This document shows, in pieces, positions 1 through 50,420 of a stretch of DNA of 50,420 nt. Position 1 is the first letter of the stretch, and every line of letters begins with the position of its first letter. The stretch covers positions 1 to 50,420 of the forward strand of contig JAFGEN010000354.1 of assembly GCA_016931595.1 (NCBI GenBank). The letters are read 5' to 3'. Origin of the DNA: Candidatus Aminicenantota bacterium (GTDB taxonomy: Bacteria > Acidobacteriota > Aminicenantia > Aminicenantales > UBA4085). Position numbers and translations under genes: made by a program. Below the pieces are notes generated by a model. The model searched no databases. It saw nothing but the letters and a program-made list of their open reading frames with translations, and was not told where the DNA came from.

Positions 1-533
1 CGCGGTTTGTCGACGATTCGGACGCAAGGGACGGTCAAGGGACGGAGAGCGCTTCCGGCCGAACCGAACGCCTCCGGTGGAAGAAGCTGAAGGAGCGTCT
101 GGATTCCATGGAAAGCGCCGGCCGCGTTTTCGGCCGAAACTGAAACGGCCGCCGGCGTCACCGAAAGCTCATAACCCTCGGGACCCGCATCCGGCCCGCC
201 GCCGCGGCTGAGAAAGACGATCGGCGTCGATTCAACCGGCGGAGCGTCGGAAACCGAAAGCTCGAGGCCGAAGACGGTCCGCAGGCGATCCGCCAGAAAC
301 CGTCCGGCGGCGGCGAATTCCGCCTCCCCTGCCGGCACCGCGATCCGCCGGGCCGAAGAAAGGGCGAAGGCCCCGGCCTGGCGTTGAACGAGAAGAGGTT
401 TGGGAATGATCGTTTGCTCCGGCGGCAGGGCGCGAGGCGCCTCGACGGGCGAGGGCGCGGCGCAAGCCGACCAGACAACCGCCAGCCCGGCGGCCAGGAC
501 CGCGGCGGCGATGAATGCGCGGTATTTCTTCAT
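1..533 (-). CDS. Beta-N-acetylhexosaminidase (GH20), N-terminal part
   Basis: The frame starts at an ATG (533-531) behind a GAAGGAGGG ribosome site and runs off the left edge with no stop, so about 177 residues are visible. Residues 1-25 form a lipoprotein-like signal peptide with a Cys in VWSACAA, suggesting a lipid-anchored envelope enzyme. The rest resembles the domain that precedes the GH20 barrel: a strand-rich region followed by GYELSVTP and GAFHGIQTLLQLL, a familiar signature of GH20 beta-N-acetylhexosaminidases. Such enzymes remove terminal GlcNAc or GalNAc from glycans, chitin oligomers or peptidoglycan fragments. The catalytic Asp-Glu pair would lie outside the window, so activity cannot be judged. 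It is divergent from the winged-helix gene at 672. Confidence 0.72.
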   Translation of the reverse strand, partial: MKKYRAFIAAAVLAAGLAVVWSACAAPSPVEAPRALPPEQTIIPKPLLVQRQAGAFALSSARRIAVPAGEAEFAAAGRFLADRLRTVFGLELSVSDAPPVESTPIVFLSRGGGPDAGPEGYELSVTPAAVSVSAENAAGAFHGIQTLLQLLPPEAFGSAGSALRPLTVPCVRIVDKP

Positions 534-562
534 GGGGGCCCTCCTTCGGAGGATTCGGACGG

Positions 563-591
563 ATTGTATCACCGGACTCCCGGTCCGGGAA
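563..591 (-). promoter_or_regulatory. Candidate promoter of the GH20 gene
   Basis: Read on the minus strand there is a TACAAT -10 (568-563) 17 nt after a weak TTCCCG -35 (591-586). The spacer carries the inverted repeat CCGGAC/GTCCGG (572-588), which could be a hairpin or a protein site. Predicted only from match to the sigma-70 consensus. Confidence 0.4.
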
Positions 592-596
592 ATCGA

Positions 597-624
597 TTGC
601 ATTTCCCGGCAAGTTGAATATAAT
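597..624 (+). promoter_or_regulatory. Promoter of the winged-helix / nucleotidyltransferase pair
   Basis: TTGCAT (597-602), 16 nt spacer and a perfect TATAAT (619-624) sit in an AT-rich island that contrasts with the GC-rich surroundings. Transcription would start near 631, inside the repeated TTAGTC element, so a bound protein should block initiation. Confidence 0.6.
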
Positions 625-630
625 AATAAT

Positions 631-658
631 ATTAGTCGTATGACTAATTATTTTAGTC
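631..658 (+). promoter_or_regulatory. Operator with three alternating TTAGTC half-sites
   Basis: ATTAGTC (631-637) and GACTAAT (642-648) form a perfect inverted repeat with a 4-nt centre. GACTAA (642-647) and TTAGTC (653-658) form a second one with a 5-nt centre. The sites begin at the predicted transcription start and end 3 bp before the ribosome site of the winged-helix gene (GGAGA, 661-665). This arrangement is typical of an autorepressor site; the encoded winged-helix protein is the obvious candidate ligand, by inference. Confidence 0.6.
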
Positions 659-671
659 ATGGAGAATCCTG

Positions 672-1001
672 ATGCTCGAACCTTTGCTCAATTCGGATAT
701 CAAGGAAAAAACTCTCCTTTTCATCTGGGCCAACGGAGAATCCTTCCCCCGGGAAATCGCCCGGACGTTCGGTTTCAACCTCCGGGCGGTTCAATATCAA
801 CTGAAAAATCTGGAAGAAGGCGCCGTCCTCTACAGTAAGCTGAAAGGGAAGGTTCGGCTCTATGGGTATAATCCACGGTATCCCTTCCGAAAGGAACTGA
901 CCGCCCTGCTGGACAAAGCATTGATGTTTTACCCCGAGAGCGAGCGCGCCCGGATCGTTCCCCTTCGCCTCCGTCCTCGGCGGGCGGGCAAGCCGTTATG
1001 A
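672..1001 (+). CDS. Small winged-helix DNA-binding protein
   Basis: This 109-residue protein starts at an ATG with GGAGA six bases upstream. Residues 10-70 read as a winged helix-turn-helix: a first helix (KEKTLLFIWANG), then PREIARTFGFNLRAVQYQLKNLEE as the HTH pair, then a wing around LKGKVRLYGYN. The tail is basic and ends RPRRAGKPL, a feature I associate with a family of stand-alone winged-helix proteins in uncultured bacteria. It lacks the metal-binding Cys residues of classical ArsR sensors. Its stop overlaps the start of the next gene (ATGA), so the two are translationally coupled. It probably represses its own promoter through the TTAGTC sites. A role as antitoxin or as the regulator of a defence-like module is possible but unproven. 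Confidence 0.7.
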   Translation: MLEPLLNSDIKEKTLLFIWANGESFPREIARTFGFNLRAVQYQLKNLEEGAVLYSKLKGKVRLYGYNPRYPFRKELTALLDKALMFYPESERARIVPLRLRPRRAGKPL

Positions 1002-1558
1002 GCGTCCCCAAACTCAAAGAAATCTCCCTTGCTCAACTGGCAGCCTTCGTCTCTGATCATCTGAACCGAAACGGCATCGAAGCCGTGTTGACGGGCGGCG
1101 CCTGCGTCTCCCTTTATACTCGAAACGCCTATGCGTCCTTCGACCTCGATTTCGTACTCGTTTCATTCGAGAAGAAACGGTTATTGAAGAAGGTCATGGA
1201 AGACATCGGCTTTCGCTTGGAGAGCGGTTGTTTCAGACATCGGGAGACGCCGTTTTTTATCGAATTTCTTCCCCCGCCTCCCTCGGTCGGGGAAGAGCCG
1301 GTCAAAGAGATCTCGACGATCGAAATGCATGGAAAAACGCTCAAGCTCTTATCTCCCACGGATTGCGTCAAGGACCGTTTGGCGGCTTTCTATCACTGGA
1401 ACGACCGGCCTTCGCTGGACCAAGCTCTTCTCGTGGCCTTGAATCAAAAATGCGACGTCGACGAGATCGGCCGTTGGTCGTCGGCGGAAAACATGAAGGA
1501 GAAATTCGAGACTTTTCGCTCCCGGTTGAGAAAAAGCCGGTCCCAAAAACAGGATTAG
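998..1558 (+). CDS. Nucleotidyltransferase-fold protein (DUF6036/AbiEii-like)
   Basis: The protein has 186 residues. Near residues 30-52 it contains LTGGACVSLY followed by DLDFV, matching the GG-[AS] loop and Asp-x-Asp metal motif of polymerase-beta-like nucleotidyltransferases. A later segment, LSPTDCVKDRLAAFYHW, resembles the conserved C-terminal helix of DUF6036/AbiEii-type proteins. These families include toxins that transfer nucleotides to tRNA and proteins of unknown role. It overlaps the winged-helix gene by four bases and is therefore expressed with it. The pairing recalls AbiEi/AbiEii and MNT modules, but the partner is much shorter than AbiEi. Its stop overlaps the stop of the M23 gene on the other strand. 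The fold is fairly sure; toxin function is inference. Confidence 0.6.
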   Translation: MSVPKLKEISLAQLAAFVSDHLNRNGIEAVLTGGACVSLYTRNAYASFDLDFVLVSFEKKRLLKKVMEDIGFRLESGCFRHRETPFFIEFLPPPPSVGEEPVKEISTIEMHGKTLKLLSPTDCVKDRLAAFYHWNDRPSLDQALLVALNQKCDVDEIGRWSSAENMKEKFETFRSRLRKSRSQKQD

Positions 1559-2463
1559 TCGAGCGGCAGGGCGGCCAGGCTCCAGGGGTCCACCCGGCTG
1601 TCGAGGACCCGGACGCTCCAATGCAAGTGCGGCCCGGTCGAGCGGCCGGTGCTTCCGACCTCGGCAATGATGTCGCCCTTGGCCACACGGTCTCCCCTTT
1701 TCACCCGCAGCTTGGAGAAATGGCAGTAATAGGTAAAGACACCAAGGCCGTGGTCGATGATGACAGTCTTGCCCGAATAGTAGAGCCCCGTGGCCAGGAC
1801 GACCCGGCCGGAGTTGGCCGCTCGGGCCGCGGTCCCGGCCGGGGCGGAAATATCCACTCCCGAATGGGTCGAAGCGATCCGGCCGTTGTATATCCGCTTC
1901 TGGCCGAAGTTCGGAAATGGCTCGAAACCAGGAAGCGGCGAGACGAAAGGCCCCGATCCCAGCCACGAAGGCGAAACCGCGGCCAGGAGATCGGCGACCA
2001 GAACGGATTCACGCCTGATCCGCTCGGCCTCCTCCGGCGGCGGGTTGACCATGCCGGGGGCGACGGTCAGCTTCGTTTGGGGGAAGTCGCGCGGCTCGAC
2101 GACGAGCTTGTGGAAGAGATTCTCCCGGGAGCCGTCGCGCCTTTCGACGCCTATCTCCATGAAATAAGCCTGGGGCTTGGCTCCGTAATCAATCCCAAGG
2201 AGGGCCGTCCCGGTCCCGGCGTCGAAATCGAATCTCCGCTTCTGGGTCCGCAGCCGGACGTCGATGCGTCGGACCGTCGGGTCGTTCCTGGATTTCACCA
2301 GGATGACCTCGCCCGGCTGAAGGGCCCGGCAGGTGAATTCCAAGGCGACTCCGGGCACATGAAAGGTCCGCAAGGCAGGCGCATCCTGCCCGCCGAAGGC
2401 CGGAGTCAACAACAAAACGACCGCCGCCCAGATGCTTTTTCGGCCTATTTTTAGATCGATCAT
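1555..2463 (-). CDS. Secreted M23 family metallopeptidase
   Basis: The protein has 302 residues with an N-terminal hydrophobic segment (about 11-24) that should direct export. Residues 30-130 form a strand-rich region of unknown type. Residues 185-290 are the LytM/M23 domain. The zinc and catalytic residues are all present: His200 and Asp204 (HSGVD), His248 (YYCHFS), and His279-x-His281 (HLHW). M23 enzymes cut peptide cross-links of peptidoglycan, so this should act in the periplasm during wall growth or division. It is the last gene of a minus-strand run that includes a PAP2 protein and waaA, with 31 bp to the PAP2 stop. Its own stop overlaps that of the nucleotidyltransferase gene. Confidence 0.88.
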   Translation of the reverse strand: MIDLKIGRKSIWAAVVLLLTPAFGGQDAPALRTFHVPGVALEFTCRALQPGEVILVKSRNDPTVRRIDVRLRTQKRRFDFDAGTGTALLGIDYGAKPQAYFMEIGVERRDGSRENLFHKLVVEPRDFPQTKLTVAPGMVNPPPEEAERIRRESVLVADLLAAVSPSWLGSGPFVSPLPGFEPFPNFGQKRIYNGRIASTHSGVDISAPAGTAARAANSGRVVLATGLYYSGKTVIIDHGLGVFTYYCHFSKLRVKRGDRVAKGDIIAEVGSTGRSTGPHLHWSVRVLDSRVDPWSLAALPLD

Positions 2464-2494
2464 TGTTTTCTTATGATAACAAAAGAAATTCCGG

Positions 2495-3325
2495 TCAGAA
2501 AAAAAACGACAAGGTCACCGACCGGCGGTCGCGGCCGGCGTCGAGCGAAACCCGGAGGGAGTTTCCGCCCCTGTTCAGGGCGTTGAGCGCTCGGGCGGTG
2601 AAATACCCGACCAGCGAGCCGGCCACCGCGTCGGAAGGCCAATGCTTCCGGTCGTGAACCCGGTAGACGGCGGCCAACCCCGCGGCTGTATAGGCCAGGG
2701 CGTCGATCCAGAACGACTCCGAATTCGCGGCGATCGTCGCGGCCACGGCGAAGGCCCCGGCCGCGTCTCCCGAGACGAATGACGCGTAGCGCCCCTTAAA
2801 CGAGAAGGGATGGTACGAGGCCGGTCCTTCCCCGGCGTAAGGCCGGGCCCGGCCGACGACGATCTTGATCGCCGTGACCATGGCCGAGGCGGCCAGAAAG
2901 CTTTCGAAACCGACCAGAGCGGTCTTCCGGACAGACCGGGAATCGAAGATCTCTCCCCCGCCGTAGAGGACCGCCAAGAAGGCCGTGAGATATCCCCCGT
3001 TCCCGATTTTCGAGATGACCGGGGAGGCATCCATCGACGCCTCGGTCTTCCCGTCCTGGATCCAGTCGAAGAGATCGCGGTCGAAGGCCAGAAACAGTCC
3101 GGTCGCGCCCGCGGCCGCGGCCAGGGTCAGAAAATCGTTGCCGTCCCAGCGGATGGGAGCGGTCCAGGCGGTCCAGCAATCGGCGGGAATCCGGCCCAGG
3201 TATCTTCCATTGAGCCGCCAATCGAGATTCTCCGGCAGGTCCTCGAACGCTCCCTCCGCCGGTATAAGGCCGGCCCAAAAGATCATGGCCGTCAACACGA
3301 CCGCCGCCGTCCGCCGACTACGCAT
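2495..3325 (-). CDS. PAP2-family membrane protein with altered active site
   Basis: This 276-residue protein has a signal or anchor helix at 8-25 and several hydrophobic helices. Two of the three PAP2 phosphatase motifs are intact: Lys154...Arg161-Pro162 and Arg222-x5-His228-x3-Asp232. The middle motif, normally PSGH, reads Val-Ser-Gly-Asp at 184-187, so the usual His acid/base residue is replaced by Asp. PAP2 enzymes dephosphorylate lipid phosphates such as undecaprenyl pyrophosphate, phosphatidic acid or lipid A in the outer leaflet. The neighbours (waaA upstream with an 8-bp overlap, M23 downstream) suit an envelope role. Whether it is still an active phosphatase is open. Confidence 0.8.
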   Translation of the reverse strand: MRSRRTAAVVLTAMIFWAGLIPAEGAFEDLPENLDWRLNGRYLGRIPADCWTAWTAPIRWDGNDFLTLAAAAGATGLFLAFDRDLFDWIQDGKTEASMDASPVISKIGNGGYLTAFLAVLYGGGEIFDSRSVRKTALVGFESFLAASAMVTAIKIVVGRARPYAGEGPASYHPFSFKGRYASFVSGDAAGAFAVAATIAANSESFWIDALAYTAAGLAAVYRVHDRKHWPSDAVAGSLVGYFTARALNALNRGGNSLRVSLDAGRDRRSVTLSFFF

Positions 3326-4595
3326 GCGGTCCTCCTACCAACGATTCGATGGCGGTGACAGCCCGGCCTGTCGCCCCCTGGAGCGAGGTCAAGATTTCCT
3401 TGGCCTTTCGGCCCATACCGGCCATCGCCTCCAGGTCGGCGAAGCTGAAAAAGGAGGCGATTTCCTCGGGAGTCCGGACGGTCTTCGCCCCTCCGCCGAG
3501 TTCAAAGGTTTCAGCCAGGACGGCGAAATTGTTCATGTGCGGTCCGAAGATGATCGGCTTCGCATAAAATGCCGGCTCCAGGAGATTTTGCCCGCCCCAG
3601 GGAACCAAGCTTCCTCCGACAAAGGCCAGGTCGGCCACGGCATAGGTCCGGGCCAGATCTCCGATGGCGTTCAGAAGGAGCACATCCCAGCCGGTCGAAG
3701 GATCGAGCCCCGATCTCGTCTGGACGGCGAGGCCTTTTCCCGATTCCGCCTCGCGGAAGCCGGCGAATTTCTCCGGGTGCCGGGGAGCGAGAATCAACCG
3801 GAGACCGGGGCGGCCGCGACGGGCGATTCTGAAGGCCTCCAGGAGGATAGGCTCCTCGCCGGGATGGATGCTCCCGGCAACGATGACCTTGTCCCCGCTC
3901 TGAATCCCGAGTTCACGTTTGAAGGCCTCCAGCTCCGCGGCCGAAAGCGCGGGCAGGCGGGTTTCGCATTTGAGGTTGCCCGAGGTCCGGATTTTTTCCG
4001 GACGGACGCCGAGCGTCTCCAGGCGGTCCCGGTCGAGCTCCGTCTGGACCAGGAACCGGTCGACGCGGCCCAGGAGCCGAAGGGCCAGCGGCCTGATGCA
4101 GCGCATTCTGGAAAACGTCCGGCCGGAGATCCGGCCGTTGACCACGAGAACCGGACAGCCGCGCCGCCGGGCTTCCCGCAACATCCGCGGCCAGTATTCG
4201 GATTCGACCAGAACCAGGAGGGAGGGCCGGAATCGGGAGAAAACGCGCTTGACCGAAAAACCCAGGTCGAAGGGAACGAAAAAGAGGTGGTCGGCGCCCC
4301 GGATGGTCCGGCGGGCGGCGGCGTAGCCCGTGTTGGTCAAGACGGAACACCCGATCTCCCAATCCGGATGGGCGTCCCGGACCGCTCCCACCAGGCTTTG
4401 AAGGGAGAGGACCTCGCCGACGGATACGGCATGGATCCAGAGGAACGGCCGCTTGCCCCCGGGCCGTGGAAGATCCAAGCCAAGCCGCTTTTTCAAATGG
4501 AGCGGCTGCCCCTTCCGGACCCGCAGCCGCAGCCAGTAGGCCGGCAGGATCGCCGCCAGGGCGAGGATCATGAGCAGGTCATAGAGGACAAACAC
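3318..4595 (-). CDS. waaA: 3-deoxy-D-manno-octulosonic acid (Kdo) transferase
   Basis: WaaA/KdtA transfers Kdo from CMP-Kdo to lipid A precursor at the inner membrane, the first step of LPS core synthesis. From the GTG at 4595 the product has 425 residues, the usual family length, with an N-terminal membrane helix (2-20). The SVGE motif carries the catalytic Glu at residue 61. The C-terminal half is a GT-B domain with AGSIHPGEE, LAPRHPEK and WGGQNLLEPA, all typical of the family. A longer frame opens at 4745 but would overlap the preceding gene by over 100 bases and adds non-homologous residues. No strong ribosome site precedes the GTG, so the exact start is uncertain. The stop overlaps the PAP2 start by 8 bp. 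Confidence 0.88.
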   Translation of the reverse strand: MFVLYDLLMILALAAILPAYWLRLRVRKGQPLHLKKRLGLDLPRPGGKRPFLWIHAVSVGEVLSLQSLVGAVRDAHPDWEIGCSVLTNTGYAAARRTIRGADHLFFVPFDLGFSVKRVFSRFRPSLLVLVESEYWPRMLREARRRGCPVLVVNGRISGRTFSRMRCIRPLALRLLGRVDRFLVQTELDRDRLETLGVRPEKIRTSGNLKCETRLPALSAAELEAFKRELGIQSGDKVIVAGSIHPGEEPILLEAFRIARRGRPGLRLILAPRHPEKFAGFREAESGKGLAVQTRSGLDPSTGWDVLLLNAIGDLARTYAVADLAFVGGSLVPWGGQNLLEPAFYAKPIIFGPHMNNFAVLAETFELGGGAKTVRTPEEIASFFSFADLEAMAGMGRKAKEILTSLQGATGRAVTAIESLVGGPHA

Positions 4596-4638
4596 GATTG
4601 TCAGAATATACCGGAATCGCAGACCGTTTTCCAGGCGG

Positions 4639-6546
4639 TTATCGTTGACTCCCAAGAAGCCGCCGATGGGCGGAGAAATCGTTGACGGCAATCCCGGCAA
4701 ACGACGGATAGACCGAAAGCTCGCCCGCCGTTTGCGCCATGGCAAGCTTTAACAGATCCCCCCCGAGAAGGGCGAAGCTGACCGCCGCCGACGGAATTTC
4801 GGGAGCCAGGTAGACCGGCCACCAGAACGAGGCCTTCCCGGTGTCGCTTAACCTTCCCTGAAGGTCGGCCGCCGCCGAAGGCTCCAAGACATTGATTGTC
4901 ATCTCCTCCGCCGCGCCCGAAAGGCAGATAAAAAACGGCGCGTTGGGGAAGGAAAAGGGGTCGGGCGCAGGTGCGCCGCGAAAGGTGAAAACCCTTTCGC
5001 CCTCGACGGGCCGGGTTTCCAGGCCCACGTAGATTTTCTTGCCGGTTCGCGAAGCATAGGCCAATTCGCCCACGGCCTGGGCCATGATTCCCTCCACTCC
5101 CCCCGTCGAAGTCCGGCGTACGCCCACGTTCACCCGGTCGCAAAGATCGATGACATGCTCGTAAACCGGCTTGGTCCGGCCGGAGAGGTCGGCCGACATG
5201 ACACCGCCCGAGGAAGGCTCGACCTGGTCGAACCAGGACGGGATATCCACGCCGAACGAAAGCCGTCCGGACCGGGCCAGGCCGGCGGCATCGGAGAGGA
5301 TTCGGAGATACTGGGCCAGGATATCGCCCCGCTTGGAGGCGTAGAATCCCGGAAGAAGGTGGGCTTCGATGTCCAGCTGAATTCCCGAAAACCGGGCTTG
5401 GGCCGCGACCCTCGAATTGAAATCGATGATGCCCTTGATCGCATTTTTCACAAACGCGTGATTGCGGGAAAGGGCGAGTTCCTTGTCCCCGAGCAAGGCT
5501 GCCGTTTCGATGCCCTTCTGCCGAAGGAGCATCATCAGGCCGCCCATCTCGGTCTCGTCGAAGGCGAACGAACCGAATTTGAACGGAATATTCATATAAA
5601 TCAGGTTGATGCCCTCCGCGGCCAAGTGGGTCAGGAGGGCGTTTTGCTCGGCTCGGGAGGACATGACCTGTTCGGTATTCCAGACCCAGGCCGCTGTTGC
5701 GTCCGTTCGGGGCTTGGGTGGTTCGACGGGCAGGGAGTCGGGATGATTGGCTAGGGCCAAACCCTTGACTTCGAGCCGGTAAGCCCCAGGGGAAACGAAT
5801 TCGATGACGAAGGTGCCCAGGTTCTTCCGGTCGAGGCCGCCGGGCAGGGCCTCCAGGGGAATGGCGGCCAGCTGCCAATGGGGCTCGATTTTCTTGGAGG
5901 GGACAAAAGAGGCGATCGGTCCGATTGCGACCGAATCTTCGCGCTTCTGCCAAGCCGCGTCGGCCAGCTTGATGTTGGCCTCGGGTCCGGCTGCGGTTCC
6001 CCTGACCCAGAAGACAAGGTGGCTGAACAAGCCTCCGTTGAGATACTCCCGGGTCAACGGTTCCCCGTTGGTTTCGATCAGATGAACCCAGGCGCCGCAC
6101 CACCCGTCCTTTTCCCGCTGGGCGGTCAGAACCATACTCTCCATTCCGTCGGTCCCCGGCCCGACCTCGAGCTGGGCCGTACTCGGGGCTCCCTGGAAGG
6201 CGCCGAAATTGCCCCCGAGCGAGTGGGGCGGAGGCGTCACGAAGTTGGAAACGAGAAAATAATCCCCGTTGAACGCGGCCGGTTTCGACCCTCCCTTCCG
6301 GCCGGACCGGATCTCTTTCGAAAGAAAGCGGATGTTCAGGACGTCCCCCGACGCCTGCCGGACCATTGTCAGTTCACCGCCCCGGATCGCTTCGGCCGAG
6401 CTCAAGCCCCAGTCCAGGGGACTGACGGCGGATGAAAGGCTGAGTTCCTTTTTCTGGGGGGGTTCGCCTCCGGAGGCGGGAACGACGGGCAACGCATTCG
6501 CGAGAAAAAAGACAATCAACGGAACCGAGATGACGGCTTTTCTCAT
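4639..6546 (-). CDS. Secreted GH18-like protein, paralogue A (probable non-catalytic)
   Basis: About 635 residues, starting MRKAVISVPL with a clear signal peptide (an in-frame ATG at 6561 is an alternative). Residues 30-260 look like a jelly-roll carbohydrate-binding module; residues 275-630 look like a TIM barrel. It is similar along its whole length to the next gene upstream, so the two are tandem duplicates. The barrel has SGIQLDIEAH (Glu394), matching the last Asp-x-Glu of the GH18 DxxDxDxE motif. At the position where paralogue B has Met-Asp-Tyr-Arg, a GH18-type substrate loop, this copy reads Gly-Val-Arg-Arg. It may therefore bind glycans without cutting them. It lies 43 bp upstream of waaA. 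The GH18 link is by motif only. Confidence 0.6.
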   Translation of the reverse strand: MRKAVISVPLIVFFLANALPVVPASGGEPPQKKELSLSSAVSPLDWGLSSAEAIRGGELTMVRQASGDVLNIRFLSKEIRSGRKGGSKPAAFNGDYFLVSNFVTPPPHSLGGNFGAFQGAPSTAQLEVGPGTDGMESMVLTAQREKDGWCGAWVHLIETNGEPLTREYLNGGLFSHLVFWVRGTAAGPEANIKLADAAWQKREDSVAIGPIASFVPSKKIEPHWQLAAIPLEALPGGLDRKNLGTFVIEFVSPGAYRLEVKGLALANHPDSLPVEPPKPRTDATAAWVWNTEQVMSSRAEQNALLTHLAAEGINLIYMNIPFKFGSFAFDETEMGGLMMLLRQKGIETAALLGDKELALSRNHAFVKNAIKGIIDFNSRVAAQARFSGIQLDIEAHLLPGFYASKRGDILAQYLRILSDAAGLARSGRLSFGVDIPSWFDQVEPSSGGVMSADLSGRTKPVYEHVIDLCDRVNVGVRRTSTGGVEGIMAQAVGELAYASRTGKKIYVGLETRPVEGERVFTFRGAPAPDPFSFPNAPFFICLSGAAEEMTINVLEPSAAADLQGRLSDTGKASFWWPVYLAPEIPSAAVSFALLGGDLLKLAMAQTAGELSVYPSFAGIAVNDFSAHRRLLGSQR

Positions 6547-6623
6547 TATACCGGTCATCATAGGGGCAGGGAGGAAAATCGCAATCGCCTTTTGGGGTGA
6601 GAAGGGGGACGATTCCCGGGACC

Positions 6624-8573
6624 TCAGGGCGTGGGCCCGGATTCTTCCTCCGAAACGAGCTTGCGGTGATAGGTCGCGTTGTGAAAAGCGATGCCGGCAA
6701 ACGACGGGTAGAGGGACAGCTCGGCCGCCGTTTCCAAGGCCACCCGACGAAGTTTGTCCGGGCCGTGGAAAATGAAGCTGATTGACGAGCCCGAGACCAG
6801 GGGGACATGGAATACAGGCCACCAAAAGGCGGCCGGCCCCCCGCCTCCCCTTCCCAGCTCTTCTTGGAAAACAGCCGCCTCGGCTGCGGCCAGAAGGGTC
6901 AAGGTCGGCTCCGGACCGGAGCCGGAGATACAGATGTAAGCTGGCGCCTTCGGAAGGGCGTCCGGCCGCAGGGCCGGCGCCCCGCGGAAGGTGAACAATC
7001 GCTCGTCGTCAATGGGAGCGGTTTCAAGTCCAATGTAGACCTTTTTCCCGACCTTGGCGGCATAGGCTAGCTCTCCCGCGGCCTGGGCGATGGTCCCGTT
7101 GAGGCCCGAAGATGTCGTCCGATAATCCATCAGGGTAACTTGATCGCAGATGTCAATCAAGTGTTCATAGACCGGCTTCGTCCGTCCGCCGTAAGTTGTG
7201 GTCAGGACGTCCTCGGAGTATTCGTTGACCGCATCGAACCAGGGGGGGGTGTCCGCCCCGAACGTCAAGTCGGCCGACCGGGCGAGACCGCCCGCCTCGG
7301 CCAGGATCGAGATGAAATTCTTCAAGAGAATCCCTCGAGCGCGGCTGTTGAAACCGATGCAGAGATACGGCTCGATATCGACGTGGATCCCCGAAAATCG
7401 GGCCGGTTCCGGCACCCGGCCGTTGTACGAAATGATGTCGTCAATCGTCTTGCGGACGAAGGCATGGTTCTCAGCCAGGACGAGCGTTTTATCGCCGAAA
7501 AGGGCGTGAGTCCGAATTCCCCTTTCGAACAGCCTCTCGACCAGGGGAGCCAGAAGTGAATCGTCCAGGACGACTGCCCCGGACCGGTACGGCAGGGACA
7601 GATGGACGAGATCGATCTTTTCCCGGGTCAGGTGATCCAGAAGCATCAACAGTTGCTCATTCGAACGGCAGACATCCTCGGTGTTCCAGACCCAGGTCGC
7701 CCGCGACGGCGTGACGGGCGGAGGAGGAGCCGAAGGCGGAGCCTGGCCTGGATTGGCCAAGGCCAGCCCTTTGACCTCGATCCGGTGGGATCCGGGAGTC
7801 GTGACTTCGAAGACAAGCGAAGCCAAGGCTCGGCGATCGAGGTTTCCGGGCAAGGCTGAAAGCGGAATGACGGCCAACTGCCATTCGGTTTCGATCCTCC
7901 CTCGGGGAAGGAATGAGGCGACCGGCCCGACCGCCGCCGCATCGTCCCTTCGAAACCAGGCAGAATCCGCAAGCTTGAGTGTCACCTCGAGGCCGGGGAC
8001 GTCGCTCCTGACCCAAAAAACGAGGAAGGAGAACGGGTCGGTATTCAAAAACGCCCGCGTTTCCTGTTCCCCGAACGTGTCGATAAGATGGATCCAGGCT
8101 CCGCAGAATCCCTCCTCCCCTTTCAGCGTTGAAATCACGAGAGCGTTCCGGCCCTCGGTCGTCGTCCGGACCTCAGCTGCGGCCGCGCTCGGCGCCCGGG
8201 AAAAGGACCCGACCCCTCCCCCGAGGGTGTTGGGAGGCGGAGAGTCGAAATTCGAGATTAAGAAATAATCGCCGTTGAAGACCTCCGGCCTGGTTCCCGG
8301 CGTCGAAATGGTCCGGAAAATATCGGAGAAAAAATGGACGGTCAGAATCTCCCCTTCCGCCTTTCTCACGGCCGAAACACGGCCGAAACGGATCGCCCCG
8401 GCTGAATCGAGCTCCCAATCCTTGAGGGAGATCTTCATGGATAGACGGCGCGTCGCCTCGGCCGCGGCGACCGCCTGGCCGCGGCCTTCCGTCGGAGCCG
8501 GTCCTGCCCCGCCTGTGAAGACCAGGAAGAGCAAAGCCAGGACTGCGGGGCGGAATTCCCGAAACGAATTCAT
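6624..8573 (-). CDS. Secreted GH18-like glycosidase, paralogue B
   Basis: About 649 residues from the ATG at 8573, with a signal peptide (MNSFREFRPAVLALLFL). An in-frame GTG two codons upstream is a possible alternative start. It has the same plan as paralogue A: an export signal, a strand-rich module to about residue 270, then a barrel-like domain introduced by TWVWNTEDV. The barrel contains GIHVDIEPY (Asp399, Glu401) and LMDYRTTS (Met482-Arg485), both like GH18 chitinase/ENGase active-site strands, followed by KKVYIGLET. These suggest a working hydrolase of beta-linked amino sugars, perhaps peptidoglycan or host/algal glycans. No close named family was recognised. It heads the minus-strand run leading to waaA. 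Confidence 0.62.
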   Translation of the reverse strand: MNSFREFRPAVLALLFLVFTGGAGPAPTEGRGQAVAAAEATRRLSMKISLKDWELDSAGAIRFGRVSAVRKAEGEILTVHFFSDIFRTISTPGTRPEVFNGDYFLISNFDSPPPNTLGGGVGSFSRAPSAAAAEVRTTTEGRNALVISTLKGEEGFCGAWIHLIDTFGEQETRAFLNTDPFSFLVFWVRSDVPGLEVTLKLADSAWFRRDDAAAVGPVASFLPRGRIETEWQLAVIPLSALPGNLDRRALASLVFEVTTPGSHRIEVKGLALANPGQAPPSAPPPPVTPSRATWVWNTEDVCRSNEQLLMLLDHLTREKIDLVHLSLPYRSGAVVLDDSLLAPLVERLFERGIRTHALFGDKTLVLAENHAFVRKTIDDIISYNGRVPEPARFSGIHVDIEPYLCIGFNSRARGILLKNFISILAEAGGLARSADLTFGADTPPWFDAVNEYSEDVLTTTYGGRTKPVYEHLIDICDQVTLMDYRTTSSGLNGTIAQAAGELAYAAKVGKKVYIGLETAPIDDERLFTFRGAPALRPDALPKAPAYICISGSGPEPTLTLLAAAEAAVFQEELGRGGGGPAAFWWPVFHVPLVSGSSISFIFHGPDKLRRVALETAAELSLYPSFAGIAFHNATYHRKLVSEEESGPTP

Positions 8574-8586
8574 GTCCACATCACAT

Positions 8587-8614
8587 ATCCTAATGATTTT
8601 CCCGCCCATTTCAA
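8587..8614 (-). promoter_or_regulatory. Promoter of the GH18-like / waaA run
   Basis: On the minus strand TTGAAA (8614-8609) is followed after 16 nt by TAGGAT (8592-8587). The start codon at 8573 is only 13 nt below the -10, so the leader would be very short. This may explain the lack of a clear ribosome site. Confidence 0.45.
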
Positions 8615-8669
8615 CATCCAGGTATGATCCCTTTTTTCTGACTCTGATCGGAGAAAATAAAGAGATTCG

Positions 8670-8699
8670 CTGGCAATCTCCCCTTCTTTCTGGTATACT
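8670..8699 (+). promoter_or_regulatory. Extended -10 promoter of the small basic protein gene
   Basis: CTGGCA (8670-8675), 18 nt, then TATACT (8694-8699) preceded by a TG extension (TGGTATACT). It points to the small gene at 8749 and is back to back with the promoter of the minus-strand run. Confidence 0.5.
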
Positions 8700-8748
8700 C
8701 CGTCCGAAAATTAATGAATGAGACTCTAAGTTCAAAGGAACAATGACG

Positions 8749-8922
8749 ATGGCTGACGAAACGAAGCCCGAAGACGGAAAAACCGCCAAGCGGAAGAAAA
8801 TCAACAAGCTGCCGGTCGCCGAAATCGACGCCAAGCTGGCCGCCGCCGGTTCGGCCCAGGGCGGCTTCCGTTCCCGGTACGCTAAACAGCTGCAGCTGCG
8901 CAAAAAAGCCCTCGGGAAGTAA
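8749..8922 (+). CDS. Small basic protein of unknown function
   Basis: A 57-residue frame begins MADETKPEDGK and ends ALGK before TAA. An ATG two codons upstream (8743) is in frame, but AGGA at 8736-8739 is spaced better for 8749. The sequence is Lys/Arg/Ala rich, with a charged N-terminus (residues 1-22) and an amphipathic C-terminal half containing KLPVAEIDAKL and GGFRSRYAKQLQLRKK. It has no signal peptide or membrane segment. The composition and its place just ahead of rpsO suggest a nucleic-acid or ribosome-associated protein, but that is inference. It has its own extended -10 promoter and 124 bp to rpsO. I recognise the general type as a short conserved hypothetical, not a named family. 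Confidence 0.6.
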   Translation: MADETKPEDGKTAKRKKINKLPVAEIDAKLAAAGSAQGGFRSRYAKQLQLRKKALGK

Positions 8923-8971
8923 TCCCTCATTTTCCGTCCCGCTGTCCCGGCTTTGGCGTCCGTATTCCCCT

Positions 8972-9019
8972 CCTACCACGCCGGTCCAAGTTTCTTTTCC
9001 CCCTCTTCTATGGTAGGAT
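8972..9019 (+). promoter_or_regulatory. rpsO promoter region with inverted repeat
   Basis: TAGGAT (9014-9019) with a TG extension (TGGTAGGAT) is a likely -10 for rpsO. The segment TGGTAGG (9011-9017) overlapping it is the exact reverse complement of CCTACCA at 8972-8978, giving paired half-sites about 40 bp apart. No good -35 is visible. A regulator binding both halves would cover the promoter. Confidence 0.4.
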
Positions 9020-9046
9020 ATTGCAAGAAAATAAAGGAGATATAAC

Positions 9047-9313
9047 GTGTTGACGAAAGAGAAAAAAACCAAGATCGTCACCGACCACCGGGTCCATCCC
9101 GCCGATTCGGGCTCGGTCGAAGTCCAGGTCGCCCTGCTCAGCGAACGGATCACCGCCCTGACCAAGCACATGGTCGCGTTCAAAAAAGACCACAGCTCTC
9201 ATACGGGCTTGATGAAAATCGTCAGCCAGCGGAAACGTCTGCTGATCTACCTGAAGCGGGAAGACCCCGCCCGGTACGAGAAGCTGATCCAGAAGCTCGG
9301 ACTGCGCAAGTAA
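9047..9313 (+). CDS. rpsO: 30S ribosomal protein S15
   Basis: This 88-residue protein matches S15 over its full normal length, including VTDHRVHPADSGSVEVQVALLS, the LTKH and DHSSHTGL loop that contacts 16S rRNA, and RKRLLIYLKR near the end. S15 binds the central domain of 16S rRNA early in small-subunit assembly. The start is a GTG at 9047, seven bases after AAAGGAGA; the following TTG codon is less well placed. It lies 22 bp ahead of pnp, the conserved rpsO-pnp order. Unlike E. coli, the gap is too short to hold an RNase III-processed leader hairpin, so pnp control must differ if it exists. Confidence 0.97.
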   Translation: MLTKEKKTKIVTDHRVHPADSGSVEVQVALLSERITALTKHMVAFKKDHSSHTGLMKIVSQRKRLLIYLKREDPARYEKLIQKLGLRK

Positions 9314-9335
9314 GCGCGACCGGTACTCAACCGAC

Positions 9336-11528
<2,193 letters not shown>

Positions 11529-11534
11529 GCGTCC

Positions 11535-11550
11535 GGCCGGACATCCGGCC
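11535..11550 (+). other. GC-rich hairpin after pnp
   Basis: GGCCGGA (11535-11541) and TCCGGCC (11544-11550) form a strong hairpin seven bases after the pnp stop. No T-run follows, so it is not an intrinsic terminator. It could protect the pnp 3' end or reduce read-through into the pseudopilin genes. Confidence 0.35.
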
Positions 11551-11581
11551 CGCCCGAATTACGGCGGCCGGAAGGAGGATC

Positions 11582-12061
11582 ATGCGCCTGCGCGGGGGTT
11601 TTACCCTGACCGAGCTTCTGGTCACCGCCGCGATCCTGACCGTCCTGGCCGGGGTTGCCATCCCCGTCGTTAAAACGGCCGTCCAGCGGGACCGGGAGCT
11701 GGAATTGCGCCGGGCCCTCCGCCTCGTCCGCGAGGCGGTCGATTCCTTCAAGAAAATGGCCGACGAGAACCGGATCGAATACGACGAAGACACCGACGGT
11801 TATCCCCCGACCCTCGAGGTCCTGGTCGAAGGAGTCGAGCTGAAAGAGGAAGCCGAAGGCTCGGAAAAGGGCAAAGGGGAAAAGATCATCAAGTTTCTCC
11901 GCCGGATCCCCGTCGATCCCATGACCGGAACCAAGGACTGGGGCCTGCGGTCCAGCCAGGATGAGCACGACTCGATCTCCTGGGGCGGCGAGAACGTCTT
12001 CGATATCTATACCAAGAGCCGCCGGACCGCCCTCGACGGCTCGAAATATGCGGACTGGTGA
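11582..12061 (+). CDS. Type II secretion-like major pseudopilin (GspG-type)
   Basis: The 159-residue product has a short basic leader, MRLRGG, followed by FTLTELLVTAAILTVLAG, a standard prepilin peptidase site with Glu at mature position 5 and a hydrophobic helix. The globular part has GYPPTLEVLVEG and RRIPVDPMTG, the pattern of GspG-type pseudopilins in which the C-terminal domain follows Pro-x-Asp-Pro. A charged insertion (KEEAEGSEKGKGEK, about 83-97) separates them. GGAAGGAGG precedes the ATG. It is followed directly by two more pseudopilins, but no secretin, ATPase or prepilin peptidase gene is in the window. It probably forms part of an inner-membrane pseudopilus. Confidence 0.85.
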   Translation: MRLRGGFTLTELLVTAAILTVLAGVAIPVVKTAVQRDRELELRRALRLVREAVDSFKKMADENRIEYDEDTDGYPPTLEVLVEGVELKEEAEGSEKGKGEKIIKFLRRIPVDPMTGTKDWGLRSSQDEHDSISWGGENVFDIYTKSRRTALDGSKYADW

Positions 12062-12075
12062 GGAAGGAGGAGCCC

Positions 12076-12474
12076 TTGGCCCGGCAACACGAGCGCGGAT
12101 ACACCCTGATCGAGATCATCATCGTTTTCACGATGATCGGCATCCTGGTCGGACTGGCTCTTCCCGAGTATAAGAATGCCGTCCGCAAGGGCAAGGAAGC
12201 CGCCCTCAAGGAAGACCTTTTCCAGTTCCGAAAGCTGATCGACCAGTATTACCAGGATAAGGGCCGCTATCCCGCAGCCCTCCAAACCCTGGTCGATGAG
12301 GGGTATCTCAGAAAAATTCCGGCCGACCCGTTCACCAACATGACCGATTGGTCCGAGGTCCGGGAGGAGCCGACGGCCGAGGAAATCGAGCCCGGGATGA
12401 TCCTCGGGATCGTCGATGTCAAATCGGCCTCCGAACTCTCGGCCCTCGACGGGACACCCTACAACACATGGTGA
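12076..12474 (+). CDS. Pseudopilin (GspG-like)
   Basis: I start this gene at TTG 12076 because AGGAAGGAGG (12061-12070) sits five bases before it and the resulting leader, MARQHERG, has normal prepilin length. A GTG at 12058, overlapping the previous stop, would place that ribosome site inside the coding region. The product has 132 residues. Cleavage after Gly gives YTLIEIIIVFTMIG with Glu5 present. The body has YYQDKGRYPAALQTLVDEGYL and IPADPFTN, again the GspG pattern. It sits 14 bp after the first pseudopilin and overlaps the third by seven bases, so the three are surely co-expressed. Confidence 0.83.
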   Translation: MARQHERGYTLIEIIIVFTMIGILVGLALPEYKNAVRKGKEAALKEDLFQFRKLIDQYYQDKGRYPAALQTLVDEGYLRKIPADPFTNMTDWSEVREEPTAEEIEPGMILGIVDVKSASELSALDGTPYNTW

Positions 12475-13085
12475 GACATCCGAAGCCCGGCTACACGCTC
12501 ATCGTCGTCATGGTCGGCATCGCCCTCCTTCTCGTCGGTATGACCATCGCCATGCCCGTCCTTTCGACCCAGGCCCAGAGGGAAAAAGAAGCCGAACTCC
12601 TCTTCCGCGGCGGACAGTACGTCGAGGCCGTCCGGTTGTTCCTTCGGAACAATCCCGGCAATTTCCCCGATTCGATCGATGACCTTGTCAAAAAACGCTA
12701 TCTGCGGAAGGCCTTCCCCGACCCCATGACCAAGGACGGGAAATGGAACCTCATCCTGTTGGCCAACCAACCCGGCGGCCCGGCCGCGCCTCGGAGGAAG
12801 CCGCCCACCGGGCGGAGTGGAGCGGGTTCGGCCCGAAGGGAAGCGCCGGGCCCGGGCGCGCGGGCAGGGCAGTCGATGTCCGTCCAGCGGGTCATGATCG
12901 TTCCCGCGGACGCTCTCGATTCCGTGGCCGGCCCGAGGATCATCGGCGTTGTATCCGCCTCGGAGAAACAATCGTTCCTGGTCTATGACGACAACGAGAC
13001 CTACGACTCCTGGCTCTTCTATTACGGCCGGACCAAGGGAGCCAAGCCGGAAATCATCCGGTTTGGGGAGGATCGAAAAAAATGA
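12468..13085 (+). CDS. Third pseudopilin, lacking Glu5, with Arg/Pro-rich insert
   Basis: From the ATG at 12468 (or the adjacent GTG at 12471) the product has about 205 residues. The leader MVRHPKPG is followed by YTLIVVMVGIALLLVG, a prepilin helix in which mature position 5 is Val instead of Glu. In type II systems the tip pseudopilin GspK is the one that lacks Glu5, so this may be an initiating or tip subunit. The body contains NFPDSIDDLVKKRYLRKAFPDPM. A low-complexity stretch rich in Arg, Pro, Gly and Ala (about 103-138) follows, then a C-terminal region with IIGVVSAS. It overlaps the previous gene and shares an ATGA overlap with lpxB. Confidence 0.75.
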   Translation: MVRHPKPGYTLIVVMVGIALLLVGMTIAMPVLSTQAQREKEAELLFRGGQYVEAVRLFLRNNPGNFPDSIDDLVKKRYLRKAFPDPMTKDGKWNLILLANQPGGPAAPRRKPPTGRSGAGSARREAPGPGARAGQSMSVQRVMIVPADALDSVAGPRIIGVVSASEKQSFLVYDDNETYDSWLFYYGRTKGAKPEIIRFGEDRKK

Positions 13086-14212
13086 GCGGCCGGGACGTCC
13101 TCATCGTCGCCGGTGAAAAATCCGGGGAAAACTACGGCGCGGCCGTCGTCCGGGAGTTCCACCGCCTTCAGCCCGAAACGGCCTTCTTCGGCGTCGGCGG
13201 AACCAACATGTCCGCCGCCGGGGTGGAGATTCTTGTTCCGATGGAGGATCTGGCGGTGATGGGACTGGCCGAAGTGGTCAGGGAGATCCCCAGGATCAAA
13301 CGAATCCTGAACCGGCTGGCCGAGGAAGCCCAAAACCGCCGGCCGGCCGCGGCCGTTCTGATCGACTCCCCCGATTTCAACCTTCGCCTGGCCAGGCTGT
13401 TGAAGCCGCTTGGAATACCGGTCCTTTATTACATCAGCCCGACGGTTTGGGCTTGGAGAAAAGGCCGCCTGGACACGATCCGGGATGTCGTCAGGAAAAT
13501 GCTCCTCATCTTCCCCTTTGAACAAGTCCTCTATGCCGAAGCGGGGATTCCCCATGCTTATGTCGGTCATCCTCTCCTCGAGCGTCTCCGCGTCCAGAAA
13601 TTGCGGGAGGAGTTTTTTCAGGAAAACGGGTTGGATCCGGACCGGCCTTTGATCACCCTGCTGCCCGGGAGCCGGAAAGGCGAGATCCAGCGGCACATCG
13701 GCCCGCTTCGCGACGCGGCCGACCGACTGCGGGCGGAACGAGGGGCGCAATTCGTCCTGATCGAAGCCGAAGACCTCGACCGCCGGTTCGTGCCCGACCT
13801 CCTCGGCGAGGCCGCCGGCCACATCCGCCGGCTTCGGACCGACGCCTACGAGGCCATGGCCGCAAGCGACTTGGTGCTGTCGGCCTGCGGCACGGCGAAT
13901 CTCGAATCGGCCCTCCTGGGGACTCCGTTGGTCGCCTTTTACCGAATCTCTCCCCTGACCTATGCCCTCGGACGGCCGTTTGTCCGGATCCGGAATTACA
14001 GCATTGTCAACATCCTGGCCGGGAAGAAGCTCATCGCCGAGCTGATCCAAAAAGACTTCACCGCGGCCAACCTGGTCCGGGAAGCGGAACGGATCCTGGA
14101 CGATGAGAACGTCCGGGCGGAAATGAAACTGTATTTCACCGCGATCCGGCAAACCCTGGGCGACGAGCGGGCCTCGGAGAACGTCGCCCGCGAGCTGGCC
14201 GCCTTATTGTGA
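13082..14212 (+). CDS. lpxB: Lipid-A-disaccharide synthase
   Basis: LpxB joins UDP-2,3-diacylglucosamine to lipid X to make the lipid A disaccharide at the inner membrane. The 376-residue product, usual for the family, begins with the VAGEKSGENYGA motif (a variant of VAGExSGD). It continues with GVGGTNMSAAG, IDSPDFNLRLAR and ISPTVWAWRKGR, then the GT-B C-terminal half with VGHPLLE, LLPGSRKGEI and SACGTANLESAL. All are diagnostic. It is coupled by ATGA to the third pseudopilin, an unusual neighbour, and overlaps the end of the convergent CDP-alcohol phosphotransferase gene by nine bases. With waaA in the same window it shows that the cell makes Kdo-lipid A. Confidence 0.96.
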   Translation: MSGRDVLIVAGEKSGENYGAAVVREFHRLQPETAFFGVGGTNMSAAGVEILVPMEDLAVMGLAEVVREIPRIKRILNRLAEEAQNRRPAAAVLIDSPDFNLRLARLLKPLGIPVLYYISPTVWAWRKGRLDTIRDVVRKMLLIFPFEQVLYAEAGIPHAYVGHPLLERLRVQKLREEFFQENGLDPDRPLITLLPGSRKGEIQRHIGPLRDAADRLRAERGAQFVLIEAEDLDRRFVPDLLGEAAGHIRRLRTDAYEAMAASDLVLSACGTANLESALLGTPLVAFYRISPLTYALGRPFVRIRNYSIVNILAGKKLIAELIQKDFTAANLVREAERILDDENVRAEMKLYFTAIRQTLGDERASENVARELAALL

Positions 14213-15118
14213 ACCGGGCCGCGATGAGGCGGCCGCAAGAGCCTTTACCCGACTGTCCACCGCCGTCTGCATCAGGAACAGGGCGGCCATCGCCCCGTTC
14301 AAGACGACGATCATCGCCCAGAAATACAGGTCGAGCCGACGGGCGAACAAGGCGGCGATCAGCAGGACCGCCTGAGTTGAAGACCCGAGGAACGTCCAGA
14401 GCCGCATCGGCAGGCGGTTGATCCGCATGAAGAGGCCGGCGTCGACCGATCCGAGGGCCATCGGATCCCGGCTGATTTTCATCTGGAAGGCCGTGTATCC
14501 GAGATAAAGGCGGATGAATCCGCGCCGGAATTTTTGTCCGCCCCGGCGCTTGAGCTGGACATATTCCCGCCGGAACGCATTCCGGTCATCGACCTGGGCG
14601 GACCTGGCCCCGTGGATGTAGGCCAGGTAGCGGTTCCGGTAATAATCGAAGACGACCGAATGGATGATGTTGCTGGCCGCCGCGGCCAGGACGATCAACC
14701 AGCCCCGGAGCGGGTCCGGGCCGGCGCTCATGAAGCCGAAGCCCAGGCCCAGGTAGACCGAAATGCCCACGAAGTAGTCGATCGACCCGTCGATCACCCG
14801 GCCCATGTGCGTCCCGTTTTTCTTCAGCCTGGCCAGCTGACCATCGGCGCAGTCGACGACGACGGACAGGAAGAGCAGGACGGCTCCCGCCGCGGCCGAG
14901 CCCCAGCCACGTGTGGCGAGGAGAAATCCGCCCGAGATCCCCAGAATCATCGAGAAAATGGAAAGGTGGTTGGGGGTGAAGCTGGTCCGGAAGATCGCCT
15001 TGACCAGGAGAAAGGCCAGCGGGCGGAAGACGAACAGGTCGGCCCATTCTTCGACATCCGGACGTTTGAGGGACCGGAAATACTCCAGGTAATAGTCGCG
15101 GGGCAGGGCCATCGTCAT
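14204..15118 (-). CDS. CDP-alcohol phosphatidyltransferase family membrane enzyme
   Basis: This 304-residue protein carries the complete family signature: Asp89-x2-Asp92-Gly93-x2-Ala96-Arg97-x8-Gly106-x3-Asp110-x3-Asp114. Around it are several membrane helices (about 52-68, 74-90, 113-133, 139-155, and two near the C-terminus). The family moves a phospho-alcohol from a CDP-activated donor to an acceptor alcohol, making phospholipids or related lipids. The N-terminal 40 residues are soluble and rich in aromatic and charged residues. Its start overlaps the stop of the cytidylyltransferase-PLP fusion by ATGA, so it should use the CDP-alcohol made there. The substrate pair is not readable from sequence. 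Confidence 0.85.
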   Translation of the reverse strand: MTMALPRDYYLEYFRSLKRPDVEEWADLFVFRPLAFLLVKAIFRTSFTPNHLSIFSMILGISGGFLLATRGWGSAAAGAVLLFLSVVVDCADGQLARLKKNGTHMGRVIDGSIDYFVGISVYLGLGFGFMSAGPDPLRGWLIVLAAAASNIIHSVVFDYYRNRYLAYIHGARSAQVDDRNAFRREYVQLKRRGGQKFRRGFIRLYLGYTAFQMKISRDPMALGSVDAGLFMRINRLPMRLWTFLGSSTQAVLLIAALFARRLDLYFWAMIVVLNGAMAALFLMQTAVDSRVKALAAASSRPGSQ

Positions 15119-16932
15119 GCGCGGATCAGCGCCCGGAGGGCGGCCAGCAGTTGATCATCGTCGGCCTGGTCGCGGACCGTCAGCCGGACGAAGGGCCGGC
15201 CGCTAAAGCCGAGCTTGCCCGAAGCGTCCTTGATCAGGATGTCGAACTCGTTGAGCAGGATTTCTGACAATCCGGCCGGGGTCCAGGGTGGAAGTATTTC
15301 GCAGAGAACGTAATTGGCGTGAGACGGCAGGGCGCGGAGATACGGGATGTCCCGGAGTCCCAGGATGAACCGTTCCCGCTCGAGGACGATCTGGCGGCAG
15401 GCCGAACGGAAATCATTCCGGTGCTTGTCGATGACTTGGAGGAAATGCTCGGCGGGCGAGTTGATGTTCCAGATCGAGACTTCATTCCTGATGCGCCGGA
15501 GAAGGTCCAAGTCGGAAGAGGCGATGATTCCCAGGCGAAGTCCCGGCACGCCGTAGGATTTGCTGATGCTCTTGACCGCCGTGAGATTGGGCAGGCGGTT
15601 GAGCAGGTCGGGCTCGATCAGGGAATGGTCGTCCGAGCCGTCTGCGAAATCCAGGAACGATTCATCATAGATCAGCCGGATCTTCTTCTCGGCCAGGCCT
15701 TCGGCCAAGCGGACGGCATCCTGCCGGGGAATGAAGTTACCCGATGGATTGTCGGGATTGATGAGGATGAGGGAGGAGACCTGTTCCCTGGAACAAAAAT
15801 CCAGAAGATCGTCGGCGGTATAGCGGAAGTCGGGACGGGAAGGCGCAAACGGCTTGATGTTCTCCGGTCCGGCGCAGGCCCGGTATTCGTCGAACGTCGG
15901 GACCGGGATCCCGACCGGACCCTCGTCCCCCCGGAAGAGCGCCTTGATCAGCTCGCTGGCGCCGTTTCCGACCAGGATATGCTCGGGAGAGATCTCGAAC
16001 ATCTTGGCCGCCAGAAGATTCTGCACGTTCTGGCCCGAGGGATAATTGGCCACCAGCGTCGGAAAGCTCCGGGCCATCTCGGCGAACATCGCCGGCGTCG
16101 GGAAATAGGGATTGACGAGATAGCAGTAGTCCTTGAGCTTCGGGAACCGCCAGTACCCTCCGTAGCGGGCATGGAGGGCCTTGACCTTGGGTTCCCCCTT
16201 GGCGAAGAGGGCATGGGCGATATCCAGGTCCTGGAGATCGTCGATCTCGTACCAGAGGCGGCCGCTGACGTCCAGGGCCTTGAGCGCCCCGCGGTCGATG
16301 AAGGTCAACAGCTTGAAGACTTCCTCGTAATATTCGTTCAAGCCCTTGGCCTTGATGTAGACATCCAGGAAGGGGAAAAACTTGTCCCGGCAGAAGGCCC
16401 GGGAGAGCTTGTAGATGTTGACCGTCTTGTAATATTGGGCCAGTTCGGACTCGACCATCTCCTTCTTCCCAAGGAAGCAGGTGATGTCGTGGTCCTCCCC
16501 CAACCGGGTCACCGTCCCGTCCATCCAGGACTCGAACCGGGCGACGACGGCCACGTTCGGAGAGGGGTGGAGGACGGAGTCCCGGATGATGGCCGGCTCG
16601 AAGATCAGGTCGCTTTCCAGAAGGATCGAGTCATCCTCCTCCATGGCTTCGCGGGCCAGGAACAGCGAATAGATATTGTTCGTCCGGGCGTAATCGGGGT
16701 TGTGGACGTAGGAAACGGAAATCCCGGAGTAGGACGGACCCAGAACCTCCTGGAATTCGTCCGCCCCGTGGCCGGTGACAATCACGGCTTTCCGGATACC
16801 CTGGGCTGCCAGCGCATCCAGGGCGTATTCGATCAGACGTTTCCCGTCGATTTTCACCATGCACTTGGTCGAGTTTCGGGTCAATTCGCCCAGCCGCTTG
16901 CCCATACCGGCGGCCAGAATAATGGCTTGCAT
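15115..16932 (-). CDS. Fused nucleotidyltransferase and PLP-dependent aminotransferase/decarboxylase
   Basis: The 605-residue product has two enzymes in one chain. Residues 1-240 are a sugar-phosphate-type nucleotidyltransferase (ILAAGMGKRLGELT at 5-18; ESDLIFE near 106), resembling choline-phosphate and aminoethylphosphonate cytidylyltransferases. Residues 265-605 are a fold-type I PLP enzyme similar to HisC/CobD: NPDNPSG (392-398), YDES (422-425), and SISKSYGVPGLRLG with the PLP lysine at 458. The same architecture is known in FrbH (CMP transfer plus decarboxylation) and PntC (cytidylyltransferase plus transaminase) of phosphonate pathways. No PEP mutase is nearby, so the substrate may be a phosphate ester such as O-phosphoserine. 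GAGGT precedes the ATG. The overlapping CDP-alcohol phosphotransferase is the likely next step. Confidence 0.8.
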   Translation of the reverse strand: MQAIILAAGMGKRLGELTRNSTKCMVKIDGKRLIEYALDALAAQGIRKAVIVTGHGADEFQEVLGPSYSGISVSYVHNPDYARTNNIYSLFLAREAMEEDDSILLESDLIFEPAIIRDSVLHPSPNVAVVARFESWMDGTVTRLGEDHDITCFLGKKEMVESELAQYYKTVNIYKLSRAFCRDKFFPFLDVYIKAKGLNEYYEEVFKLLTFIDRGALKALDVSGRLWYEIDDLQDLDIAHALFAKGEPKVKALHARYGGYWRFPKLKDYCYLVNPYFPTPAMFAEMARSFPTLVANYPSGQNVQNLLAAKMFEISPEHILVGNGASELIKALFRGDEGPVGIPVPTFDEYRACAGPENIKPFAPSRPDFRYTADDLLDFCSREQVSSLILINPDNPSGNFIPRQDAVRLAEGLAEKKIRLIYDESFLDFADGSDDHSLIEPDLLNRLPNLTAVKSISKSYGVPGLRLGIIASSDLDLLRRIRNEVSIWNINSPAEHFLQVIDKHRNDFRSACRQIVLERERFILGLRDIPYLRALPSHANYVLCEILPPWTPAGLSEILLNEFDILIKDASGKLGFSGRPFVRLTVRDQADDDQLLAALRALIRA

Positions 16933-16965
16933 CAGATGTACCTCGTCGTATTATGCGGGCGTATT

Positions 16966-16994
16966 ATCTTAGCGAAACCGTCCTATAAAAGCAA
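16966..16994 (-). promoter_or_regulatory. Promoter of the fusion-enzyme operon
   Basis: On the minus strand TTGCTT (16994-16989), 17 nt, then TAAGAT (16971-16966). Downstream on the same strand the sequence ATAATACG occurs twice (16967-16960 and 16954-16947), 13 bp apart, and may be a paired binding site. Confidence 0.4.
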
Positions 16995-17017
16995 AGGGAT
17001 TCGACCCCTCTCTGCTT
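16985..17017 (-). terminator. Intrinsic terminator of proS
   Basis: On the minus strand AAGCA and AGGG pair with CCCT and TGCTT across a short loop (about 17017-16990), with a small bulge, and the stem is followed by TTTTAT. The upper arm begins at the proS stop codon. Its 3' part overlaps the -35 of the next gene. Confidence 0.6.
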
Positions 17018-18468
17018 CAATATGCCCGTGCGAAATGGGCCGCGGCCACGGCCGGCTTTCCGCAACAGAGGCAGGGGCCATCCTGGGGGGAGTCGTCTCC
17101 CGGCAGGATGACCCGGATGGTGGCCATCGTCTCGGTCTTGATTTTGTCCTCGCATTCCGCCCCGCCGCACCAGGGACTGACGACGAATCCACGCGACGAT
17201 TCCAGAACCGACTTGAACTCATCGTACGCTTGGACCCGCCGGGTGTTGGCCGTAAGGAAGGTCCCGGCCTGGTCAAAAAGGACCGCCTGGATCTCATCCA
17301 GAAGGGCGGGAACCCGGACGGCCAAATCCGCCAGGGGGACGGCCTGCTTGGTCTTCAAATCCCGGCGGACGCAAACGGCCTGGCCGTTTTTCACGTCGCG
17401 GGGACCGATCTCGATCCGCAGAGGGATGCCGCGCATCTCATATTCTGAGAATTTCCAGCCGGGGGTGGCTTCCTCCCGGGCATCAAGCTGAACCCGGACC
17501 CCGGCCTTCCTCAAGGACTCGGCCGCGGCCTGGGCCGCCGGTAGGACCGTCGTCTTCCAGTCTCCGAACGGGATCGGGATGATGACAACCTGGACCGGGG
17601 CGATCCGCGGCGGGAACCGGAGCCCGGAATCGTCGCCGTGGACCATGATCAAGGCCCCGATCGTCCGGGTGGTCATTCCCCAGGACGTCTGCCAGACGTA
17701 CTGGAGGGTCTGGCTCTGATCCTCGAACTTGATGTCGAACGCCCTTGAGAAGTGCTGGCCGAGGTTGTGGGACGTCCCCATCTGGAGGGCCTTGCCGTCG
17801 GACATGAGCGCCTCGATGGCATAGGTCATCTGGGCTCCGGCGAACTTTTCCCGCGGCGTCTTGTGCCCGGCCAGCACCGGGATGGCCAGCTCCGTTTCGC
17901 AGAACTCCTTGTACATCGTCAGGATGGATAGGGTTTCCACCTCGGCTTCTTCGGCCGTGGCGTGGCAGGTGTGACCTTCCTGCCAGAGGAATTCCGTCGT
18001 CCTGAGGAAGGGCCGGGTGACCTTTTCCCATCGGACGATGTTGGCCCACTGGTTGATCAGGACGGGCAGGTCCCGCCAAGATTTGATCCATTTCGAATAC
18101 ATCGGCCCGATGACGGCTTCCGAGGTCGGACGGACGGCCAGCCGCTCCTCGAGCTCTTCCTTCCCTCCGACCGTGACCCAGGCGACCTCGGGGGCGAATC
18201 CCTCGACGTGTTCGGCTTCCTTCTTGAGGAAGCTCTCCGGAATGAATAGGGGGAAATAAGCGTTGACGTGGCCCAGGGCCTTGATCCGCCGGTCCAGCCT
18301 TTGCTGGATATTCTCCCAGACGGCATAGCCATACGGACGAATGACCATCATCCCCTTCATCGGGGTGTAGTCGGCCAGCTCGGCCTTTTGAACGATTTCC
18401 CCGTACCATCGGGAAAAATCTTCGGTTTTCGGAGTGATCTGCTTCACAAGGCGTTCGTTCGCGCTCAC
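17017..18468 (-). CDS. proS: Prolyl-tRNA synthetase, short archaeal/eukaryal-type
   Basis: ProS charges tRNA-Pro. The 483-residue length and the absence of the INS editing domain place it in the type 3 (archaeal/eukaryal-like) class, which many bacteria also have. Class II motifs are clear: RPTSEAVI, the motif 2 region FLRTTEFLWQEGHT, and the motif 3 region HGDDSGLRFPPRIAP. An anticodon-binding domain follows, then a C-terminal domain with two Cys clusters (PWCGGAECEDK and CLCCGKPA) and a terminal Tyr, as is usual for this type. The start is a GTG with GGGAG six bases upstream. It has its own strong promoter and terminator, so it is monocistronic. Confidence 0.97.
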   Translation of the reverse strand: MSANERLVKQITPKTEDFSRWYGEIVQKAELADYTPMKGMMVIRPYGYAVWENIQQRLDRRIKALGHVNAYFPLFIPESFLKKEAEHVEGFAPEVAWVTVGGKEELEERLAVRPTSEAVIGPMYSKWIKSWRDLPVLINQWANIVRWEKVTRPFLRTTEFLWQEGHTCHATAEEAEVETLSILTMYKEFCETELAIPVLAGHKTPREKFAGAQMTYAIEALMSDGKALQMGTSHNLGQHFSRAFDIKFEDQSQTLQYVWQTSWGMTTRTIGALIMVHGDDSGLRFPPRIAPVQVVIIPIPFGDWKTTVLPAAQAAAESLRKAGVRVQLDAREEATPGWKFSEYEMRGIPLRIEIGPRDVKNGQAVCVRRDLKTKQAVPLADLAVRVPALLDEIQAVLFDQAGTFLTANTRRVQAYDEFKSVLESSRGFVVSPWCGGAECEDKIKTETMATIRVILPGDDSPQDGPCLCCGKPAVAAAHFARAY

Positions 18469-18497
18469 GTTCGTCTCCCGGGGAAAAATGCTGGTTC

Positions 18498-18526
18498 ATT
18501 CTAGCTTCGGTCCGGCGTCCTGTCAA
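18498..18526 (-). promoter_or_regulatory. proS promoter
   Basis: On the minus strand a perfect TTGACA (18526-18521), 17 nt, then TAGAAT (18503-18498). The spacing to the GTG start leaves a leader of about 25 nt containing the ribosome site. Confidence 0.7.
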
Positions 18527-18595
18527 ATGGCAATCAAAAGGGAAAAGAGACGACGGCGGAAGGTGAGCGCCCGGACGGAGGATATCACCCTTTTT

Positions 18596-18618
18596 ATCAC
18601 CCTCAGGGGTGATTGACC
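18596..18618 (+). promoter_or_regulatory. Element ATCACCC-N9-ATTGACC upstream of the PilZ cluster
   Basis: ATCACCC (18596-18602) and ATTGACC (18612-18618) are separated by nine bases. The same two heptamers at the same spacing occur before the diguanylate cyclase gene (35795-35817). Here ATCACCC is also inverted as GGGTGAT (18607-18613) and repeated upstream at 18584-18590. TTGACC could serve as a -35, though no good -10 follows, as expected for an activator-dependent promoter. Confidence 0.5.
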
Positions 18619-18676
18619 CCCTTGACGCTTCCCGCGAAAATAGCCACGTCGATAGAAACCATAAGGAAGCGATGAC

Positions 18677-19039
18677 ATGGTGACAAAGATTCCGGCGGAC
18701 AACATGGACCTTCTGGGGCCGAAGAAGCAGGGCTTCACCTTCCCCCTGCCCACCCAGGTCGAAGGGCTGAACGCCAAGGGCCGGGACTTCTCCGAGGAAA
18801 CCGTCCTGACCTTCATCAGCCACGAGGGTTCCTCGTTCTGCCTGAAAAATCCAATCCAGGTCGGTTCCCGATTGAAAATGATCGTCGACCTCCCGGAACG
18901 GCTCGCCGACAATGTCCCCCTTAAGCTCGTCATCCGCGGCCGGGTGGCCAAAATCGAGGCCGTCTCGGGCGGCAACAGCGCCCAGCGGGTGACGCTCAAA
19001 TTCGACAGCAAATACATCATCAAGCCCGAGGACGCCTAA
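18677..19039 (+). CDS. PilZ-like protein, degenerate in c-di-GMP motif
   Basis: This 120-residue protein starts at the ATG at 18677 behind AAGGAAG. It has the strand pattern of a PilZ barrel: PLPTQVEGLNAKGRDFSEET, FISHEGSSFCL, VGSRLKMIVDLP, then LVIRGRVAKIE and QRVTLKFDSKYI. The second PilZ motif survives partly as Ser-His-Glu-Gly, but the first, with its paired arginines, is missing. It may therefore not bind c-di-GMP and may act as a partner or fold relic. One base separates its stop from the next PilZ-like gene. A conserved upstream element links it to the cyclase gene at 35914. Confidence 0.65.
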   Translation: MVTKIPADNMDLLGPKKQGFTFPLPTQVEGLNAKGRDFSEETVLTFISHEGSSFCLKNPIQVGSRLKMIVDLPERLADNVPLKLVIRGRVAKIEAVSGGNSAQRVTLKFDSKYIIKPEDA

Positions 19040-19040
19040 G

Positions 19041-19385
19041 ATGCCTGAAGACGGAGAAAAACCCGGCTCCCGGACATTCGAGATCGCCCTGCCCGCCCTG
19101 ATCCAAGGTTTAGATAAGGGCGAGCGCGAATTCGCCGAACAGACCGTGGTGTCAACCATCAACGCGGAGGAAGCCGTCGTCCTCCTTCGGTCGAAAGTCA
19201 AGCCGGGAGCCAAGATCCGCCTCTCGCTCCACATCCCCCGGACGTTCTTCCTGGAAAAGCCCCTGGACCTCAATCTGACCGGGACGATTTCGGAGATCCC
19301 CGCGCCGGAGAAGGGAGTCCGGGCGAAAGCGGCGGTCCGCGTCCGCCTGGACGATCGGTTCAGCATTCTCCCCGCCTCAGTATAA
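19041..19385 (+). CDS. PilZ-like protein, second degenerate copy
   Basis: The 114-residue product has the same strand order as the preceding gene (LPALIQGLDKGEREFAEQTVVS, VKPGAKIRLSLHIP, LDLNLTGTISEI, AAVRVRLDDRFSI), so the two are probably duplicates. Both c-di-GMP motifs are gone: there is no Arg-x3-Arg, and the usual Asn-x-Ser-x-x-Gly reads Ile-Asn-Ala-Glu-Glu-Ala. It follows one base after its neighbour and must be co-transcribed. A cytoplasmic regulatory or scaffold role is all that can be suggested. Confidence 0.6.
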   Translation: MPEDGEKPGSRTFEIALPALIQGLDKGEREFAEQTVVSTINAEEAVVLLRSKVKPGAKIRLSLHIPRTFFLEKPLDLNLTGTISEIPAPEKGVRAKAAVRVRLDDRFSILPASV

Positions 19386-19414
19386 GGAATCTCCGCGGCC
19401 GGTCCCCCTCTTTC

Positions 19415-19443
19415 TTGACTTCCTCATCTTCGTCGGATAGGAT
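19415..19443 (+). promoter_or_regulatory. Promoter of the pseudo-receiver regulator
   Basis: TTGACT (19415-19420), 17 nt, TAGGAT (19438-19443). It allows the regulator, canonical PilZ and coaE genes to be transcribed apart from the two degenerate PilZ genes. Confidence 0.6.
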
Positions 19444-19491
19444 TACCTCGAAATCGATGAACCCTCATTCTACGATTCAGGGGTCAACCCT

Positions 19492-20181
19492 ATGACAAAA
19501 AAAACCGCTCCGGCCCAAGCCGCCAAGAAGACCTCCGTTCTCCTGTATTGCCCCTCGGACCTGATCCTCGCCGGGATCCTGAAGTCCCTGGAAACCGACG
19601 AGCAGATCGAGGTTGTGGCGGTCGAGAAGGGAACCATCGATTCCTTCATGGGGGCCATCCGCCGCCTTCGTCCCCAGGTCATCCTGTTCACCAGCGCCGA
19701 AGCGATGCCCAACATGCGGGAGATCTGCAAGGCCATCCGGGACATCTCCCGGGACCAGATCAAGACGCAAATGCTGCTGCTGGGCAACATCCCCTCCCAT
19801 GAGGAAATCGTCAGCCTGATCAATGTCGGGGCCCGCGGTTATTTCGACCTGAACGACCCGTCCGGCCAACTGCCCGAGGCGGTCCGGGTTCTGGCCAAGG
19901 GCGAGATCTGGCTGCCCAGGGACAAGATGTCCAGCATCATGGATCGGATCATTTCCGTCGTCGGCCGGGAGATCAAGGAAAAGACGCTGGACCAGCTGAC
20001 GCCGACCGAGTTCCAGGTCCTCAAGCTCATCGGCCAGGGCAAGTCCAACGACGAGATCGCCACGACCCTGTTCATCAGCAAGAATACCGTCCGCTCCCAC
20101 ATTAAAAGCATCTACGCCAAACTCGACACCCACAGCCGTCTTCAGCTCGCTCTTTACGCGATCAATTCGGCTCTCTTCTGA
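19492..20181 (+). CDS. NarL/LuxR-type regulator with a pseudo-receiver domain
   Basis: The 229-residue product has a receiver-like domain (about 15-140) and a LuxR HTH (about 168-229; LTPTEFQVLKLIGQGKSNDEIA, then ISKNTVRSHIKSIYAKL). The receiver lacks every phosphorylation residue: the acidic pocket reads CPSD, the phospho-acceptor Asp is Thr67 (PQVILFTS), and the conserved Lys is Leu120 (GYFDLNDP). It should therefore respond to protein contact or a ligand, not to a kinase. It lies between two degenerate PilZ genes and one canonical PilZ gene, so PilZ interaction is an attractive idea but unproven. It has a strong promoter of its own. Confidence 0.85.
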   Translation: MTKKTAPAQAAKKTSVLLYCPSDLILAGILKSLETDEQIEVVAVEKGTIDSFMGAIRRLRPQVILFTSAEAMPNMREICKAIRDISRDQIKTQMLLLGNIPSHEEIVSLINVGARGYFDLNDPSGQLPEAVRVLAKGEIWLPRDKMSSIMDRIISVVGREIKEKTLDQLTPTEFQVLKLIGQGKSNDEIATTLFISKNTVRSHIKSIYAKLDTHSRLQLALYAINSALF

Positions 20182-20198
20182 TCACGAGGGAAAGGATC

Positions 20199-20591
20199 AT
20201 GGCCATGCGTACGAAATCCTCCGCCAAAGCCGCTGCCTCCCTCGTCTCCGCTCAAATCGCCCGGAGAAGAGAAGGCCGCTTCGAGATGCCCCTGTCGGCC
20301 GACGTCCGGGGGTCCCTTCCCCGCGGATCGACCTTCCAGGAAACGGCGAAAATCCGGAACATCAGCTCGACCGGCGCCTACCTCTACCTCCAGGCGGCGG
20401 TCATCGTCGGAACCAAGCTGACGCTGGCCATTTCGCTGCCGGCAAGAGCCACCGGCGGAAAGCCTCTCCGGTTGAAAATAGCCGGTTCCGTCGTCAGGAT
20501 GGAAAAGGCCCGCAAGACCTCCCGCAAGCTGGGCGTCGCCGTCCGGTTCGCCAGGGAATACCGGTTCGTCGCCGCGCCGACGCGGTCCTGA
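20199..20591 (+). CDS. PilZ domain protein with intact c-di-GMP motifs
   Basis: This 130-residue protein starts behind GAGGGAAAGG, 17 bp after the LuxR-type gene. The PilZ motifs are present: RREGRFEMPLSADVRG supplies the paired arginines and IRNISSTGAYLYL the Asn-x-Ser-x-x-Gly. A barrel follows (LTLAISLP, LKIAGSVVRM, LGVAVRF). The first 25 residues are an Ala/Ser-rich basic leader. It is the one member of this cluster that should bind c-di-GMP. It probably relays c-di-GMP levels to a partner, perhaps the co-transcribed regulator. Ten bases separate it from coaE. Confidence 0.82.
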   Translation: MAMRTKSSAKAAASLVSAQIARRREGRFEMPLSADVRGSLPRGSTFQETAKIRNISSTGAYLYLQAAVIVGTKLTLAISLPARATGGKPLRLKIAGSVVRMEKARKTSRKLGVAVRFAREYRFVAAPTRS

Positions 20592-20601
20592 CCCGGTTCG
20601 A

Positions 20602-21237
20602 ATGCTCCGCGTCGCCCTGACCGGAGGCATTGCCTCGGGGAAGTCTGTTGTCGCCGAAATCTTCCGACAACGCGGATTCCATCTTTTCTCGGCCGACCGC
20701 GCCGGCCGCGACTTCATGGCTCCCGGCGGCCCGGCATATTCCCCGATCGTCGAAAAATTCGGGCCGTCCATTCTGGCCGGCAACCAAACCCCCGGGGCCC
20801 CCATCGACCGGTCCGCCCTGGCCGCGATCCTCTTCTCCGACTCCGAAGCCAAGCGGTTCGTAGAGGGCGTGGTTCATCCGCTGACGATCGCAGCCATGAA
20901 GGCGGCGGCGGCCCGCCTGGAAGCCGAAGGCCGGACGGACGTCTTCGTGGCCGAATCCGCCCTGACCGTCGAAGCCGGCCTGGTCGAGGCTTTTGACCGG
21001 ATCATCGTCGTCCACTGCGACACGGAGACCCAAGTCCGCCGGCTGATGGACCGCGACGGAATCGGGCGCGAAGCGGCCCTGGCCCGGATCCGGACCCAGA
21101 AGCCGGTCGAGGAAAAGCTCCGGTTCGCCGATTTTGCCGTCGATTCGTCTGGGGAGATGGAAGAAACGATCGCCCGGGCTGAGGCCGTCGCCTCGCTTCT
21201 CTTGGATGAAGCCCGGGCCGGCCGGTTCAACCCTTAA
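20602..21237 (+). CDS. coaE: Dephospho-CoA kinase
   Basis: CoaE performs the last step of coenzyme A synthesis, phosphorylating the 3'-OH of dephospho-CoA. The 211-residue product begins with the P-loop VALTGGIASGKSVVAE and continues with SADRAGRDFMAPG, HPLTIAAMKAAAA and the lid/LID-type region RLMDRDGIGREAALARIRTQ, all standard. The length is normal. It ends in a stretch overlapping the convergent deoxyhypusine-synthase-like gene by 11 bp. It is probably co-transcribed with the PilZ/LuxR genes, a chance housekeeping passenger. Confidence 0.95.
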   Translation: MLRVALTGGIASGKSVVAEIFRQRGFHLFSADRAGRDFMAPGGPAYSPIVEKFGPSILAGNQTPGAPIDRSALAAILFSDSEAKRFVEGVVHPLTIAAMKAAAARLEAEGRTDVFVAESALTVEAGLVEAFDRIIVVHCDTETQVRRLMDRDGIGREAALARIRTQKPVEEKLRFADFAVDSSGEMEETIARAEAVASLLLDEARAGRFNP

Positions 21238-22138
21238 GGGCGGCGGCCAGGAGCGGAATCAGGATTTCGTGGGGTCCGACGAAGTAATATCCCTTTCCCT
21301 TTTTACCAAGCGGCCTCCGGACGACGTTTTCGGCCGGCCGGTAATGCTTGATGAAATCGAACACCGCCGTGGAGAATCCGTCCAGGCGGCCGCCCCCGTT
21401 GCGGATCAGGGAAACGGCCTTGAGGAAGACCTCGGGCAGAATGACGGCCGAACCGACATTGAGGAATATCCCTCCGCCGTCCAGCCGCCGGACTTCCCCG
21501 CAGAAAAGATGAAAATCGCGGAGCGATGCGGCCCCGATCGCTTCGCCGCTCGCCTCCGGATGCATGTGGATGATGTCGGTCCCGATCGCCACATGGACGG
21601 TGACTGGAATCCCCAGCTGGTGGGCGGCACCGAGAAGGCTCCACTTTTTGTAGGGGAAGCGGGAGCGGGCGATCATCCGGCCGACGGATTCGCCCAAGCC
21701 CCGGCCCTCGGCCGCACCCTCGACGATCGCCCGGTTCAGGAAAGTTCCCGTCTCGGCGGCCATCCCGAACCGCCCGTCCCGGATTTGGGCGGCGACGTCC
21801 TCGGAGGTCTGCCCGGCAAAGGCCAGCTCGAAGTCATGGATGATCCCGGCTCCGTTGAGCGCCAGTCCGCCGACCCACCCGTCCTTCATCAAATCGATGA
21901 GGACAGGGGACAGCCCGGCTTTGATGACGTGGGCTCCCATCGCCCACAAGATCGGTTTTTCCAACTTACGGGCTGTCCGAAGGAGCCCGGCGAATTCCTT
22001 GAAATCCCGCGCGGAGAGAAGACCGGGAAGTCCGGCCAGAAAATCGGAAAAGCTCCCGCCCCGGCGGGGCGGTTTGGCGAAATCGTCCAGGGTTACCTTG
22101 CTCGGCCGGGAGGCCAGCGGATAGGTCCGGATTTTCAT
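21227..22138 (-). CDS. Deoxyhypusine-synthase-like protein
   Basis: The 303-residue product carries motifs I associate with bacterial relatives of deoxyhypusine synthase: MGAHVIKAGLSPVLIDL (near 67-83), LNGAGIIHDFELAFAGQTSEDVA (near 93-115), and HVAIGTDIIHMHP near 180-192. This is a Rossmann-like NAD-binding fold. Deoxyhypusine synthase itself moves the aminobutyl group of spermidine onto eIF5A, which bacteria lack. Bacterial homologues may act on polyamines (homospermidine synthase type) or have other roles. No polyamine gene is nearby. It overlaps the HU stop by ATGA, so it is translated from the HU message. The family assignment rests on memory of motifs. Confidence 0.55.
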   Translation of the reverse strand: MKIRTYPLASRPSKVTLDDFAKPPRRGGSFSDFLAGLPGLLSARDFKEFAGLLRTARKLEKPILWAMGAHVIKAGLSPVLIDLMKDGWVGGLALNGAGIIHDFELAFAGQTSEDVAAQIRDGRFGMAAETGTFLNRAIVEGAAEGRGLGESVGRMIARSRFPYKKWSLLGAAHQLGIPVTVHVAIGTDIIHMHPEASGEAIGAASLRDFHLFCGEVRRLDGGGIFLNVGSAVILPEVFLKAVSLIRNGGGRLDGFSTAVFDFIKHYRPAENVVRRPLGKKGKGYYFVGPHEILIPLLAAALKG

Positions 22139-22416
22139 TGGGCTTTGGGCCCGAGGCTTTTCAGCTCCTGGCCGCAGCGGAACTTGATGCGTTTCCCCTG
22201 GGTGATATGAATCTGTTTCTGGCGGCGAATGTCGCGGCCATACCCGGTTTTCTTGGCCACAACCTTGAAGCTGCCGAAGCCCCGGATCTCGACTTTATGG
22301 CTTGCAGTCAGGGCTTCCTTCAAGGCCTCGAGGATTGCTTCCACGATTTCCAAGGACCTGGCCGCATTGAAATCCGTCTTCTTTTCAATCGCCAGGACAA
22401 TGTCGTTTTTTATCAT
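22135..22416 (-). CDS. HU/IHF-family DNA-binding protein
   Basis: This 93-residue protein matches HU in length and layout: an N-terminal helix pair (MIKNDIVLAIEKKTDFN, LEIVEAILEALKEAL), then VEIRGFGSFKVVAKKTGYGRD, where the arm begins, and a basic arm region ending RIKFRCGQELK. HU proteins bend DNA and compact the nucleoid. The usual arm RNP is replaced by variants (RDIRRQKQI), which may alter binding. It has a near-consensus promoter and AGGAG six bases before its ATG. It is coupled to the deoxyhypusine-synthase-like gene. Confidence 0.92.
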   Translation of the reverse strand: MIKNDIVLAIEKKTDFNAARSLEIVEAILEALKEALTASHKVEIRGFGSFKVVAKKTGYGRDIRRQKQIHITQGKRIKFRCGQELKSLGPKAQ

Positions 22417-22438
22417 GGAGGGCTCCTCGAGAGACTAA

Positions 22439-22467
22439 AGATTAATTTTTCGCCGGGGAAATGTCAA
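22439..22467 (-). promoter_or_regulatory. Promoter of the HU gene
   Basis: On the minus strand TTGACA (22467-22462), 17 nt, TAATCT (22444-22439). It is divergent from the SPOR promoter, with only 9 bp between the two -35 boxes, so one bound protein could affect both. Confidence 0.65.
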
Positions 22468-22476
22468 GCTGTTCGA

Positions 22477-22505
22477 TTGACTTACCGGAAGGTCCTTTTT
22501 ATAAT
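22477..22505 (+). promoter_or_regulatory. Promoter of the SPOR-domain gene
   Basis: TTGACT (22477-22482), 17 nt, and a perfect TATAAT (22500-22505). This is among the closest matches to the sigma-70 consensus in the window. Confidence 0.72.
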
Positions 22506-22581
22506 GAAATCAACATGAAGAGGGCGGAGCGGGACGGGTTTGTTCCAGCCCGGCCGCAGTCCGCCCGGAGGACGTGAGAGC

Positions 22582-23211
22582 ATGTCGAAATCCGATGAGT
22601 TCCGCGAGATGCAGATTTCCAGCGGGCAGCTGGCGGCGGTGATCCTCGTCCTCCTGGCCCTTTGCGTCTTCATTTTTTACCTTGGGACGCGAGTTGGAAT
22701 GAAGAAGGCCGCCGCCTCTTCTCCCCCGGCTGCAACAAAGACCCAGGCCAAAGCCGACCCCTCGACGAAGTTCGCGCCGTCCATCTCCGAGCTGGCCGGC
22801 CAAATCCAGAAGCCGGCCGGCGCCGAAACCGCCAAACCGCAGACGCCGGTCCCGGAGAAATCGAAGACAACCGAATCAAAACCTTCCGTCAAAACGGAAC
22901 AGAATCCGGCCGCCGCGGTTAAAAAGCCGGCGGCCGCCGAACCCAAGCCGAAGACAGTCTCCCCTTCAGGGACCTACTACATTCAAGCCGGCGCCCTGGA
23001 TACGCGGGAGAAAGGGGAAACCCTGGCCCGGAGGATCGAAGGCCTGAGTTTCCGGGCCATCGTCCTGAATCCGCTGGCCGGCGACAGGAAACCGGTCTAC
23101 CGAGTTCGGGTCGGCCCCTACGAGACCAAAGAATCCGCAGAAACCGCCAGGGAAAAGCTGGCCGAAGCGCTCAAAAGAAAAACCACTGATTTCTTCCTCG
23201 TCAAGGGTTGA
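22582..23211 (+). CDS. SPOR-domain membrane protein
   Basis: From the ATG at 22582, nine bases after GGAGGA, the product has 209 residues. One membrane helix (about 17-38, AAVILVLLALCVFIFYLG) follows a short cytoplasmic tail. A long Pro/Ala/Lys/Thr-rich linker (about 45-130) spans the periplasm. The last 80 residues form a SPOR domain (TYYIQAGALDTREKGETLA ... VYRVRVGPYETKESAE). SPOR domains bind denuded glycan strands of septal peptidoglycan, so this is probably a FtsN/DedD-like division or wall-remodelling factor. It has a strong promoter and its own terminator. Confidence 0.9.
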   Translation: MSKSDEFREMQISSGQLAAVILVLLALCVFIFYLGTRVGMKKAAASSPPAATKTQAKADPSTKFAPSISELAGQIQKPAGAETAKPQTPVPEKSKTTESKPSVKTEQNPAAAVKKPAAAEPKPKTVSPSGTYYIQAGALDTREKGETLARRIEGLSFRAIVLNPLAGDRKPVYRVRVGPYETKESAETAREKLAEALKRKTTDFFLVKG

Positions 23212-23261
23212 GTCCGGCCTTCACGGTCCGGGCGTCATCCGGACTGACATTTATTTTTTTT
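23211..23261 (+). terminator. Intrinsic terminator of the SPOR-domain gene
   Basis: AGTCCGG (23211-23217) pairs with CCGGACT (23239-23245), with further GC pairing possible in the loop. A T-rich run follows (23250-23261). It starts at the last base of the stop codon. Confidence 0.65.
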
Positions 23262-23266
23262 CATTG

Positions 23267-23290
23267 CGAACCCTTTATGTCTACGGTTCG
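23267..23290 (+). promoter_or_regulatory. Inverted repeat upstream of padR-like gene
   Basis: CGAACC (23267-23272) and GGTTCG (23285-23290) are a perfect inverted repeat with a 12-bp centre, just before a TATATATATG stretch (23291-23300) and 25 bp before the PadR start. A weak TTGCGA (23264-23269) may be the -35. PadR proteins commonly repress their own operon, so this is a candidate operator. Confidence 0.4.
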
Positions 23291-23314
23291 TATATATATG
23301 TGCCCGGAGGCTTC

Positions 23315-23644
23315 ATGAGATTATTGACACGGACGGAAGAAATCATCCTGCTCGCAATCTGGCGCCTGGGCCATGATGCGTACGGGATCACGATCCGCGA
23401 TGAGGTCAATAAGACGACCGGAGAGGAATGGGGGCTGGGCGCGGTTTACCCCTTTCTCAGCCGCCTGCATAAAGCCGGATATGTCAGAACCCTGACCAGC
23501 TGTTCGACACCCGAGCGCGGCGGCCGGCATAAGATCATGTACCGGCTGACGGACTCCGGAAAAGAGGCTTTGGCCAAAATCCAACAGGTCAATGCCCGGG
23601 CCTGGGACGGCATTCCCGGTTTTATTTTCAAGAAATCCTCATGA
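23315..23644 (+). CDS. PadR-family transcriptional regulator
   Basis: The ATG at 23315 has CGGAGG four bases before it; a longer frame upstream has no ribosome site. The 109-residue product is a PadR winged helix: LTRTEEIILLAIWRLGHDAYGITIRDEV, then the recognition region AVYPFLSRLHKAGYV and a wing with GGRHKIMYRLTDSGKEAL. It is of the short type with a minimal dimerisation helix. PadR genes of this kind sit directly before prefixed MacB/FtsX permeases in Acidobacteria-like genomes, as here with an ATGA overlap. It likely represses its operon until a signal, often a toxic compound, is bound. Confidence 0.9.
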   Translation: MRLLTRTEEIILLAIWRLGHDAYGITIRDEVNKTTGEEWGLGAVYPFLSRLHKAGYVRTLTSCSTPERGGRHKIMYRLTDSGKEALAKIQQVNARAWDGIPGFIFKKSS

Positions 23645-26268
23645 GGGACCAGGCCCCGCCCCCCCGTCTCGCCCTCCGCTTGCTGGACCTCTTCAGCGGA
23701 TGGGAGGACGACTACGGGGCCGCCGGCGATTTCGAGGAATTCTTCCGCGCTGTGGCCGAAGAACGCGGGATTCGGGCGGCCCGGCGGGTCTGCTGGAAGC
23801 AGGTCCTGGCCGCACTCCCCGGATATGTCAGGAACACATTGATCTGGAGCGACGCCATGCTAAAAAATTATGTTCGCATCGCCCTCAGGAATTTGTGGAA
23901 ACACAAAGGCTATTCCTTCCTCAATATCGCCGGGTTGGCGGTTGGAATGGCCTGCGCTCTCTTCATTCTCCTCTGGATTCAGGACGAGATGAGCTTCGAC
24001 CGGTTCCACGCGAACGCGGGAACGCTTTTCCGGCTCGAGCAGGAGTCGGCGACCGGGCAGGGAAAATTCCGCCATTGGTCCATGCCCTATTCCCTGGGGC
24101 CGATCCTCAGGGACGAAATCCCGGAAATCGAGGATGCGGTCCGCCTGGCCGATCAAGACACCTTTTTCATCAGGTACGGGGATCACGCCTTCTATGAGAA
24201 CAAGGTCATGGCCGTCGACCCCCAGATATTGGAGATGTTCACTTTTCCGCTCTTGAAGGGCGACCCGGCCACGGCGCTCGAACGACCCGGTTCGCTGGTC
24301 GTCACCGAGGCGATGGCCGAAAAATATTTCGGCGACACCGACCCCATAGGAAAGACGGTGACCCTCAATGACGCCCATGATTTTATGGTCACCGGCGTGC
24401 TGAAGAATCTCCCGCAAAATTCGACCTTGTCGTTCGACATGCTCATCCCCTTCGATTTCATCAAGACCATCGGCCGTTACAACGACTCCCTGGTCAACAA
24501 CAACATTCCGACCTATATCCAGCTTCATCCCGGAAGCGACCCGGCCCTGGCCGGCGGGAAGATCACCCGGCTGGTCGGCGAACGAACCCTGACCTCCATC
24601 CGAGCCGACCCGGAAATGTCGAGTTATTTCGACAGCCATCCCGAAATCCGCGGCCAGTTTGAATCCCGGACGTTCCTCCTCATGCCCCTCGTGGACATCA
24701 ATCTGTACGGAACCCGAATGGCGATTAAAAACATTTACACCTACGGAGCCCTGGCGGTCTTCGTCCTGCTGATCGCCTGCATCAACTTCATGAACCTGGC
24801 CACGGCCCGCTCGGCCAACCGGGCGAAAGAGATCGGGCTTCGGAAGGTCGTCGGAGCCCAACGCAAGAGCCTGATCGGCCAGTTTTACGGCGAATCCATC
24901 CTGACCGCTTTCCTGGCCGGCGCCTTCGCCCTCCTCCTGGTGACGCTCCTGCTTCCTGCGTTCAACGCTCTTTCCGGAAAATCGATGGCTCTTTCCGTTC
25001 TTGTCGGCGGAAAATTCGTCCTGGGGATGCTGGCCGTCACCCTGCTGACCGGGATCGTGGCCGGCAGCTATCCGGCGCTCTTTCTCTCCGCCTTCCAACC
25101 CGTCACCGTTCTCAACGGCCGCTTGCGGGGCGGGGCAAAAAGCGCTCTGTTCCGGAAAACCCTGGTTGTCCTCCAGTTCGGATTGTCGGTCTTTCTTCTG
25201 ATCGGAATGGGGGTTGTCTCCCGCCAGGTCGACTTCATGCGGAATAAAACGCTCGGTTACGACAAGGACCAGTTGATCTACCTGCCGATGCGCGGTCAAA
25301 CGGCCTCTTCCTACACCGTCTTCAAGGAACGCCTTCTCCAGAATCCCCGGGTTCTCGGGGTGACGGCGGCCCGGCATCCGCCGACGGGCATCTACGCGTC
25401 CGGCAACATCGCCGACTGGGACGGTCGAAACCCAAACCTGCGGTTCAGGATCAGCTTCGCCTCCGTCGACTTCGATTTTCCCGAAACAATGAAAATCGAA
25501 ATGGTCGCCGGGCGGGCGTTCTCGCGGGCGTTCGCGATGGACGTCGGGCGGGCCTTCATGGTCAACGAGGATGTCCCGAAGCTGATGGGGCTCGACGCCG
25601 CTTCGGCCGTGGGCCGAAGGTTCGCCTTCCGAGGGTATGAAGGAACGATCGTCGGGGTCATGAAGAACTTTCATTTTAAATCGGTCCGCGAGGCGATCGA
25701 GCCCCTGGCCGTCGTCGTCGACCCGCAGGATTTTCGCTATGCCGTCGTTCGGATCGCCGCGGGAGAGATCCCTGCCTCCCTGAACGACGTCCGGGCCGTC
25801 TGGCGCCAAACCTTTCCCCTCTTCCCGGTCGAGTATCGCTTCTTCGACGAGGATTTCGACCAGATGTACCGAAAGGATGAGCGGATGGGGACGATTCTAA
25901 AGGTGTTTTCAACCATGGCGATCCTGATCGCCTGCCTGGGATTATTCGGGCTGGCCTCCTACACCGCCGAACAGAGGACGAAGGAAATCGGCATCCGTAA
26001 AATCATGGGCGCGACATCGCCGGGAATCGTCCTGCTTCTCTCGAAGGAGTTCGCCAAGTGGGTTCTGGCGGCCAATGTGATCGCCTGGCCGGTCGCCTAT
26101 TTCCTGATGAAAAATTGGCTCCGGGGATTCGCTTACAACTCCGGGATCTCCTGGTGGCTGTTCATCGCGGCCGGAGCAGGAACCCTGGCGATCGCCCTGC
26201 TGACCGTCAGTTTCCAGGCGCTCCGCGTCACCCAAACCCATCCCGCCCGGGCGTTGAAACACCAGTAA
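23641..26268 (+). CDS. MacB/FtsX-type ABC transporter permease with N-terminal prefix domain
   Basis: The 875-residue product starts in the ATGA overlap with the PadR gene. Residues 1-72 are an extra soluble domain (LALRLLDLFSGWEDDYGAAGDFEEFFRAV...) of the permease-prefix type. From residue 73 (MLKNYVRIALRNLWKHKGYSFLNI) it follows the duplicated MacB plan: one membrane helix, a large periplasmic domain, three helices with an FtsX domain (ARSANRAKEIGLRKVVGA), then a second copy ending with EQRTKEIGIRKIMGATS. Such proteins work with an ABC ATPase in mechanotransmission or efflux, but no ATPase gene is adjacent. It probably pairs with an ATPase encoded elsewhere. Confidence 0.9.
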   Translation: MRDQAPPPRLALRLLDLFSGWEDDYGAAGDFEEFFRAVAEERGIRAARRVCWKQVLAALPGYVRNTLIWSDAMLKNYVRIALRNLWKHKGYSFLNIAGLAVGMACALFILLWIQDEMSFDRFHANAGTLFRLEQESATGQGKFRHWSMPYSLGPILRDEIPEIEDAVRLADQDTFFIRYGDHAFYENKVMAVDPQILEMFTFPLLKGDPATALERPGSLVVTEAMAEKYFGDTDPIGKTVTLNDAHDFMVTGVLKNLPQNSTLSFDMLIPFDFIKTIGRYNDSLVNNNIPTYIQLHPGSDPALAGGKITRLVGERTLTSIRADPEMSSYFDSHPEIRGQFESRTFLLMPLVDINLYGTRMAIKNIYTYGALAVFVLLIACINFMNLATARSANRAKEIGLRKVVGAQRKSLIGQFYGESILTAFLAGAFALLLVTLLLPAFNALSGKSMALSVLVGGKFVLGMLAVTLLTGIVAGSYPALFLSAFQPVTVLNGRLRGGAKSALFRKTLVVLQFGLSVFLLIGMGVVSRQVDFMRNKTLGYDKDQLIYLPMRGQTASSYTVFKERLLQNPRVLGVTAARHPPTGIYASGNIADWDGRNPNLRFRISFASVDFDFPETMKIEMVAGRAFSRAFAMDVGRAFMVNEDVPKLMGLDAASAVGRRFAFRGYEGTIVGVMKNFHFKSVREAIEPLAVVVDPQDFRYAVVRIAAGEIPASLNDVRAVWRQTFPLFPVEYRFFDEDFDQMYRKDERMGTILKVFSTMAILIACLGLFGLASYTAEQRTKEIGIRKIMGATSPGIVLLLSKEFAKWVLAANVIAWPVAYFLMKNWLRGFAYNSGISWWLFIAAGAGTLAIALLTVSFQALRVTQTHPARALKHQ

Positions 26269-26298
26269 GGCTCCGGTCAAAGCGCAGTCGCCCGCGCC

Positions 26299-26327
26299 TT
26301 GACATCCTCCCAACCGGAACATATGCT
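26299..26327 (+). promoter_or_regulatory. Promoter of the Lnt-like gene and prfB
   Basis: TTGACA (26299-26304), 17 nt, TATGCT (26322-26327), with transcription predicted near 26334, 29 bp before the ATG. Confidence 0.65.
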
Positions 26328-26362
26328 TGTGATAGACTCAGACGGACCGTCCGTTATCAAAA

Positions 26363-27406
26363 ATGAACCTTAAACTTTATCACATTCTCGGAGCGGCGGC
26401 TTGCGGCCTCCTGACGGCCGCGGCCTTCACGAGCCTCGAGGCGATGTTCGTCGCCTGGATTTCGCTCATCCCGCTGTTTTTCCTCCTCTCCGGAAAGAAG
26501 CCGGGACAGGCGTCCCTTTTGGCCGGAACGGCCGGCCTGTTTTTTCACGGCCTCCTCCTCCATTGGCTGCCGTCGTGTCTCGCGCCGGTCGCGGTTTCGG
26601 CCGCGGCCTGGGCGGTTTTCGGGTTCGTTTTCTCCCTCATCGAAACGCGCCGCCCGTTCCCGGCCTTCATCGCCGCCCCTTTCCTTTGGGCCGGTTTGGA
26701 ATTCGCCCTGACTCTCGTCATGTCGGGCCGGGCCTGGGGAGCCCTGGGCCTCAGTCAGAGCCGGAACCTTCTCTTCATCCAGATGGCCGGGATCACGGGC
26801 GTGTTCGGCGTCTCGTTCATCCTGGTTTTATTCCAGGCTCTTTTTGTCGGGGCCATTCGGACCAGCATTCGGATGCCGTTCGTCGTCGGGATGGTCCTCC
26901 TCGTCCTGGTCCATCTCGGCGGCTTTCTCGTCCTGCAAAAACCGACACCGACGGTCGATTCGTTCGAGGCGGCCGCGTTCCAAGGCGAGGGCATCCCCGC
27001 TTCCGACGCCGCAACCGGTCTTCGCCGATTTCGAGGATTGGTCTTTGGCTCGCCGGCAGGACCGGACATCGCCGGTCCGGACCTTGTCCGGCGGCTCGTC
27101 GGCCGGGGAGCGTCTTTCCTGACCACGCACGGCGAGCCCGAAGCAAAACAAACCCGGGCGGCCGCTTCCGGACATCTCACCCAGGCCGTGTTCCGGGCCG
27201 TGGAAAACAGGCGGTCCGTGCTCCGGCTTGATGTTGGAAAGGGCTTCGGTGAAATCATCGACGCCTTCGGACGATCCGCAGCCTCGGTCATCCCCGGCGA
27301 CGACCTCACCTTCTATACCCGGCATGGCGACGTCTTCGCTCTTTTCTGCTTGACAATATCGGCCGGCTTCCTTATCCTCTCCTTTTTATTTATGAGGCGC
27401 CCATGA
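26363..27406 (+). CDS. Truncated apolipoprotein N-acyltransferase homologue lacking catalytic residues
   Basis: Lnt adds the third acyl chain to lipoproteins; family members have about 500 residues. This one has 347. Its first 195 residues match the Lnt membrane domain (FTSLEAMFVAWISLIPLFFL, GLEFALT, GAWxxLG-like WGALGLSQSRN, QMAGITGVFGVSFILV). The nitrilase domain starts (AAAFQGEG) but about 150 residues are then absent, including the catalytic Glu and Lys regions. The segment that should hold the Cys (ICYE-like) reads VFGSPAG. The C-terminal part (FRAVENRRSVLRLDVGKGFGEIIDAFGR) and the last membrane helix remain. The frame is intact, so it looks like a retained pseudoenzyme, not decay. It overlaps prfB by ATGA. 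Confidence 0.75.
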   Translation: MNLKLYHILGAAACGLLTAAAFTSLEAMFVAWISLIPLFFLLSGKKPGQASLLAGTAGLFFHGLLLHWLPSCLAPVAVSAAAWAVFGFVFSLIETRRPFPAFIAAPFLWAGLEFALTLVMSGRAWGALGLSQSRNLLFIQMAGITGVFGVSFILVLFQALFVGAIRTSIRMPFVVGMVLLVLVHLGGFLVLQKPTPTVDSFEAAAFQGEGIPASDAATGLRRFRGLVFGSPAGPDIAGPDLVRRLVGRGASFLTTHGEPEAKQTRAAASGHLTQAVFRAVENRRSVLRLDVGKGFGEIIDAFGRSAASVIPGDDLTFYTRHGDVFALFCLTISAGFLILSFLFMRRP

Positions 27407-28546
27407 GTCCGGAAGATTCGACATCCAGCCGCATAAGCGAGCTCGAGGCCCAGGTCCGCGAGGCCGAAGCCAAATTTGACGAGCTCCGAGGTTTTCTTTG
27501 ACCTTCCGGCCAAGAAGAGCCGCCTCGAAGCCCTGAACGCCGACCTCTCCAAGCCCGAAGTCTGGCAGGACCAGAAAAAATCCGTCTCCCTCCAGCAGGA
27601 AAAAAAGCGCCTCGACCGGGAAGTCGCCTTCCTGGCCGGCCTCTACCGGGACAAGGAGGAACTCGACGTTTTTCTCGAGCTGGCCCGCGAGGGCGAGCCG
27701 GTGATCTCCGACATAGAAAAAGGCCTGGAAGCGTTCGTTCATAAGCTCGAGGAGGCGGAGCTCGTGACGCTGTTTGACGAGGAAGACGACGCCCGAAACG
27801 CCATTCTCACCATCCACCCCGGGGCCGGCGGGACGGAATCCCAGGATTGGGCCCAGATCCTCTTCCGGATGTACTTAAGGTACGCCGAGCGGAAAGGATA
27901 CAAGGCCGAAATTCTCGACATGACGCCGGGGGAAGAAGCGGGCCTGAAAAGCGCCACCATCAGGATGGAGGGCGACTTCGTCTACGGCCACCTCAACCAG
28001 GAAATCGGCGTTCACCGGCTGGTCCGCATTTCCCCGTTCGACGCGGCCAAGCGGAGGCACACCTCGTTTGCCGCCGTCTTTGTCTATCCGGAAATCGATG
28101 AGGATGTCGAGGTCGAAATCAACCCCGATGACCTCAAGATCGATACCTACCGGGCCGGGGGCAAGGGCGGCCAGCACGTCAACACGACGGATTCGGCCGT
28201 CCGGATCACCCACGTCCCCACCGGCATCATCACCCAGTGCCAGAACGAGCGCTCCCAGCACAAAAACAAAGCCGCCGCCATGAAGGTCCTCAAGTCCCGT
28301 CTCTACGAGCTCGAGCGCCGGCGGAAGCGGGAAAAGATCGAGAAGCTCGAGGATGCCAAGACCGAGATCGCCTGGGGCAACCAGATCCGGTCCTATGTCC
28401 TCCACCCCTACCGGATGATCAAGGACACCCGGACCCGGATGGAGACGGGCGATACCGACAAAATTCTCGACGGCGGGCTGGACGATTTCATCAAGGCCGA
28501 GCTGGTCTATCGGAAACAACAGAAGCAGGCCGGCGCGGCCGGTTGA
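27403..28546 (+). CDS. prfB: Peptide chain release factor 2, with programmed +1 frameshift
   Basis: RF2 ends translation at UGA and UAA. The first 32 codons (27403-27498) run from the ATG to CTT and meet TGA at 27499. Translation continues after a +1 shift at 27500 (join 27403..27498, 27500..28546), giving 380 residues. The junction, ELRGFL then DLPAKKSRLEALN, matches the RF2 family exactly where E. coli shifts. The downstream part has the UGA-recognition SPF motif (RISPFDAAKRRHTS) and the GGQ motif (RAGGKGGQHVNTTDSAV) that triggers hydrolysis. It is coupled by ATGA to the Lnt-like gene, so prfB expression depends on that message. Confidence 0.96.
27488..27502 (+). other. prfB autoregulatory frameshift site
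   Basis: CTT-TGA-C (27496-27502) is the classical RF2 shift signal. GAGG (27488-27491) lies four bases before CTT and can act as the stimulating Shine-Dalgarno-like element, a little weaker and one base further away than in E. coli. When RF2 is scarce, ribosomes slip from CUU to UUU and read on; when plentiful, they stop at UGA. Confidence 0.92.
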
Positions 28547-28573
28547 ATACCGGCCTCAAGACCCGCGGTTCAT

Positions 28574-29377
28574 TCATTCCGGGCGTTTCACGCCGCGTTC
28601 CTTTTTCAGCGACTGCCAGGCCGATTCCATTTCCTCGAGGTTCGCCGTCCCCAAGGGCTTCCCTTTCTCGCGGAGGCGGTCCTCCAGGGCGGCGAAACGG
28701 CCGATAAACTTGGCGTTGGCCCGGCGAAGGGCCGTTTCGGGGTGAATCCCCAAGAGGCGGGCGGCGCAGGCTAGGGCGAAAAGACAATCCCCCATTTCCT
28801 CGGCCTGGCGGGCGGCGTCACCCTCGGCGATCGTCCGGTCAAGCTCGCCTAATTCCTCCCTCACCTTGTCCAGGGCCCCGGCCGCATCGGGCCAGTCGAA
28901 GCCGAAAGCGGCCGCCCGCTTTCCGATTTCGAAAGCGGCCTGAAGCGAGGGGGCGGTCGCCGGAATGCCGTCGAAGTGAGAGGCGCGGCTCTTTTCCTTC
29001 TTCTTCCGGAGGTTCCAGGCGTTCGTCACCTCGTCGGGAGTGCCGAGGCGCTCGCCTCCGTAGACGTGGGGATGGCGGCGGATCATCTTGTCGTTGATGC
29101 TTTCCAGGGCGTCCGAGACCGAAAACTCTCCCCGTTCCTCAAAGACCCGGGAGAGAAAGACCACCTCCATCAGGACGTCGCCCAACTCCTCGGCCGCGGC
29201 CGCAGGATCGTTTCGGTCCAGGGCGTCGATCGCCTCATGGACTTCCTCCAGAAAATAATCCTTGAGCGTTTTGACGGTCTGCTCCCTGTCCCAGGGGCAC
29301 CCATCAGGCCCGCGGAGGCGGGCCAGGATACCGACGAGCTCCTGGAATTTCTCTCCGGCTTGCTTGGAATCGATCAT
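28574..29377 (-). CDS. mazG: Nucleoside triphosphate pyrophosphohydrolase
   Basis: MazG hydrolyses (d)NTPs to monophosphates and removes damaged nucleotides. The start is the ATG at 29377, preceded by GAGGA at good spacing; an in-frame ATG at 29392 lacks this and would overlap the upstream gene. The 267-residue product has the two MazG helical domains of the long form. The first has PWDREQTVKTLKDYFLEEVHEAIDAL and EELGDVLMEVVF; the second has REELGELDRTIAEG and AEEMGDCLFALAC, giving both ExxE...ExxD metal sites. The linker HPHVYGGE is standard. It lies seven bases after the stop of the DUF4143 ATPase gene. Confidence 0.95.
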   Translation of the reverse strand: MIDSKQAGEKFQELVGILARLRGPDGCPWDREQTVKTLKDYFLEEVHEAIDALDRNDPAAAAEELGDVLMEVVFLSRVFEERGEFSVSDALESINDKMIRRHPHVYGGERLGTPDEVTNAWNLRKKKEKSRASHFDGIPATAPSLQAAFEIGKRAAAFGFDWPDAAGALDKVREELGELDRTIAEGDAARQAEEMGDCLFALACAARLLGIHPETALRRANAKFIGRFAALEDRLREKGKPLGTANLEEMESAWQSLKKERGVKRPE

Positions 29378-29384
29378 GGGGTCC

Positions 29385-30548
29385 TCACGCATGGAAGGTG
29401 CAAAGAAAATCCGCGAGGGAGAGCGCCTGAATGTTTTCCCGGAGAGGATAGGGCGACGCTACCGGGGCGACGACATAGGCCTTGTCGATACGCAGGTCAT
29501 CCAAGGCCCGCCGGAATCCTTCCCCGACGGCCGGCGCGGTCGAGGCTTTGAACTCGACCGCCGTTCTCGTCCGGCCCTTCTCCAGGATCAGGTCGATTTC
29601 GACGCCCGAAGAGGCGCGAAAAAAATAGCCGTCATGGCCGGGGAATGCCGCCAGGATATTTTCCAAGCCTAAGCCTTCCCAAGACGCTCCGAACATCGGG
29701 TGCCCCATGAGATCGTTGAAGCCCCGAATCCCCGAGAGACAATGCCAAAGGCCCGGATCTCGGAAATACAGCTTGGGCGACTTGACAATCCGCTTCTTTA
29801 AATTGGCATGATAAGGCTGAAGGAGACGGAAAATGTACGTCTGTTCCAGGATCTCGACATAATTCTGGATCGTGTGGTAGGAAAGTCCCAGCGATTCCCC
29901 CAGCTTCGAGAAATTCACAGTCTGGCCGTGGAAATGGGCGCACATCCGCCAGAGACGCTTCAGCCGGGGGCTGGGAACACGGAACCCCATTTGGGGAATA
30001 TCCTTTTCCACGAACGTCCGGATGAAGTTTTCCCTCCAGGCGAAGCTCTCCTCATCATTTTTCGCCAAAAAACTTCGGGGATAGCCGCCACGAAGCCAAT
30101 ATCTCTTGAACGCCCCTTTGTTTGGCCCCAAGACCTCCCCGGCCAGAAACGGCGTCAGCTCCAGGTAGGCGATCCGGCCGGCGAGGGATTCGGAGCTTCG
30201 GTTGATTAAATCCGGCGAGGCCGATCCAAGAAGAAGAACCTGTCCGTTGGTCCCTCGGCGGTCGAGAAGGCTTCTTAAGATGGGAAAGATCTTTGGAAGA
30301 CGCTGAATTTCGTCCAAACAGATGAGCCGGCCGACGTTGTACTCGAAAAAGAGCTCCGGCCTGCTCAGCTTATTGAGATCCTCGTCGCTTTCAAGGTCCA
30401 AGTAGAGGAAACCCGGCAGTCGACCGGCCAGCTTCTTAGCCAGGGTCGATTTGCCGCACTGGCGAGGTCCGAGGATGGCCACCGCCGGATTGGCCCGCAG
30501 GGCCGCAAGGACGCCCGTCTCGAGATTTCGCTCAATATAATCATGCAT
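29385..30548 (-). CDS. AAA+ ATPase with DUF4143 domain
   Basis: The 387-residue product has Walker A GPRQCGKST near residue 27, Walker B LICLDEIQRLP, and a sensor-like LLLGSAS. A winged-helix segment follows (FSKLGESLGLSYHTIQNYVEILEQTYI), then a C-terminal DUF4143 domain with GVEIDLILEKGRTRTAVEFKAS, a PD-(D/E)xK nuclease-like Asp...Glu-x-Lys set. These ATPases are widespread, patchily distributed and of unknown function, often single-gene mobile-like units in archaea and bacteria. A palindrome containing a -35 lies just upstream. It precedes mazG by seven bases, so the two may share a message although roles appear unrelated. Confidence 0.88.
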   Translation of the reverse strand: MHDYIERNLETGVLAALRANPAVAILGPRQCGKSTLAKKLAGRLPGFLYLDLESDEDLNKLSRPELFFEYNVGRLICLDEIQRLPKIFPILRSLLDRRGTNGQVLLLGSASPDLINRSSESLAGRIAYLELTPFLAGEVLGPNKGAFKRYWLRGGYPRSFLAKNDEESFAWRENFIRTFVEKDIPQMGFRVPSPRLKRLWRMCAHFHGQTVNFSKLGESLGLSYHTIQNYVEILEQTYIFRLLQPYHANLKKRIVKSPKLYFRDPGLWHCLSGIRGFNDLMGHPMFGASWEGLGLENILAAFPGHDGYFFRASSGVEIDLILEKGRTRTAVEFKASTAPAVGEGFRRALDDLRIDKAYVVAPVASPYPLRENIQALSLADFLCTFHA

Positions 30549-30568
30549 ATTAGAACCTTATCTTCTAT

Positions 30569-30583
30569 TTGACATAATGTCAA
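30569..30583 (-). promoter_or_regulatory. Palindromic TTGACA-TAA-TGTCAA before the DUF4143 ATPase
   Basis: The perfect inverted repeat supplies a consensus -35 on the minus strand (TTGACA, 30583-30578), with a weak TAAGGT 17 nt downstream as -10. The operator and -35 coincide, so a bound dimer would block transcription of the ATPase. Confidence 0.5.
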
Positions 30584-30736
30584 GGATTGACGAGATTAAC
30601 CTCGACCGTGTCTTCGCTGGTTATAATGCCTCGGCAAGCGTCCGGATGCGCCGCGGACGTTCGCGGGACTTCAGGCTTCAGGGATCCCCCGGCCGTCCTC
30701 CTCGATAAGGAGACGCAGGCCACCCCTCTGAAAAAC

Positions 30737-30765
30737 TTGAAATTCCCCCCGGCCCGGTCTATCAT
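30737..30765 (+). promoter_or_regulatory. Promoter of the DUF1844-ribF run
   Basis: TTGAAA (30737-30742), 17 nt, TATCAT (30760-30765). Start of transcription would fall near 30772, 27 bp before the ATG, with CAGGAG as ribosome site in the leader. The rest of the gap 30584-30736 shows nothing else I can name. Confidence 0.6.
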
Positions 30766-30798
30766 GTTCTTTCGCAACGAACAGGAGTCGAATCTCAT

Positions 30799-31110
30799 AT
30801 GCCCGAACATGACCCCAAGGAAGATGTGGACGGCGGAGCGGACAAACCGTTTCTCCCGCCCCTGGATTTCAGCTCGATCATCGCTCCGTTTTACACCCAG
30901 GCCCTGATCAAGCTCGGCCTGATCCCGGACCCGGTCAAGGGCGAGCCCGATGTGAATCTCCCCCTGGCCCGGCGCCTGGTCGACCTTCTCGACCTTCTGG
31001 CCGACCGGACCAAGGGCCGGCTGGAGCCGGAGGAGGAGAAATTTCTCGACTCCGTCCTCTCGCAACTCAAAATGCACTACCTCGAAAAATCCGAGGCCGT
31101 CAAGCTCTGA
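30799..31110 (+). CDS. DUF1844 family protein
   Basis: This 103-residue protein has an acidic N-terminus followed by FSSIIAPFYTQALIKLGLIPDPVKGEPDVNLPLARRLVDLLDLLADRT and EEEKFLDSVLSQLKMHYLE, the signature of DUF1844. It is all-helical and has no signal peptide or known catalytic motif. The family is widespread in Acidobacteria, Planctomycetes and Deltaproteobacteria-like groups and of unknown function. Five bases separate it from ribF. Confidence 0.85.
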   Translation: MPEHDPKEDVDGGADKPFLPPLDFSSIIAPFYTQALIKLGLIPDPVKGEPDVNLPLARRLVDLLDLLADRTKGRLEPEEEKFLDSVLSQLKMHYLEKSEAVKL

Positions 31111-31114
31111 ACCA

Positions 31115-32041
31115 GTGCGCGTTTTCCGAACCCTGGACTCGATCGAGGCCCCAAAACCGGGCTGGGCCGTGGCCATCGGCAATTTCGACGGCCTCCACCG
31201 CGGCCATCGCCGGATCGTCCGCCGCCTCCGCCGCGAAGCCGCGACGGCCGGCCTTCCCGTCTGCCTCCTGACGTTCACTCCCCATCCGGAAAAAATTTTC
31301 AGCCCCGACCGGATCCTGATGATCCAGACGCTGGACCAACGCCTTCGGGGCCTGTGTCGAATGGGCCTGGAGACAGCGGTGGTCCTTCCCTTCTCCAGGT
31401 CGTTGGCGCGGATGACGGCCGAAGAATTCGCCGCCTCGGTTCTGGCCGGGGCTATGAACGCCCGCCTGGTCGTCGTCGGGGCGGACTTCCGGTTCGGGTC
31501 GAAACGGCGCGGTGATGCGGCCTTTCTGGGAGACGCCGGACGCCTGCTCGGGTTTCGAACGGTCGTCGTCCCTCCCCTGGTCTACGGCGGCAGTGAGGTC
31601 AGCAGCAGCCGCGTTCGAACGGCGCTTGCGGCCGGAAATGTCGAGGACGCGGCCCGCCTTCTCGGCCGAGCCTACGAGATCGAGGGCGAAGTCGTCCAGG
31701 GTTCGGGACGCGGACGAATCATCGGCTTCCCCACGGCCAACCTTCACTCCCCCAATGAAATCCTCCCCCCCGGGGTGTATGCCACCCGCCTCTTCCGGAA
31801 AAAACGGGCCTGGAAGGCCGTGACCAACATCGGCCTCCGGCCGACATTCGGGGAACTCGAACCGACCATAGAAACCCACGTCCTGGGCGTCTCGCCCGAC
31901 CTCTACGGGGCCTACATCCGGCTTGCGTTCCTTTCCCGACTCCGGAACGAGCGAACATTCCGGGGACCGGCCGCCCTGGCCGGCGGCATTCGGGCCGATA
32001 TCGCCGCCGCCCGAAGGGTCTTTCGGCGGCTTGGCCTGTGA
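31115..32041 (+). CDS. ribF: Bifunctional riboflavin kinase / FAD synthetase
   Basis: RibF makes FMN from riboflavin and then FAD. The 308-residue product, normal for the family, starts at a GTG. The N-terminal FAD synthetase domain has AIGNFDGLHRGHR (nucleotidyltransferase HxGH-like motif), LTFTPHPEK, and SSSRVRTAL (the ISSTRIR-like motif). The C-terminal kinase domain has GRGRIIGFPTANL and TNIGLRPTFGE. It follows the DUF1844 gene by five bases, with the pyrR promoter at its 3' end. Confidence 0.96.
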   Translation: MRVFRTLDSIEAPKPGWAVAIGNFDGLHRGHRRIVRRLRREAATAGLPVCLLTFTPHPEKIFSPDRILMIQTLDQRLRGLCRMGLETAVVLPFSRSLARMTAEEFAASVLAGAMNARLVVVGADFRFGSKRRGDAAFLGDAGRLLGFRTVVVPPLVYGGSEVSSSRVRTALAAGNVEDAARLLGRAYEIEGEVVQGSGRGRIIGFPTANLHSPNEILPPGVYATRLFRKKRAWKAVTNIGLRPTFGELEPTIETHVLGVSPDLYGAYIRLAFLSRLRNERTFRGPAALAGGIRADIAAARRVFRRLGL

Positions 32042-32060
32042 AGGTTCCTTATGGTATAAA
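32031..32060 (+). promoter_or_regulatory. Promoter of pyrR
   Basis: TTGGCC (32031-32036), 18 nt, then TATAAA (32055-32060) with a TG extension. Only about 15 nt remain between the predicted start of transcription and the ATG, too little for a PyrR-bound attenuator. Confidence 0.5.
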
Positions 32061-32081
32061 AGACGGCGTCAGGAGAGAGTC

Positions 32082-32645
32082 ATGACCAATAAAATCAAGG
32101 CCGGCATCATGGATGCGGCCCGGATCAAGCGCGTCCTCGACCGCATGGCCACCGAGATCCTCGAACGCAACCGCAACCTGAAAAACCTGGTGATCATCGG
32201 CATCCCGACCCGGGGCGTTTCCCTGGCCAAGCGGATCGCCCGGACCGTCAAGGACCTGGAAAACGTGGAGATCCCCGTCGGGATCATCGACATCACCCGG
32301 TACCGGGACGATTACGCCGCTTCCTCCACCCGGGCGACATCGTCGAAATCCAAGATCCCCTTCCCGATCGAGAAAAAAGACGTCATCCTGGTGGACGATG
32401 TCCTGTTCACCGGCCGGACGATCCGGGCGGCGATGGAGGGGCTTTTCGACCTCGGCCGCCCCAGGAGCATCCAGCTGCTGGTCCTGATTGACCGGGGCCA
32501 CCGGGAGTTGCCCATCCGGGCCGATTATGTCGGCAAGGTCCTCCCGACTTCGCGCCGGGAGATGGTCCGGGTCGACCTCAAGGAAATCGACGAACACGAT
32601 GACGTCCTCATCACCGAGCCGGTCGCCCTCGGCCGGAAACGCTGA
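32082..32645 (+). CDS. pyrR: PyrR regulator / uracil phosphoribosyltransferase
   Basis: PyrR binds pyr mRNA to control transcription attenuation and also converts uracil and PRPP to UMP. The ATG at 32082 follows AGGAGAG. The 187-residue product has IGIPTRGVSLAKRIA, DITRYRDDY and the PRPP loop VILVDDVLFTGRTIRAA, then LIDRGHRELPIRADYVGKVLPTS, all typical of PyrR and not of plain Upp. pyrC follows after four bases. No attenuator leader is visible here, so its regulatory targets, if any, lie elsewhere. Confidence 0.95.
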   Translation: MTNKIKAGIMDAARIKRVLDRMATEILERNRNLKNLVIIGIPTRGVSLAKRIARTVKDLENVEIPVGIIDITRYRDDYAASSTRATSSKSKIPFPIEKKDVILVDDVLFTGRTIRAAMEGLFDLGRPRSIQLLVLIDRGHRELPIRADYVGKVLPTSRREMVRVDLKEIDEHDDVLITEPVALGRKR

Positions 32646-32649
32646 CATC

Positions 32650-33933
32650 TTGAGAACCCTGGTCCGAAACGGCCGGCTGATCGATCCACGCTCGGGGATG
32701 GACGAAGTCGGCGACATCCTCCTCGATGGAGACAGGATCGAAGCCGTCGGCGGCCGGATCGAGGCGGCCGGAGCCGGGTCCATCGAGGCTTCGGGGCTGG
32801 TTGTCGCCCCAGGCTTTATCGATATCCATGTCCATCTGCGCGAACCCGGCCAGACCCACAAGGAAACGATCGCCACCGGGGCCCGGGCCGCGGCCCGGGG
32901 CGGCTTCACCTCGGTCTGCGCCATGCCCAACACCTCCCCGGTCAACGATTCGCCCGAGGTGACGGCCTATATCTTGAAGGCGGCGGCCGGGGCCGTTGTC
33001 CGGGTCTTCCCGATCGCCGCCCTGACCCGCGGCCTACGGGGCGAGGAACCGGTCGACTTCGCCGCCCTCCGCCGGGCCGGCGCGGTCGCCTTTTCCGACG
33101 ACGGCCGGTGCATTCAGGACGAGGCCCTGATGAAAAAGGTCATGGCCTCGGCCCGGGACCTTGACGCCCTGGTCATCGACCATTGCGAGGACCAAGGCCT
33201 CTTCGGGAACGGCGTCGTCAATGACGGCCCCCTCGCCCGCCGCCTGAACCTCCCCGGCATCCCGGCTTCGGCCGAGGAAACGATCGTGGCCCGGGACATC
33301 CGGCTGGCCGGGGAGGGGCTGGGCCGAGTTCACATCGCCCATCTCAGCACCCGTGGCTCAGCCCGGCTGGTGGCCGAGGCCCGCAGGCGCGGCGTCCCGG
33401 TCACAGCCGAGGTCACCCCCCATCACCTCCTTCTCACGGAAAACGAGGTCGAGGCCGGCGGGACAAATTTCAAGATGAACCCGCCGCTGCGGTCCGCCGA
33501 GGATGCGGCCGCCCTGATCGAGGCCGTCCGGAACGGGGAGATCGACGTCTTTGCCACCGACCACGCCCCCCATGCCGCGGCCGAAAAGGCCCGGGGAATG
33601 AAGGAAGCGCCCTTCGGCATCGTCGGGCTGGAAACGGCCGTTCCGCTGCTTCTGGACCGACTTGTCCGGACCGAAATCATTCCCCTCCTACGGTTCGTGG
33701 AGATGTGGTCGACTCGGCCGGCCGAGATCATGAAATGGGCGGACAAGGGCCGCCTCGAGCCGGGAGCGGCGGCGGACCTGACCCTGCTCGATTTGAACCG
33801 CCCGATGACGGTCGACCCTGAGCGATTCTCGTCCCTCGGACGGAATACGCCGTTCGCCGGCTGGACCCTCCGGGGTGCGCCGGTGATGACGATTGTCGGA
33901 GGACGAACCGCCCACGCGGAAGTGCCATGTTGA
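32650..33933 (+). CDS. pyrC: Dihydroorotase
   Basis: Dihydroorotase closes carbamoyl aspartate to dihydroorotate in pyrimidine synthesis. From the TTG at 32650, four bases after the pyrR stop, the product has 427 residues, the usual type I length. Metal ligands are recognisable: FIDIHVHLREPG, HCED, HIAHLST, and ATDHAPH, plus the substrate segment MPNTSPVNDS. There is no good ribosome site, as expected for coupling to pyrR. The stop overlaps rnc by seven bases. No pyrB is nearby, so the pyr pathway is scattered. Confidence 0.95.
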   Translation: MRTLVRNGRLIDPRSGMDEVGDILLDGDRIEAVGGRIEAAGAGSIEASGLVVAPGFIDIHVHLREPGQTHKETIATGARAAARGGFTSVCAMPNTSPVNDSPEVTAYILKAAAGAVVRVFPIAALTRGLRGEEPVDFAALRRAGAVAFSDDGRCIQDEALMKKVMASARDLDALVIDHCEDQGLFGNGVVNDGPLARRLNLPGIPASAEETIVARDIRLAGEGLGRVHIAHLSTRGSARLVAEARRRGVPVTAEVTPHHLLLTENEVEAGGTNFKMNPPLRSAEDAAALIEAVRNGEIDVFATDHAPHAAAEKARGMKEAPFGIVGLETAVPLLLDRLVRTEIIPLLRFVEMWSTRPAEIMKWADKGRLEPGAAADLTLLDLNRPMTVDPERFSSLGRNTPFAGWTLRGAPVMTIVGGRTAHAEVPC

Positions 33934-34691
33934 GAACATTCTTCAGGAAAGCCAAAGCCAAGCCCGATCACGACCTGGAAAAGAGGCTCGACTACCGGTT
34001 CAAGGACCAGACCCTTTTTCACCTGGCTCTCACCCACAGCTCCCATGCTTACGAGTCCAAGGGCCTTCCCCTGGACAACGAACGCCTTGAATTCCTCGGC
34101 GACTCGGTCGTCGGGCTGATCGCCGCCGATTTTTTCTACCGGCTGTATCCCGAGGCCAACGAAGGCGACCTGTCCAAGTTCAAGTCTTCGGCCACCAGCA
34201 CGGTGGGGCTCTCCGAATACGCCCAGCAGATTCGGCTGGACGAGGTGATCCACTTGGGCAAGGGCGAAGAAAAGAGCGGCGGACGGAAAAAGAGCACCAT
34301 CCTGGCCGGGTCGTTTGAGGCCCTTCTCGGGGCCATCTTCATCGACGGCGGGTACGAGGCCGCCCGGACGGTCTACGAAAAATTACTCGATGGGTCCTAC
34401 GCCAAGATCAAGAAGCAGGGGCTGGAAATCAACAACTACAAGTCGGCCCTCCAGGAATTCCTCCAGAAGGAGGACCTGCCGGCTCCCCAGTACAAGACGG
34501 TGACGGTCACCGGTCCCGACCATCGCAAAGAGTTCGTCGTCGAGGTCGTGGTCAACAAGACCGCCTTGGGCAAGGCCAGGGGGCCCTCGCGCAAGGTCGC
34601 CGAGCAGAAAGCCGCCGAAAACGCCCTTAAAAGCTTTTTCGGGGCGCGGATCAAGGCCATCACCCCGGAAACATTTTTATTTAAATCCTGA
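33927..34691 (+). CDS. rnc: Ribonuclease III
   Basis: RNase III cuts double-stranded RNA in rRNA maturation and mRNA decay. The 254-residue product has the catalytic signature NERLEFLGDSVVGL (near 50-63) and the second acidic site FEALLGAIFIDGG, followed by a double-stranded RNA-binding domain (YKSALQEFLQKEDLPAPQYKTV ... KAAENALKSFF). The length is typical. It overlaps the end of pyrC, and its own end is 12 bp from the convergent AI-2E gene. Confidence 0.96.
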   Translation: MLRTFFRKAKAKPDHDLEKRLDYRFKDQTLFHLALTHSSHAYESKGLPLDNERLEFLGDSVVGLIAADFFYRLYPEANEGDLSKFKSSATSTVGLSEYAQQIRLDEVIHLGKGEEKSGGRKKSTILAGSFEALLGAIFIDGGYEAARTVYEKLLDGSYAKIKKQGLEINNYKSALQEFLQKEDLPAPQYKTVTVTGPDHRKEFVVEVVVNKTALGKARGPSRKVAEQKAAENALKSFFGARIKAITPETFLFKS

Positions 34692-34703
34692 CCGGCTCCG
34701 CGC

Positions 34704-35735
34704 TCACTTGTTGCTGAGCAGGGCCTCGAACCAGCGCATCGACGGGATGTTCGAGGAAATAATCTTCATCACCACGATGACCGGCACGGACAGGATCATC
34801 CCCGGCACGCCCCACATCCAGCCCCAGAAAAACAGGGCGATGAGGATGGCCAGGGGGCTCAGGTCCAGGCCGGTCCCCATGAGCCTCGGCTCGATGATCG
34901 AACCGATAACGGCATCGGTGACGAACAGGATGGCCAGCATCCAGAACGCCGGCCAGAACCGTCCAAACTGGAGGAGGGCGAAGGCGAAGGGCAGGACCTT
35001 GGAGATGAACGAGCCGATGTTGGGAATGTAGTTCAGGACGAAGGTGATGAATCCCCAGAGGATGGCGTATCGGACCCCGAAGGCCATGATGATCAGCATG
35101 GAGATCAAGCCTGAGGCGAGGCTGATCACGGTCTTGAGAGCCAAGTACTTCTGGATCTGGCGGTCGATGCTGGCGGCCATCTCGACGATTTGGCCCGATT
35201 TGCGGGGGTTGGTCGAAAAGCGGCGGATCTTGCCGTCGAGCTTGTGCCGGCCGGCGATCATGAAGAACAGGAAGATCAGGACAAGGAAGATCGTCGAGAG
35301 GATCGAAACGAACGTTCCAATCGAATTCAGAAGGAAAGTGCCGACCTTGCCGATATCCAGGGTCTTGGCCCAGGCCATCGGGTCGAATTCGCCGCCGCCG
35401 GGGAGCTCGATCGTCTTGCTCCAGCCCTCGATCAATTCCTTGAGCTTGTTCCCGTAATCGGGAAGGTCCGAAGCCAGGGCCTTGCCGCTGGTGTAGAAGA
35501 GGAGGGCCATCAGGTAGAGGATGACGAAGGCGAAGAGGATCACCAGGATCAGGGACAGGGTCCGGGACAACTTGATCCTCATCAGGAAATCCTGGACGGG
35601 GGCCAGGATGAAATAAATGAACAGGGCTAAAAACAGGGGGAAGAGGACGGGCTCGGCCGTCTTGAACACGAAGCCGAGGACGGCCGCGGCGACGATCCAG
35701 GCGGCGATCGTCAGGGCCTTGTTCTCTTTGCTCAT
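34704..35735 (-). CDS. AI-2E family transporter (membrane permease)
   Basis: The 343-residue product has the AI-2E/PerM layout: N-terminal helix pair (10-45), a helix at 61-84, a soluble stretch (87-140) and a C-terminal bundle with FVLNYIPNIGSFIS and IEPRLMGTGLDLSPLAILIALFFWGWMWG, both diagnostic. Relatives export autoinducer-2, act as Na+/H+ antiporters, or have other small-molecule roles, so the substrate is unknown. The start is the ATG at 35735. A TACAAT -10 lies only six bases before it, so the message may be leaderless. It is divergent from the diguanylate cyclase gene. Confidence 0.9.
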   Translation of the reverse strand: MSKENKALTIAAWIVAAAVLGFVFKTAEPVLFPLFLALFIYFILAPVQDFLMRIKLSRTLSLILVILFAFVILYLMALLFYTSGKALASDLPDYGNKLKELIEGWSKTIELPGGGEFDPMAWAKTLDIGKVGTFLLNSIGTFVSILSTIFLVLIFLFFMIAGRHKLDGKIRRFSTNPRKSGQIVEMAASIDRQIQKYLALKTVISLASGLISMLIIMAFGVRYAILWGFITFVLNYIPNIGSFISKVLPFAFALLQFGRFWPAFWMLAILFVTDAVIGSIIEPRLMGTGLDLSPLAILIALFFWGWMWGVPGMILSVPVIVVMKIISSNIPSMRWFEALLSNK

Positions 35736-35741
35736 GGGCGT

Positions 35742-35771
35742 ATTGTAAGGCTATCGGGGACCCCAGGTAAA
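35742..35771 (-). promoter_or_regulatory. Promoter of the AI-2E gene, possibly leaderless
   Basis: On the minus strand TTTACC (35771-35766), 18 nt, TACAAT (35747-35742). Transcription would begin at or next to the ATG (35735), and no ribosome site precedes that codon. Confidence 0.5.
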
Positions 35772-35794
35772 GAGGGTCCTCCTCCCCCCCGAAT

Positions 35795-35839
35795 ATCACC
35801 CCTGACGGGCATTGACCTGAGTCTTGACTTGAATATAAT
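35795..35839 (+). promoter_or_regulatory. Diguanylate cyclase promoter with ATCACCC-N9-ATTGACC element
   Basis: ATCACCC (35795-35801) lies nine bases before ATTGACC (35811-35817), the same arrangement as upstream of the PilZ cluster. TTGACC (35812-35817) also serves as a -35, 16 nt before a perfect TATAAT (35834-35839). A protein bound to the left heptamer would sit directly next to RNA polymerase. Confidence 0.6.
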
Positions 35840-35913
35840 GAGAGGCGTTTGGATGTCTATTGTTCGAAATCGAACGGCGGCCAAATCCGAGGACGCCGGA
35901 GGATTAAAGCCGG

Positions 35914-36903
35914 ATGTCTCCTCTTCCTTCGGTCCTGATCGCGGAAGACGATCCGATATCCAGTCGGATTCTGGAGAAAAACCTCAGGTCCTGGGGATAT
36001 GAAACGACGGTCGCCCGCAACGGCAACCAGGCATGGGAAACCCTCCGAGGCCCGACGACCAGGCTGGCTCTTCTCGACTGGATGATGCCGGGAGCCGAAG
36101 GCCCCGAACTGTGCCGGCGGATCCGGGCGCTGAACAAGCCGGGTTATACCTACATCATCCTCCTGACCTCCCGCGACAGCGTCCAGGACATCATCGACGG
36201 CCTGGAAGCGGGAGCCGACGACTTCATGACCAAACCGGTGAATTTCGCCGAGCTGAGGGCGCGGCTTCAAACGGGAGGACGGATCATCGCCCTGGAGGAC
36301 AAGCTCCTCGATTCTCAGAAACGGCTGTTTGAACTGGCCACCCGGGACAGTTTGACCGGGATCTGGAACCGTGCGACAATCCTCCGTTTTCTTTCGGATG
36401 AAATGGCCCACTGCCGGCGGGGCGGCGACTATTCCCTCAGCACCATTCTCATCGACGTCGACTATTTTAAAAAAATCAACGATACCCATGGGCACCTGGT
36501 CGGCGACAAGGTCCTCAGCAAGGTCACGTCTTGCCTGGAAAAACACATTCGTCCGTACGACAAGGTCGGCCGGTACGGCGGAGACGAATTCCTGATCGTT
36601 TTACCAAACTGCAGCCTGTATCACGTCGCCGTCGTCGCCGAGCGACTCCGGACGGCCGTGGAAAAACTGAAAATCCGGGTCGAGGGGGGGGTCCTGAACC
36701 TCTCCCTGTCCCTGGGCTGTGCCTCATCGGAATGCTTCCGCCGCGCAGCCGGTGAGCGGATGATCAAGGAAAGCGACCGGGCTCTCTACAAAGCCAAGCA
36801 AGAAGGACGCAACCGCGTCGGGCTCTGCTCAGAGCTCAAAGGCCCGAAAGACAACCGGAAAGAAAAGAAGAAAGGAGCCCGCCGTGTCATCGAATCCAAG
36901 TGA
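35914..36903 (+). CDS. PleD-like response regulator with diguanylate cyclase (GGDEF) domain
   Basis: The 329-residue product joins a receiver domain (8-125) and a GGDEF domain (145-305). The receiver is intact: EDD at 11-13, phospho-Asp55 (LLDWMMPG), and Lys near 117 (FMTKPVNF). The cyclase active loop is YGGDEF at 221-226, so it should make c-di-GMP from GTP when phosphorylated. No RxxD inhibitory site is seen just before the loop. The Lys/Arg-rich tail (KGPKDNRKEKKKG) overlaps the next gene, an HPt protein, by 20 bp. It likely supplies c-di-GMP to the PilZ proteins of this window. Its promoter shares an element with the PilZ cluster. Confidence 0.95.
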   Translation: MSPLPSVLIAEDDPISSRILEKNLRSWGYETTVARNGNQAWETLRGPTTRLALLDWMMPGAEGPELCRRIRALNKPGYTYIILLTSRDSVQDIIDGLEAGADDFMTKPVNFAELRARLQTGGRIIALEDKLLDSQKRLFELATRDSLTGIWNRATILRFLSDEMAHCRRGGDYSLSTILIDVDYFKKINDTHGHLVGDKVLSKVTSCLEKHIRPYDKVGRYGGDEFLIVLPNCSLYHVAVVAERLRTAVEKLKIRVEGGVLNLSLSLGCASSECFRRAAGERMIKESDRALYKAKQEGRNRVGLCSELKGPKDNRKEKKKGARRVIESK

Positions 36904-37231
36904 ATCATCCCCCCTGAATCGAGCTGAAGCGTTGGAACGCGTCGGCGGCGACGAGGCCTTCCTGGAGGAATTGCTGTCGATTTACCAGGAGGAATTCGCC
37001 GAGAAGTCTCCCGCCCTGGCCGAGGCTCTGGCCAACCAGGACGCCAAGTCCGTCCGGGAAATCGGCCATTACATCAAGGGCGCCTCGGCCAACCTGAGCC
37101 TGCCTGGGCTCCAGGCGGCCTCCTTCGATATCGAAAAAGCCGGGGCTGATGGCAGGCTCGAGGATGCCAAGGCGGCCTACCAGACCCTGCTTTCCGAATA
37201 CGATCGTTTAAAAAAGCACTTAGCCGGCTGA
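36884..37231 (+). CDS. Histidine phosphotransfer (HPt) domain protein
   Basis: The 115-residue product starts at a GTG after AAAGGAG, inside the end of the cyclase gene. It is a stand-alone HPt bundle: ALERVGGDEAFLEELLSIYQEEF, then the phosphorylated His62 in HYIKGASANLS, then LQAASFDIEKAG. HPt proteins carry a phosphoryl group between hybrid kinases and receivers. Overlapping the PleD-like gene makes that receiver a likely partner. No sensor kinase is present nearby. The end faces the convergent DUF6599 gene 12 bp away. Confidence 0.9.
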   Translation: MSSNPSESSPLNRAEALERVGGDEAFLEELLSIYQEEFAEKSPALAEALANQDAKSVREIGHYIKGASANLSLPGLQAASFDIEKAGADGRLEDAKAAYQTLLSEYDRLKKHLAG

Positions 37232-37242
37232 GCCGCCGAAGA

Positions 37243-38133
37243 TCATTTTCCGGAGAGGGCCTTGGCCGTCCCCCGGATGGTTTTTTCCGCCGTTTCCATC
37301 GCCCCATCGGTGACCTTGACCGCTCCGACGACGTAACGCCCTTCCTTGACCGCAAGAATGTTCTCCAGGTAAGGGTCCTTCAGCCGGATGATTTCGCCCG
37401 AAGCCGGGTCGAGACCCGCCCCCTTGGCAAAATGGCCGGCGATGGCGGCCAAGGTCTTGGCCGCCTGCTCGGGAAGGGGCGTTTCGATGACAAAGGCGTC
37501 GAATTCCCCCGACTCCGCGGTCCGATAAGTGGCGACATATCCCCGGGTGAGAAAGGCCAGTCCTAGAAAATCCCGGAGGATGAATTTTTCGCTGTTGGCG
37601 ACACGGCCTGCGGGAGCAAAGGCCCGGACCGGAAGCGGGAACGTTCCCGGTTCGGCGATTCCCTTGGCCACGGCCGAGGCGAACGCCTTCAGAGATTCGG
37701 ACGTCCTGTCCCCGGCTTCATAGACCATGAGCTTGACGTAATATCGGCCGGAGAAAAAGTTTAGGACTTCGTCCTCGATGTAGCCCTGGACGCCGAACGG
37801 GAGAAATCGGCTTTCGGGGTAACGCTCCGAGCCATAGATCCCGAAGGCATGATCGGGAGCGCCCATGTCGTAGATCTCCACGGTCATCTCCGCCTTTCCG
37901 CCCGCCCCCCGGTACCGTCCGACGGCCAGCTCGATGAAATTGTAACTCAAGAAATTCTCGGCGGCCCCGTTGATATACTCGAAAAGCGTTTCGGGAACAT
38001 ATGTCTGGGGCGGTTCCGCGGCGGACCATCCATCGACTCCGGGAAGCAGCGAGGAGACCTGCTGGGCCGGTAAATATCCCGCGGCCAGAAAGAGAAGAAC
38101 GATCGCCGTCTTGGTCATTCGGGTGGTGTGCAT
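37243..38133 (-). CDS. Exported DUF6599-type protein
   Basis: The ATG at 38133 follows GGAGG at five bases and gives a 296-residue product; an ATG at 38118 is also in frame. A signal peptide covers about 1-24 (TAIVLLFLAAGYLPAQQ). The body has LPGVDGWSAAEPPQTYVPETLFEYINGAAENFLSY, a start I associate with DUF6599, a family of unknown function in Acidobacteria and relatives, followed by MTVEIYDMGAPDHAFGIYG. There are no recognisable catalytic residues. It has its own promoter (TTGTCT-N18-TACAAT at 38196-38167), divergent from moxR. Confidence 0.75.
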   Translation of the reverse strand: MHTTRMTKTAIVLLFLAAGYLPAQQVSSLLPGVDGWSAAEPPQTYVPETLFEYINGAAENFLSYNFIELAVGRYRGAGGKAEMTVEIYDMGAPDHAFGIYGSERYPESRFLPFGVQGYIEDEVLNFFSGRYYVKLMVYEAGDRTSESLKAFASAVAKGIAEPGTFPLPVRAFAPAGRVANSEKFILRDFLGLAFLTRGYVATYRTAESGEFDAFVIETPLPEQAAKTLAAIAGHFAKGAGLDPASGEIIRLKDPYLENILAVKEGRYVVGAVKVTDGAMETAEKTIRGTAKALSGK

Positions 38134-38166
38134 ACCGGCCTCCTGGAAAACGAATCTCGGGCCGGT

Positions 38167-38196
38167 ATTGTACCCCGGGGACGAAACCGGAGACAA
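38167..38196 (-). promoter_or_regulatory. Promoter of the DUF6599 gene
   Basis: On the minus strand TTGTCT (38196-38191), 18 nt, TACAAT (38172-38167). Confidence 0.5.
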
Positions 38197-38225
38197 GCTC
38201 GGGTGGGGAATTCCGATAAAAGAGG

Positions 38226-38231
38226 TATAAT
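38226..38231 (+). promoter_or_regulatory. moxR -10 box, near-leaderless
   Basis: A perfect TATAAT ends eight bases before the moxR ATG (38240). Transcription from it would begin just before or at the start codon, leaving the AGGA ribosome site (38232-38235) outside the message. No convincing -35 is seen. Confidence 0.4.
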
Positions 38232-38239
38232 AGGACCCG

Positions 38240-39169
38240 ATGAACAACATCGACGCCCTCATCGCCAATATTCGGAAGGTATTCGTCGGCGACCCCGAAG
38301 TCGTCCGTCTCGTCGTCACCGCCCTCCTGGCCCGGGGCCACCTTTTGATCGAAGACGTTCCCGGTATCGGCAAAACCCTCCTGGGCGTGGCCCTGGCCCG
38401 ATCGATCGAGTCCTCCTTTCGCCGGATCCAGTTCACCAACGATCTTCTCCCGTCGGACCTCCTGGGGATGTCGATTTTCAACCCCCGGGAAAGCACGTTT
38501 ACTTTTAAGCCCGGCCCTATTTTCAGCCATATCGTCCTGGCCGACGAGATCAACCGAACCACGCCGAAAACCCAGAGCGCGTTGCTCGAGGCGATGAACG
38601 ACCTTCAAGTCACGGTGGACGGAGGCACGTATCCGCTGCCCGTTCCCTTCATGATCATCGCCACCCAGAATCCGATCGAATACCACGGCACCTTTCCCCT
38701 CCCCGAGGCCCAGCTCGACCGGTTCCTTCTCCGGGTCAAGATCGGTTACCCGTCGGCCGACAACGAAAAGGAGATCATCCGCGGCCGGGACCTCTACCAG
38801 CTGGCCGCCCGCCTCGAGCCGGTTCTCACCCCGGCCGAGGTCAACAGCCTCCAGGACCGGGTTGATTCGATCCGGGTCGACGACGCCCTTCTCGGATACA
38901 TCGTCGCCCTGGCCTCGGAGACGCGGCGGACCAAGGGAATCAAGCTCGGCGTCAGCCCGCGCGGCTCGCTTCTCCTCCGCCGGGCCGCCCAGGCCCATGC
39001 CCTGACGTTCGGGCGGGATCATGTCCTGCCCGACGACATCAAACGCATCGCCGCGCCCGTCCTGACCCACCGGATCGTCATCGAGTCGCAGTCGTTCGGC
39101 CTCCTCCGCATCCATGAATCGGACACGATCGTCCAAGGCGTCCTGGACCGCGTGCCTATTCCGCTCTAA
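38240..39169 (+). CDS. MoxR-type AAA+ ATPase
   Basis: MoxR ATPases act as chaperones that mature or insert metal cofactors in partner proteins. The 309-residue product has Walker A EDVPGIGKTLL, Walker B VLADEINRTTPKTQSALLEAM, sensor 1 FMIIATQNPIEYHGTFPLPEAQLDRF, and an arginine finger region LSxxRGSLLLRRAAQAHAL, all as in the family. It lies 12 bp before a DUF58-transglutaminase fusion, the classic MoxR-DUF58-TgpA order with the last two genes joined. The possibly leaderless start is described separately. Confidence 0.95.
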   Translation: MNNIDALIANIRKVFVGDPEVVRLVVTALLARGHLLIEDVPGIGKTLLGVALARSIESSFRRIQFTNDLLPSDLLGMSIFNPRESTFTFKPGPIFSHIVLADEINRTTPKTQSALLEAMNDLQVTVDGGTYPLPVPFMIIATQNPIEYHGTFPLPEAQLDRFLLRVKIGYPSADNEKEIIRGRDLYQLAARLEPVLTPAEVNSLQDRVDSIRVDDALLGYIVALASETRRTKGIKLGVSPRGSLLLRRAAQAHALTFGRDHVLPDDIKRIAAPVLTHRIVIESQSFGLLRIHESDTIVQGVLDRVPIPL

Positions 39170-39181
39170 TCCTCCGGTTCC

Positions 39182-42151
39182 ATGCTGACGCGCCTCGGCG
39201 TCCGTTTCGTTCTCGCTGCCGTCCTGGCTCTCTTCGGCGCGGCCACCAGCGGAGCCAATCTTCTTTACCTCATCGACGGGATGCTCTGGTCTCTGCTGGC
39301 GGCTTCCTGGTGGTGGTCCGGGCGGAATCTCCGGGGCATTGCAGCGCGGGCCGAATTCCCCGAGCAGGTGTTCCAGGATACGGATTTTCAATTGGCGCTG
39401 TTCCTGAGGAAGGAAACGGGACGGTCGGCCCACTTCCTCACCGTTCGTTCGCCGTCGGGACAGGCGTTTCTCCCCTTCCTGAAAAAAAGCCGGGAGGAGA
39501 AGACGACGATTCCCGCCCGTCTTCCCCGCCGGGGCTTGAACGAAATCGGGGACGTCTGGCTCGAAAGCGACTTTCCCTTCGGCCTGTTCAGTCGGCGGCG
39601 CCGGATCAGCGGCCTTGTCGGACTCGTCTTTCCCCGGGTGTTTGAGATCTACGGCCGCCAGGCTTCCCCCGCGGTCCGGGCCGAGGAGATCTCGCTGCCC
39701 CGGCGTGGCGTGGGTGAGGATTTCTACGGCCTCCGGGAATACGGAAGCGGCGAGGATTCCCGGCTGATCAACTGGAAGCTGACGGCCAAGACCGGAAAAC
39801 CCATCGTCAAGGAATATGCCGAACAAATCGGCAACCGGGTCACGATCTCGGTCGATGACGCCGAGGGACCGGAGGCCGAGCGGCTCATTTCGGAAGCCGC
39901 ATCGCTGGCCAAATACTTTATCGACGCCGGGGCCGATGTCCGGCTCAAGACCCCCGAGGCGACGGTCGTTTTCGGTCACGGACTGATTCATCTCGGTTTG
40001 ATTTTCAAGACCCTGGCCCTGCTCGGCCGGGGAAAGGTCGTCGAGCGATTCGCCCGGCCCCTCCCGAAAATCAAAATCCGGGCGTTCCCGGAGGAGAATC
40101 CCCTTTCCCTCTTCGCCTACCTGACGGCGGCGATCGCCTTCGCCTCGATGTTCCTGATCGAGGAACTCAACCCGCTTCCGCTCCTGGCCTATTTCGCCCT
40201 CTTCCCCCTCAGCCTGCTTTGTGACCGGAACAATCGGTATCCGCTGCCGAGGCTCGCGTTCGACCTCACGGCCGCCGCCTATCTCTTGTTTTTTTTCTTG
40301 TACGACCTGCCCGGGGCCGGTTCGCTTCGGGCCGTCTCCCGTCTGATCCTGTTCATCCTGGCCTACCTCCTGTTGACTCCGAAAACCGGCCGGGCGCCCG
40401 GCCAGCTGTTGACCGCCTCGTTTCTCGTCTTCTTTCTCGCCTCCGGCCAAGCCCTGAGCCTCTGGTATTTTCCGCTCTTCCTGGCCTTCTTTCTGGCCGC
40501 GGGAGCCTGGTTGATCGACCGGCGGGATCCCCGGCCGCGGCCGAGGAAGCCGAACTGGGGGAAAACGCTCATGTCGGTCATGGGAACGGCCGTTGTGCTC
40601 GCGGCCGTGGCCTTCATCTCTCTCCCCCGGCCCTACAGCGTCCGGATGCAGCAAATCCTGGCCTCGACCGGCCTGACCCGTTTCCATCTCTCGATGAGGA
40701 ACTTTTCGGGCCTGACCGAGCGCGTCGAGCTCGGCTATCTCGGACCGATTCACAAAAACACCACCCGGGTCATGCGGGTGACCATCGAGGACGTCACTGG
40801 GGACACCCGGCCCGAAGCCGTCCATGTCCGGGGCACAGCCTTCGACCTGTTCGACGGACACCGTTGGCGAAAGTCCGAAGTCAACTTCAACTACCGTCTA
40901 GCCGGGCGGGAGGTCCAGACGCGACGGTCCCTGGCCTGGCTGAGGAGGGAACAGGGCGTCATCTACAGCCCCGGCCATGACCCGGAAAAACCGTCCCGGG
41001 GCGAGCGATTCGTCATCTACCCCCTGCTGAACACGAATCTCGTCTTCTTCGTCGGAGCCCCGGCGGCGATCGAATCGTCTTTTCGAAGCGCATATTTCGA
41101 CTTCACCGACACGGCCTATTTTCCCGGGGCCTATCTCGAGGGGACTCAATACCGCGTCCTGAGCCAGAACCGGGACCCGGACTTCTCCCGGGCGATCGAA
41201 GACTACGACCGGATTCTCAATGAGTATTATCTTCAGCTTCCGGTCCCCGCGGACGACCGGATCCGGCGCCTGGCCCTGGAATTCGCCGGCCGGGCCGAAA
41301 CTCCCCGGGCAAGGGCTGAAGCTGTCGCGGGCCGCCTTCAGGATGAATATTCCTATTCCCTGGCCACGGCCCACGGCCGCCAGGATATCGGCGGCTTCCT
41401 CTTTGAGTCAAAAGCCGGCAACTGCGAATATTTTGCCTCGGCCATGTGTCTGCTGCTGCGCACGCTCGAGATTCCCACGCGCCTGGTCGTCGGATTCCTG
41501 GGGTCGGAATGGAATGAATACGGAAATTTCTTCGATATCCGTCAGAGCGACTCCCACGCCTGGGTTGAAGTTTACCTGCCGGACTCCGGCTGGACGACGT
41601 TCGACCCGACTCCGCCCGATTTCTCGGCCAAAGGGCCCGCCTCGCTCATCTCCCGCGTCTGGACCGCCCTCGCTCAGCAGTTCGAGGCCCTCCAATTCCG
41701 CTGGTATCGCCATGTCGTCGGATTCGACACCTACACCCAGAGGAATGTCCTCTACAACCTGGTCCGGAAAGTCTCCGACGCGCTGATCCCTCTCATCCTC
41801 GGCCTGGCCGCCCTTGTCCTGGCACTCTTCGTCGTCCTCAAAGCCGGGTCCAGGGGGAAGCTCCCCTCCTGGAAGCCGGCCAGAAAAAAGCCGGATGATT
41901 TTTATGAAACGGTCCTCAACCGTCTCGGCCGGGTCGGTTTTGTCAGAAAGCCGTCGCATACGGCGGCCGAATATGCCGGGAACCTCGCCTCGGCCCATCC
42001 TGAATTGAGCCCGCTCGAGGGGCTGGCCGCCCGTCATTACGAACTCCGCTACGCCGGCCGGGCCCTGGAGGAGGCGGAACAGAGAGACATCGTCCGCATG
42101 TCCAACGAGATTGTCTCGACCGCCCGCCGTATAAAAAAAGAAAAGACTTGA
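39182..42151 (+). CDS. Fusion of DUF58 and TgpA-type transglutaminase
   Basis: The 989-residue product contains two proteins that are normally separate. Residues 1-300 are a DUF58 protein: two N-terminal membrane helices and the hallmark FYGLREYGSGEDSRLINWKL near 180-200, then a von Willebrand A-like region. Residues 310-470 contain a bundle of membrane helices. Residues 480-860 form an exported region with a transglutaminase domain: Cys748 (GNCEYFASAM), His792 (SDSHAWVEVYL) and Asp808 (TFDPTPPD), a complete triad. A final helix (about 866-885) and a DUF4129-like cytoplasmic tail (DDFYETVLNRLGR...KPSHTAAEYA) follow. The role is probably peptide cross-linking or processing in the envelope, powered by the MoxR partner. 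Confidence 0.9.
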   Translation: MLTRLGVRFVLAAVLALFGAATSGANLLYLIDGMLWSLLAASWWWSGRNLRGIAARAEFPEQVFQDTDFQLALFLRKETGRSAHFLTVRSPSGQAFLPFLKKSREEKTTIPARLPRRGLNEIGDVWLESDFPFGLFSRRRRISGLVGLVFPRVFEIYGRQASPAVRAEEISLPRRGVGEDFYGLREYGSGEDSRLINWKLTAKTGKPIVKEYAEQIGNRVTISVDDAEGPEAERLISEAASLAKYFIDAGADVRLKTPEATVVFGHGLIHLGLIFKTLALLGRGKVVERFARPLPKIKIRAFPEENPLSLFAYLTAAIAFASMFLIEELNPLPLLAYFALFPLSLLCDRNNRYPLPRLAFDLTAAAYLLFFFLYDLPGAGSLRAVSRLILFILAYLLLTPKTGRAPGQLLTASFLVFFLASGQALSLWYFPLFLAFFLAAGAWLIDRRDPRPRPRKPNWGKTLMSVMGTAVVLAAVAFISLPRPYSVRMQQILASTGLTRFHLSMRNFSGLTERVELGYLGPIHKNTTRVMRVTIEDVTGDTRPEAVHVRGTAFDLFDGHRWRKSEVNFNYRLAGREVQTRRSLAWLRREQGVIYSPGHDPEKPSRGERFVIYPLLNTNLVFFVGAPAAIESSFRSAYFDFTDTAYFPGAYLEGTQYRVLSQNRDPDFSRAIEDYDRILNEYYLQLPVPADDRIRRLALEFAGRAETPRARAEAVAGRLQDEYSYSLATAHGRQDIGGFLFESKAGNCEYFASAMCLLLRTLEIPTRLVVGFLGSEWNEYGNFFDIRQSDSHAWVEVYLPDSGWTTFDPTPPDFSAKGPASLISRVWTALAQQFEALQFRWYRHVVGFDTYTQRNVLYNLVRKVSDALIPLILGLAALVLALFVVLKAGSRGKLPSWKPARKKPDDFYETVLNRLGRVGFVRKPSHTAAEYAGNLASAHPELSPLEGLAARHYELRYAGRALEEAEQRDIVRMSNEIVSTARRIKKEKT

Positions 42152-42196
42152 TCCGCTTGCAATCCATTGGAGATTTGGATAGTCTTTTCTTCCTTC

Positions 42197-42613
42197 ATGA
42201 AAAGTTTCCGTAAGGAACTCTATTTCGAGGTCCCCAGCCGGCGGGGATTCGTCAACATCACCCCCCGGGTCGAGGCCTGTCTCAGGGAAAGCAAGATCCG
42301 CGAAGGCTTTTGTCTCGTCAACTCGATGCATATCACTTCCTCGGTCTTCATCAACGACGATGAAATCGGCCTCCACCATGATTTTGAGGTCTGGCTGGAG
42401 AAGCTTGCCCCCCACGAACCCGTCGGCGCCTACCGCCACAACGGCTTCGAAGACAACGCCGACGCCCACCTGAAGCGGCAGGTCATGGGACGGGAGGTCG
42501 TTGTCGCCGTCACGGACGGGAAGCTCGATTTCGGAACCTGGGAGCGGATTTTCTACGGAGAGTTCGACGGAAAACGGAAAAAACGCGTCCTGGTCAAAAT
42601 CATCGGAGAATAA
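42197..42613 (+). CDS. YjbQ / UPF0047 family protein
   Basis: The ATG at 42197 gives 138 residues, the family norm; a TTG at 42167 is less likely. The protein has [42 protein letters not shown] (Ser/His-rich core), [61 protein letters not shown], the conserved blocks of UPF0047. The E. coli member has low thiamin-phosphate synthase activity, but the main role is unknown. No ribosome site is visible. It lies 45 bp after the fusion gene and 31 bp before an M20 gene. Confidence 0.9.
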
Positions 42614-42644
42614 TCGCATTTTTCATCATATACCGGAGGTCATC

Positions 42645-44192
42645 ATGAAACACCGCAACCTGTCGCTGGCTCTTCTTCCCGCCGTTCTCCTCGTCCTCTG
42701 CTCCCTCCCCGCCTCATCGACCGGCCGGAACCCGGCCAAGGCGAAAGTCAAAATCGAGAAGGAAAAGCAAACCGTCCTGGATTGGCTTTCCCGTCCTGAA
42801 ACGGTGACCCGGTTCGGCAATATTTCCGACACCATCTGGGAATATGCCGAGCTCGGTCTCCAGGAATTCCGCTCGTCCAAGCTCCTGGCCGACACCCTCG
42901 AGGAAGCGGGCTTTTCTGTCGAGCGCGGACTGGCGGGCATGCCGACTTGCTTTGTCGGGACTTACGGCTCCGGGAAACCGGTCATCGGCCTGTTGGGCGA
43001 GTTCGACGCCCTGCCCATGCTCTCCCAGAAGGCCAACGTCCCGCGTCAGGACCCGCTCGTTCCGGGCGCACCCGGCCACGGCTGCGGCCATAACTCGATG
43101 GCCACGGCGGCCGTTTCGGCGGCCATCGCCGTCAAGGAAGCGATGGACAAGCACCATCTGTCCGGGACGATCAAAGTCTTCGGCTCGCCGGCCGAGGAGA
43201 TCGTCGCCAGCCGGCCTTACATGGTCCGGGCCGGTTTGTTCGAGGGCGTCGACGCGGTCATCGACAATCACAGCGGCGACGGCCTGAGCACGGGCTACGG
43301 CCGGAACGGCAATGCGCTGTTCTCGGCCATCTTTTCCTTCAAGGGCAAGACCTCCCACGGGGCCTCGGCCTGGTCGGGCCGGAGCGCCCTGGACGCCGTC
43401 GAAATCATGAACGTCGCGACCAACTACCTCCGGGAGCACCTTCCCATCTCCCATCGGATGCATTACATCGTTTTCGAGGGAGGGGAAGCGCCCAACGTCG
43501 TCCCGGACAAGGCCAGCGTTTGGTACTATGTCCGTAACACCGATGCGCTCCTCATGGACATGTACGAACGGGTCGTGAACTGCGCCAAGGCCGCGGCCCT
43601 GGCCACGGGGACGGAGCTCCTCCCCATCCGGGTCATCAGCGCCATCCATCAAAGCCACCTCAACAAAGGGATGGCCGAGCTCCTCCAGAAAAACATCGAG
43701 ATCGTCGGAATGCCGGCCTGGTCGGAGGAGGAAATCGGTTTCGCCAAGGCCCTCCAGAAAGAGCTCAAAGCCGAGGAAACCGGCATGCCCGCCGAAGTCG
43801 GCAAGCTCCGCGAACCGCGCGGAGACCAGACCGGCGGCGGCTCCACGGACGTCGGGGAGGTGACCCTGGTCGCCCCCACAGCCTCTGTCTATTTCCCCGG
43901 ACGCGTGCCGGGCTCGATCGCCCACCATTGGTCGGCCGTCGCCTGCACCGTTGGAACGGCCATGCACAAGGGCCTCAACGCCGGGGCCAAAGTCATCGCC
44001 GCCTCGGCGGTCGACCTTCTGACAAAACCGGCGGAGCTGAAAAAAATCAGGGAGGAGTTCGAGGCCTACATCGCCAAGAATCCGTACAAGCCCTTCCTCC
44101 CGGCCGACGCGGTCCCGCCCCTGGACCTCAACGAAGCCCTGATGAACAAATTCCGGCCGCTCATGGACAAAGCCGCGGAAATCAAAAAATAG
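42645..44192 (+). CDS. Exported M20 family amidohydrolase (AbgB-like)
   Basis: The ATG at 42645 follows CGGAGG. A signal peptide covers about 1-25 (LALLPAVLLVLCSLPASS). The 515-residue product has M20 zinc ligands: GHGCGHN near 145-151, PAEE near 184-187, and a late HHWSA region. The small dimerisation domain (FSFKGKTSHGASAWSGRSALDAV) is intact. The closest named relatives I recognise are AbgB-type p-aminobenzoyl-glutamate hydrolases and indole-acetyl-amino-acid hydrolases, so it should cleave an N-acyl amino acid. Export is unusual for AbgB and hints at a periplasmic peptide or amide substrate. Confidence 0.88.
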   Translation: MKHRNLSLALLPAVLLVLCSLPASSTGRNPAKAKVKIEKEKQTVLDWLSRPETVTRFGNISDTIWEYAELGLQEFRSSKLLADTLEEAGFSVERGLAGMPTCFVGTYGSGKPVIGLLGEFDALPMLSQKANVPRQDPLVPGAPGHGCGHNSMATAAVSAAIAVKEAMDKHHLSGTIKVFGSPAEEIVASRPYMVRAGLFEGVDAVIDNHSGDGLSTGYGRNGNALFSAIFSFKGKTSHGASAWSGRSALDAVEIMNVATNYLREHLPISHRMHYIVFEGGEAPNVVPDKASVWYYVRNTDALLMDMYERVVNCAKAAALATGTELLPIRVISAIHQSHLNKGMAELLQKNIEIVGMPAWSEEEIGFAKALQKELKAEETGMPAEVGKLREPRGDQTGGGSTDVGEVTLVAPTASVYFPGRVPGSIAHHWSAVACTVGTAMHKGLNAGAKVIAASAVDLLTKPAELKKIREEFEAYIAKNPYKPFLPADAVPPLDLNEALMNKFRPLMDKAAEIKK

Positions 44193-44253
44193 CTAGGGCG
44201 CGTCTGGAGAGAGGCTTTTCGGCTATTGGGAATTACACCGAGATCTGCGGCGT

Positions 44254-45459
44254 TCAGCCCTCTTTCCCCACCACGTCCTTGCGAAGGGCGCTGTTGCCCC
44301 CCTCGTTGGTGAATCGGACGAAGGGCCGGGAACGGTCGAGAAGATAGCGATACGTGACGTGGGTTTTCTTGTGGATGCCGCCGATCTGCTCGTAGATCTT
44401 CCGCATCCGGGGGTTGTAATCCCCCACCCATGACAGCTCGATTTCCTTGTAGTGCGGCCGGGATTGGACGGCCCGGACGAAATGGAGGAACAGCGGCCCG
44501 ATGACGCTGGAGTTCTGAAACTCAGGGACGACCCCGGCCAGGAGGACGCGGTTCCGGGTAATCGTTTTCCCTTTGACCATCCGGAGAAACGTGAGCGTCT
44601 GCCACCAGTGCAGGCGGCCGTTGAACTTGGCCAGGACCTGGTTGATGTCCGGGAAGGTGACGACAACGCCGATCGGCTGTTCGTCCTTGTAGGCGAACCA
44701 GACAAAATCCTCGACGATGATCGGCTCCGCCGCCTTGATGATCCGTCCGATTTCAGCGGCCGAGACCGGCTGGTAGTCTTCCATGTAATCAGCCCAGGTC
44801 CGGTTCAGGATCTCGACCAGGTCGGCGATGAAGCGGGTCGAATGTTTTTTATCGTAGGGGCGAAAGGCATACGTCCCTTTCTTGATGATATGCTCGGCGA
44901 ATTTGACCATTCGCTCGGGAAACGGCTCGGCCAGGTCCTTGTGGTAGGAAAACTGGCGGAAATACTCCTGGAAGCCGTATCCTTCCAGGAGCGTCCTGTA
45001 ATAGGGCTTGTTGTAGGGCATCCCATAGCCCTGGGGCATGAATCCTTCGACCAGGACGCCCCAGTTGCTGAAATTGGCCCCGAAATTGACGCTGGCGTCG
45101 ATCGCCTGGACCCCGCGGGCGGCCAGCCAATCCCGGGCCGCATCGAGCATCAAGGCGGCCGCGGCCGGGTCGTCCGGGCATTCGAAAAAGCCGACGCCCC
45201 CCTCGGCCGGGTTCTTCCTCTTCACTTTTTCAAAATCGACGAAAGCGCCGATTCGTCCCACGGCCCGCCCGCCTCCGTCCCGCAGGACCCAGCGGACCGC
45301 CTCGCCGTGGTCGAACGAGGCGTTTTTCTTCGGGTCGAAGACCGCCTCAACCTCCATGTCCAGGGGCGCGATCCAGTTCGGGTCGCCGGCGTAAATCGAC
45401 CTGGCGACGTCGTGGAAGACGCGGGTTCCGATCGCGGCGGAGATTTCCTGAAGCGTCAT
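44254..45459 (-). CDS. GNAT-like N-acetyltransferase
   Basis: From the ATG at 45459, ten bases after GGAGG, the product has 401 residues. It has an N-terminal domain containing FDHGEAVRWVLRDGGGRAVGRIGAF and GFFECPDDPAAAALMLDAARDWLAARG, which resemble a GNAT fold, and a second C-terminal GNAT-like half (VVTFPDINQVLAK, LAGVVPEFQNSSVIGPLFL, YNPRMRKIYEQIGG). This two-part layout is seen in YghO-like proteins of unknown substrate. An upstream frame to 45525 would overlap the TPM gene and lacks a ribosome site. It is the last gene of a minus-strand run with two TPM genes and lemA. Confidence 0.75.
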   Translation of the reverse strand: MTLQEISAAIGTRVFHDVARSIYAGDPNWIAPLDMEVEAVFDPKKNASFDHGEAVRWVLRDGGGRAVGRIGAFVDFEKVKRKNPAEGGVGFFECPDDPAAAALMLDAARDWLAARGVQAIDASVNFGANFSNWGVLVEGFMPQGYGMPYNKPYYRTLLEGYGFQEYFRQFSYHKDLAEPFPERMVKFAEHIIKKGTYAFRPYDKKHSTRFIADLVEILNRTWADYMEDYQPVSAAEIGRIIKAAEPIIVEDFVWFAYKDEQPIGVVVTFPDINQVLAKFNGRLHWWQTLTFLRMVKGKTITRNRVLLAGVVPEFQNSSVIGPLFLHFVRAVQSRPHYKEIELSWVGDYNPRMRKIYEQIGGIHKKTHVTYRYLLDRSRPFVRFTNEGGNSALRKDVVGKEG

Positions 45460-45466
45460 CGGGCCT

Positions 45467-45919
45467 TTACCTCCGTCCATAGTCGATCTCGTCGGGCAGC
45501 TCGTTTCTGTCGGTTGCGCGGTCATGGGGGAAATGGGCGGCCAGGCGCTCTCCGGCCGTCCGGATGCCCTCGATCAATCCATCGGTGAACTCCCCATTCC
45601 GGAAACGCCGGGAAAGCGCCGAAGCCGTCTCCGTCCAGAAATCCGGTCCGACCCGGGCATGAATGCCTTCGTCGCCCAGAATGACGAATTTTCGGCGCGA
45701 GGGAACGATATAGAAGAGGATCCCGTTGCGATCTTTGGTCGCGTCCATCTTGAGGCGATGGAAGGCCCTCTCCGCCGTGGGTCGGACGGGACCCCAGAAA
45801 AAGCGGGATATGGAAACACGGATCTCCCCGGATGTCCGATATTCCGCCTCTGCGATCGCTTCCAGAACGCGGGCCTCATCGATCCTGACAAGCCAGTGTG
45901 GGCGAAACCTGATCGCCAT
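45467..45919 (-). CDS. TPM domain protein without signal peptide
   Basis: The ATG at 45919 follows AAGGAGG and yields 150 residues. The protein has the TPM-type fold: RVLEAIAEAEYRTSGEIRVSIS, KMDATKDRNGILFYIVPSRRKFVILGDEGIHARVG, and an amphipathic end. TPM domains occur in Psb32/TLP18.3 (phosphatase-like) and MOLO-1. Unlike its neighbour, it has no export signal, so it is probably cytoplasmic. Genes for two TPM proteins and LemA in one run are common in diverse bacteria. Twelve bases separate it from the upstream TPM gene. Confidence 0.88.
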   Translation of the reverse strand: MAIRFRPHWLVRIDEARVLEAIAEAEYRTSGEIRVSISRFFWGPVRPTAERAFHRLKMDATKDRNGILFYIVPSRRKFVILGDEGIHARVGPDFWTETASALSRRFRNGEFTDGLIEGIRTAGERLAAHFPHDRATDRNELPDEIDYGRR

Positions 45920-45930
45920 GTCCGCCTCCT

Positions 45931-46683
45931 TCACCATCCCCCGGAGGCGCCGCCGCCTCCGGAGCGCCCGCCGCCGCCGCGGAATCCCCCGCCTCCCCCT
46001 CCGCTTCCACGGCCTCCGGAAAGAAGGCTGAACAGAAGCCAGAGAGCCAGACGGGGATTGGTTATGAAGAGAATCAGAAAGATGACCCCGCCGATAATGA
46101 GAAAAATCGGAGGGATTTCATCCCGACCGCCGTCCCGGTCCCGGAGGGGTCGTTCGCCATCAGAAGCGGGCTTGCCCTCGATCGTCTCCAGGAGGGAAAC
46201 GACCGCATCCCGGACGGCCGCATCCGCTTCTCCCCGCTGAATCCCGGCGGCGAGGACATCCCGGATCAGCCGGCCGGCGATGGAGTCGGTGACGACCCCT
46301 TCCAGGCCGTAGCCGACCTCGATCCGGATCTTGCGGTCGTCTGAGAAAATGAAAAGAACCAGACCATCCTCCAGCCCTTTCCGGCCGACCTTCCAGGCGG
46401 CAAAGGCACGGGCGGCGAAATCTTCCAGGGGGATGTCCCCGGTCGTCCGGGAGATGTACAGGATGACCTGGTGTCCCGTCCGTCGCTCGAATCCTTCCAG
46501 CCGCGAATCGATATCGGCCCTCGTTGCGGGGGAGATGAAGCCGGCCAGGTCGGTCGCCCATCGGTCCGGAGCGGGGGGAATCCCCGTCGCCTGGACGGCG
46601 GCCGAGGCGAGGACGCAGGCCAGAAAAAAACCCGTCGCCGAAAAGAGCCCGCACGGCATCCGCGGGCCGAAGGGCCGCCTCAT
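45931..46683 (-). CDS. Exported TPM domain protein with glycine-rich tail
   Basis: This 250-residue protein has a signal peptide (about 10-32), then a TPM domain (WATDLAGFISPATRADIDSRLEGFERRTGHQVILYISRTTG ... LEDGLVLFIFSDDRKIRIEVGYGLEG), a membrane helix near 193-212 and a Gly/Ser/Arg-rich C-terminus ending SGGGGASGGW. This is the YgcG-like plan: the TPM domain lies outside the membrane. It is transcribed with lemA, as in many bacteria where the pair is associated with envelope stress. It follows the lemA stop by 22 bp. Confidence 0.9.
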   Translation of the reverse strand: MRRPFGPRMPCGLFSATGFFLACVLASAAVQATGIPPAPDRWATDLAGFISPATRADIDSRLEGFERRTGHQVILYISRTTGDIPLEDFAARAFAAWKVGRKGLEDGLVLFIFSDDRKIRIEVGYGLEGVVTDSIAGRLIRDVLAAGIQRGEADAAVRDAVVSLLETIEGKPASDGERPLRDRDGGRDEIPPIFLIIGGVIFLILFITNPRLALWLLFSLLSGGRGSGGGGGGFRGGGGRSGGGGASGGW

Positions 46684-46705
46684 CGTCTTAGACCGGATCG
46701 ACTGC

Positions 46706-47353
46706 TCAGTCGAACTTTACCGCCGGGGCTTTGTCCGCCCCGGGCTGGGACTTGAAGTAAGACTTCTCGGCAAACCGGTTGCCGAAGAATCCGGCAAGGA
46801 GGACCGTGGGGAAGCTCATCCGCTTGGTATTGAAGGCCTGGGCCGATTCGTTGAAAACACGACGCTCCTGGGTGATCCGGTTCTCCGTCCCCTCGAGCTG
46901 GTCCTGGAGCATTTTAAAGTTTTCCGTGGCCTTGAGCTCGGGATAGTTTTCGACGGCCACCAGGAGCCGGGACAAGGCCGAACCCAGTTCGCCCTGAGCC
47001 TGTTCAAACCGGGCGAACGCCTCGGGGTCGTTGACCACATCGGCCCCGACCTGGATCTGTCCGACCTTGGCCCTGGCCTCGGTGACGGCCGTGTAGGTTT
47101 CCCTCTCGAAGCTGGCCGCGCCCTTGACCGTTTCGACCAGGTTCGGCACGAGGTCGGCCCGCCGCTGATAGACGTTCTCGACCTGGCCCCACTTGGCCCT
47201 CACATCCTGGTCGAGCTTGTTGAGGCTGTTATAGGCCCCGATGCCCCACAAGGCCAGGATGACGACGATGACAACGAGGATTCCCAGGCCGCCGAGCAGG
47301 CCGAACCGCCGCTTGGGGGCCGCCGCGGGAATTTGAGGCGTTCCATTGGTCAT
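46706..47353 (-). CDS. lemA: LemA family protein
   Basis: The 215-residue product has one N-terminal membrane helix (about 15-33, GLLGGLGILVVIVVILAL), the conserved YNSLNKLDQDVRAKWGQVENVYQRRADLVPNLVETVKG, then a four-helix bundle with ENYPELKATENFKMLQDQLEGTENRI and RMSFPTVLLAGFFG. LemA proteins are membrane-anchored bundles of unknown biochemical role. The TPM genes downstream are the usual partners. The promoter TTGAAT-N17-TACAAT (47432-47404) lies about 50 bp before the start, with GGGAGAG as ribosome site. Confidence 0.95.
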   Translation of the reverse strand: MTNGTPQIPAAAPKRRFGLLGGLGILVVIVVILALWGIGAYNSLNKLDQDVRAKWGQVENVYQRRADLVPNLVETVKGAASFERETYTAVTEARAKVGQIQVGADVVNDPEAFARFEQAQGELGSALSRLLVAVENYPELKATENFKMLQDQLEGTENRITQERRVFNESAQAFNTKRMSFPTVLLAGFFGNRFAEKSYFKSQPGADKAPAVKFD

Positions 47354-47403
47354 GGTTGTTCTCTCCCTTCAGGAAAATATACGATGGTCGACGGGCACGG
47401 TTT

Positions 47404-47432
47404 ATTGTATCGGGTCGCGGCGCGGGATTCAA
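47404..47432 (-). promoter_or_regulatory. Promoter of the lemA run
   Basis: On the minus strand TTGAAT (47432-47427), 17 nt, TACAAT (47409-47404). Confidence 0.6.
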
Positions 47433-47466
47433 CCCGCTTCGCCGCCTGAAGCATGGGCAGTCCGGG

Positions 47467-48747
47467 TCAGACGACCGTTCCAGACGGCAGAACGGCGTTT
47501 TTCGGAACGACAATGATCCCGTCGACGAGGCAGACATCCTCGCCGATGCGGTCGCGGACGCCGGCGGCGTTGATCAGCTTGACTCCGTCGCCGATTCGGG
47601 CGTTCTTGTCGATGATCGCGTTGCGGATTTCGCAGTTGCGGCCCACGCCGACGGCCGGAAGGCCCCGGGCGGCCGAACTCCGGAGGTCTTCGGCCGATTC
47701 ATAGAAATCCGCGCCCATCATCACTGTCCGGAGCAGCTGGGTCCCCTCTCCGATCCGCGACCGGATCCCGATAATCGACTGCCGGATATAGGCCCGGTTG
47801 ATAATGCTTCCCTCGCAGAGGATGGACTCGTGGACGTCGGCGTCGAGAATCTTGGACCCGGGCAGGAAGCGGGGCAGACTGAAGACGGGCTTGTCCTCGT
47901 CGTAGAAGTTGAACCGCGGCAGAGGATGGGTCAGGCCGATATTGGCCTCGAAAAAGTTCGGGATCGTCCCGATATCCTCCCAGTAGCCGTCGAAGAAATG
48001 GGCGAACACCCTCTTGTCCTGGATGGCCCGGGGGATGATCTGCCGGCCGAAATCCTCGTCCGTTGTGCTTTCCAGGACATCCTTCAGGACCTTCCAGTTG
48101 AACAGGTAGATGCCCATCGAGGCGGTGTGGGCCCGGCCGCGGGCGTCGACGCCGTTGGCCTCAAAAACCTCCGGGTCGACGGCCATCCCGTCGATCGCGG
48201 CGTCGTCCTTGGGCTTTTCCTTGAATTCGACGATCCGGTTGCTCGCGTCGACTTTCAGGACACCCAGGCTGGGAACATCCTTGCGCGCGGCTGGAACGAC
48301 CGATATCGTGATGTCCGCGCCGGCTTTCTCGTGGGCCTCGACGAATTTCCGGTAATCCATCCGGTAGAGGTGGTCGCCCGACAGGATCAGGATGAGATCG
48401 CCCGAGCCCTCGATAGTCGAGAGGTTGTGACGGACGGCATCGGCCGTTCCCTGGAACCAGCCCCGGTTCTCCAGCGTCTGCTTGGCCGCCAGGATGGTGA
48501 TGTAGTCCTTGTGGAACTGGTCGAACCGGTAGGACGTGAAGATATGGCGATGGATGGATTCGCTGGCGAATTGGGTCAGGATGAAGATCCGGCGGTATCC
48601 GGAATGGATGCAATTGGAAATGGGAATGTCGATCAGGCGGAATCGCCCCCCGATCGGAACGGCCGGTTTGCTCCGGATCTTGGTCAAGGGATACAGGCGG
48701 CTCCCCTGTCCGCCGGCCAGGATGAGTGTTGAGACGCGGGCGGCCAT
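47467..48747 (-). CDS. glgC: Glucose-1-phosphate adenylyltransferase
   Basis: GlgC makes ADP-glucose from glucose-1-phosphate and ATP, the committed step of glycogen synthesis. The 426-residue product has the nucleotide-binding LILAGGQGSRLYPLT, the substrate segments GTADAVRHN and LSGDHLYRMDY, FKEKPKDD, and a C-terminal left-handed beta-helix (SIINRAYIRQSIIGIRSRIGEG, RNAIIDKNARIGDGV). The length is typical. No other glycogen gene is in the window. A TATAAT (48773-48768) lies 21 bp before the ATG. A six-hairpin glycosidase and a PilZ protein are the neighbours. Confidence 0.96.
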   Translation of the reverse strand: MAARVSTLILAGGQGSRLYPLTKIRSKPAVPIGGRFRLIDIPISNCIHSGYRRIFILTQFASESIHRHIFTSYRFDQFHKDYITILAAKQTLENRGWFQGTADAVRHNLSTIEGSGDLILILSGDHLYRMDYRKFVEAHEKAGADITISVVPAARKDVPSLGVLKVDASNRIVEFKEKPKDDAAIDGMAVDPEVFEANGVDARGRAHTASMGIYLFNWKVLKDVLESTTDEDFGRQIIPRAIQDKRVFAHFFDGYWEDIGTIPNFFEANIGLTHPLPRFNFYDEDKPVFSLPRFLPGSKILDADVHESILCEGSIINRAYIRQSIIGIRSRIGEGTQLLRTVMMGADFYESAEDLRSSAARGLPAVGVGRNCEIRNAIIDKNARIGDGVKLINAAGVRDRIGEDVCLVDGIIVVPKNAVLPSGTVV

Positions 48748-48767
48748 GCGCTCCTCCCTTCCCGCCC

Positions 48768-48773
48768 ATTATA
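48768..48773 (-). promoter_or_regulatory. glgC -10 box
   Basis: Perfect TATAAT on the minus strand, 20 bp before the start codon. The -35 is weak. Confidence 0.4.
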
Positions 48774-48805
48774 TGCGAAATCGCCGGCAAAGGACATGGC
48801 CGGGC

Positions 48806-48834
48806 TTTACATTTATTCCGGATTGGGCTATCTT
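48806..48834 (+). promoter_or_regulatory. Promoter of the 48875 PilZ gene
   Basis: TTTACA (48806-48811), 17 nt, TATCTT (48829-48834). The ATCACCC element of the other c-di-GMP genes is not present here. Confidence 0.55.
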
Positions 48835-48874
48835 ATGCTCCAGAATCGGTGAAACGAACCGCGGGGAGGCGTTC

Positions 48875-49321
48875 ATGTCCGAAGACGCACTGGAGAAACG
48901 AACCTGCGCCCGCTTCAGGATCCCGGGAGCAACAGTCGCCTTCAGGAGAGAAAAGGGGCTTTTTAAAAAAAGCTCGTACGGGGCCGAATTTCTTCCGATG
49001 CTGGACATCAGCCGGGGAGGGATCCGCTTTCTCTCCCAGGAGATGCTCGACCTCGACACCCGCATCCACCTCAGCGTCCAGGTCCCCGGCGACACGGCCC
49101 CCCTCAAGATGGAAGGCATCGTCCGGTGGTTCGCCACCAATCCCGGCCAAAGCTATAAATACCAACTCGGCGTCCAGTTCCTGCCGTACGGCGAAAAAAA
49201 GGACATGAACTACCCCGGCAACCTCGTCAAGATCATTTCCTACGAACAGAAATTCATGGATGAGACAACGATCATCAAGGACGAAACCGGGGGGCGCCGC
49301 GACGGCACCTTCGAAGTCTAG
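48875..49321 (+). CDS. PilZ domain protein
   Basis: The ATG at 48875 follows GGGGAGG at five bases. The 148-residue product begins EKRTCARFRIPGATVAFRR, with an arginine pair of the c-di-GMP loop, and has MLDISRGGIRFLS, the canonical [DN]xSxxG motif. The rest of the barrel follows (LSVQVPGDTAPLKMEGIVRWFA, YQLGVQFLPYG) and then a C-terminal helix (NLVKIISYEQKFMDET). It should bind c-di-GMP. It is monocistronic and convergent with the glycosidase gene, 16 bp away. Confidence 0.9.
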   Translation: MSEDALEKRTCARFRIPGATVAFRREKGLFKKSSYGAEFLPMLDISRGGIRFLSQEMLDLDTRIHLSVQVPGDTAPLKMEGIVRWFATNPGQSYKYQLGVQFLPYGEKKDMNYPGNLVKIISYEQKFMDETTIIKDETGGRRDGTFEV

Positions 49322-49337
49322 TCGTGAATCATACCGT

Positions 49338-50420
49338 CTAGGGAACGACCGCCTCGAGCTTGAGGTCCCGGTCTTCCCAGCGGATCAGCCGGCGATCCCC
49401 TTCTCCCGCAACTTCCCGCCCGTCGAGCCGCACGACCGGACCGGTCGCGCCTTCCCGCCGCTTGATTTCGAACCGAAGCCGCCGGCCTCGAAACGGGATG
49501 TCGCCGAAGACCCCGCCCGATCCGGGCAGAAGACGGGGGCGGAACTCAAGGCCATCTTCCCGGGGACGGAATCCAAGCAGGTGCCGGACCGCCAGCATGG
49601 CCGTCTCCGCCCAAGCCCAGGGGATGATCCCGATTTGAGCGTAAGGCGGAGCAATCCGGTCGCCATGCAATTCGAACCAGGCTCCCGAGCGGGCGCTGGG
49701 CAGGGATTCGAGCCAGCGCAGGATTCTCTCGACCCGGGCCGGCATGCCCGCCTCGACATAGGCCCGGGCGATCAGGAGTCCCACGAGCGGCCATGGGCCG
49801 GATGAATCGGCTTCGGAGGTGAAGTGATAACGGCCGTATCCGCCCATCGTCCAATCCTGATTCCAAAGCTCTTCCAACCCGGCCAGGGTGGCCCGGCAGG
49901 CAGTGTCGTCGGCCGGAAGGAATCCGAGAACGATGGGCAGGGCGGCCGCCGCGTCCGGGTTGAGATAATGGGCGATCGGCCGGGACAGGGGAACCCCGTC
50001 CGGAAGACCCGACCCGGGGCGGGGCGAGATCGTTTCCTGGACGGAACCATCGAGGCGCCGACGCTTGATGAATCCCCGCCCGTCGATCATCCGGTACTTC
50101 GGGTGGAAGAGGACGATGTCCCGAAGCCGCATTGATTCCGAGGACCAGCGCCCGGCTTCCTCCTCCCGCCCCATCCACCGGGCCATCGTCGCCGCGGCGG
50201 CGAGTCCGAGCGAGTGGAAAACCTGGTACATCAGCTCGAACCCGGGTTCGATCCCAAAGGCCGCGTGCCGCTCCCAGAATTCCCTCCGGTTGAAAAGCAG
50301 CCCCGACTCGGGATCCCGGAATTCGGGGCGCAGGGGGAATTCGGCCGCCGCCCTGATTTTGGACCAGTATTCCGAGATGATGGACCGGTCCCCGCTCCAC
50401 AGGACATACTCCTTCAGGGC
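49338..50420 (-). CDS. Six-hairpin glycosidase-like protein, C-terminal part
   Basis: The frame is open from the right edge, so about 360 C-terminal residues are visible and the start is outside. The visible part has the helix-rich repeats of an (alpha/alpha)6 barrel: FELMYQVFHSLGLAAAATMARWMG, PDAAAALPIVLGFLP, WTMGGYGRYHFTSEADSSGPWPLVGLLIARAYVEAG, and PYAQIGIIPWAWAETAMLAVRHLLGF. A beta-domain follows, ending with LKLEAVVP. It resembles GH15/GH63/GH116-type or GH78-like enzymes, but the catalytic acids cannot be placed without the missing N-terminal half. The nearest gene of a glycan pathway is glgC, but it is not adjacent in the same unit. Confidence 0.65.
   Translation of the reverse strand, partial: ALKEYVLWSGDRSIISEYWSKIRAAAEFPLRPEFRDPESGLLFNRREFWERHAAFGIEPGFELMYQVFHSLGLAAAATMARWMGREEEAGRWSSESMRLRDIVLFHPKYRMIDGRGFIKRRRLDGSVQETISPRPGSGLPDGVPLSRPIAHYLNPDAAAALPIVLGFLPADDTACRATLAGLEELWNQDWTMGGYGRYHFTSEADSSGPWPLVGLLIARAYVEAGMPARVERILRWLESLPSARSGAWFELHGDRIAPPYAQIGIIPWAWAETAMLAVRHLLGFRPREDGLEFRPRLLPGSGGVFGDIPFRGRRLRFEIKRREGATGPVVRLDGREVAGEGDRRLIRWEDRDLKLEAVVP

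Follow-up and report, generated by a model that had tools for sequence, protein, structure and literature searches.

A shared element before c-di-GMP genes

Upstream of a cluster of PilZ-like genes and upstream of a diguanylate cyclase gene, the window (the whole stretch of DNA analysed here, 50,420 nucleotides) carries the same pair of heptamers at the same spacing. We asked whether the two copies mark a regulon that joins c-di-GMP synthesis to its receptors, and which protein would read them. The pair, ATCACCC-N9-ATTGACC, had been reported in a first-pass annotation of this DNA and is found at both places, as ATCACCCTCAGGGGTGATTGACC at 18596-18618 and as ATCACCCCTGACGGGCATTGACC at 35795-35817. 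The window belongs to a genome of the Aminicenantales, Acidobacteriota (G000, 2.93 Mb in 373 contigs); the Aminicenantes are known chiefly through metagenomes. A scan of all 2.93 Mb for the pair returned two exact copies only, both inside the window; an order-2 Markov model of the window predicts 0.00025 copies for the window and 0.015 for the genome. Allowing up to one mismatch in the 23-mer gave 6 matches in this genome, and allowing up to two gave 18, which is about the chance level; the targets of these 18 were mixed, and a profile isolated strong sites better. Both exact copies terminate in a sigma-70 -35 hexamer, and the TTGACC before the cyclase gene is indeed followed 16 bp on by a TATAAT box, as the annotation had it. 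Because the 23-mer pattern was picked post hoc, its conservation across other genomes was the real test, and it passed. When checked across genomes, neither unlinked random matches nor absence from relatives, the two outcomes that had been named as fatal to the idea, was found.

A three-half-site module joined to the -35 hexamer

The shared element is real, but at 23 bp it was drawn too short. The PilZ-cluster promoter has another ATCACCC 12 bp before the 23-mer, whose left heptamer is itself part of a perfect inverted repeat, ATCACCC-TCAG-GGGTGAT. This suggests a unit of about 40 bp, not 23, and a longer module of which the 23-mer forms the right-hand part. The consensus of the full module is TTCACCCCn4TTCAYCCnnAGGGGTGATTGACC, which comprises three half-sites and ends in the -35 hexamer. 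Half-site A has the consensus TCACCCC, half-site B, 12 bp after A, TTCAYCC, and the inverted half-site C AGGGGTGA. The alignment of PilZ-cluster promoters gave AAWTTCACCCC-n4-TTCAYCC-nn-AGGGGTGATTGACC, with a -10 box in register about 17 bp further on. The features of the window are collected in Table 1.

Table 1. Predicted regulatory features and genes of the window, in order of position
Feature	Position	Strand	Basis
Third, tentative element, before the gene of an apparently secreted 635-aa protein (6546-4642)	6582..6607	-	profile 12.0 bits, window E 0.009; TATGAT downstream
GGTGAG, possible fourth half-site	18562..18567	+	fixed upstream place in many PilZ-cluster promoters; column conservation, 26 aligned regions
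PilZ-like cluster promoter, predicted operator/-35 module with three half-sites	18582..18619	+	profile R1 37.5 bits, window E 7e-11; gapless in orthologous loci
Half-site A, ATCACCC	18584..18590	+	
Half-site B, ATCACCC, left heptamer of the 23-mer	18596..18602	+	
Half-site C, GGGGTGAT, inverted relative to B	18606..18613	+	
-35 hexamer TTGACC, PilZ-cluster promoter	18613..18618	+	promoter scan; kept in orthologues
-10 hexamer GAAAAT, PilZ-cluster promoter, spacer 17	18636..18641	+	promoter scan
PilZ-like protein 1, without canonical c-di-GMP motifs	18677..19039	+	homologues in 58/59 relatives
PilZ-like protein 2, without (D/N)xSxxG motif	19041..19385	+	resembles PilZ-like protein 1; motif check
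LuxR/NarL-type regulator, receiver without phosphoacceptor, proposed binder of the element	19492..20181	+	GerE domain; orthologue conservation; model
Canonical PilZ protein, RREGR and NISSTG	20199..20591	+	PF07238; motifs
coaE, dephospho-CoA kinase, downstream gene	20602..21237	+	PF01121
Operator/-35 module of the cyclase promoter, weak predicted site holding the second 23-mer	35785..35818	+	profile 12.8 bits, window E 0.005
-35 hexamer TTGACC, cyclase promoter	35812..35817	+	
-10 hexamer TATAAT, cyclase promoter, spacer 16	35834..35839	+	
Response regulator-GGDEF diguanylate cyclase gene	35914..36903	+	PF00072, PF00990

We compared the upstream regions of 30 orthologous PilZ-cluster loci, which fall into seven families. 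The core GGTGATTGA was present within 330 bp in all 30, once as GGATGATTGA, and a gapless alignment over 40 bp was possible for most of the regions. Each family was scored with a matrix from whose training it had been left out: 27 of the 30 regions reached 16-59 bits, and the maxima of shuffled sequence did not exceed 11.7; the other three, outliers from one genus (L041-L043), were too diverged to score. The training sites were chosen by the core, so that the flanking half-sites, and not the core columns, are independent evidence. Some loci of other families (L034, L037, L039, L047) have the element (AAAATCACCCTTnGATTCATC...GGGATTG) a second time, in the gap between PilZ-like genes 1 and 2. 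On the other side of the intergenic region in the window, the divergent prolyl-tRNA synthetase gene (17017-18468, minus strand) is faced by a strong consensus promoter of its own, TTGACA-N17-TAGAAT, at 18526-18498 on the minus strand.

The profile stops at the -35 hexamer, and the -10 box thus lies outside the search model. A -10-like hexamer was found 16-18 bp past the -35 in 62 of 80 distinct profile sites (71 of the 80 not in training); shifted offsets gave 4 and 5 such sites, and shuffles 5.5 on average and 13 at most. This supports the view that the profile sites are promoters. A chance origin of the element is rejected on the genome counts, the Markov expectation, the phase of the -10 box and the conservation in orthologues. 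A repeat family or mobile sequence was rejected because the copies stand at promoters in constant phase with the -10 box. An RNA element was likewise rejected: the element has no Rfam match and stands before the point where transcription is expected to begin, and no Rfam family of c-di-GMP riboswitches matched in the window at gathering scores.

All proteins of the cluster that had been labelled PilZ were checked for motifs. The canonical c-di-GMP motifs, RxxxR and (D/N)xSxxG, occur together only in the third of the three cluster proteins checked; the first two lack the pair. PilZ-like protein 1 is conserved across the order despite the missing motif pair. The first two proteins may be PilZ-like domains with a structural or partner-binding role.

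The element and the cluster regulator are confined to the Aminicenantales

Among 119 Acidobacteriota genomes, the four of the Aminicenantales held 26 of the 28 profile matches at E<=0.01; the remaining 2, neither above 19.1 bits, came from the other 115, and sites of at least 20 bits occurred only in the four. Close orthologues of the LuxR/NarL-type regulator of the cluster were found in the same four genomes only (>320 bits, vs <=83 elsewhere among the 119). The element and the regulator share one phylogenetic origin, and their co-occurrence therefore counts once. Within the order, the regulator was present in 85 of 94 genomes, including all 45 that are complete and clean; the genomes without a match are all outside these 45.

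The regulator carries a GerE helix-turn-helix (PF00196, 69.4 bits vs a cut-off of 23.5), and an AlphaFold model (mean pLDDT 76) gives its N-terminal part a receiver fold of alternating strands and helices, for which the best Foldseek matches were LiaR, VraR, RcsB and NarL. Its close relatives, at up to 95% identity, come from Candidatus Aminicenantes or Acidobacteria, which together with comparisons at order level puts the window in the Aminicenantales. The phosphoacceptor aspartate is absent: the aspartate of LiaR aligns with T67, a position that is mostly alanine in 81 orthologues. The segment IWLPRD is unchanged in all 81 sequences and aligns with DEMWLTR of VpsT. The c-di-GMP motif of VpsT- and CsgD-type regulators is W[FLM][TS]R, which WLPR does not fit, its third residue being P instead of T or S. 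In the model an extra long helix, residues 143-168, directly follows WLPR; part of this helix has low confidence (pLDDT 57-61). A pairwise alignment with VpsT, in which the PDB chain is taken to be offset by one residue from the published numbering, gives R143 and M150 as the corresponding positions; in VpsT, the R134A change disrupts c-di-GMP binding (PMC3359988). Other LuxR proteins of the phylum have related but not identical WxxR segments, so the motif alone is no proof of ligand binding. Taken together, the loss of the phosphoacceptor and the invariant WLPR at the c-di-GMP site of VpsT make input from a ligand likelier than input from phosphorylation, and c-di-GMP is a credible if tentative candidate for that ligand. 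One genome has a second LuxR-type regulator copy with a stop inside its frame (L288, CP070825.1, G174:C1:1118664-1119320).

The membership of this regulator in an operon that carries the element, and the confinement of both regulator and element to the same order, suggest that the regulator is probably the protein that binds the element. Another transcription factor, encoded elsewhere, might bind it instead in a regulon that is nonetheless real, the LuxR-type protein of the cluster acting downstream at sites of a different kind. The link between regulator and DNA is drawn from sequence, the LuxR gene is one of several order-wide candidates, and the element also precedes many other signalling and receiver-domain genes, all of which would suit such a factor. 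Against it, a strong and highly conserved site stands before the regulator's own operon in all the families examined, as is usual under autoregulation, and the helix-turn-helix of the regulator is, like the element, nearly invariant across the order to which both are confined. We consider a different binder unlikely, though it keeps some weight.

The position of the operator points to activation

Half-sites B and C form a dyad whose centre is some 45 bp ahead of where transcription is expected to start, and class II activators sit at about this distance. We infer that the cluster regulator, possibly loaded with c-di-GMP, would bind half-sites A, B and C and recruit RNA polymerase at the -35 hexamer, and a positive effect on transcription seems likely. 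Half-site C overlaps the -35, and a protein seated there could instead block RNA polymerase. Such repression is rather improbable given the three upstream half-sites, the dyad near -45 and the often poor -10 boxes (GAAAAT, CATTCT), which suit activation; the LuxR/NarL family, moreover, mostly activates from such positions.

The cyclase promoter carries the module in several relatives

The cyclase site is weak in the window's own genome, where its profile E value is 0.29 genome-wide. The upstream regions of the cyclase gene and its orthologues were scored with a matrix that contained no cyclase sites. The best scores were 9.1 in G000, 15.5 in G001, 25.3 in G006, 23.3 in G007 and 45.0 in G015, compared with a 95th percentile of about -10 in shuffled sequence; G002, at -0.4, was borderline. 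The module thus precedes six cyclase orthologues (one borderline) from four genera. G001 and G002, both of the window's own genus, and G007 retain a short form, [AT]TCACC-N10-ATTGACC, followed by TATAAT or GAGAAT. No clear site was found before the cyclase orthologues of G003, G010, G012, G013, G018 and G019 or before more distant homologues. Strong sites in some orthologues and none in others suggest that the link between the cyclase and the cluster is conserved, not universal.

The weakness of the site here and its absence from several orthologues would agree with a chance resemblance, in which case the regulon would comprise only the PilZ-cluster promoters and those of pilus and polysaccharide genes. 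This is improbable, since full, strong sites precede the gene in G006, G007 and G015, with an intermediate one in G001, and all of these scores greatly exceed the shuffles, and since the spacing is preserved in G001, G002 and G007. The element being conserved before orthologues of both units, the proposal that a regulon joins c-di-GMP synthesis to PilZ-type receptors is well supported, and it is very likely that a single regulon shares the element as its operator.

A gene divergent from an AI-2E transporter carries the full element in families f2 and f3 (L059, L061, L063, L072). We rejected this copy as a cyclase site because it faces a PAS-domain signalling gene where readable.

Targets of the element

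Synthesis and receptors, which the first-pass annotation had taken as the scope of the regulon, are part of it, but the regulon is much wider and takes in type IV pili, exopolysaccharide genes and kinases. Sites were collected with profile R1, built from sequence only on 34 sites, mainly from PilZ-cluster promoters and including some target sites; the top rank of the PilZ-cluster promoters in most genomes is therefore partly circular. At a permissive E<=0.5, R1 gave 4-28 sites per genome in 30 relatives. The genomes compared are draft metagenome bins. We read 60 stretches around the best sites beyond the PilZ-cluster promoter, with own-genus sites read separately, and took as the target of each site, mechanically, the longest frame starting within 400 bp.

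In the window's own genome the element precedes, besides the PilZ-like cluster, a pilB gene whose product has an MshEN c-di-GMP-type domain (C182), an SLT transglycosylase gene (C137), the gene of a receiver-domain protein (C326), coaD followed by pilM (C77) and, at a weaker site, an asparagine synthase-type amidotransferase gene (C134). Among relatives, coaD-like targets recurred in G001, G002, G003, G005, G006, G007, G017 and G023, and pilB in G019 and, by sequence, G014. Other targets in relatives are prepilin-like genes, further PilZ genes, HD-type and PAS/GAF histidine kinase genes, CheR, Wzz, flippase-like and sugar transferase genes, receiver-TonB fusions and secreted repeat proteins. 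In several families the element is repeatedly followed by genes of proteins that have a receiver at the N-terminus (L129, L137, L141, L145, L153, L171, L180), and Pfam confirmed a TonB C-terminal domain in L129, L137 and L153. The 635-aa protein behind the tentative third element of the window had no Pfam match.

The functional coherence of these targets is a judgement, not a statistic. On that footing, the element probably marks surface-lifestyle genes throughout the Aminicenantales, those for pili, surface sugars and signalling. The element might instead define a class of extended promoters in this order, read by a housekeeping or alternative sigma factor without a separate activator. This would account for the constant phase with the -35 and -10 boxes and for a -35 conserved in nearly all sites, but it is very improbable, as the half-sites extend about 30 bp upstream of the -35 as a dyad plus a direct repeat, the hexamers are ordinary sigma-70 ones, and 4-28 sites per genome are too few for a housekeeping class.

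A proposed surface-lifestyle regulon

We think it fairly likely that a promoter-proximal activator has its operator in this element and governs a surface-lifestyle regulon; the activator is most likely the LuxR/NarL-type regulator of the cluster. The regulator would raise the expression of its own operon, of the cyclase gene and of the pilus and polysaccharide genes, and cyclase and receptors could then form a positive-feedback loop, as VpsT and vpvABC do in Vibrio cholerae. A bolder reading, possible but doubtful, is that of a single ancient, order-wide positive-feedback switch for attached life, whose sensor would be a new pseudo-receiver LuxR type reading c-di-GMP through the invariant WLPR and acting at a three-half-site operator fused to the -35 hexamer. 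No such regulon of the Aminicenantes was described in the open-licence literature searched, which does not prove its absence. The strongly conserved operator, with dozens of identifiable targets, offers a ready regulon with a candidate master regulator, and the element predicts which genes of unknown function serve surface life.

Comparison with known systems

NarL, VraR and LiaR are the best matches of the regulator in sequence and fold (LiaR 5hev, VraR 4gvp, NarL 1a04) and have the same domain order. The regulator described here differs from them in lacking the phosphoacceptor aspartate, and no partner kinase gene was seen beside it in the cluster. CsgD, the enterobacterial biofilm master regulator, is of the same regulator family and has a similar sort of targets, but our regulator scored 58.6 bits against NCBIfam NF007505, whose cut-off is 250. 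MalT boxes resemble the element in being G-rich directional half-sites near the -35 that are read by a LuxR-type helix-turn-helix; MalT itself, unlike our regulator, is a large STAND ATPase, and the consensus differs.

VpsT, the LuxR/FixJ/CsgD-type c-di-GMP-responsive biofilm activator of V. cholerae, shares with our regulator a receiver-like domain followed by a LuxR helix-turn-helix, and both have a tryptophan-leucine-x-arginine where the c-di-GMP motif lies and a further helix behind the receiver (modelled here). Exopolysaccharide genes and a diguanylate cyclase gene carry target sites in both systems. The V. cholerae cyclase operon vpvABC is activated by VpsT, which closes a positive loop (PMC8754643). 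The two differ in that overall similarity is low, with 19% identity in the fold comparison, and in that the motif is WLPR in place of W[FLM][TS]R. Whereas VpsT reads a degenerate T-box, the palindrome W R [CG] Y W W R [GC] Y W (PMC8754643), the operator described here is built of three TCACCC/GGGTGA half-sites, and by inspection its B-C dyad, TCACCC-TCAG-GGGTGA, does not fit the T-box. The regulator gene lies here in a PilZ-like/coaE cluster, and type IV pilus genes are major targets, which also sets the system apart from that of VpsT. If the regulator does sense c-di-GMP, a VpsT-like solution, a transcription factor with feedback through a cyclase, would exist far outside the Vibrionaceae.
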